Below are positions 1 through 31,279 of a stretch of DNA of 31,279 nt, piece after piece. Both the position numbers and the translations under genes were made by a program. The DNA is from a virus. The notes under the pieces were generated by a model, which saw only the letters and a list, made by a program, of their open reading frames with translations, had not been told where the DNA came from and did no database searches. The DNA is taken from positions 1 to 31,279 of IMG/VR virus record IMGVR_UViG_3300032224_000083. The stretch is one strand, 5' to 3'. Numbering within the stretch: position 1 is the first letter of the stretch; each line of letters opens with the position of its first letter.

Positions 1-2
1 TA

Positions 3-242
3 AGCGTATTTACAAAGCTTAATAGTTCAGGCATTAAGGTATGGACTAAAGAAGATGGCGCACTTGCTAAAAAGAAACTTATGGAGATTATTACCTACAA
101 AGCTAATAAAATGGACATAATAAGCGCAAAACAGTACCGAGACGAATGGACTGAGCAATGGCTTAAGAACCAAGCAAGAGCCGTAGCCGTAGCTTTATTT
201 TTTGATTTGCAAATTAAAAATGGTAAAGTTTCATTTTCTTAA
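3..242 (+). CDS. 3' end of an unknown gene, cut by the window edge
   Basis: An open frame runs from base 3 to the TAA at 240-242 and gives about 79 residues, rich in Lys and Ala, ending in AVALFFDLQIKNGKVSFS. There is no stop between the left edge and this end. The first ATG is at 81, but codons before it also read like protein (for example SSGIKVWTKEDGALAKKK), so the gene probably began to the left of the window. If the window is a closed circle, the frame has no ATG before 81 and the product would be a 53-residue protein. I do not recognise a family. It directly precedes the VRR-NUC gene, 14 bases away. Confidence 0.55.
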   Translation, partial: SVFTKLNSSGIKVWTKEDGALAKKKLMEIITYKANKMDIISAKQYRDEWTEQWLKNQARAVAVALFFDLQIKNGKVSFS

Positions 243-244
243 TA

Positions 245-252
245 TAGTTTTG
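245..252 (+). promoter_or_regulatory. Possible -7 promoter box before the VRR-NUC gene
   Basis: TAGTTTTG matches the Bacteroidota -7 consensus TAnnTTTG exactly and ends four bases before the ATG at 257. A transcript starting a few bases downstream would have almost no leader. No TTTG -33 box is seen at the usual spacing, so this is a weak call. Confidence 0.3.
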
Positions 253-256
253 TAAT

Positions 257-562
257 ATGACCGCAAACGAATTAACCAAAGAAGCTATAAAAACCCTAAA
301 CAAAAACGGGTGCTTTGTATGGCGCAATAACAATCTTGCGGTTAGGGGTCGCACATTCATAGGTTTAAAAGGTGTTCCAGATGTAGTAGGCTTCCACACA
401 CAAAGCGGAGTAGCGGTTTATTGCGAGACAAAAGCAATAGGAGATAAACTTAGCAGCTACCAAATAGCTTTTTTAAACTTAGCAAAAACGGCAAATTGTT
501 TTTGTTATATAGCAACCGAAGAGAACGGCAAACTAACCTTAAAGGAGTATGAACAAGAATAG
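257..562 (+). CDS. VRR-NUC domain nuclease
   Basis: This 101-residue protein looks like a single VRR-NUC domain of the PD-(D/E)XK nuclease superfamily. GVPDVVGF around residues 39-46 supplies the metal-binding Asp42, and YCETKA around 55-60 supplies Glu57 and Lys59 of the E-x-K motif. Gln69 follows in a helix, as is typical. Stand-alone phage VRR-NUC proteins are thought to cut branched or flap DNA such as Holliday junctions during recombination or before packaging. The length fits the stand-alone phage form. It overlaps the sigma-like gene by 14 bases, so the two are probably co-transcribed. Confidence 0.85.
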   Translation: MTANELTKEAIKTLNKNGCFVWRNNNLAVRGRTFIGLKGVPDVVGFHTQSGVAVYCETKAIGDKLSSYQIAFLNLAKTANCFCYIATEENGKLTLKEYEQE

Positions 563-1025
563 CATCATATTAGAACTTTGGGAAAGCCGAGAACTAAAGG
601 AAGCAATAGACAAAATGCAGCCTGAAGATTTAAGAGACGATTTAAGAAGCGAACTATTTAAGGTGCTATGTGAAATGGACGAGGAGCGATTAATTGATAT
701 GCGCACACGCAACGTATTAAAGTTCTATTTGGTTAGAACTATGATTAATATGATGCAAAGTAATACGAGCCAATTTTACAGGACATACCGCAAACCTTTA
801 GAAGTAGAATTAATAGTACACGATAGAGACGAAGATTTACTAAACAAAGTAGAAGACGAACTATCAAAGATGCACTGGTACAAAGCGGAACTTTTAAGAG
901 TGTACGCTATTAAGCATAACTGCAACGCTAAAGAACTAAGCAGGGTTACAGGTATTCCGTATATGTCAATTCATAGGGAACTAAAATTAACTAAACGAGA
1001 ACTAAAAAAACAATTACGCAAATGA
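549..1025 (+). CDS. Sigma-70-like or phage late-activator HTH protein
   Basis: The 158-residue product is charged and mostly helical. Its C-terminal third (about residues 108-158) contains KELSRVTGIPYMSIHREL followed by a Lys/Arg-rich tail, which looks like the helix-turn-helix of sigma region 4. The N-terminal part could be a degenerate region-2-like helical bundle, but this cannot be shown by eye. In this position, between a nuclease gene and the packaging genes, such proteins often switch on late transcription. Its stop overlaps the next ATG (ATGA at 1022-1025). The late-regulator role is inferred. Confidence 0.6.
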   Translation: MNKNSIILELWESRELKEAIDKMQPEDLRDDLRSELFKVLCEMDEERLIDMRTRNVLKFYLVRTMINMMQSNTSQFYRTYRKPLEVELIVHDRDEDLLNKVEDELSKMHWYKAELLRVYAIKHNCNAKELSRVTGIPYMSIHRELKLTKRELKKQLRK

Positions 1026-1255
1026 TAATTATCGCAGCGATATGCTTTGCAATATTTTTTGTAGAGATACACCAATTCCATAGAAAATGGAAATTAGATT
1101 TCAAGCCTTTCAGTTGCACGAGTTGTTTAGCAGCTTGGACAGGATTGGCTTTATATTTACTACCTGTATTATGTACCGATGTTATTGCGTTTGTATTTAT
1201 ACCAGGAGCAGTTGCCCCAATGATTTCAAAAATAATGTGGAATTTATGGAAATAG
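1022..1255 (+). CDS. Small membrane protein with a CxxC motif
   Basis: The 77-residue product has a hydrophobic N-terminal segment (about residues 1-14), a short basic stretch, then SCTSCLAAWTG with a CxxC pair, and two more hydrophobic segments (about 40-70). It probably crosses the inner membrane two or three times. I recall similar small proteins with a Cys pair followed by a Trp-Gly motif in Bacteroidota phages, without a known function. It starts in the ATGA overlap with the sigma-like gene and overlaps the next gene by 10 bases. Confidence 0.65.
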   Translation: MIIIAAICFAIFFVEIHQFHRKWKLDFKPFSCTSCLAAWTGLALYLLPVLCTDVIAFVFIPGAVAPMISKIMWNLWK

Positions 1256-1494
1256 AACACAGAAATTATTTAGACTTGCATAGACCTAATTACGAAATGG
1301 TGCAGAATGGATATGTACGTAATATAGATTTAGAAATTTTAAAAATGTATGAGCATATATACCGAAAGTATATGAACTCAGATTTCATATTGACAGTATG
1401 GTGCAGCCATTGTATTTTTGATATGATTAAAAGACTTTACGAATGGTACGACTTACAACCTAAACCAAAGAAACGTAATGCAAAGGGTAATTAA
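1246..1494 (+). CDS. Small conserved phage protein of unknown function
   Basis: The 82-residue product begins MEIEHRNYLDLHRPNYEMVQ and ends in a basic tail (PKPKKRNAKGN). The middle has a Tyr-rich helix and ILTVWCSHCIFDMIKRLYEW, with a C-x-x-C pair. An upstream in-frame ATG at 1087 would place 53 residues entirely inside the preceding membrane-protein gene. The start at 1246, just before that gene's stop, is therefore preferred. No function can be assigned. It overlaps the ATP pyrophosphatase gene by 17 bases. Confidence 0.6.
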   Translation: MEIEHRNYLDLHRPNYEMVQNGYVRNIDLEILKMYEHIYRKYMNSDFILTVWCSHCIFDMIKRLYEWYDLQPKPKKRNAKGN

Positions 1495-2182
1495 TTTTAG
1501 CGGTGGCAAAACTTCTGCTTATATGACTATCAAAGAATATAAGCCAGGAGACATTGTATTGTTCTGCGATACTATGAGGGAACACCCTAAGACCTATAAA
1601 TTCATTAATGATTTTGAAGCATTTGAAAACATACCAGTAACAAGAATAAGTTATGAAGGTGGCTTTAACGGAATGTTAAAAAAGAATAAAGCATTACCTA
1701 ATCAGTTCAAAAGGTTCTGCACAATAGAATTAAAGATTAAAACGGCTAAAAGATATTTAAGAAGCATAGGGATAAGAGAATTCGAAAACCTAGTAGGCTT
1801 TAGATATGACGAGCCAATGCGAGTTAGCCGACGTACTCAAAGATTTAAGAAGGTACACGATAAGTTCCCTTTGTTTGAAAGCAAAGTTACTAAGCAAATA
1901 GTAAATGAGTATTGGAGCAAAAAGCCTTACACTTTGGAAATACCTTCTATCTTAGGTAACTGCACTTTGTGTTTTATGAAAGGAAAAAACGCTATCTTAG
2001 CAATATTAAGGGAGTTCCCAGAACTTGCAGACGAATGGATTAATGACGAAAAAAATAGCAAATACACATACTTTAATGGAGTAACAATAGAAACGCTTAA
2101 AAGCATATCACAGAATAACTTGTTTAAGGAATTTGATTTAGATAACATAAATCCGGCATATGATTGTGCCTGTACTACATAA
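1478..2182 (+). CDS. CysH-like ATP pyrophosphatase (PAPS-reductase family)
   Basis: The N-terminus VINFSGGKTSAYMT carries the PP-loop SGGKTS (residues 8-13) that binds ATP in this superfamily. RFCTIELK (79-86) matches the Cys-LK segment of PAPS-reductase-like proteins, and GFRYDEPMR (107-115) matches the conserved G-x-R-x-DEP-x-R motif. Four cysteines, C162 and C165 in NCTLCF and C230 and C232 in DCACTT, could hold a metal or iron-sulfur cluster. Family members activate a substrate by adenylation for sulfur or other chemistry, including CysH, DndC and tRNA-modifying enzymes. A phage copy could act on DNA, RNA or a cofactor. The family is clear; the substrate is not. It shares one base (TAATG) with the next gene. 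Confidence 0.8.
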   Translation: MQRVINFSGGKTSAYMTIKEYKPGDIVLFCDTMREHPKTYKFINDFEAFENIPVTRISYEGGFNGMLKKNKALPNQFKRFCTIELKIKTAKRYLRSIGIREFENLVGFRYDEPMRVSRRTQRFKKVHDKFPLFESKVTKQIVNEYWSKKPYTLEIPSILGNCTLCFMKGKNAILAILREFPELADEWINDEKNSKYTYFNGVTIETLKSISQNNLFKEFDLDNINPAYDCACTT

Positions 2183-3186
2183 TGAGAATACTTTGTATAA
2201 CATCAGCTAATAGTGGAGTAGGCTATCATAGAATTATGATGCCTATTGTTAATATGCAAAAAGAATACGCTTTAATTACTGACGTACTTAATGACGAAAT
2301 ACTTGAGCAAGGGTGGGATATTGTTCTTATGAATAGAATGCTTAATGAGATTACGGCAGAACAAATGAATACTTGGCGCACAAAATATGGCTTTAAATTA
2401 GTTGTTGATAATGACGACCATTGGGAACTTAGTGAAACGCACATTCTTTATTGGAGATACAAGTACAATAACATAGGCAAACAGATTACCGACTTTTTAC
2501 AAATAGCTGACCTTTGCACTTGCACTCACGAAAGGTTAGCAGACGAGATAAGTCCTTACAATAAAAACGTACACATCTTACCAAATGCACTTCCATACGG
2601 GCAGGAGCAGTTTACAGATAACAAGACCGAAGATTACAAAATAAGATTATTCTGGAGCGGAAGCGGAACGCACGAACGAGATTTAGAGATACTTAGGCAG
2701 CCGTTTAAAAGGCTACAAGGTATGAATATAAGAACTGTGATAGCAGGATATAATGATGCAGAAAAGCATATATGGGATAAAATGATTGATGCCTTCACTT
2801 GTGGATTAAAGCTTAACCCTACTATCTACAACTATGCAAAAGTTACAGAATATATGGGTGCTTATACTGACTCCGACATTTCAGTTATTCCATTGGTAGA
2901 TAATAAGTTCAATGCTATGAAGTCAAATCTTAAAGTATTAGAAACTGCTGCTAAAAAAAACCCTGCCATAGTTAGCCACGTTAATCCTTATTTAGATATG
3001 CCAGTTCATTACGTTAAAAGCCAGAAAGATTGGTATAGACACATAAGAGATTTAGTAAGCGATGCGGATATGAGAAAGGAAAGCGGACAAAAACTATTTG
3101 AGTTCTGCCAAAAGAAATATAACTTTGAGGGGATAAATTTAGACAGAAAGTATATTTATACAAAACTAATAGATGCCAATATATAA
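2182..3186 (+). CDS. GT4-type glycosyltransferase
   Basis: The product is 334 residues from the ATG at 2182, which overlaps the upstream stop in TAATG. An in-frame ATG at 2164 would add six residues inside the previous gene and is less likely. The N-terminus MRILCITSANSGVGYHR has the first strand and Gly-rich loop of a GT-B fold. Near the C-terminus, SDISVIPLVDNKFNAMKSNL and the following KVLETAAKKNPAIVS match the donor-binding E-x7-E-type region of GT4 enzymes. It probably moves a sugar from a nucleotide donor; phage enzymes of this kind modify DNA bases, phage proteins or the host envelope. The acceptor is unknown. The sulfur-enzyme and methyltransferase neighbours suggest a shared modification role, which is inference. 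Confidence 0.75.
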   Translation: MRILCITSANSGVGYHRIMMPIVNMQKEYALITDVLNDEILEQGWDIVLMNRMLNEITAEQMNTWRTKYGFKLVVDNDDHWELSETHILYWRYKYNNIGKQITDFLQIADLCTCTHERLADEISPYNKNVHILPNALPYGQEQFTDNKTEDYKIRLFWSGSGTHERDLEILRQPFKRLQGMNIRTVIAGYNDAEKHIWDKMIDAFTCGLKLNPTIYNYAKVTEYMGAYTDSDISVIPLVDNKFNAMKSNLKVLETAAKKNPAIVSHVNPYLDMPVHYVKSQKDWYRHIRDLVSDADMRKESGQKLFEFCQKKYNFEGINLDRKYIYTKLIDANI

Positions 3187-3589
3187 ATGTTCTAACGGAA
3201 AATGGCGCATCGGGAATGGTGGGTGCGTATATTCTACCGAAGCTAAAGCGATAGAGGTATGGCAGGCAATCCTGGCAAGTGGAGCTTATGCTGCCGAAAA
3301 AGTAAGCTACGACTACGATGATGTTCTTAGTACAGATAAAGGTAAAGCACAAGCCGAAAGTGATGTAAGAGCAGGTAAGGTAGTTTATATAATTTCGGCA
3401 AGACAAAGCGTAGACGGAATGCTATCAACGGCATCAAAATTAGGAATACCTAAAGGAAGAGTTTATGCAACAGGAAGCAATAAGGCTAAAGTTGAAAAGG
3501 TAAAGAGTTTAGGAATTAAGGTACATAAAGACAATAATCCAGATGTTATTAAGGAACTTAGTGGCATCGGCAAAATATTTCATACTTAA
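3173..3589 (+). CDS. HAD-like phosphatase with a short N-terminal extra domain
   Basis: The 138-residue product has two parts. Residues 1-37 (MPIYKCSNGKWRIGNGGCVY and following) form a short Trp/Gly-rich unit. Residues about 44-138 look like a compact HAD domain: DYDDVLST with Asp47 and Asp49 as the nucleophile and acid pair, IISAR (73-77) as motif II, lysines around 104-109 as motif III, and HKDNNPDVI (118-126) as the metal-binding motif IV. HAD enzymes remove phosphate from small molecules or act as polynucleotide phosphatases. ATGSNKAKVEKVK between motifs II and III resembles other phage HAD proteins. The substrate cannot be told from sequence. It overlaps the glycosyltransferase gene by 14 bases. 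Confidence 0.65.
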   Translation: MPIYKCSNGKWRIGNGGCVYSTEAKAIEVWQAILASGAYAAEKVSYDYDDVLSTDKGKAQAESDVRAGKVVYIISARQSVDGMLSTASKLGIPKGRVYATGSNKAKVEKVKSLGIKVHKDNNPDVIKELSGIGKIFHT

Positions 3590-3627
3590 ATTATTTTTTA
3601 ACAAAAGAATTATTTAATGGGAAAAGT

Positions 3628-3909
3628 ATGAAAAAACACACACAAATATATTTGCAGGGAATGGGGTATAAAACAAGTGACTTCGTTCCCTGTGAAGTGT
3701 GTGGATGTCAAGCGGTTGATATAGCACACATAGTTGCAAGGTCAAAGTTTGGTAGTAAAAGAAAAGAGGAGCAAGACCATATTACCAATTTATGCGCAAT
3801 GTGTCGTAATTGTCATTATGATTATGACTTTAAGAATAGGTGGACTAAGGAAGAAATAATGGAAATACACTTAAAAAATATACCAAATGGAAATCTGGAA
3901 AGATATTAA
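3628..3909 (+). CDS. Small HNH endonuclease-like protein
   Basis: This 93-residue protein has the treble-clef zinc and HNH layout: CEVCGC (22-27), AHIVARSK with the first His, NLCAMCRNCH with the middle Asn and the second Cys pair plus His. Stand-alone phage HNH proteins nick or cut DNA and may help terminase during packaging, take part in recombination, or be mobile. It follows a 38-base gap and overlaps the homing-endonuclease gene by 23 bases. Position alone does not separate a packaging helper from a selfish gene. Confidence 0.75.
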   Translation: MKKHTQIYLQGMGYKTSDFVPCEVCGCQAVDIAHIVARSKFGSKRKEEQDHITNLCAMCRNCHYDYDFKNRWTKEEIMEIHLKNIPNGNLERY

Positions 3910-4381
3910 AGGTTATGAAGGAGTATACCAAGTAAGCAATTTAGGTAATGTTAAGTCATTATCAAGACAAGTAAAAATTGGTAATAATAAAAGAGTAATA
4001 GCTGAAAAGCTTTTAATACCAATTAAAACTACAAAAGGATATTATTGTGTAAATTTTACTCATAATAATAGAAAACAATATTTAGTTCATAGATTGGTAG
4101 CTGAAGCATTTTATGGCACAAATATTGACCAGGTTGTTAATCATAAGGATTTTAATAAACAAAATAATAAATTAGAAAATTTAGAATTTTGTACTCAAAA
4201 AGAAAATATATATCATTCTTGTATAGGTGGCAGAAATGGTAGGCTGATATTAAATACTCAAACGCATATTTATTATTATACTATAAAAGAAGCAGCCGAA
4301 ACAATTAATAAAAATGAAGATTTTTTATATAAAAGATTAACAAACCAATTAAAGAACAATACTAATTTTATATACGCATAA
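3887..4381 (+). CDS. NUMOD4/HNH homing endonuclease
   Basis: The 164-residue product starts MEIWKDIKGYEGVYQVSNLG, a textbook NUMOD4 DNA-binding motif. The central part has VHRLVAEAF and VVNHKDFNKQNNKLENLEF, the HNH_3 catalytic core with the N-H-K-D and N-N-x-L-x-N-L-E pattern. A C-terminal NUMOD1-like segment (YYYTIKEAAETINKNEDFLYK) ends in NFIYA. Such freestanding enzymes cut a homologous phage genome lacking the gene and so spread by repair. Local base use is more AT-rich than in the flanking genes, consistent with a recent arrival. Its TAA shares one base with the methyltransferase ATG (TAATG). Confidence 0.85.
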   Translation: MEIWKDIKGYEGVYQVSNLGNVKSLSRQVKIGNNKRVIAEKLLIPIKTTKGYYCVNFTHNNRKQYLVHRLVAEAFYGTNIDQVVNHKDFNKQNNKLENLEFCTQKENIYHSCIGGRNGRLILNTQTHIYYYTIKEAAETINKNEDFLYKRLTNQLKNNTNFIYA

Positions 4382-4914
4382 TGCTATTAACTGAACAAGA
4401 GTTCTTAGAGTACGAACTTAACAACGGAATAGGAATGCACAATGACTTTTTTAAGGACTTGGCAAGAAATACTGTTTCACAGATTGAATACTTACCTGTT
4501 GTGTCTGTATTAGATTACGGAGCAGGAACGGGAGTTTATAGCGATGCTTACTTTAAAGCAGGGTATCACATTGTAGCTTTTGAGATATTTAAGTCGCATC
4601 GTGAATATATGAAGCAGAACGTAGCCTATATAGAAATAATAGACGAGCCTATTACTACTGACTTACTTAACTTTATAGAGACGGCAGAGCATATGACCGA
4701 TAAAGAACTTGATTACTTGTTTAGTAAGATAGAGCCTAATTACATTTTGTTTAGTAGCACATCACAAAGAGTTCCTGGCTTTGACGAACAATGGGGACAT
4801 ATTAACATCAAGGAGCAAGACGAATGGGATAGCTACTTTAAAACAAAAGGATATAGCAAATTAAAAGATTTATCACTTCCTACAACTTGGAGCAAATTAT
4901 ATGGCAAAGATTAA
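4381..4914 (+). CDS. Class I SAM-dependent methyltransferase
   Basis: The 177-residue product has motif I SVLDYGAGTGVYSDAYFKAG around residues 42-61, followed by IVAFE with an acidic residue ending strand 2, as expected for S-adenosylmethionine binding. No DNA-methylase motif of the (N/D)PPY type is seen, so a DNA target of the usual kind is unlikely. Near the C-terminus, DEQWGHINIKEQDEWDSYF resembles methyltransferases acting on glycans or small metabolites. Together with the glycosyltransferase upstream, modification of a glycan or other small group is plausible but unproven. It overlaps the next tiny gene by 14 bases. Confidence 0.7.
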   Translation: MLLTEQEFLEYELNNGIGMHNDFFKDLARNTVSQIEYLPVVSVLDYGAGTGVYSDAYFKAGYHIVAFEIFKSHREYMKQNVAYIEIIDEPITTDLLNFIETAEHMTDKELDYLFSKIEPNYILFSSTSQRVPGFDEQWGHINIKEQDEWDSYFKTKGYSKLKDLSLPTTWSKLYGKD

Positions 4915-5023
4915 AGAGAATAGCAGTAAAGTAAACTTCGGAAAGCGAAAGCGAGGCTCTGCAAAGAAGTCCTATAATAAGCATAACCCAAGACCAAAAG
5001 CATATAAAGGTCAAGGCAGATGA
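4901..5023 (+). CDS. Very small basic protein
   Basis: The 40-residue product starts MAKIKENSSKVNFGKRKRG and ends KAYKGQGR, with about a third of residues Lys or Arg. It could bind nucleic acid or the capsid interior, but no family function is known to me. I recall similar tiny basic proteins upstream of terminase in Bacteroidota phages. Support comes from its snug fit: it starts inside the methyltransferase end and its TGA overlaps the next start in ATGA (5020-5023). Confidence 0.6.
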   Translation: MAKIKENSSKVNFGKRKRGSAKKSYNKHNPRPKAYKGQGR

Positions 5024-5241
5024 GAAAGTTAAACGCACTTTGGCTATTGATTACTCATAAATGTTACTTCTTAGCAGTATGCGATACAGGTAAGAATGGT
5101 GAAGATATGACCACTATTGGACACTATACATATAATATGGCTGAGACTTTAATCAATAAGCACATAGAAGACGTAGATACTTACTTAGACCAAGAAGACG
5201 CAATAGACGAAGCCAACGACATAATTAATGGAATACTATGA
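5020..5241 (+). CDS. Small acidic protein of unknown function
   Basis: The 73-residue product has a hydrophobic, Trp/Cys-containing N-terminal half (LWLLITHKCYFLAVCDTG) and an acidic helical C-terminal half (DVDTYLDQEDAIDEANDIIN). No motif is recognised. It is linked by ATGA overlaps to both neighbours, so it is very probably translated as part of the packaging operon. Confidence 0.55.
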   Translation: MRKLNALWLLITHKCYFLAVCDTGKNGEDMTTIGHYTYNMAETLINKHIEDVDTYLDQEDAIDEANDIINGIL

Positions 5242-5591
5242 TATTATTATCAAGTCAAATAGAGAGCATAGCCTCACGCAAAGACAAGACAATCAAGCTT
5301 ACATTAGCAACCCAAGAATTAAGCCCTAAAGTTGCTGCTTCACTTTTTCAGCTTAACCAACAGTTTTGTTACTTAGCAATTAAAGAAGAGCCATTTAGTA
5401 AAGAAGAGCAAGACATCGTAGAAAACTTAAAGGCAGACCCTGACACATTCAAGACACCAAGCCAAAGACTACGAGGCATCTTATACAGAACATACGAACA
5501 AGACAACGAAGGATATAAAGATTTTAACACATATTACTTATCTGTAATGGATAGGATATGTCAGCACTATAAAAACAAGATAGATGGGTAG
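5238..5591 (+). CDS. Conserved unknown protein upstream of terminase
   Basis: The 117-residue product is mostly helical, with KTIKLTLATQELSPKVAASL near the N-terminus and TPSQRLRGILYRTYEQD in the second half. Proteins of this look often sit just before the small terminase in Bacteroidota phages; I know of no assigned function. It overlaps both neighbours (4 bases upstream, 8 downstream), which points to joint expression with the packaging genes. Confidence 0.6.
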   Translation: MILLSSQIESIASRKDKTIKLTLATQELSPKVAASLFQLNQQFCYLAIKEEPFSKEEQDIVENLKADPDTFKTPSQRLRGILYRTYEQDNEGYKDFNTYYLSVMDRICQHYKNKIDG

Positions 5592-5994
5592 ACATAAAGC
5601 AATAGAAACTCCTGAGTTAATGCTTCAATACTTTACTGAGTATTGCGAGTATTGTAAAAGCAATCCTATTAAAGTACACGACTTCGTAGGCAAAGATGGT
5701 GACGAAGTTTATAGATTAAGAGAGCGACCTTTAACGATAGAAGGCTTTGAAAACTATTGTTACAATCAAGGAGTTGTGAGTAATATAGATAGATATTTTG
5801 CTAACACAGATGGTGCTTATGAAGATTTTCGTAGTATCTGTTCGCGTATTAGGAAAACAATTAGACAAGACCAAATCGAAGGTGGTATGGCAGGGGTATA
5901 CAATCCAAGCATTACTCAGCGATTGAATAGCTTAGTAGAGAAGTCCGAGAACAAACACGAAGTAAGCGAGATTAAAATAACTTACGATAGATAA
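5584..5994 (+). CDS. terS: Terminase small subunit
   Basis: The 136-residue product begins MGRHKAIETPELMLQYFTEY, resembling the gp3-like DNA-packaging protein family, and ends with SITQRLNSLVEKSENKHEV followed by a short strand (SEIKITYDR) typical of small-terminase C-termini. This subunit recognises phage DNA and presents it to the large subunit. The assignment rests on this pattern and on its position directly before the large subunit, with which it shares one base (TAATG). Confidence 0.8.
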   Translation: MGRHKAIETPELMLQYFTEYCEYCKSNPIKVHDFVGKDGDEVYRLRERPLTIEGFENYCYNQGVVSNIDRYFANTDGAYEDFRSICSRIRKTIRQDQIEGGMAGVYNPSITQRLNSLVEKSENKHEVSEIKITYDR

Positions 5995-7160
5995 TGCAAA
6001 CAGTAGGCTTGAAATTACATAACCCACACCCAGCGCAAAAGCAAGTACTTGACTGCGATAGTAGGTTTATTGTAATGATGGCAGGTAGAAGATTTGGCAA
6101 GTCATTGATTAGCCAAACTATAAGCATAGAAACTGCGGTTAATAAAAAGCGTGTAGCATACATTACACCTACTTATCAATTAGGTAAAATATTCTTTAAG
6201 GAGATAGTAGACCTATTACCATTGGAGATATACTCTAAGAACGAGAGCGACCTGGTAATTACTTTTATTACGGGTGGCAGTATACGCTTCTTTACAGGCG
6301 AAAGGTTAGACAATCTTAGAGGTTTAAAGTTTCACTTAGCAGTAATAGACGAAGCTTCTTTTATACCTAATCTTGAAGACGGGTGGCTCAATTCAATAAG
6401 ACCTACCTTAACAGACTATAAGGGTAAAGCAATATTCCTAAGCACCCCTAAAGGTAAAAACTACTTCTTTAGTTTGTTTAGCAAAGCAGAACCCGATTGG
6501 CAAAGCTTTAAGTTTACGACATACGATAACCCATATATAGACCCTAACGAAATAGACGATGCAAGGAAGCAACTCCCAGAGGTTGTGTTTGAGCAGGAGT
6601 ATATGGCAAACCCTGCCGAAAACGCAGCTAACCCATTTGGTAGCCAACATATTCGAAAGTGCATACACCCAGTAACAACAATGCCCGTAGTGGCTTATGG
6701 AATTGACTTAGCAAAATCTGTCGATTGGACAGTTATAGTAGGATTAGACGAAGACGGAAATGTAGCTTATTTTGACCGCTTCCAAATGGATTGGCACAAT
6801 ACCAAGCAAACTATCCTTAGGCTGCCTAAATGCCCTATCCTTGTCGATAGTACGGGTGTTGGAGACCCGATACTCGAAGACCTACAAAGAGAAGGGGTAA
6901 TGATACAAGGCTTAAAGTTCACAAGTTCAAGTAAGCAACAACTTATGGAAGGCTTACAAGCTGCGATACATCAAGGGAAAATAGGCTATCCTGAGGGCAT
7001 AATAAGCCAGGAGTTAGAAGTATTTGAGTATCAGTACACGGCAACTGGGGTAAAGTACTCAGCACCTTCAGGCTTTCACGATGATGCGGTAACTGCTCTT
7101 GCATTAGCTTTGCAGAACTTCAGCCTTAAGCGTGGCACGGGTAGGTACAATTTCCTATAA
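5994..7160 (+). CDS. terL: Terminase large subunit
   Basis: The 388-residue product contains the packaging ATPase and the headful or cos nuclease. The Walker A motif is AGRRFGKS (30-37), Walker B with the catalytic Glu is LAVIDE (115-120), and FLSTPKG (about 148-154) is the coupling motif. The RNase H-like nuclease acidic residues are Asp238 in GIDLA, Asp285 in LVDSTGVGD and the Asp pair in FHDD (363-364). At 388 residues it is a compact form, but all core motifs are present. It acts at the portal of the empty prohead; in this genome the portal gene lies 11 kb downstream rather than next door. Confidence 0.95.
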   Translation: MQTVGLKLHNPHPAQKQVLDCDSRFIVMMAGRRFGKSLISQTISIETAVNKKRVAYITPTYQLGKIFFKEIVDLLPLEIYSKNESDLVITFITGGSIRFFTGERLDNLRGLKFHLAVIDEASFIPNLEDGWLNSIRPTLTDYKGKAIFLSTPKGKNYFFSLFSKAEPDWQSFKFTTYDNPYIDPNEIDDARKQLPEVVFEQEYMANPAENAANPFGSQHIRKCIHPVTTMPVVAYGIDLAKSVDWTVIVGLDEDGNVAYFDRFQMDWHNTKQTILRLPKCPILVDSTGVGDPILEDLQREGVMIQGLKFTSSSKQQLMEGLQAAIHQGKIGYPEGIISQELEVFEYQYTATGVKYSAPSGFHDDAVTALALALQNFSLKRGTGRYNFL

Positions 7161-7189
7161 TTTACCGCTTATCCTTAATATTTACCGCT
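7161..7189 (+). repeat. Short direct repeat after the large terminase gene
   Basis: TTTACCGCT occurs at 7161-7169 and again at 7181-7189, exactly 20 bases apart, right after the terL stop. It could be a protein-binding site pair such as a packaging or regulatory site, or chance in AT-rich DNA. Confidence 0.35.
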
Positions 7190-7213
7190 AATCACAATTT
7201 TAGAAAAAAGTTT

Positions 7214-7252
7214 CACAATTTGATTGTGGAATGTGAAAAGGTTGTATATTTG
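7214..7252 (+). promoter_or_regulatory. Bacteroidota-type promoter with an operator-like palindrome
   Basis: TATATTTG at 7245-7252 fits the -7 consensus TAnnTTTG exactly. TTTG at 7219-7222 lies 22 bases upstream, close to the usual 19-21. A perfect inverted repeat CACAAT-TTG-ATTGTG (7214-7228) covers the -33 box, and TTTCAC (7211-7216) pairs with GTGAAA (7233-7238) as a second, differently centred repeat. A repressor or activator binding here would control the small-gene cluster beginning at 7284, which has a 31-base leader. Confidence 0.55.
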
Positions 7253-7283
7253 ATATATCAATTAACCACAAACACAAAACACA

Positions 7284-7502
7284 ATGAAAACTTTAAAACA
7301 AATTATCAGCGAATTACAAGAGTTACAAAACAAATATGGCGAAAATGCCTTAGTTAGATACACTACTTGTGATAGTTTTTCTTGGTATGGTAAAAAGGTA
7401 GAAGAAGATTTTTATACACATTTTAACGGAGATTTTATTACAATTACACATAAGTTAAAAGAAGAAGAAGGTAAACAAGCAAAAATAACTTTTAGAAAAT
7501 AA
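7284..7502 (+). CDS. Small unknown protein, first gene of the small-gene cluster
   Basis: The 72-residue product begins MKTLKQIISELQELQNKYGE and is a helix followed by alternating strands (FNGDFITITHKLKEEEGKQ). The first helix resembles small phage proteins that measure or bind a partner, but no function is known to me. The leader AAAACACAATG is shared with several following genes. It is the first gene after the promoter at 7245. Confidence 0.55.
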   Translation: MKTLKQIISELQELQNKYGENALVRYTTCDSFSWYGKKVEEDFYTHFNGDFITITHKLKEEEGKQAKITFRK

Positions 7503-7562
7503 GCAATCGAAAATAGGGGTGCGACTATTCAACGCACAATTTAACACACTAAACAAAACACA

Positions 7563-7730
7563 ATGAAAAAGCTACAAGAATTTACTATTCACATTAAGAC
7601 CCAATTCGGTCTTGGACAATTCAAATTAAAAGCTTCATCTTTTGAAGATGCTTACAATAGATTAAGTCCAAAATACAAAAAGACCTTAATCATTATCTAT
7701 GACGAAAATGACGAAAGCTTTTCTGCATAA
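7563..7730 (+). CDS. Small unknown protein (55 residues)
   Basis: The product starts MKKLQEFTIHIKTQFGLGQF and ends IIIYDENDESFSA, with a beta-rich first half, a short helix (SFEDAYNRLSPKYKK) and a final strand. It is preceded by the same AAAACACAATG leader as the gene at 7284. The codon pattern and clean strand-helix-strand layout support a real gene. Its function is unknown. Confidence 0.5.
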   Translation: MKKLQEFTIHIKTQFGLGQFKLKASSFEDAYNRLSPKYKKTLIIIYDENDESFSA

Positions 7731-7753
7731 TAAATTTAACTAAACCAAACACA

Positions 7754-7840
7754 ATGAAAAAAGAAACCGCACAACTTTTAGCAGTATTAGTAGCAGCTTG
7801 TTATCTTATTGGACAACTGCAAGACATTTACTCGAAATGA
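7754..7840 (+). CDS. Tiny single-pass membrane peptide (28 residues)
   Basis: MKKETAQLLAVLVAACYLIG is a charged N-terminus followed by one hydrophobic segment, and the tail is QLQDIYSK. It has the CCAAACACAATG type of leader seen at neighbouring genes, and its TGA overlaps the next ATG (ATGA). Its function is unknown; it might be a membrane-targeted host-takeover peptide. Confidence 0.4.
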   Translation: MKKETAQLLAVLVAACYLIGQLQDIYSK

Positions 7841-7962
7841 TTTACGCTATCTGCCTTCTGCTAATTACAACAGGTTTTGTAATGGCAGCTTTAACTGACT
7901 ATTTAATTAAACACAATGACTCAAAGCACAAAAGAATACATAGACAAATACTACGCAAGTGA
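7837..7962 (+). CDS. Tiny membrane peptide with a basic tail (41 residues)
   Basis: MIYAICLLLITTGFVMAALT is one hydrophobic segment, followed by a basic, His-rich tail (KHNDSKHKRIHRQILRK). It starts inside the ATGA overlap with the preceding peptide, which supports translation. It overlaps the next gene by 47 bases in another frame, so the part after about 7916 may be shaped by that gene. Confidence 0.35.
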   Translation: MIYAICLLLITTGFVMAALTDYLIKHNDSKHKRIHRQILRK

Positions 7963-8128
7963 GCCGATTAGTATAATGATGTCTAATATAGATGCGACTT
8001 ACTTAGAGATACTTACCTACTGCAAAGAGAAAGGTTATGAACCTGCAAAGCGTAGAATGAGAAGTCCAGAACATAAGTCAAAAGTTGGCTTTTTTGACAT
8101 TGAAAATTACAAACCCGAAACAATATGA
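7916..8128 (+). CDS. Small unknown protein
   Basis: The 70-residue product begins MTQSTKEYIDKYYASEPI and carries a basic patch (EPAKRRMRSPEHKSK) in its second half. No fold is recognised. The start has the AAACACAATG leader seen upstream, and its TGA overlaps the next ATG by four bases (8125-8128). Confidence 0.55.
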   Translation: MTQSTKEYIDKYYASEPISIMMSNIDATYLEILTYCKEKGYEPAKRRMRSPEHKSKVGFFDIENYKPETI

Positions 8129-8667
8129 GCCAAAAGCAATACATAATAGACATTATGGAAGCTGACGAAAAAGACGGATTATATAACCTAAACAATAACA
8201 CAATGGAATTACAACAAATCTTCGAAACAACAAAAGAACAAAGGACTGAGTTTACTTACCAATTAATTGAACGCTTAAACGCAGGAGAACTTGACCCATT
8301 AAAAACACATCTCCAGGTTAAAGCCTTAGAGGATATGCTAGAAACCCTTAAGGCAAATAAGGACTATAAAGATGCAGTATTACAAGCAGCCGTACTAAAT
8401 GGCAAGGACTTTGAGTATATGAGTGCTAAGTTCAACATTCGTGAGGTCGGAGTTAAGTATGACTTTAGTAAATGCGAAAGTCCTGCATACGAGGAGATAA
8501 TGACCGAGTACAATAGCGCAGCTAAAGCCAAAAAGGATATGGAAGACTTCTTAAAGAAAGTTCCGCATCAAGGTCTTGACATCATTAACGGAGTTACTGG
8601 AGAGGTTACAAGGGTTTACCCTCCTGCTAAGAGTAGCACAACAAGTGTAGCCGTATCATTAAAGTAA
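8125..8667 (+). CDS. Conserved phage protein of unknown function, with a duplicated N-terminal peptide
   Basis: The frame gives 180 residues from 8125 or 154 from the ATG at 8203. The 8125 start is in an ATGA overlap, while 8203 has the AACACAATG leader typical of this cluster; either or both could be used. The first 21 residues (KQYIIDIMEADEKDGLYN) match a segment of the 30510 gene, so this part is a repeated module joined to the main domain. The main domain is helical in its first half (QQIFETTKEQRTEFTYQLIE) and ends in a strand-rich tail with VTRVYPPAKSSTTSVAVSLK. Similar proteins occur in Bacteroidota phages without known function. Confidence 0.65.
   Translation: MSQKQYIIDIMEADEKDGLYNLNNNTMELQQIFETTKEQRTEFTYQLIERLNAGELDPLKTHLQVKALEDMLETLKANKDYKDAVLQAAVLNGKDFEYMSAKFNIREVGVKYDFSKCESPAYEEIMTEYNSAAKAKKDMEDFLKKVPHQGLDIINGVTGEVTRVYPPAKSSTTSVAVSLK
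8130..8193 (+). repeat. 64-base coding repeat, copy A
   Basis: This stretch matches 30701-30764 at 56 of 64 positions by eye, without gaps. Both copies are read in the frame giving KQ-(Y/H)-IIDIM and GLYN, and both lie just ahead of another start codon. Confidence 0.85.
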
Positions 8668-8675
8668 TAAAAATA

Positions 8676-8768
8676 TTGTACTTCTTTGCAATTTGCTTAC
8701 CTTTGGCAGCGTTATGCTACATAGGTGGGCATATTGCTTATGAGATAATGCTAAAACTAAGAAAATGA
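8676..8768 (+). CDS. Possible 30-residue membrane peptide with a TTG start
   Basis: In the gap between 8667 and 8765 an open frame reads LYFFAICLPLAALCYIGGHI and a short basic end (YEIMLKLRK). This is one clear membrane segment, and its TGA overlaps the next ATG (ATGA at 8765-8768). No ATG is present; TTG at 8676 is the nearest plausible start, and ATA at 8667 would add three residues. The hydrophobic run and coupled stop argue for a real gene, while the missing ATG argues against. Confidence 0.4.
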   Translation: MYFFAICLPLAALCYIGGHIAYEIMLKLRK

Positions 8769-9457
8769 CTTGGAACGAATTAACAGTATGGCAGTACCAA
8801 CAGATATATCCAATAGTTACTAAGCCGGAAAAGGATTGGACTACCTTAGATGTAGAAAGTAAGCTTGTTGGCATTTTAAATAACCTTACAGACACGCAAG
8901 TAGATAGCCTTAGTGTTAGTGAGTTTAATAAATTGAGGTCAACCTTGAGCTTCTTAGACGATAAGATTGAAGGTAAGCCGGTTAAGTATACCGAAGTAAA
9001 CGGCAAACGATATAGGTTCGTATATGATGTGCAGCAAATGAAGGCAGCCAGATATATTGAGACTAAAGTATTTAGTACTGAATTAGTAGCTAATCTTCAT
9101 AAGTTAGCAGCATCAATGGTTATGCCTCAACGCAAAACCTGGTATGGAATGTGGATAGACGAGAAGTATGATGCAGCAAAGCATAGCGAATACGCAGAAG
9201 ACTTACAAGCATCAAACTTTATACATATTTATCATTCGGTTGTTTTTTTTTATCAAGTATACAGAAATTGGATAGAAGTTTCTCAGGGTTATTTGGTCAA
9301 GGAAATGATGACTCAGGGAATGAGTTTGGAGTTGGCACAAAAGGGGGTTCAAACTTTATGCGAGATTTTGGATGGCAGTATTGCGCCAAATCTGTTGCCG
9401 ACCACGAAAATATCACAGTTGATGAAAGCTATGAACTTACAACAATACAATTCTTAA
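8765..9457 (+). CDS. Probable tail-assembly chaperone or conserved tail-module protein
   Basis: The 230-residue product begins MTWNELTVWQYQQIYPIV and is helical and hydrophobic in its C-terminal half. It is the first gene of the tail region and overlaps a second frame (9250-9522) whose end reads as a natural protein. This layout recalls tail chaperone pairs of the G/GT type, in which a -1 frameshift adds a second domain. A run of nine T at 9243-9251 gives an in-frame T TTT TTT slippery site. Against the simple model, the zero frame keeps good coding character for about 70 codons after the T run, and the tape measure lies four genes away rather than adjacent. The chaperone role is inferred from layout. 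Confidence 0.6.
   Translation: MTWNELTVWQYQQIYPIVTKPEKDWTTLDVESKLVGILNNLTDTQVDSLSVSEFNKLRSTLSFLDDKIEGKPVKYTEVNGKRYRFVYDVQQMKAARYIETKVFSTELVANLHKLAASMVMPQRKTWYGMWIDEKYDAAKHSEYAEDLQASNFIHIYHSVVFFYQVYRNWIEVSQGYLVKEMMTQGMSLELAQKGVQTLCEILDGSIAPNLLPTTKISQLMKAMNLQQYNS
9243..9251 (+). promoter_or_regulatory. Candidate -1 ribosomal frameshift site
   Basis: Nine T in a row hold T TTT TTT at 9244-9250, in register with the zero-frame codons 9245-9247 and 9248-9250. A -1 slip would continue from 9250 in the frame ending at 9522. Homopolymers are also where sequencing indels occur. Confidence 0.4.
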
Positions 9458-9522
9458 ATACGCTATCCTATCTAAAGGCTAAGGCTGATTACGATAAGGA
9501 GCAGCAAAGGAAACTGAAATAA
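9250..9522 (+). CDS. Overlapping -1 frame: possible frameshift extension
   Basis: The -1 frame is open from 9187 to the TAA at 9520-9522. If reached by slippage at 9250 it adds 90 residues, making a 252-residue fusion with the upstream protein. Its last part (ELTTIQFLNTLSYLKAKADY, then a charged tail) is convincing protein and runs 65 bases past the zero-frame stop, so something probably translates it. The earlier part is Gly/Ser-rich and looks like a shadow of the zero frame. Alternatives are an independent start at ATG 9358 (54 residues) or a shift close to 9457. Confidence 0.5.
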   Translation, partial: LSSIQKLDRSFSGLFGQGNDDSGNEFGVGTKGGSNFMRDFGWQYCAKSVADHENITVDESYELTTIQFLNTLSYLKAKADYDKEQQRKLK

Positions 9523-9528
9523 GACACG

Positions 9529-9560
9529 ACCCTGCCAATTTTGGTGGGGTTAGTTATTTT
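9529..9560 (+). terminator. Intrinsic terminator after the chaperone-like pair
   Basis: CCCTGCC (9530-9536), loop AATTTT and GGTGGGG (9543-9549) form a seven-pair stem with two G-U pairs, extended by A9529-T9550. A T-rich stretch follows. It lies right after the 9522 stop and before the next promoter-like box. Confidence 0.65.
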
Positions 9561-9571
9561 TAGACCTTCCT

Positions 9572-9579
9572 TATATTTA
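9572..9579 (+). promoter_or_regulatory. Candidate late promoter box next to a GTG start
   Basis: TATATTTA is close to TAnnTTTG and ends five bases before the GTG at 9585. TTAG at 9550-9553, 18 bases upstream, is a poor -33 match. The same TATATTTA-N5-GTG layout recurs at 18138-18153, also just after a terminator. Confidence 0.4.
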
Positions 9580-9584
9580 TTAGC

Positions 9585-10265
9585 GTGAGTATAACTAAGG
9601 AGCAAATACAAGCAATAAGGGAAGGCTTTTTACAAAGTGTTGGCGATACTGCCTATAATGTAGTAAAGGCTAAAGATTTGCCTATATTAGAGAAAACACT
9701 TGCACTTTACGGAAAGGAGTTTAACGATACCATTGTCAAGATATTAGACAAGGATAATATTACATCTTCGGGCAAATTAGCAGACCCGGCACAACCTGTT
9801 ATATACAAGTTCGGTACTGGATATGTTTTAAGTTTAGGTTATGAAGATGGGAGCGAACAAGAGAAATACTTTCAATTTGTCAATAAAGGGGTTAAGGGTA
9901 CTAAAAACGTTAAAGCAGATAATAAAACACCTTATTCATTTAAAGCTACAAGTAGAGCAGTAAATGTTACTGCTATCGAAGGTTGGCTAAAATATAACAA
10001 GTTAAAATCTGTATCGGTTAAAAAATATAGAAAACTTGGTACAGAAGCCAAAGCGATAGATACAAAGAAATCTTTAGCTTGGGCAATAGCTAAAAGCATA
10101 CACACAAAAGGTATTAAGTCTACTCACTACTTTGATAGGGCAGTAGCACAAGTATTTAATAAAGAATTTATTGATAATATAGCACTTGCAGTAGGTGGCG
10201 ATATTCAAATACAAATAAAGCAAACAATTAACGAGAGTAAGAATGGCAATAACAATAACAAGTAG
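9585..10265 (+). CDS. Putative neck or tail-completion protein (HK97 gp10-like pattern)
   Basis: The 226-residue product starts with GTG and reads MSITKEQIQAIREGFLQSV. A central stretch (ITSSGKLADPAQPVIYKFG, later YFQFVNKGVKG) has the short-strand and Gly pattern of gp10-like neck proteins, which join head and tail. The match is loose and by eye only. The C-terminus is a helix ending in an Asn-rich tail. It begins a unit after a terminator and overlaps the next gene by 23 bases. Confidence 0.5.
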   Translation: MSITKEQIQAIREGFLQSVGDTAYNVVKAKDLPILEKTLALYGKEFNDTIVKILDKDNITSSGKLADPAQPVIYKFGTGYVLSLGYEDGSEQEKYFQFVNKGVKGTKNVKADNKTPYSFKATSRAVNVTAIEGWLKYNKLKSVSVKKYRKLGTEAKAIDTKKSLAWAIAKSIHTKGIKSTHYFDRAVAQVFNKEFIDNIALAVGGDIQIQIKQTINESKNGNNNNK

Positions 10266-11457
10266 TCCTGCACCATATTCGTCTATGCACGATAATCTGT
10301 GGTTCGTATCAAGTTCTACGAATAGCGGAACTACTAACTTTAAGTTCGTATATGATGTATATATAAACGGAAGCCAAGTAATTAGGTCAAAAGTATTCCC
10401 TTCTCCAAGTGCAGAAGGTAGCTATGGGGTATTTAACGCATCTCCAATGGTGCGTAGCTTCGTTACTAACTACTTCGAGCCTTCAGGAACTTCAATACTT
10501 GTAGCTTCAAATGATAAGATTAAAGTAGACTATGATGTGAGAATAGGAGAAGAGGTTAGTGGAGTTACTACAACGAACTTAGCATCTGGCAGCTATTCAG
10601 CTTACAATTTTGTGCCACCATTGTTCGCAGATATATTCCTTGTCAAGAACCAGACACCATTAGTGCTATCGTCTTATTATGATAATTTACTATTAGAAAA
10701 CTTTACTGATGACTTTTTGACTGAGCGTGATACAGATGACATTACGCTTGAATACGGAGATAACTTTTACATTACGTTCTTACGCATAGCAACAGGCGGT
10801 TATTCTGCTTGGGTAGAAGTATTAGCACCAGGAGATGCGGTTACAAACACAGTATCGGGAAATATTACTTTAAGCGGTCAGTTTAACTTATTTAACTTAC
10901 AAGCGGAGCATATAAATAATTGGGCGAGTGGAACGATTATAGACGAGAATACTTATGGCTATAACTTCTATTTAAAAAGAGGAACTGCACAAACAAGGGT
11001 AATTAAGATAAGACAAAAGTGCTATCCTAAATACCAACAATTTAACTTAGAGTTCTTAAATAGGCTTGGCGGTTGGGATACAAAGAAATTTGCACTTGTT
11101 AATAGAAGGTCAAGCGAATATCAAAGAGCATCATACAGGCGCAGCGATTGGCAGCTAAGTGGTGGACAAATGACAAACATAGATGGATACAACAGATATA
11201 ACGAAACGACTTTCAACTATGCTATTCAGCATAAGGATAAATATAAGCTTACTTCTGATTGGGTTAGTGAGCAAGATTATGCGTGGTTATCTCAGCTTGT
11301 ATCGAGTCCTATTGTGTATATGGAAGTACTTGGTGCTTATTTCCCTGTCACTATAACAACAACTAACTACGAGTATAAGTTAGAAAGTGCAGACAAACTA
11401 TTTAACTTTGAGATTGAAATAGAAGTAGGTAAATACTTAACAAGCCAATTCAGATAA
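10243..11457 (+). CDS. Putative tail or baseplate structural protein
   Basis: The 404-residue product is rich in Ser, Thr, Asn and aromatic residues and almost entirely beta-type. It has NFKFVYDVYINGSQVIRSKV near the N-terminus and YPKYQQFNLEFLNRLGGWD in the second half. Such proteins are common in Bacteroidota phages between terminase and tape measure and are probably virion parts. No catalytic motif is visible. It shares one base (TAATG) with the next gene, and the two probably assemble together. Confidence 0.6.
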   Translation: MAITITSSPAPYSSMHDNLWFVSSSTNSGTTNFKFVYDVYINGSQVIRSKVFPSPSAEGSYGVFNASPMVRSFVTNYFEPSGTSILVASNDKIKVDYDVRIGEEVSGVTTTNLASGSYSAYNFVPPLFADIFLVKNQTPLVLSSYYDNLLLENFTDDFLTERDTDDITLEYGDNFYITFLRIATGGYSAWVEVLAPGDAVTNTVSGNITLSGQFNLFNLQAEHINNWASGTIIDENTYGYNFYLKRGTAQTRVIKIRQKCYPKYQQFNLEFLNRLGGWDTKKFALVNRRSSEYQRASYRRSDWQLSGGQMTNIDGYNRYNETTFNYAIQHKDKYKLTSDWVSEQDYAWLSQLVSSPIVYMEVLGAYFPVTITTTNYEYKLESADKLFNFEIEIEVGKYLTSQFR

Positions 11458-13511
11458 TGATTAGTACTGAGATTTATATAGAAGATAGGAAGATTGATTT
11501 ATTACAAGATATATCTACTGAGTTCACTTATGCCATTGACGATGTAAGTGAGTTTGGTAGTCGCAATACTTCTTTTAGCAAAACAATAAGCATACCAGGA
11601 ACTGCAACAAATAACTTAGTATTTGGTTACATCTTTGAACTTAACAATGCTAACTTCACAGACAACACACTTCCGAACGTAGGATATAACTACAATGTAA
11701 CAAAACAAGCTAACTGCAAAATCTTTATTGACAAAGTACAGATATTTAAGGGTACTTTACGAATATTGGAAATAGTTATAGACAAAGAAACTATTGAATA
11801 CCAATGTAGTGTTTTTGGAGAACTTGGTGGTTTTATTAACCAATTAGGAAATAAGCGTTTAGAAGATTTAGATTTCAGCACATATGACCATACTTATAGC
11901 GTAGCTAATATTGTTAATAGTTGGGATAATCCTGGAGGCTCAGGGTATTACTATCCGCTTATTGATTACGGAAACGTGAGTACTGGAGCATACGGAACTG
12001 CTAAGAAGGACTTTCAATATACAACGTTTCGACCTGCTTTATATGTAAAGCAATATGTAGATAAGATATTTGCAGATACAGATTATACTTTTAATTGCTC
12101 TTTTTTTGATAGTGCTTTATTTAAGCGTTTAATTATACCGCATAATCAAACTACTATTACTGCTCTAAACAATACAAGCTTTAGTGCAAGTGCTAATATA
12201 GAAAGCGTTAATTTAACAGGTAGTAGAAACGTAAAATATACAATAATAACTGCCGGTAGCTTCAGTTCTAATCTTGCAGGAGATATATTTACTTATACAA
12301 GTGGAACAAGCCTTACAACAAATATGGCTATAACACTTGACTTAATCGTTACAAGTTTTGAGACTTTTAGACCTAATATATCAGTAGTTTTATATAAAAA
12401 TGGTACACAGATAGGAAGAGAAGATTTTGATGCAAGTGTTAATAATGTTATTAGTTCTTCTATACAAACTGATAATATTACATTTAATAATGGAGACACT
12501 TTTTATGTTCGTTTAGTAGCAAGTTTAATGACAGTTGACATTGATTACGGAAGGACTTATATAACTACTACTACACCTACACAAGTACAGATTAACTTAG
12601 GAGAAGGAATTAAAATAAACGAAACTATACCAAGAGGTATATTCCAAAGAGATTTCTTTTTGAGCATAGTTAAAATGTTTAATCTTTACGTTTATGAGAA
12701 TAAGTTTAACGACAAAGAACTGGTTATTAGTCCGTTTGTGGACTTCTATCCTAATACATCAGCTAATGCAGAAGATTGGACTAACAAGATAGATAGGTCA
12801 AAGCCATTAAGCATTAAGCCAATGAGTGAAATTAATGCTCGTTACTATAACTATAAGTTCAAAGCAGATAATGATTACTATGGCGAAAACTATCGTAAGA
12901 AGTATACAGAAGGATATGGAGATTTCATATACGACACCGAGTTCGATTTCGTAAAAGAAACCGACACTTTAGAACTTATATTTGCTGCATCAGTACTTTA
13001 TCAAGCAACAGGACAAGACAAAGTATTCCCTGCAATCTATAAGAAGTCAAATACGAATAGTTCGGAAGATAGAATGGATAGCATTATCCGTATTATGCAG
13101 GTAAAAAAGATTACTGGAGTTAATAGTTGGAGCATAATGAACGGAGCAACTAACTTAGGTTCTTATACAAGCTATGGTTATGCAGGACATTTAGACGACC
13201 CGATTAACCCACAAAACGACATTAACTTTGGCGCACCAAAAGAACTGCAATTCAGTCCAAGTACTTATCCATTTGTAAACATATTTAATGCTTATCATAG
13301 TCCTTATCTTGCTGAGATTACAAGTAAGAATAGTAAGCTATTAACTTGCTATGGTTTATTGGATATTGTAGACATTTTTAACTTAGATTTTAGTAAGTAC
13401 ATATGGATAGACGGGGTATTGTTTAGGCTTAACAAAGTTGAAAACTTTAACCCAATGGAATACAATACTACTAAACTATCATTCCTTAAAGTAATAGAAA
13501 CAGAATATTAA
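11457..13511 (+). CDS. Large putative tail-tip or baseplate protein
   Basis: The 684-residue product begins MISTEIYIEDRKIDLLQDIS. It carries FSKTISIPGTATNNLVFGYI, a segment I associate with Bacteroidota phage tail proteins. The middle is beta-rich, and the last third has Tyr-rich loops (EINARYYNYKFKADNDYYGE). Its position directly before the tape measure and its size suggest a distal tail or baseplate part, perhaps a receptor-facing hub. The exact role is not determined. It is coupled to its neighbours by TAATG on both sides. Confidence 0.6.
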   Translation: MISTEIYIEDRKIDLLQDISTEFTYAIDDVSEFGSRNTSFSKTISIPGTATNNLVFGYIFELNNANFTDNTLPNVGYNYNVTKQANCKIFIDKVQIFKGTLRILEIVIDKETIEYQCSVFGELGGFINQLGNKRLEDLDFSTYDHTYSVANIVNSWDNPGGSGYYYPLIDYGNVSTGAYGTAKKDFQYTTFRPALYVKQYVDKIFADTDYTFNCSFFDSALFKRLIIPHNQTTITALNNTSFSASANIESVNLTGSRNVKYTIITAGSFSSNLAGDIFTYTSGTSLTTNMAITLDLIVTSFETFRPNISVVLYKNGTQIGREDFDASVNNVISSSIQTDNITFNNGDTFYVRLVASLMTVDIDYGRTYITTTTPTQVQINLGEGIKINETIPRGIFQRDFFLSIVKMFNLYVYENKFNDKELVISPFVDFYPNTSANAEDWTNKIDRSKPLSIKPMSEINARYYNYKFKADNDYYGENYRKKYTEGYGDFIYDTEFDFVKETDTLELIFAASVLYQATGQDKVFPAIYKKSNTNSSEDRMDSIIRIMQVKKITGVNSWSIMNGATNLGSYTSYGYAGHLDDPINPQNDINFGAPKELQFSPSTYPFVNIFNAYHSPYLAEITSKNSKLLTCYGLLDIVDIFNLDFSKYIWIDGVLFRLNKVENFNPMEYNTTKLSFLKVIETEY

Positions 13512-15253
13512 TGGCACAAGAGAACGTAGGTATAAATATACAGGTCGGTGGTAACCAAGACCAAGCATTAGGCTCGTTAAAATCGCAGTTAAGAGAAGCT
13601 ACTGCTGAGGTAACAAAACTATCTGAGCAATTTGGTGCAAGTAGTAAGGAAGCCGTACAAGCAGCCAAAAGAGCAGCAGAACTTAAAGACAGAATAGGAG
13701 ATGCTAAAAGTTTAATTGATGCCTTTAATCCAGATGCTAAGTTTAAAGCTTTAACTGCTTCGCTTAGTGGTGTAGCCGGTGGCTTTAGTGCTTTGCAGGG
13801 CGCAGTAGGTTTATTTGGTAAGGAGAACGAGGACTTGCAGAAAACTTTAGTTAAAGTACAATCTGCAATGGCTTTATCTCAAGGCTTACAAGCAGTAGGA
13901 GAAAGTATAGATAGCTTTAAGCAATTAGGTACTGTTATTAAAACTCAGGTAGTAAGTGCATTCTCTACTTTAAGAGGGGCTTTAATTGCAACTGGCATTG
14001 GTGCTTTAGCAATAGGCATTGGGCTTGTAGCTGCAAACTTTGATAAGGTTAAAAAAGCAGTGCTTGACTTTATACCAGGACTTAGTAAAGTAGCTTCATT
14101 CTTTGGCAATATTATTGAGAAGGTTACTGATTTCGTAGGTGTTACATCTCAGGCAGAACGTGCTTTGGCTTCTTTAGAGAAAACAACAAAGCGTGGAAAT
14201 GAAGCTATTGACTCACGAATTAAAGTACTTACTGCACAAGGTGGTAAGGAAAAAGAGATATATCAATTAAAGCAGCAACAAGGAGAAAATGAGTTAAACG
14301 CATTAAGACAACGTTTAAGTACAACTGGTAAGCTAACAGACGAAGAGCAGAAAAGATTTAGACAACTAAAGACAGAACGTGATGTATTAGCAGCAGAAGA
14401 GCAGAAACGTATTAATGATAACTTACAAGAAGCAGCTAAGAAAGGAGAAGATGCTTCAAAAGAAGCAGCATCTAAACGCAAAGAGGAAAACGATAAGAAG
14501 TTAAAAGAGAAACAAGAATTAACTGATAGCTTATTAAAATCTCAACAAGAACGTAGAGCATTACTTGCACAAGATAACTTAGTAAGCCAGGAGCAGATTG
14601 CTAAAGATAAAAAAGATGCAGAAGAGAAGGCTAAAGCTGAACAAGAGAAGATAGATAATGAAAGAATAGCCGGTCAAATGAAGGTTATGTCTACTACGAC
14701 TAACTTTGCTTTGCAAGGCATACAAGCACAACAAGAAGCATCAAAGGCTCAAGCTGATATTGATAGGATTGCTACTGAAAATAAGCTTAAAGAACTTGAA
14801 CTACAAAAGCAAGGTGCAATGGCAGCACTTGATGCAGTTGCAGGTATTATAGACCAAAATAGTGTTGCAGGAAAGGCTATCGCAGTTGCTAAAGCAGTTA
14901 TGTCTACTTATGAAGGTGCGACTAAAGCTTTGGCTACTTATCCACCACCATTCGGACAGATAGCAGCAGCAGCCACAGTTGCAGCAGGTTTAATGAACGT
15001 TAAGAAGATTGTATCTACAAATATCCCTTCTGCAAGAGGCGAAGGTAGTGTAGGCGGCGGAGCATCTGCACCAAGCTTAAATTCAGCAGCCCCTATTGCA
15101 CCTGCACAACCACAAGCAGCAACTACAAACCTAAGTACTCAAACAATTAACGCTATTGGCAACCAAGCTATTAGAAGTTATGTTGTAGAGAGCGATGTAA
15201 CGAGTAACCAACAAAGAATTGCAGCTATTCAGCAAAGGGCAAGATTTGGTTAA
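13511..15253 (+). CDS. Short tape measure protein
   Basis: The 580-residue product starts with coiled-coil-like repeats (LKSQLREATAEVTKLSEQFG), then has hydrophobic membrane-active segments around residues 155-175 (GALIATGIGALAIGIGLVAA). A long Lys/Glu/Gln coiled coil follows at about 235-400, then an Ala/Gly-rich C-terminal part. This is the usual composition of a tape measure, which sets tail length and is ejected with DNA. At about 0.15 nm per residue it would predict a tail near 85-90 nm; this is an estimate. In most siphophages this gene follows capsid and tube genes, whereas here it precedes them. Confidence 0.75.
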   Translation: MAQENVGINIQVGGNQDQALGSLKSQLREATAEVTKLSEQFGASSKEAVQAAKRAAELKDRIGDAKSLIDAFNPDAKFKALTASLSGVAGGFSALQGAVGLFGKENEDLQKTLVKVQSAMALSQGLQAVGESIDSFKQLGTVIKTQVVSAFSTLRGALIATGIGALAIGIGLVAANFDKVKKAVLDFIPGLSKVASFFGNIIEKVTDFVGVTSQAERALASLEKTTKRGNEAIDSRIKVLTAQGGKEKEIYQLKQQQGENELNALRQRLSTTGKLTDEEQKRFRQLKTERDVLAAEEQKRINDNLQEAAKKGEDASKEAASKRKEENDKKLKEKQELTDSLLKSQQERRALLAQDNLVSQEQIAKDKKDAEEKAKAEQEKIDNERIAGQMKVMSTTTNFALQGIQAQQEASKAQADIDRIATENKLKELELQKQGAMAALDAVAGIIDQNSVAGKAIAVAKAVMSTYEGATKALATYPPPFGQIAAAATVAAGLMNVKKIVSTNIPSARGEGSVGGGASAPSLNSAAPIAPAQPQAATTNLSTQTINAIGNQAIRSYVVESDVTSNQQRIAAIQQRARFG

Positions 15254-15283
15254 ATGATAACAATTTAAAACACTTAATATTTA
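15248..15283 (+). repeat. Intergenic block upstream of the protease gene, copy 1
   Basis: GGTTAAATGATAA (15248-15260), 13 variable bases and TTAATATTTA (15274-15283) lie across the end of the tape measure gene and the gap before ATG 15289. The same two boxes with the same spacing occur at 15864-15899, so this is probably a regulatory or duplicated element. Confidence 0.6.
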
Positions 15284-15288
15284 CAAAT

Positions 15289-15873
15289 ATGGACTTACCT
15301 GTTTACTTATTAGACATAAGCGAGGATATGAATGACGATGCAGAAGTAGATTACGTTGCATTAGTTGACAGACCTGCTATACAAAAGAATTGGAATGCAT
15401 TTAAAAATCAGCAACGTTTTGAAGTGGTTAGTGAAGACAAGCACATCATTAGTGGTCCTCTTATGTTGGCTGATGTGCCTATTTTTAGGAGTGATGCTAC
15501 TTATGGCGATTATTATGTGGTATTCTCTAAAGATACCATTTTTAAGATTGCTCAAAAGTTTTTCAAAAGAGGCTACCAATCAAACGTAAACTTAATGCAC
15601 TCTCCTGAACAACAGGTAGAAGGTGTTACTATGTTTGAAAGCTTTATTACAGATGCAAGTAGAGGCATTCAACCAATGAAAGGTTTTGAAGATGCACCTG
15701 ACGGCTCGTGGTTTGGTTCTTTTAAAGTAGACAATCCAAAAGTATGGAACGATGTTAAAGATGGTAAATTCAAAGGCTTTAGTGTAGAAGGGTTATTTAC
15801 CTACAAAACACAAATGAGCAAAGAGCAAGAACTTATGAATGCAATAAAGGAAATATTGCAGAAGGTTAAATGA
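15289..15873 (+). CDS. XkdF-like prohead protease
   Basis: The 194-residue product resembles XkdF-like phage serine proteases of the S78 type (Peptidase_S78_2). NLMHSPEQ (residues 104-111) supplies the catalytic His and FKGFSVEGLF (around 163-172) the nucleophilic Ser. It begins VDYVALVDRPAIQKNW, a common lead-in for these proteins. It would process scaffold and capsid during prohead maturation. The scaffold-like and capsid genes follow directly, supporting the role. It sits between the two copies of the intergenic block, with TATTTA five bases before its ATG. Confidence 0.75.
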   Translation: MDLPVYLLDISEDMNDDAEVDYVALVDRPAIQKNWNAFKNQQRFEVVSEDKHIISGPLMLADVPIFRSDATYGDYYVVFSKDTIFKIAQKFFKRGYQSNVNLMHSPEQQVEGVTMFESFITDASRGIQPMKGFEDAPDGSWFGSFKVDNPKVWNDVKDGKFKGFSVEGLFTYKTQMSKEQELMNAIKEILQKVK

Positions 15874-15899
15874 TAAACAAAATCTTTTATTAATATTTA
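15864..15899 (+). repeat. Intergenic block upstream of the scaffold-like gene, copy 2
   Basis: GGTTAAATGATAA (15864-15876), 13 bases and TTAATATTTA (15890-15899) repeat copy 1 exactly in both boxes and in spacing. Here the next ATG (15910) is ten bases after the second box. Confidence 0.6.
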
Positions 15900-15909
15900 A
15901 ACAAAAAGA

Positions 15910-16509
15910 ATGATGAACGCAAAAGATGCAATTATGCAAATTAGGGCTTTATTCGAAGATATGCCACAAGTAGAAGCACCTGCTCCTGCTGAAGCACCTA
16001 TCGAGGAAGTACCTGTTACATTCGCAGAATATAGCCTTATAGATGGTACAAAGGTTATGATTAGCGAACTTGCAGTTGGCGGAGATGTTACATTAGCAGA
16101 CGGAAGTCCTGCACCAATGGGCGAACACCAATTAGCAGACGGAACTACAATTCAAGTAGACGAATTAGGTAAGATTATTGAAATCGCTTCTCCTAAAGAA
16201 GACCTTATGCCAGAGGAATCACCTATGGAAGCACCTGCTGAAATGGGTAAGAAGTTAGACCAACAAATGGCAGACGAAATCGCTGCTTTAGTTGCTGAAA
16301 ACACAAGCCTAAAATCACAAGTAGCACAATTAGAGACAAAAGTTAAGAATGGCTTTAGTCAAGTAGCTGAACTTATAGAAGCACTTACTAAGACTCCTAA
16401 CGCTGAACCTATTGCGCAACCGAAACAAACATTTGGTTCTAACGTAACTACACACGATATGAAGTACGATAGAATTGAGAAATTTAGAAACGCTTTATTA
16501 AACAAATAA
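15910..16509 (+). CDS. Scaffold-like protein
   Basis: The 199-residue product has an acidic Pro/Ala-rich stretch (PQVEAPAPAEAPIEEVP), a small repeat-like beta region (VTLADGSPAPMG, QLADGTTIQVD) and a coiled coil around residues 115-158 (LVAENTSLKSQVAQLETKVK). It ends in a basic tail. Such layouts are typical of scaffolds between protease and capsid genes, which shape the prohead and are then cleaved. The ATG at 15913 is an equally possible start. No strong family match is claimed. Confidence 0.6.
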   Translation: MMNAKDAIMQIRALFEDMPQVEAPAPAEAPIEEVPVTFAEYSLIDGTKVMISELAVGGDVTLADGSPAPMGEHQLADGTTIQVDELGKIIEIASPKEDLMPEESPMEAPAEMGKKLDQQMADEIAALVAENTSLKSQVAQLETKVKNGFSQVAELIEALTKTPNAEPIAQPKQTFGSNVTTHDMKYDRIEKFRNALLNK

Positions 16510-16521
16510 AAATAAAATAAA

Positions 16522-17475
16522 ATGGGATTTGATGTATCTGCATTAAGCAACTATACAAAGGAAAACGAAGCTCTACTTGTAACTTCATCTGTATTAGGTG
16601 CAAAAACTGCTTCTCTTATTAAGAGCGCAGGTAACGTTATGGTAGGTGTAAAATCTGCCGAGAAAATCAACATTATGGACACAGATGCTATCTTCCAAGA
16701 TGGTTCTGCTTGTGGCTTTAATGCTTCTGGTGCTACAACTTTCACTCAAAGAACTGTAACTCCTGGTAAAATCAAAGTAAACGAAGCTTTATGTCCTAAA
16801 GACCTTGAAGCTAAGTATTTACAAAAAGCTTTACCTACTGGTTCAAGCTATGACTCTATTCCTTTCGAGCAAGAGTATAGCGATAAGAAAGCTAAGACTA
16901 TTGCTGCTCAATTAGAGACTGCGACTTGGTTAGGAGATACCGCTTCTGGTAATGTAAACTTAAACAAGTTCGATGGTTTTGTAAAGTTAATCGGTGCTGC
17001 TTCAGGTGTTGTTGCTGCTAACGCTTCAACTTATATCTCTGGCGCTCCTTTATCTTCTATTACTGCTGCTAACGTAATCTCTATCTTTGATGGTGTTTAC
17101 CAAGCAATCCCTGCTAAAGTAGTAGCTGCTGATGATATGACTATCTTCTGTGGTCAAGATTTATTCCGCACTTACACAATCGCACTTAAGAATGCTAATA
17201 GCTTCTCTTACAATGTAGATGTGAAAGCTGATAGCGAATTTATCTTACCAGGTACTACAATCAAAGTTGTAGCAGTTGCAGGTCTTAACGGAAGCAATAA
17301 GATTTATGCTATGCGTTTAAGCAATATGTTCTTAGGTACAGACTTATTGAATGAAGAAGAAAAGTTTGAAATTTTCTATGCTAAAGAAGCTGACCAAGTA
17401 CGTTTCGTATCTCAGTTTAAATATGGTGTAAACATCGCATTCCCTGACGAGACTGTGAAGTTTGTTCTTGCATAA
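16522..17475 (+). CDS. Major capsid protein
   Basis: The 317-residue product (MGFDVSALSNYTKENEALLV) is rich in Ala and Val, with a long extended arm-like N-terminus and alternating helices and strands, consistent with an HK97-like coat protein. It lies directly after the scaffold-like gene. GC use and codon choice look optimised, with many GCT and GGT codons, as is common for the most abundant virion protein. A strong terminator follows its stop, so its transcript is likely made separately and in quantity. Confidence 0.8.
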   Translation: MGFDVSALSNYTKENEALLVTSSVLGAKTASLIKSAGNVMVGVKSAEKINIMDTDAIFQDGSACGFNASGATTFTQRTVTPGKIKVNEALCPKDLEAKYLQKALPTGSSYDSIPFEQEYSDKKAKTIAAQLETATWLGDTASGNVNLNKFDGFVKLIGAASGVVAANASTYISGAPLSSITAANVISIFDGVYQAIPAKVVAADDMTIFCGQDLFRTYTIALKNANSFSYNVDVKADSEFILPGTTIKVVAVAGLNGSNKIYAMRLSNMFLGTDLLNEEEKFEIFYAKEADQVRFVSQFKYGVNIAFPDETVKFVLA

Positions 17476-17481
17476 TTTATA

Positions 17482-17513
17482 GGGTAGGTTGAAATATACC
17501 TACCCACTTTTTT
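17482..17513 (+). terminator. Strong intrinsic terminator after the capsid gene
   Basis: GGGTAGGT (17482-17489) and ACCTACCC (17498-17505) form a perfect eight-base-pair stem around an eight-base loop, followed by ACTTTTTT. It sits seven bases after the capsid stop. Confidence 0.85.
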
Positions 17514-17536
17514 CAAATTAATTAAATTCAACAATA

Positions 17537-18055
17537 ATGGCTTGTGCTTTAACCCAAAATTATACATTAGACTGCAAAGACAGTTTAGGTGGTATTACTG
17601 AGGTTTATTTTATAGCAGCAGCAGATGTTACTTCTACAACCGAAGCAAGTGGTGTTATTACCGCTTTAGTAAAAGCTACAGGTAAGAAGTTCTACAAATA
17701 CGAACTTGTAAGAGGTACATCTCAGTTTGTTGAGAACGTAAATGCAAATATCCAAAACGGAACTGTATTTTATGCTCCTGAATTAACTATTGTATTAAAT
17801 AAACTTCAAGCTAACACAAGAAACGAAATCTTGTTATTGGCTCAAAACAGACTTGTATCAGTTGCCAAAGATAACAATGGCAAGTTTTGGTACTTAGGAA
17901 AAACTAAAGGATTAGACCTTACAGGCGGTAGCGCAGGTACAGGTACTGCCGAAGGGGATAGAAGTGGTTACACTTTGACCTTTACAGGTGCGGAAGCTGC
18001 CCTTGCTCCAGAAGTTAACTCTTCTGTTGCAGCAGCACTTACAACCGCAGGTTAG
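17537..18055 (+). CDS. Putative major tail tube protein
   Basis: The 172-residue product begins MACALTQNYTLDCKDSLGGI, with early cysteines and a beta-rich body. It ends in a GYTLTFTGAEAALAPEVN segment of the kind seen near the C-terminus of tail tube proteins. It is flanked by terminators on both sides, consistent with abundant expression as its own transcript. A head decoration protein is an alternative. The leader TTCAACAATAATG has no Shine-Dalgarno sequence. Confidence 0.55.
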   Translation: MACALTQNYTLDCKDSLGGITEVYFIAAADVTSTTEASGVITALVKATGKKFYKYELVRGTSQFVENVNANIQNGTVFYAPELTIVLNKLQANTRNEILLLAQNRLVSVAKDNNGKFWYLGKTKGLDLTGGSAGTGTAEGDRSGYTLTFTGAEAALAPEVNSSVAAALTTAG

Positions 18056-18083
18056 TAGGTTGTTTTGGTTTTGTATATAGATG

Positions 18084-18117
18084 CCCTCGTCTTTAATTAG
18101 GCGGGGGTTTTTTATTT
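18084..18117 (+). terminator. Intrinsic terminator after the tail-tube-like gene
   Basis: CCCTCGTC (18084-18091), loop TTTAATTA, and GGCGGGGG (18100-18107) pair over eight bases with two G-U pairs. TTTTTTATTTT follows directly. Confidence 0.8.
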
Positions 18118-18145
18118 TGCAAACATTCGCTACTAATTATATTTA
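18116..18145 (+). promoter_or_regulatory. Candidate late promoter before the GTG start at 18151
   Basis: TTTG at 18116-18119 and TATATTTA at 18138-18145 are 18 bases apart, close to the Bacteroidota pattern. The box ends five bases before GTG. It overlaps the terminator's T-tract, so one unit ends where the next begins. Confidence 0.5.
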
Positions 18146-18150
18146 TACTT

Positions 18151-18525
18151 GTGATAAGACTTACTAAGGGTCAAACCCAAAATATAATACTTACATTGAC
18201 TGAAAAGCAAATGCTTACAAGTCCGAACTATTTATTCGTATTTGAGAATAGAAGCACAAATACTGAGATAAAATTCGTTAAGCTTAACGCTACGGATATA
18301 AGCGCATATAAAGATAGATTTAATGAGTTTAGCATCGTAGTAAATAGTTACTTTAATACGGCTTTAAACGGGCAATATACCTACACAATCTACGAACAAG
18401 CAAGTACTACCAATACAAACCAGACAGGCTTAAACTTGCTGGAAAGTGGCATTATGGAGTTATCTGGAACAACTATATCATTCACAGAATACGAAACAAC
18501 AAGCACATTCACAATTAGACAATAA
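18151..18525 (+). CDS. Small beta-rich virion-type protein
   Basis: The 124-residue product starts with GTG (MIRLTKGQTQNIILTLTEKQ). It is strand-rich with Ig-like spacing: YLFVFENRSTNTEIKFV, FSIVVNSYF and YTYTIYEQ, then a C-terminal strand series. Similar small proteins precede portal or connector genes in Bacteroidota phages and could be decoration or connector parts. No function is assigned. It shares one base with the portal gene (TAATG). Confidence 0.55.
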   Translation: MIRLTKGQTQNIILTLTEKQMLTSPNYLFVFENRSTNTEIKFVKLNATDISAYKDRFNEFSIVVNSYFNTALNGQYTYTIYEQASTTNTNQTGLNLLESGIMELSGTTISFTEYETTSTFTIRQ

Positions 18526-20510
18526 TGGAAATACAAGTATTGACATTTGCGGAAGCAAAGCAACCAGAATATAAAGAGAAAAAAGGCGAAGGGTATATGC
18601 AGTATGGTCAAAACAATGACTATCCTCAATACTTATTAGACCTATTTAACAAGTCAGCAAAGCACAATGCTATTATTAAAGGCAAAGTGAATTACATTGT
18701 TGGCAATGGTTGGGCAGGAGAAGAGGCTATTGTTAAACAAGTTAATAGAGACGAGACTTTAAACGACTTAACAAAAAAGGTTGCTTTAGATTTAGAACTA
18801 TTTGGCGGTGCTTATATTCAAGTTATTTGGAGTGTAATGGGCGGTCAAGTAGCTGAGTTATGGCATTGTGATTATACAAAGATTAGAACTAACAAAGATA
18901 ATACTCAGTTTTGGTATAAAGAAGATTGGAAAGATAGAAAAGATAAAGCTGAGATTTACAACGCTTTTAACCCTAATAATCCTCAAGGAGTTCAAATACT
19001 TTATGTAAAAGAGTACAGACCAGGAATGAACGTTTATAGTCTTCCTGGTTATTTTGGTGCGCTTAACTATATCGAAAGTGATGTAGAAGTAAGTAAGCAC
19101 GTTTTAGGTAATGCTCAAACAGGGTTTTCTGCAAGTAAACTTATTACTTTACCAAACGGAGAGCCAAGTCCTGACGAGAAACGTGCAGTAAGCAGACAGT
19201 TCGACAATATGTATACGGGTGCAGACGGAAAGAAGTATTTACTTGCTTTTGTAAATGATGTAACAAGAAAGCCTATTGTAGATGATTTGGGTGCGAGTGA
19301 TTTAACTAAAGAGGACTTTGGTAGAGTAGACGAGTTAATACAAACTAACATATTTAGCGGACACCAAATTACAAGTCCTGACTTATTCGGTATTGCTATG
19401 CCTGGTCAATTAGGCAATCGCCAACAGATGCGTGATAGCTACGAGATATTTAATAATACCTATGTACGCTATAAGCAAATGCAAATAGAGGGTGTATTTA
19501 ATATGCTTGGTAAATATGCAGGAGTTCAAGTTGAATTAAAGCTACAACCAGTAGACCCTATCGGAATTGACTTTAGCGAAAACATCATTAAAGATGTAGC
19601 ACCAAAAGAATGGATATTAGAGAAGCTTGGTATTGACCCTACTAAATACGGAATGCCGATAGCAACTGAGCAGCCAATGGCAGCAAGTCCTTTAAGTGTT
19701 AATGAGCATATTAAAGGCTTGAAAGGTCGTGAGTGGCAAAATATGCAGCGTATCATTAGAGACTTTAATAGAGGAAAGATAACAAGAGAACAAGCAAGTT
19801 CAATGCTTAAGGGTGGATATGCTTTAAGTGACGAAGAGGTATCTACTTGGTTAGGCAGCGAAGAGGCTCAATTTAACGAGCAGGACTTCGGTGTTTTCTT
19901 TGAGTTCGGAGAAGATAGACAAGCATATGATGTGCTTAAAAGTAAGACAAGATTTAGCGATGATATCGACTTTCAAATGTTTGCTGATGTAACGCAGTTG
20001 CAATCTAACATATTGGACTTGATTGCTAAGGATAAGCGTATTACTCCAGAAGTAATTGCTGACACTTTAAAAGAAGATATAAGTGCAGTTAAGCGTGTTA
20101 TTGATGCTTTAATTGAGAAGGGGTTTATTAAGACAAGCGAAGTAAAGCAAGGAAAAGGAATAGACCAAAACGTTATTGTAGAAAGGCAACTTACTGCTCC
20201 TATTGGACAGATTGTTGAAGCTATGAAGCCACAAACTACGCAGATATTAATTAGATATTCTTATGAGTGGATACCTGAGTTAGATAGAAGTGGAAAAGCA
20301 AAAGACAATCCATTAATTACTTCAAGTAGACCATTCTGCAAGTATTTATTAGAAGCTAATAAGTTTTATACCAGAAGCGATATTGAAAGTATGAGTGCAA
20401 GACTTGGATATTCTGTATGGGATAGACGAGGCGGTTGGTGGAATAATGATGGTAAAATATCAGAAAGTTGCAGACATAGGTGGGTATCAAATATAGTTAA
20501 AAGAAAATAG
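18525..20510 (+). CDS. Portal protein with extra C-terminal domains
   Basis: The 661-residue product has a portal-type core over about residues 1-400 (AKHNAIIKGKVNYIVGNGWA, LELFGGAYIQVIW, FSGHQITSPDLFG). Portals form the dodecameric DNA gate and terminase dock. Residues about 490-540 look like a winged helix (RITPEVIADTLKEDISAVKR). About 600-661 carries SRPFCKYLLEA, DRRGGWW and CRHRW, a Cys/His/Trp pattern like the MuF-type minor head region. The total is longer than a typical portal of 450-550 residues, which suggests a fusion. The gene stands 11 kb from the terminase. The function of the added domains is inferred only. Confidence 0.8.
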   Translation: MEIQVLTFAEAKQPEYKEKKGEGYMQYGQNNDYPQYLLDLFNKSAKHNAIIKGKVNYIVGNGWAGEEAIVKQVNRDETLNDLTKKVALDLELFGGAYIQVIWSVMGGQVAELWHCDYTKIRTNKDNTQFWYKEDWKDRKDKAEIYNAFNPNNPQGVQILYVKEYRPGMNVYSLPGYFGALNYIESDVEVSKHVLGNAQTGFSASKLITLPNGEPSPDEKRAVSRQFDNMYTGADGKKYLLAFVNDVTRKPIVDDLGASDLTKEDFGRVDELIQTNIFSGHQITSPDLFGIAMPGQLGNRQQMRDSYEIFNNTYVRYKQMQIEGVFNMLGKYAGVQVELKLQPVDPIGIDFSENIIKDVAPKEWILEKLGIDPTKYGMPIATEQPMAASPLSVNEHIKGLKGREWQNMQRIIRDFNRGKITREQASSMLKGGYALSDEEVSTWLGSEEAQFNEQDFGVFFEFGEDRQAYDVLKSKTRFSDDIDFQMFADVTQLQSNILDLIAKDKRITPEVIADTLKEDISAVKRVIDALIEKGFIKTSEVKQGKGIDQNVIVERQLTAPIGQIVEAMKPQTTQILIRYSYEWIPELDRSGKAKDNPLITSSRPFCKYLLEANKFYTRSDIESMSARLGYSVWDRRGGWWNNDGKISESCRHRWVSNIVKRK

Positions 20511-20512
20511 CA

Positions 20513-21094
20513 ATGAGTTTAAACACATTATTTATATCTGTTCAAAACATTAAGGACAGAAGTGGCTTACACGCTAACGTAGACGAGAAGCTTGTATTAC
20601 CTGAAATTAAAACTGCACAGGATATTTATATCTTACCGGCTTTAGGTAGTGCTTTATATAATCGCTTACAAGCAGGTATTACTGCAAACAATTTGACAAG
20701 TGAAGAAGTAACTTTATTAGACAACTATATTGCAGATACTTTAGTACACTATGTACTTAGTGAAATGCCTATTGGCTTATCTTTCCAATATTATAATAAA
20801 GGCTTGTTAAGAAAGGGTGGCGAGAATACCGAGAACCCTTCAATGCAAGATATGATTGATGTAGCAAATAGATACAAATCTCGTGCTGAGTTCTACAAGC
20901 AAAGAATGATTAAATACTTAAAAGAATATTCTACGACTTATCCTGAGTACTTACAACCTGGAAGTGGCATTGATGCAATACACCCTGAGAACGATGCTTA
21001 TACAACGAGCATTTGGCTTGGAGAGTATGACTGCTGCGCAGGTAAAAGCTTTGAGGAGTTATATCAAGGTAACAAAGGTTGTAGTGGCTGCTAA
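20513..21094 (+). CDS. Putative head-tail connector protein
   Basis: The 193-residue product begins MSLNTLFISVQNIKDRSGLH and is largely helical (EIKTAQDIYILPALGSALYN), matching the pattern of DUF6712-like proteins next to portals. It ends in a Cys-rich tail (YDCCAGKSFEELYQGNKGCS) that could bind metal. Two bases separate it from the portal gene. The adaptor role is inferred from position and helical fold. Confidence 0.6.
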   Translation: MSLNTLFISVQNIKDRSGLHANVDEKLVLPEIKTAQDIYILPALGSALYNRLQAGITANNLTSEEVTLLDNYIADTLVHYVLSEMPIGLSFQYYNKGLLRKGGENTENPSMQDMIDVANRYKSRAEFYKQRMIKYLKEYSTTYPEYLQPGSGIDAIHPENDAYTTSIWLGEYDCCAGKSFEELYQGNKGCSGC

Positions 21095-21096
21095 AT

Positions 21097-21228
21097 ATGA
21101 GTAAAGTAACAACAATAAAAAACCAAAATAAACTTCGTGTTTATTTAGAAAAAATTAAGAATGAGCCTGACGTTAAACCAAATAACAAAACAAATAACGA
21201 CACTCGGAAACGACCACGAACAAATTAA
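21097..21228 (+). CDS. Tiny basic protein (43 residues)
   Basis: The product MSKVTTIKNQNKLRVYLEKI continues to an Asn/Lys/Arg-rich tail ending TRKRPRTN. It starts two bases after the upstream stop and overlaps the next gene by 68 bases in a different frame. Similar short basic proteins occur in related phage operons. The tight spacing supports it; the long overlap weakens it. Confidence 0.45.
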   Translation: MSKVTTIKNQNKLRVYLEKIKNEPDVKPNNKTNNDTRKRPRTN

Positions 21229-21604
21229 CTTTGTTTACTTTGGCGATGTGTGGGAACGTTTAAGCAACGGAGAGGTAACTTATCCGGCTATGTTCTTTAC
21301 ATTAACAGGTGCGAATATCTTAGCAAAGAATATAGAGTATCAATTTAGCTTGTACTTTATGGATAGAATGCTAATGGAAGAGACAAACGAAACAGAGGTA
21401 CTTAGCGATATGACTTTAGTCGGTCAGGATATTATAGCACAGTTAAGATATCCGAAAGCAGTTTGGACTATTGGAGATAACGCACCTATTACTTTCTATA
21501 CAGAAAGCGACCCTGACTATCTTGCAGGAGTTAAGATAGATATTACATTACAATTACCATACTTAAACGATAGATGCGCCGTGCCATCTATATATGCATA
21601 CTAA
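21161..21604 (+). CDS. Putative tail-terminator or completion protein
   Basis: The 147-residue product (MSLTLNQITKQITTLGNDHE) has the strand-helix layout of small tail-completion proteins: a helix, YPAMFFTLTG, FSLYFMDRM, a helix (EVLSDMTLVGQDIIAQLRYP) and final strands. It lies between the connector and the fibre. The role is a pattern-based guess. Confidence 0.5.
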   Translation: MSLTLNQITKQITTLGNDHEQINFVYFGDVWERLSNGEVTYPAMFFTLTGANILAKNIEYQFSLYFMDRMLMEETNETEVLSDMTLVGQDIIAQLRYPKAVWTIGDNAPITFYTESDPDYLAGVKIDITLQLPYLNDRCAVPSIYAY

Positions 21605-21605
21605 G

Positions 21606-24600
21606 ATGATAGGAAAAAAGATTAATCAATTAGCTACCGAGTTAGCACCTGCTTCAACTGACTTAACTATTATTGGCAATCCGACAACGGGAGTAAGTAA
21701 GAAGATTACACTTGCTCAATTAGGTGCTATTTTTAGCGGTGCAGTTAGCTTCTATACAAACTATGCAGCATTTCCAACACCTGGCACAACAGATGTAATT
21801 TACTGCGCTAAAGATACTAAGAAGCTTTATTTATGGAGTGGCTCTGCTTATGTAGAAGTTTTCCCTTCACAAGCTTTATTAGATACTTATCAGCTAAGAA
21901 GTGAAAAGGGCAACGCTAATGGTTATGCTTCTTTAGATAGTTTAGGAAAAGTACCTATTAGTCAATTACCGAGTTCTTTAATGGAATATAAAGGAACTTG
22001 GAGTGCAGCTACTAACACACCTACACTTGCGAATGGCACAGGAGACACGGGAGATGTTTATATATGTAATGTAGCAGGTAGCGTTAACTTTGGTGCAGGT
22101 TCTATAACTTTTGCAGTAGGAGATTATGTGATTTATTCAGGAAGTATTTGGCAGCGTTCAAGTGGTGCGGTAGGTACTGTTACAAGTGTTGCTGCATCAA
22201 TTACGGGAGATGCAATAGGTATTACAGGAAGTCCAGTAACTACTTCGGGAACTTTATCTTTTGCTTTTAGTGGTAACACATCTCAATATATTAGAGGTAA
22301 TGGTACACTTGCTAACTTTCCTACTTCTTTAGTTACAGGAACAGGTACTACGAATTATGTAACTAAATGGAGTTCTACAAGTGGACAAATTATTAATAGT
22401 GGAATAGTAGACATAGGCGGTAGCATATATAATGCTCTTACAACGGCAGGTCAATTTGCTTGGCAGTTTAACGGAAGTACTACAACAGGAATGTCTTATG
22501 GTGCTTTGATTAATGCAGGAACGAATGCGAGTGATATTGCTTTGCGTATACAAAATGCAAGTTCAACAAGTGTGTACTTTTATGTGTGGGGAGATGGTAA
22601 GGTGCAGATTAACAATATACCGAACGCAACGACCGATACAGATAAGTTTTTGGTAAGTGATAGCGGAGTTATTAAATATAGAACAGGTGCTGAGTTATTA
22701 AGCGACATCGGTGGTGCAAGTGCATCTGGTTACGTTCCATACACGGGAGCAACAAGTGACGTTGATTTAGGTGCTTACAAATTAAGTTTAAACAAACAAC
22801 AATTTTCTTCTATATCTGCTCCTACTTATTCGGAAGGTTTAGTATGGTATGACTCTGCACAAAAGTCATTATCTTTTTACAATGACTCAAGTTTATCTCC
22901 TGTTTATATCGGAGAAAATATTGTTTTAAAAGTATACAACAATACGGGCAGTACTATATCAAAAGGAGCGCCTGTTTATATTCAATCGGGAGGTACTTAC
23001 ACTTATCCTAATGTGGCTTTAGCTAAAGCTGACAATGCCTCTACTGCTGCCGTTATTGGTTTAATGAACGCAGATACTCCTACGGGTAGTTTTGGTTATG
23101 TTACATCTACGGGAGTTATTACAGGGGTGAATACAGGAGCTTATTCGGAAGGTACTATTTTATATTTAAGTCCTTATAGTGCAGGACAATTAATGAACAC
23201 AATTCCGCCAACGGGTTATGCTGTTCAAGTTGGAGTAGTAGCACATTCTAATAGTCCTAATGGAACTATTTATACAAAGCAAACTACACCTTTAGCAATA
23301 TCGGCTTCAACTATTGTAGGAACTTTAGCGGTTGCTAATGGCGGCACAGGTGCTACAACGGCAAGTGGTGCAAGAACTAATTTAGGCTTAGTAATAGGAA
23401 CTGATGTTTTAGCTTATAGAACTTTTGGTACTGCTGCTAATAATAACACTGGCGACTTTTATTTAAGCACTAATCCTTCTAACTATATATCGTTAGCTTC
23501 TTTAAGTTTTAGTGCAGGTAGTGGTGCATACAATTCTACAACGGGAGTTATTACTATCCCTACGAATAATAACCAATTAACTAACGGAGCAAACTATATT
23601 ACTTTAGGTTTATTAAGTGCATCAAGTCCTTTAATTTACAATAATGTAACAGGTGCTTTTAGTATTCAAGCAGCAAGTGGTTCACAGAATGGATATTTAA
23701 GCAGTACCGATTGGACTACGTTTAACAATAAGCAAAGTGCTTTAACCAATCCAGTAACTGGTACAGGTACTACTAACTACCTACCTAAGTTTACAGGTAT
23801 AAGTACAATAGGGAATAGTCAAATCTTTGATAATGGTACTAATGTTGGAATCGGAACTGCAAGTCCGGGAGAAAGGTTTACTGTTAATGGATACATAGGA
23901 TTACAAAGAGGCGGAACACAAATTTGGCATTATGGAGTTGATGCTTCAAATTCAATTGAGTTTGTTCGCAGTGGTATTGCTACAAGAATGACTTTAACTT
24001 CTGATGGCAATTTAGGATTAGGAGTTACACCGAGTGCGTGGTCGCTTACAAATTACAATGCACTTCAAGTTGGAAACTCTTCAATATTTTCAAGTGTAAC
24101 AAGTGGTGATTCTAATTTTTCATCAAATAGTTACTACAATGCAGGTTGGAAATATATAACATCTGCTGCTGCTTCTTATTATAGTCAAAATGGTGGTGTT
24201 CATTATTGGTACAATGCTCCTTCAGGAACGGCAGGTAACGCTATATCCTTTACCCAAGCAATGACGTTAAACGCTTCAGGTAATTTATCAATAGGGAATA
24301 CTAATGATACATATAAACTTGATGTAACGGGAATAGGAAGATTTTATAGAAATGATAGTGGAAATATAAGTTTAACATTAACAAATGCTTATATTAATCA
24401 AGGAAACCTAATAAACTTTGTTCATAATTCAGGCGGTTCAACTACAAATGGATATATAGGACACGGTGGAGATAGCACAGGTAATTTTGTTATCATCAAT
24501 AATAGTATTACTGCATTATCATTAGCACGTTCTACAGGAGCAGCTACATTCTCAAGTAGTGTAAAGACAAATACATTATTTGGTTTTAGTTCTTATACAA

Positions 24601-25541
24601 CTGACACAGATGATTTTGGAATGTGGGCTACTTCAGGAACAAGCGGAGGTACTACTATTGGAAGTTCAGGAAATACTACAATAAGATTAAGAACTAACAA
24701 TGTTGATAGACTTTCAATTAATGGTTCAGGAGCAGCTACATTCTCAAGTAGTGTAACGGCAGCTAAATTAATAGTAGATGGTGCTTCAAATGGAAATATA
24801 TCACAAATAGCTTTAACAAGAACAGATAGTTCTTGGGGTGTATTTAATGAAACTGATTTAAGATTTTATCAATCCAATAGTAATACATCTACTCCTTCAA
24901 GCGTTAAAATGGTTATATCCTCAGCAGGTAACGTAGGTATAGGTACTACATCTCCGGGTGGTAAATTAGTTGTAGTAGGAGCGAGTTCAAATACATATAT
25001 ATCTATTGATAATGTAGGCTCAGGAGAGAATTATTTTGCAGCAAATTCAATAAATGTATTTCAAACCGCAGGTAGCGAACGTATGCGCATAACAAGTGGG
25101 GGTACTGTTTGTATAGGTAATACAACAGGGGCAGGAGACAAATTAGCTATTGCACAATCAGGTGTAAACTGGGCTCAGACAATTAATCATACCAATTCAA
25201 CACAATATCAAATTGAATTTAGATATAATGGAACAGCTATTGGAAGTATAACTGGAAATGGAACTACAACATCATACAACATTACTTCTGATTATCGCCT
25301 TAAACAAGATTTTAAAGACTTTAACGGACTTGATTTAGTAAGTAAGATTAAGACATACGATTACGAATGGAAAGCAGATAAAACTCGTAACTATGGTGTT
25401 ATTGCTCACGAGTTACAATCAGTAATTAACTACGCAGTAACGGGAGTAAAAGACGGAAAGGAAATGCAGGGAGTAGATTATAGCAAAATAGTACCTGTAC
25501 TTATTAAAGCAATTCAAGAATTAAACGATAAAATAAAATAA
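21606..25541 (+). CDS. Tail fibre or spike with S74 intramolecular chaperone
   Basis: The protein is 1311 residues from ATG 21606. An in-frame ATG at 21594 would add four residues inside the previous gene. It begins MIGKKINQLATELAPASTDL, a common start for Bacteroidota phage fibres, followed by long Gly/Ser/Thr/Asn-rich repeats such as TGTGTTNY (twice), GAATFSSSV (twice) and NVGIGT (twice), as in trimeric beta-helical fibres. The last 85 or so residues carry TSDYRLKQDFKDFNGLDLVS and NYGVIAHEL, the S74 chaperone that trims itself off after folding; the Ser of TSDYR lies near residue 1228. It is the probable receptor-binding protein. Confidence 0.85.
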   Translation: MIGKKINQLATELAPASTDLTIIGNPTTGVSKKITLAQLGAIFSGAVSFYTNYAAFPTPGTTDVIYCAKDTKKLYLWSGSAYVEVFPSQALLDTYQLRSEKGNANGYASLDSLGKVPISQLPSSLMEYKGTWSAATNTPTLANGTGDTGDVYICNVAGSVNFGAGSITFAVGDYVIYSGSIWQRSSGAVGTVTSVAASITGDAIGITGSPVTTSGTLSFAFSGNTSQYIRGNGTLANFPTSLVTGTGTTNYVTKWSSTSGQIINSGIVDIGGSIYNALTTAGQFAWQFNGSTTTGMSYGALINAGTNASDIALRIQNASSTSVYFYVWGDGKVQINNIPNATTDTDKFLVSDSGVIKYRTGAELLSDIGGASASGYVPYTGATSDVDLGAYKLSLNKQQFSSISAPTYSEGLVWYDSAQKSLSFYNDSSLSPVYIGENIVLKVYNNTGSTISKGAPVYIQSGGTYTYPNVALAKADNASTAAVIGLMNADTPTGSFGYVTSTGVITGVNTGAYSEGTILYLSPYSAGQLMNTIPPTGYAVQVGVVAHSNSPNGTIYTKQTTPLAISASTIVGTLAVANGGTGATTASGARTNLGLVIGTDVLAYRTFGTAANNNTGDFYLSTNPSNYISLASLSFSAGSGAYNSTTGVITIPTNNNQLTNGANYITLGLLSASSPLIYNNVTGAFSIQAASGSQNGYLSSTDWTTFNNKQSALTNPVTGTGTTNYLPKFTGISTIGNSQIFDNGTNVGIGTASPGERFTVNGYIGLQRGGTQIWHYGVDASNSIEFVRSGIATRMTLTSDGNLGLGVTPSAWSLTNYNALQVGNSSIFSSVTSGDSNFSSNSYYNAGWKYITSAAASYYSQNGGVHYWYNAPSGTAGNAISFTQAMTLNASGNLSIGNTNDTYKLDVTGIGRFYRNDSGNISLTLTNAYINQGNLINFVHNSGGSTTNGYIGHGGDSTGNFVIINNSITALSLARSTGAATFSSSVKTNTLFGFSSYTTDTDDFGMWATSGTSGGTTIGSSGNTTIRLRTNNVDRLSINGSGAATFSSSVTAAKLIVDGASNGNISQIALTRTDSSWGVFNETDLRFYQSNSNTSTPSSVKMVISSAGNVGIGTTSPGGKLVVVGASSNTYISIDNVGSGENYFAANSINVFQTAGSERMRITSGGTVCIGNTTGAGDKLAIAQSGVNWAQTINHTNSTQYQIEFRYNGTAIGSITGNGTTTSYNITSDYRLKQDFKDFNGLDLVSKIKTYDYEWKADKTRNYGVIAHELQSVINYAVTGVKDGKEMQGVDYSKIVPVLIKAIQELNDKIK

Positions 25542-25542
25542 T

Positions 25543-25860
25543 ATGACAACTTTTAAATGGGTAGTATCCCAATTAGACACCGCACCGAGCGAAGACACTC
25601 TTACTGATGTAGTTAAAACAGTACATTACAGATACCAAGCAGAAGACGGACAATATAGTGCAGAAGTTTATGGAACTATGGCTTGTGCTACACCTTCGGA
25701 AACTGACTTTACTGCTTATGCAGATTTGACTTATGAGCAAGTATGCGAGTGGTTAGAAGCAGGACTTGATGTTCAAGCTTTAGAAACTAATTTAGAAGAA
25801 CAGATAGAATATCAAAAAAACCCACCAATTGTAAATTTGCCACTACCTTGGATTAAGTAA
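25543..25860 (+). CDS. Small fibre-linked protein
   Basis: The 105-residue product (MTTFKWVVSQLDTAPSEDTL) has a beta-rich first half and an acidic helix (YEQVCEWLEAGLDVQALETN), ending in PPIVNLPLPWIK. That Pro/Trp-rich tail is common in small phage proteins next to fibre genes; a fibre-assembly or tail accessory role fits, but is not shown. It starts one base after the fibre stop. Confidence 0.6.
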   Translation: MTTFKWVVSQLDTAPSEDTLTDVVKTVHYRYQAEDGQYSAEVYGTMACATPSETDFTAYADLTYEQVCEWLEAGLDVQALETNLEEQIEYQKNPPIVNLPLPWIK

Positions 25861-25890
25861 TTTACTATATCTTTACAAATAAAAAACAAT

Positions 25891-26385
25891 ATGAAGGCAA
25901 TTCCAGGACACCCTAATTATTCTATAACAGAAGATGGAAACGTTTGGAGTCATAATTATAGTAGGTGGATAAAAGGTCATAAAAATTGGGCAGGATATAT
26001 AAGAGTTACTTTATCTAATAATGGTAAAGCAAAGTCATATTCTGCGCATAGGCTTGTTGCTATTACCTATATTAAAAATTTAAATAATAAAAAATATATT
26101 AACCACATTAACGGAATTAAAGACGATAATAGAGTTAGTAATTTAGAATGGGCTACACCGAGTGAAAACACAAAACACGCTTGGAAAAATGGTTTTAATA
26201 AAATATCTAATAAAACTATTAATGCAAGTATTGAAAGAAACTCTAAAGTTGTATTAGATACTCAAACGGGTATTTTTTATCAATCTTGCAAGGAAGCATC
26301 TAAACTATTATCCTATAATGAAAACACTTTAAGAAGTTATTTGAGTGGACATAACCCAAATAAAACATCATTAATTTACGCTTAA
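25891..26385 (+). CDS. HNH homing endonuclease, second copy type
   Basis: The 164-residue product begins MKAIPGHPNYSITEDGNVWS, a NUMOD4-like segment, followed by AHRLVAITYIKN and INHINGIKDDNRVSNLEW, the HNH_3 core. A NUMOD1-like end (LDTQTGIFYQSCKEASKLLS) closes with SLIYA. It is the same length and layout as the 3887 gene but clearly diverged, so the two are separate arrivals or an old duplication. It stands between the fibre partner and the lysis genes in AT-rich sequence. Confidence 0.85.
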   Translation: MKAIPGHPNYSITEDGNVWSHNYSRWIKGHKNWAGYIRVTLSNNGKAKSYSAHRLVAITYIKNLNNKKYINHINGIKDDNRVSNLEWATPSENTKHAWKNGFNKISNKTINASIERNSKVVLDTQTGIFYQSCKEASKLLSYNENTLRSYLSGHNPNKTSLIYA

Positions 26386-26395
26386 AACAACAAAA

Positions 26396-26782
26396 ATGAA
26401 GTACAAGCAACTATTACAACTTGTCGGTAACTTAAACGCAGTTATTGGAGGACAAGACACCAAAACTCAAAAAAAGTTATATCGCATCTATGAGAAGGTA
26501 AAACCTTACCACGAAGCATATAACACAGAAGTAGAAGGACTAAGATTAGACAATGCGCAAACGGATAGTAACGATTGCCTATTGCTCGATGATAAGTCAA
26601 ATTACAAGTTCTCAAAAGAAGGCATCAAGAAGCTGACAAAAGATATTGAAGCCTTAAATGATAAAGAATTTGATTTTCAAATAATTAACGTAGTCAATCC
26701 ACAAGGTCTTGAGGACTTCACTTTCTTACAAGATTGGACTACTGGCATAGAATTTAACAAACAAGAAGACATCGAACTATAA
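26396..26782 (+). CDS. Conserved unknown protein before the lysis genes
   Basis: The 128-residue product begins MKYKQLLQLVGNLNAVIGGQ, is helical with many charged residues and ends in KQEDIEL. No motif is recognised. It shares one base (TAATG) with the following membrane peptide, tying it to the lysis operon. Confidence 0.55.
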   Translation: MKYKQLLQLVGNLNAVIGGQDTKTQKKLYRIYEKVKPYHEAYNTEVEGLRLDNAQTDSNDCLLLDDKSNYKFSKEGIKKLTKDIEALNDKEFDFQIINVVNPQGLEDFTFLQDWTTGIEFNKQEDIEL

Positions 26783-26952
26783 TGGGAAATAACCACCAAG
26801 CAGACCAATCAACAATCGTAAGTGTAGTTAGTGCTATTTTAAGCCTATCGGATATTCAACCGCTATTCACATTGATTGCAAGTTTGGTGGCTATCGTTTC
26901 AGGTCTTATGGCTATTAGGTACTATTACAAAATGACCAAAAAACTTAAATGA
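26782..26952 (+). CDS. Small membrane peptide of the lysis cassette (56 residues)
   Basis: MGNNHQADQSTIVSVVSAIL leads into a hydrophobic segment (PLFTLIASLVAIVSGLMAI) and a basic tail (YYYKMTKKLK), giving one clear membrane span. Upstream and downstream junctions are TAATG and ATGA. It could be a holin or antiholin partner to the gene at 27810. It is not a spanin, as it has no lipobox. Confidence 0.55.
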   Translation: MGNNHQADQSTIVSVVSAILSLSDIQPLFTLIASLVAIVSGLMAIRYYYKMTKKLK

Positions 26953-27386
26953 GATTAATTCTTTTAGCCTTATTACTTACATCTTGCGCTTCGGTTAAGA
27001 AGTTCGAAAAGAGATTTGATAGCACAGGGACTACTAAGATAGACTCTGTGCATCTTACTTTTTACGATAGCGTTACTAAGATTATAGAAAAGGAGCAAGT
27101 ATTTACAAAAGAAGTTACGATTTACGACACAGTTCGTATTTCAAAGGATAGTATTATAGTAGTTCCCAAAGTCGTAACTAAGTGGGTTTACCAGACAAAA
27201 GATAAGCAGACCGACAATAGCGTAGTTAAAAAAGATACAATAGCGTTTAATCGCACAGAAAGTACTCAAATTTCGATTGTAGATAAAAACAAGGTAAGTA
27301 CTGCAAATAACTTTTGGAAGGCTCTAATCGGTCTAATAATAGCGATTGTGTTAATTTTAGCATATTGGAATAGATTATGGAAGTAA
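26949..27386 (+). CDS. Candidate unimolecular spanin (outer-membrane lipoprotein with C-terminal membrane anchor)
   Basis: The 145-residue product begins MRLILLALLLTSCASV, a lipoprotein signal with lipobox LTSC and Cys13 for lipid attachment. A long charged, coiled or beta-like periplasmic part follows (about residues 14-120). The C-terminus is a membrane segment (FWKALIGLIIAIVLILAYWN). One protein holding both outer-membrane lipid and inner-membrane span is the defining layout of u-spanins such as T1 gp11, which fuse the two membranes at the end of lysis. Its place between a small membrane gene and the endolysin fits. A two-gene Rz/Rz1 pair is not seen. Confidence 0.7.
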   Translation: MRLILLALLLTSCASVKKFEKRFDSTGTTKIDSVHLTFYDSVTKIIEKEQVFTKEVTIYDTVRISKDSIIVVPKVVTKWVYQTKDKQTDNSVVKKDTIAFNRTESTQISIVDKNKVSTANNFWKALIGLIIAIVLILAYWNRLWK

Positions 27387-27823
27387 ACAAAGCAGGAAAG
27401 GACTTAATAAAGCAGTTTGAAGGCTGCAAGTTAAAGGCATACAAATGTCCTGCCGGGCTTGATACAATCGGATATGGGAACACTTGGTATCCTGACGGAA
27501 CAAAAGTAAAGCCAGGAGATGTGATTACCCAAGAACGAGCCAATGAGTTACTTGACATAATAGTTGAAGATTTTGCTAAAAAAGTAAAGCCTTTAATAAA
27601 ACAAAACTTGACCGACAACAATTTTTCTGCTTTAGTTTCGTTTGCATATAATACAGGAGTGGGAAACTTAAAGAATAGCACTTTGCTAAAAAAGGTAAAT
27701 GCTAATCCTAAAGACCCGAGCATTAGTGCAGAATTTAAAAAGTGGGTACGAGCAAATGATAGAGTTATGCAAGGGTTAGTGAAGCGGAGAGAAGCGGAAG
27801 CTAAACTATATGAGCAACTTTAG
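27377..27823 (+). CDS. GH24 endolysin (lysozyme)
   Basis: The 148-residue product is a phage lysozyme that cleaves peptidoglycan glycan strands. Glu15 in KQFEGCKLKAY is the acid, Cys24 takes the second catalytic position and Thr30 in LDTIGYG the third: E-x8-C-x5-T, where T4 lysozyme has Asp. Cys at this position is known in P1 Lyz. The conserved ALVSFAYNTGVGNLKNSTLL helix is present. There is no N-terminal signal, so export depends on the holin. It overlaps the spanin and holin genes by 10 and 14 bases. Confidence 0.9.
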   Translation: MEVNKAGKDLIKQFEGCKLKAYKCPAGLDTIGYGNTWYPDGTKVKPGDVITQERANELLDIIVEDFAKKVKPLIKQNLTDNNFSALVSFAYNTGVGNLKNSTLLKKVNANPKDPSISAEFKKWVRANDRVMQGLVKRREAEAKLYEQL

Positions 27824-28034
27824 AACTATATTAGTTAATTTATTATCGGACGAAAGCAATAGTATTAGCCATAAAAGAGTAGTGGCTATGCTTGGTAGCA
27901 TTTGTCTTTTTATTTCATTGTTCTTAAATATAATATTGAAAATTAACCCAAGCGATAAGTTGGTAGATGCAGTCTTGTATCTTACGCTCTTTGCTATGGG
28001 TTATACCACAATAGATAAATTCAGCAAAAAATAA
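27810..28034 (+). CDS. Holin-like membrane protein
   Basis: The 74-residue product (MSNFRTILVNLLSDESNSIS) has two hydrophobic segments (VVAMLGSICLFISLFLNII and VDAVLYLTLFAMGYTTI) and a charged end (DKFSKK). This is a usual small two-span holin layout. It would form the inner-membrane holes that release the endolysin. Its position right after the lysozyme supports the call. Confidence 0.7.
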   Translation: MSNFRTILVNLLSDESNSISHKRVVAMLGSICLFISLFLNIILKINPSDKLVDAVLYLTLFAMGYTTIDKFSKK

Positions 28035-28037
28035 ATA

Positions 28038-28772
28038 ATGCTAAAATCAAAACGCAAACGACTATTCTTTGACATCGAGGTAAGCCCCAACATCGGTTTC
28101 TTTTGGAGTTCTGGATATAAACTAAATATTGGTCCTGATAGCATCATTCAAGAACGTGCTATTATTTGTATATGTTACAAGTGGGAAGACGAAAAAGAAG
28201 TTTACCATTTACAATGGGATAGCAAACAGAACGACAAAAAGATGCTACAAAGTTTTATAGAAGTAGCAAACACGGCTTCGGAATTAGTAGGACATAATGG
28301 AGATAAGTTCGACCTTGCGTGGATAAGAACACGCTGTTTATTTCATAAGATAGATATGTTTCCTTCTTATACAACTATTGATACACTAAAAATAGCCAGG
28401 AGTAAGTTTAGATTTAATAGCAACAAGCTTAATTATATAGCTGACTATTTAGGTATTGGCACTAAGATAAAGACCGAGTATAGCTTATGGAAGGATATTG
28501 TTCTGCATAAGGACAAAGTAGCTATGGCTAAAATGATTAAGTACTGCCAGAAAGATGTGGTGTTATTAGAGCAAGTGTTTAACGCACTTAAAAATCACAT
28601 AGAACCTAAAACACATTACGGAGTTATATTCGGACAGGATAGAGGCTCTTGCCCTGAATGTGGAAGCGATGACTTAGTTATACAAATGAGGCGCACAACG
28701 GCAACAGGAGTTAAAAAGATATTATTCAAGTGCAAGACTTGTTTTAAGATACATAGCAAAACAGACAAATAA
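28038..28772 (+). CDS. DnaQ-like 3'-5' exonuclease with C-terminal zinc ribbon
   Basis: The 244-residue product has an RNase H-like exonuclease domain: LFFDIEV (Asp12, Glu14) as Exo I, GHNGDKFD (85-92) as Exo II and YCQKDVVL with the Y-x3-D of Exo III (169-173). It is closer to the predicted exonucleases related to family-B polymerases than to free DnaQ. A zinc ribbon follows with CPEC (205-208) and CKTC (232-235). It probably trims DNA ends, perhaps making single strands for ERF annealing 2 kb downstream; that link is inferred. It shares one base with the next gene. Confidence 0.8.
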   Translation: MLKSKRKRLFFDIEVSPNIGFFWSSGYKLNIGPDSIIQERAIICICYKWEDEKEVYHLQWDSKQNDKKMLQSFIEVANTASELVGHNGDKFDLAWIRTRCLFHKIDMFPSYTTIDTLKIARSKFRFNSNKLNYIADYLGIGTKIKTEYSLWKDIVLHKDKVAMAKMIKYCQKDVVLLEQVFNALKNHIEPKTHYGVIFGQDRGSCPECGSDDLVIQMRRTTATGVKKILFKCKTCFKIHSKTDK

Positions 28773-28975
28773 TGGACAGTAAAATATTAGCAGCAGTAAT
28801 AGAAGATATGCGTAGGCGTGAACTTGTAGGGAAATCAAAGTATGGAACTACAATGGATAGAACAGATTTAAGCACAGGACAATGGATAACGCATTTGAAA
28901 GAGGAACTGCAAGATGCAATACTTTATTTAACCAAATTAGAAACTATACACAATGCGCCTCAAGAAGATATTTAG
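28772..28975 (+). CDS. Small MazG/diphosphohydrolase-like protein
   Basis: The 67-residue product (MDSKILAAVIEDMRRRELVG, then KYGTTMDRTD and WITHLKEELQDAILYLTKLE) matches short phage proteins annotated as dATP/dGTP diphosphohydrolase-like or MazG-like. The KEELQDA helix would supply metal-binding acidic residues, and the KYG segment is typical. It may shape nucleotide pools. The protein is too short for a full MazG and could be a stand-alone helical module. It overlaps the acetyltransferase gene by 23 bases. Confidence 0.55.
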   Translation: MDSKILAAVIEDMRRRELVGKSKYGTTMDRTDLSTGQWITHLKEELQDAILYLTKLETIHNAPQEDI

Positions 28976-29384
28976 CTTTGGCAACATATTAGATAAAGAT
29001 ACCTACGAGCAACTAAGGGAATTAGATTATACCAATCCTAACTTTAAGGGTTGCGCTGACGAGTTCCAGTACAATCGTGAATGGTGGGTTATGCTTGATG
29101 ATATGAGCCGAATTGTTGCTTATTGCGGCTCAATTTATTCTAAAGGCATTTGCATTTTCAATAGAGCGTGGGTTAGAAAAGATTATAGAGGGCAAGGCAT
29201 ACAAAGGCGAATGATTAAGACCAGGTTAAAGGCAGCATCTACTTTTTGCCATATAGCAATTACTTACACAACACTTGATAACTTCCCAAGTGCTAATAAC
29301 CTAATCTCTTGTGGGTTTAGGCTTTACTTACCTGAATATTCTTATGGTGGGTACGATAAACTTTACTTTCAAAAGTTACTATAA
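28953..29384 (+). CDS. GNAT-family acetyltransferase
   Basis: The 143-residue product has NRAWVRKDYRGQGIQRRMIK around residues 70-89, the acetyl-CoA-binding R/Q-x2-G-x-G/A loop of GNAT enzymes, followed by a helix and a strand (FCHIAITYTT). A GFRLY strand lies near the end. Phage GNATs acetylate host or phage proteins, and some act on modified DNA bases. The target is unknown. The start has the ACACAATG leader seen at 7284-8203. A terminator follows the stop. Confidence 0.75.
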   Translation: MRLKKIFSFGNILDKDTYEQLRELDYTNPNFKGCADEFQYNREWWVMLDDMSRIVAYCGSIYSKGICIFNRAWVRKDYRGQGIQRRMIKTRLKAASTFCHIAITYTTLDNFPSANNLISCGFRLYLPEYSYGGYDKLYFQKLL

Positions 29385-29387
29385 AAG

Positions 29388-29407
29388 GTAGTAATAATAC
29401 TACTTTT
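29388..29407 (+). terminator. Hairpin terminator before the early control region
   Basis: GTAGTA (29388-29393) pairs perfectly with TACTAC (29398-29403) around a four-base loop, and TTTT follows. The stem is short and AT-rich, so efficiency is uncertain. Confidence 0.55.
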
Positions 29408-29459
29408 AGTAAAGATTTACCTTTACTTTATTACAATTTTAGTCAAGTTTTAGCTTTAC

Positions 29460-29495
29460 TTTGTACGTATATGCGTACAATCCTACGTATATTTG
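29460..29495 (+). promoter_or_regulatory. Early promoter with a palindrome and a direct repeat
   Basis: TATATTTG at 29488-29495, followed by C, matches TAnnTTTGC exactly. TTTG at 29460-29463 is 24 bases upstream, somewhat far. Between them GTACGTATATGCGTAC (29463-29478) is a palindrome with one mismatched pair. TACGTATAT is repeated at 29464-29472 and 29484-29492, 20 bases apart. This suggests a regulator bound at the promoter, with two sites on one helix face. Confidence 0.6.
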
Positions 29496-29510
29496 CAACA
29501 TTATTGCAAA
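29492..29510 (+). promoter_or_regulatory. Second inverted repeat over the -7 box
   Basis: TTTGCAA (29492-29498), loop CATTA, TTGCAAA (29504-29510) is a perfect seven-base inverted repeat that includes the TTTG of the -7 box. It could be an operator, or a hairpin at the 5' end of the transcript. Confidence 0.5.
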
Positions 29511-29525
29511 AATAAATTTAATAAT

Positions 29526-29565
29526 TTTACACTTTGTATTGTTAATTGTAGTAGATTTGTGTAAA
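29526..29565 (+). promoter_or_regulatory. Possible second early promoter between spaced inverted repeats
   Basis: TAGATTTG at 29552-29559 fits TAnnTTTG. No TTTG lies at the right distance: TTTG at 29533-29536 is 15 bases away, and TTTA at 29526-29529 is 22. TTTACAC (29526-29532) and GTGTAAA (29559-29565) are perfect inverted repeats bracketing the element. The leader to ATG 29579 would be short. Confidence 0.45.
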
Positions 29566-29578
29566 CAAAACACAAACA

Positions 29579-29785
29579 ATGACACATTTAACCTCTTACC
29601 AAGTGTTTCAGTACCACGTTTACGGGAACATTTTACTGCAAGACGGGAGCAGTACACAAAACCCACACGACCCGAGATTACTACCTAAGAATTACGATTA
29701 CGAAGATGACGATTACACCTTCACTCGATGGGTAGAAAACAATGCAGAACTTGAACTTTTAAAAACCGAATTATATGAAGATTGA
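29579..29785 (+). CDS. First early gene, small acidic unknown protein
   Basis: The 68-residue product (MTHLTSYQVFQYHVYGNILL) ends in a very acidic stretch (NYDYEDDDYTFTRWVENNAE). No family is recognised; acidic small early proteins sometimes mimic DNA or bind host enzymes, but nothing specific supports that here. It follows the control region and has an A-rich leader (CACAAACAATG). It overlaps the next gene by 11 bases. Confidence 0.55.
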   Translation: MTHLTSYQVFQYHVYGNILLQDGSSTQNPHDPRLLPKNYDYEDDDYTFTRWVENNAELELLKTELYED

Positions 29786-29990
29786 ATTTGTAAAAGAAAC
29801 TAACCATAGAGGCGATGTTTACTATTATACAACAGTAGAAGGTCGCTACCAAAAGGACACTATATCTTTGGACTACTCACAAGCCTATGAATTATTTATA
29901 GCTATGAGAAAAAAACAAGAGCCAACTATTGAAGTGTTAGAACATTATATTATTGACGAAACAAAACCAGAAACAAATGAGCCTAATTAA
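29775..29990 (+). CDS. Small early protein of unknown function
   Basis: The 71-residue product (MKIEFVKETNHRGDVYYYTT) is strands followed by a helix (SLDYSQAYELFIAMRKKQ) and an acidic tail. No motif is recognised. It overlaps the start of the ERF gene by 14 bases. Confidence 0.55.
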   Translation: MKIEFVKETNHRGDVYYYTTVEGRYQKDTISLDYSQAYELFIAMRKKQEPTIEVLEHYIIDETKPETNEPN

Positions 29991-30510
29991 AATTCAACAG
30001 GAATTAAAAGCACCTAAAAACCAATTCAATGCTTTTGCTAAATACAAGTACCGAAGTGCAGAAGATATTATCGAAGCTGCAAAGCCTATCTGCCATAAGT
30101 ACGGATATGCTTTAATGTTAAGTGACGAAGTAATAGAAGTAGGCGGTCGGGTATATGTAAAGGCTACGGCTTCTCTAAGTAATGGAGTAGATAACATTAC
30201 CTGCACAGGTCTTGCTCGTGAAGAGGAAAACAAAAAAGGAATGGACGCTTCGCAGATTACAGGAGCAGCAAGTAGCTATGCCAGGAAGTACGCACTTAAC
30301 GGATTGTTTGCAATAGACGACACCAAAGATGCAGATGCTACCAATGAGCATAAAGACGAAGTAAGCGAAGGACAAAAAGCTTTTTTGATAGAGCAGTTAG
30401 ACAAGACAAAGTTTACGGAAGACCAAAAGATTAAGGCTGCTTTAAAAATCAATGCCATTAAGACATTAGACGAATTTAACAAGATTAAAGAAACAATAAA
30501 GAAAAGCTAA
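29977..30510 (+). CDS. erf: ERF-family single-strand annealing protein
   Basis: The product is 177 residues from ATG 29977. An in-frame ATG at 29953 would add eight residues within the previous gene and is less likely. It has the ERF core: FAKYKYRSAEDIIEAAKPIC, YGYALMLSDEVIEVGGRVYV, then GMDASQITGAASSYARKYAL, the most conserved ERF segment. The C-terminal 60 residues are charged and helical. ERF proteins anneal complementary strands and drive phage recombination and concatemer formation. It probably works with the exonuclease at 28038. It shares one base (TAATG) with the next gene. Confidence 0.9.
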   Translation: MSLIKIQQELKAPKNQFNAFAKYKYRSAEDIIEAAKPICHKYGYALMLSDEVIEVGGRVYVKATASLSNGVDNITCTGLAREEENKKGMDASQITGAASSYARKYALNGLFAIDDTKDADATNEHKDEVSEGQKAFLIEQLDKTKFTEDQKIKAALKINAIKTLDEFNKIKETIKKS

Positions 30511-30773
30511 TGAAAACAGCAATGCAAGAGTTAATTGATGAACTTGAAAGAGTTAGATTAATGACTAATATGAATTTTGTAATTAGAATAGCTACTGATT
30601 TACTTCAAAAAGAAAAAGAGCAGATAATAGAAGCTTGGAAAAGTGGAAATAAATATTTACCATATGAAAATCCTAATGAATACTACAACCAAACCTATAA
30701 CCAAAAGCAACACATCATTGACATTATGAAAGCTGATGAAAATGATGGATTATATAACCAAAACGAAAGCTAA
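30510..30773 (+). CDS. Small helical early protein carrying the duplicated peptide at its C-terminus
   Basis: The 87-residue product starts MKTAMQELIDELERVRLMTN and is helical, then has NEYYNQTYNQKQHIIDIMKA and ends EDGLYN-like before NES. Small phage proteins with an AMQELI start and a YYN-T-(Y/F) motif are familiar in Bacteroidota phages, with no known function. The last third matches the N-terminus of the 8125 gene in DNA and protein. It shares one base (TAATG) with its neighbours on both sides. Confidence 0.6.
   Translation: MKTAMQELIDELERVRLMTNMNFVIRIATDLLQKEKEQIIEAWKSGNKYLPYENPNEYYNQTYNQKQHIIDIMKADENDGLYNQNES
30701..30764 (+). repeat. 64-base coding repeat, copy B
   Basis: This stretch matches 8130-8193 at 56 of 64 positions by eye. 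Several differences fall at third codon positions, which points to selection on the peptide KQHIIDIMKADENDGLYN. Here the repeat ends a gene, whereas in copy A it begins one. Confidence 0.85.
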
Positions 30774-31009
30774 TGAGAGAATTGCTACCATTTGAAAGGC
30801 AGATGCTACTTGCAGAAGTTTACCACTATGCTTGGTATAGTGAAGTAGCTTACAAAGACCTTTTAGAGTTTATAGAAAAATATCAAAACGTTATAGACAA
30901 ACCAGTTTTTTTTAACCCAATCAATAACAATGACACAGAAACAACGCATCTTGAACCACTTGCTTTCGGGCAAAACATTGACACCAATCCAGGCTTTGAC
31001 GAAGTTTAA
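30773..31009 (+). CDS. Small early protein of unknown function
   Basis: The 78-residue product (MRELLPFERQMLLAEVYHYA) has two helices (AWYSEVAYKDLLEFIEKYQN) and then a stretch that overlaps the HTH gene by 80 bases. The first 52 residues look natural; the tail after about 30930 may be imposed by the overlap. No family is recognised. Confidence 0.45.
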   Translation: MRELLPFERQMLLAEVYHYAWYSEVAYKDLLEFIEKYQNVIDKPVFFNPINNNDTETTHLEPLAFGQNIDTNPGFDEV

Positions 31010-31139
31010 TAGCCTGAGATTATCGGCAGTTATCTTTGAACTTAAACGCAAAGGATATAAGATACAGTCCGATTTAATTAACGTAGGTAACAAGAAACAA
31101 CCTAAATTTGTAAGTAAATATTCACTAATAAAAAAGTAA
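30930..31139 (+). CDS. HTH_39-type winged-helix protein
   Basis: The 69-residue product (MTQKQRILNHLLSGKTLTPI) has a clear helix-turn-helix, QALTKFNSLRLSAVIFELKR, followed by a KGYKIQSD wing strand, matching small phage winged-helix proteins of the HTH_39 type. It probably binds DNA and could be the regulator of the palindromic sites around 29463-29565, or a replication accessory. It overlaps the preceding frame by 80 bases. Confidence 0.7.
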   Translation: MTQKQRILNHLLSGKTLTPIQALTKFNSLRLSAVIFELKRKGYKIQSDLINVGNKKQPKFVSKYSLIKK

Positions 31140-31142
31140 AAA

Positions 31143-31279
31143 ATGCAAGAAAAAAAATGGAGTGCAGGTGCTTGGAAAAAGCAGACCGCTAAAGGAGAAG
31201 TAATTAATTTTACAATCGAGAATGTTAAGTATTCAATGTGGGTAAACGCTTACAAGACAGAAGATAAGCAACCAGATTA
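31143..31279 (+). CDS. Partial gene at the right edge, DUF736-like or ssDNA-binding-like small protein
   Basis: The visible 45 residues (MQEKKWSAGAWKKQTAKGEV and then FTIENVKYSMWVNAYKTEDK, ending QPD) match short phage proteins of the DUF736-like pattern, which end soon after a QPD-Y motif. The frame is open to the edge. If the edge is joined to base 1, the next codons give Y-K-R-I-Y-K-A and then a stop at 20-22, a total of 52 residues; the Y would complete the expected QPDY. This supports but does not prove a circular or permuted map. Confidence 0.6.
   Translation, partial: MQEKKWSAGAWKKQTAKGEVINFTIENVKYSMWVNAYKTEDKQPD

Follow-up and report, generated by a model that had tools for sequence, protein, structure and literature searches.

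A Zur-type palindrome upstream of the early promoter in a phage family of probable Bacteroidota hosts suggests a tie to host zinc state

A 15-bp palindrome of Zur type stands upstream of the early promoter in most members of a phage family whose hosts are probably Bacteroidota, at distances that differ by one turn of the DNA helix. Promoter and box, their conservation, the match to upstream regions of one host Fur clade and the one-turn spacing can be read from sequence comparison, and from them we infer that a host regulator binds the phage site and activates there, that zinc is its metal and that zinc controls the phage. As a whole, the pattern suggests that the zinc state of the host is linked to the expression of phage genes. 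Our preferred reading, held tentatively and with its chances put just short of even, is that the host zinc regulator is an upstream activator of the early promoter and, in relatives, also of a late one. The wider proposition, that in several Bacteroidota phage lineages early and late genes are under positive control of the host zinc sensor and infection runs in zinc-replete cells, is possible, though we rate it as somewhat doubtful.

A promoter between two gene blocks

The window, i.e. the whole stretch of DNA analysed, is a linear virus record of 31,279 bases, whose features are collected in Table 1. Family scans took in the ORFs of the + strand, those of the − strand (at most 158 aa) being left out. 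Judging by gene content, the upstream block would be late and the downstream block early. The ATG start of the Erf-like gene lies inside the frame listed at 29953. Elsewhere in the window, a phosphoadenosine phosphosulfate reductase-like gene at 1478-2179 (phrog_424, 1.1e-43) is a possible auxiliary metabolic gene.

Table 1. Genes and predicted control elements of the window
Feature	Position	Strand	Basis or remark
Terminase genes	5.6-7.2 kb	+	Profile scan of + strand ORFs
Late promoter TTTG-N22-TATATTTG	7219..7252	+	Behind terminase; predicted
Virion genes (tape-measure-like, portal, tail, others)	~13.5-25.5 kb		+ strand ORFs scanned
Lysozyme, DNA-polymerase-type exonuclease, GNAT protein	up to 29384		+ strand ORFs scanned
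GNAT acetyltransferase gene, last of upstream (late) block	28953..29384	+	Pfam Acetyltransf_7 2.5e-6
Terminator-like hairpin AAGGTAGTA-ATAA-TACTACTTT	29385..29406	+	Short T run
26-nt direct repeat, two copies	29404..29462	+	Spacing 33; variable module
GTAC palindrome TTGTACGTAT/ATGCGTACAA	29461..29480		Second conserved palindrome
Zur-type box TGCAAC-ATT-ATTGCA	29494..29508		Predicted site; one mismatch to TGCAAC-N3-GTTGCA
AT-rich spacer, box to -33	29509..29525	+	10 bp longer in other relative class
-33 position, TTTA in the window	29526..29529	+	
-7 box TAGATTTG of early promoter	29552..29559	+	22-nt spacer
orfA, first early gene	29579..29785	+	No family match
orfB	29775..29990	+	No family match
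Erf-like single-strand annealing protein	29977..30510	+	Pfam ERF 4.4e-35; phrog_155
HTH_39 winged-helix protein	30930..31139	+	Pfam HTH_39 3.1e-10

The 194 bases between the two blocks (29385-29578) had been singled out by a sequence-only reading as a palindrome-rich control region. Every element listed there is present at its place, and the order of terminator-like hairpin, promoter and orfA/orfB/Erf is that of a control region. The density of palindromes is indeed unlike the rest of the window: none of 622 segments of 194 bases, taken at 50-base steps, reaches the region's inverted-repeat score of 13, and the next best, with a score of 12, all overlap it. Dinucleotide shuffles of the region equal its score in 36 of 1000 cases, meaning that part of the repeat richness is a matter of AT composition.

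Conservation was judged in relatives collected from IMG/VR by scans with the GNAT and Erf proteins, of which the best 80 of 191 and the best 80 of 369 confirmed matches, respectively, were used. GNAT lies upstream of orfA in 134 of the 150 resulting loci (the window's own included), and the 134 GNAT-to-orfA intergenics reduce to 93 distinct sequences of 145-789 nt, the window's being one of them; kinship makes these 93 far fewer independent events. A scan of genome contigs with the Erf protein, aimed at the host, gave 32 loci with identities of at most 64%. The minimal layout is seen in three intergenics of 145-147 nt (beginning GTAGTATTTTT or GTAGCATTTTT), which consist of hairpin, GTAC palindrome, TGCAAC palindrome, AT-rich spacer and promoter, in this order; long intergenics have, by eye, extra small ORFs ahead of the terminator. 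As a side observation, the intergenic region is a mosaic in which the same short palindromic and repeat modules recur in differing combinations and copy numbers, so that its length ranges from 145 to 789 nt in phages with GNAT proteins of 90-99% identity. The small ORFs between GNAT and terminator occur in L009, L149, L145, L014 and others, and one of them (MENETKPEITRLEVINHA... and variants) recurs.

Conservation of the listed elements had been named as the test of their importance, and it holds for two of them. The arms of the hairpin, whose fold (29376-29414) reaches -11.3 kcal/mol with a z of -3.6 and whose T run is only TTTTA, are kept in 88 (strict) to 91 (loose) of the 93 sequences, and the 16-base palindrome GTACGTATATGCGTAC (29463-29478) recurs as GTAC-N8-GTAC in 89. 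Its left arm is mostly GTACG, its right arm varies between CGTAC, TGTAC and AGTAC, and its distances to the promoter are scattered. The remaining elements did not survive the comparison: the exact TAnnTTTGC at 29488 (TATATTTGC, 29488-29496) is found in the window's sequence only, as is TAnnTTTGCAA, and the nine-base repeat TACGTATAT at 29464 and 29484, with its 20-base spacing, is likewise kept in one of the 93. The pair TTTACAC (29526-29532) and GTGTAAA (29559-29565), which flanks TAGATTTG, was rejected as an operator, being kept in three of the 93 (TTTGCAC/GTGCAAA in 11). The seven-base inverted repeat TTTGCAA/TTGCAAA at 29492-29510 is real, and its exact form is limited to seven of the 93; it is part of a wider 15-bp box, TGCAAC-N3-GTTGCA, that is kept far more broadly.

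The -7 box of the early promoter had been placed at 29488. Instead, it is the TAnnTTTG at 29552 that is present in all 93 sequences, with varying nn, ending 16-19 nt before the start of orfA. The consensus described for Bacteroidota sigma-A promoters is TTTG / TAnnTTTG, with mapped transcripts beginning 4-5 nt downstream of the -7 box and a -33 element reported to be weak in F. johnsoniae (PMC6847099); by this Flavobacterium rule, transcription is predicted to start near 29564. In addition to the -7 box, the phage family shares the -33 TTTG in 76 of the 93 (TTTA in 14, TATG in two and TTTT in one). It differs in a spacer of 22 nt between the two elements, and the window itself departs from the -33 consensus with TTTA. 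Part of the family also has a second TAnnTTTG-like stretch (TAGTTTTG/TACTTTTG) 30 bp upstream of the -7 box, with offsets of 28 and 38; if this were a true promoter, the Zur-type box would overlap it.

The pattern TTTG-N20-24-TAnnTTTG, which is loose and also matches by chance, occurs in all 25 long relatives (0-3 matches per strand in the reversed control). Among the matches listed, the early promoter shows it in 18 relatives and a second, late-type promoter in 17.

Two further roles had been suggested for the region. A sigma-like protein was proposed as its regulator, and no sigma-factor family was found among the + strand ORFs scanned. That palindromes and repeats mark a replication origin is very improbable: the region is AT-rich, full of such elements and upstream of the early genes, and its 1-kb bin has a GC skew of 0.000, but the skew is positive on both sides, no iterons are conserved and the shortest relatives lack the 33-nt repeat unit.

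The palindrome in the family and in other phage contigs

The 15-bp box is exact in 46 of the 93 sequences and present with at most two mismatches in 87; in the window its centre (29501) lies at about -63 from the predicted start. The other six sequences keep the promoter without the box, which is therefore not essential. From the start of the box to the -7 element the distance is 57/58 in 33 sequences and 68 in 54, with none between, and 10-bp slippage could be the source of the two classes. The weak -33 TTTA is found in 14 of the 33 sequences with the nearer box and in none of the 54 with the farther one, as expected if an activator compensates for it; shared descent could also produce this. 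A role of the palindrome in RNA structure was rejected: among the listed variants, as far as the eye can tell, changes in the arms are one-sided and none is paired across both, and Rfam gave no match at gathering score.

The box is not confined to the early promoter. Of the 25 long relatives, 23 have it with at most two mismatches, 12 of them in one copy and 11 in two to four; the reversed control gives 0-3, and single extra matches at two mismatches are not significant. It lies at 68 in the late promoters of L238, L235, L261 and L268 and at 46 in those of four relatives (4 records). Ahead of the late promoter, two ATTTACCGCT repeats at 20-base spacing are present in the window (7160 and 7180; span 7160-7193) and in L267. 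These apparently replace the Zur-type box of other relatives' late promoters, in what looks like a swap of regulatory sites.

Searching for the box followed by a promoter, with 8-38 nt allowed before the -33 element, returned 110 stretches, whose distinct sequences have spacings of 17 nt (16), 27 nt (41), 26 nt (one, L213) and 22 nt (two, one of them read inside coding sequence). When only the box and its AAAATA flank were required, at least 120 stretches matched. Contigs that lack homologues of the early-region genes hold at least 47 viral occurrences of this extended box. Only 13 of these 47 have TAnnTTTG at 43-73, and several are located within genes or belong to phages that have no such promoters. 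A third scan, at 43-73, in which a single base served to leave out the family's early promoter, yielded 13 stretches with distances of 47, 47, 49, 58, 58, 58, 59, 59, 67, 68, 68, 68 and 68. Contigs were clustered by blastn/blastp for distances of at least 40 only (tblastx merged nearly all contigs and was not used), which gave 14 clusters within 43-73. Leaving out the window family's own cluster, dropping L372 and L373 (which look like chance or in-gene matches) and merging L370 with L371, two ends of one contig, reduced these to ten contigs.

In these ten, which are partial stretches and some of which share genes with each other, the box-to--7 distances are 47, 47, 56, 58, 58, 58, 58, 59, 59 and 67. 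Their one-turn phasing has R 0.86, with p 7e-5 against a uniform spread over 43-73 and 9e-5 against a single broad preferred distance. In five of the contigs (L213, L281, L283, L300 and L370) no protein matches the window, and their distances of 58, 58, 58, 59 and 67 give p 0.009; L302, L304 and L369 have one or two faint protein matches, while L303 and L310 have the window's terminase in common at 62-67% identity. Family and contigs combined, the box occurs at 46-47, 56-59 and 67-68 upstream of the -7 element, one helical turn apart. With the T of the -7 box taken as -12 (PMC6847099), the box centres lie near -52, -63 and -73.

When no minimum distance is set, other phage contigs contribute nine rows in which box and TAnnTTTG are 21-29 bp apart, the box thus being over the promoter. 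This overlapping position, seen in L309, L320, L281, L302 and L213, is like that in hosts, and the genes concerned are possibly zinc-repressed phage genes. Other variants were seen besides. L280, L307, L312 and L314 have a longer symmetric form, TATTTTTGCAAC-N3-GTTGCAAAAATA, with no TAnnTTTG promoter nearby (one-sided in L323), which warns against taking every copy of the palindrome for a Zur-type site. In L281 (twice), L287, L294, L308 and L319 the box is part of a common longer motif, approximately AAAGTTATG.AATTGCAACAATGTTGCAAAAATATTTTTT, with differing sequences downstream, as if a regulatory cassette were spreading as a unit. The box was also sought in isolated phages, among 50,697 records. 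The matches listed, 23 of 23, 20 of 191, 23 of 23 and 30 of 72, are weak (best listed E 5e-3), with Flavobacterium, Prevotella and Cellulophaga records partly outside them. Of the two loci read, that of Chryseobacterium phage MA9V-2 has a half site only and that of Bacteroides phage DAC16 is without the box; an isolated phage that carries it may yet exist.

The palindrome in Bacteroidota genomes

The box sequence TGCAACNNNGTTGCAAAAATA is present in three of 395 Bacteroidota genomes (control 0), each time directly ahead of a Fur-family gene. At a threshold of 1e-10, a Fur homologue was found in 33 of 118 genomes. Among the 30 loci fetched, some of which are near-identical to each other, 11 have the box (10-12 of 12 positions) 20-76 nt before the start codon, and the other 19 match at most nine of the 12 positions. 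At the same loci, 179 permuted motifs reached 10 positions 0.2 times on average and twice at most. The 11 box-bearing genomes hold 17 exact boxes in seven genomes (control 1), of which nine are at Fur-family genes, one at a COG0523 GTPase gene, two in genes and three elsewhere, two not having been viewed. That a Zur motif of similar kind may be known already served as a lead only.

A box with a promoter downstream of it occurs in 10 of the 395 genomes (control 1). Seven of these matches are at MerC, FUR, SCO1-FUR or COG0523 genes, one is at a TonB receptor gene, one precedes a decarboxylase gene and one is in a gene, so that zinc-type neighbours account for seven of the ten, or eight with the TonB receptor; Pfam was run for L376, L381, L382 and L360, and L377-L379 were judged by likeness. 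The Pfam families near host boxes are cobW, MerC, FUR, SCO1, TonB plug and GTP cyclohydrolase I. Judged by this gene content, the host genes with the box are a Zur-type zinc regulon. Two of the Fur-family proteins were scanned, and their NCBIfam Fur-family matches are below the cut-offs, that for Zur included, so that zinc as the metal is taken from the neighbouring genes; the best solved structure for one of the two is the zinc regulator FurB, 2o03. As to position, the box covers the promoter in 24 of 32 host box-promoter rows, with distances of -13 to +35 between its start and the -7 element, and eight rows have it at 44-66. The host matches of box plus promoter lie at 43, 44, 54, 57 and 63-66, of which only 57 falls in a phage distance group.

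Activation, its alternatives and known systems

In our preferred reading, the region is the junction of two transcription blocks: the hairpin would terminate the late block, and the early one would start from a promoter of host sigma-A type (-7 TAGATTTG). As a dimer, the host's zinc-sensing Fur-family regulator would bind the 15-bp palindrome outside the core promoter, on the face of the DNA that RNA polymerase also occupies, and would help the polymerase start early transcription, probably with sufficient zinc and in its metal-loaded state. The box positions, upstream of the core promoter and in one-turn steps, are those of class I activation.

A different activator, i.e. a CRP/FNR-type host protein or a phage factor such as HTH_39, might recognise a nearly identical palindrome. 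E. coli CRP class I sites, which centre at -61.5 (PMC5957442), have a similar geometry, and HTH_39, which had been suggested as the binder, is kept in 101 of the 102 relatives with enough downstream sequence. We nevertheless hold this to be unlikely: in hosts the palindrome goes with one Fur clade and with genes of zinc type, and HTH_39 is kept in all four checkable relatives among the six without the box and was not found in 12 box-bearing, partial contigs outside the close family. A host Fur/Zur-type regulator is the better candidate.

Improbable, too, is that the host Zur-type regulator binds the box and represses, by contact or looping, with the early genes waiting for zinc shortage in the host. 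Zur is classically described as a repressor (PMC6103462), and host boxes lie mostly over promoters. The nine near-promoter rows in other phage contigs fit repression there. In the family and the ten contigs, however, the box stands outside the core promoter and its positions step by one turn, an arrangement that blocking does not need. We would give still less credit to a decoy that titrates the host regulator or to a recombination leftover, either having no direct effect on the promoter. The mosaic nature of the region and the relatives without a box would suit it, but not the one-turn spacing beyond the family or the box at two different promoters in relatives.

If true, activation by the host zinc regulator would be a transcriptional link from a host metal sensor to phage gene expression that is common to several phage lineages. 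A Zur-type operator for Bacteroidota is, moreover, proposed here from sequence alone. Among the papers listed from an open-licence library we found no description of either the zinc-sensor/phage link or the Bacteroidota operator; the box may be catalogued, RegPrecise and most of the subscription literature being outside that scope.

Among known systems, the zitB gene of Streptomyces has a Zur box upstream of the -35 element through which it is activated (PMC6103462). It differs from the phage case in being a host efflux gene, described in that account with no phage and no series of helical positions (PMC6103462). A 7-1-7 palindrome is one described form of Zur boxes (PMC6103462). The phage box, in its commonest forms TGCAACA-N-TGTTGCA, shares the 15-bp inverted repeat with these boxes of the Fur family, and in Bacteroidota it precedes Fur-family, COG0523 and MerC genes. 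The difference is one of position, the box being upstream of the promoter in the window's family, not over it. To our knowledge, its sequence is unlike the Zur motifs of other phyla. Compared with CRP class I promoters, the phage palindrome, which we take not to be the CRP consensus and which is without sign of a CRP-type binder, shares a location near -63 (or -73), at positions one turn apart.
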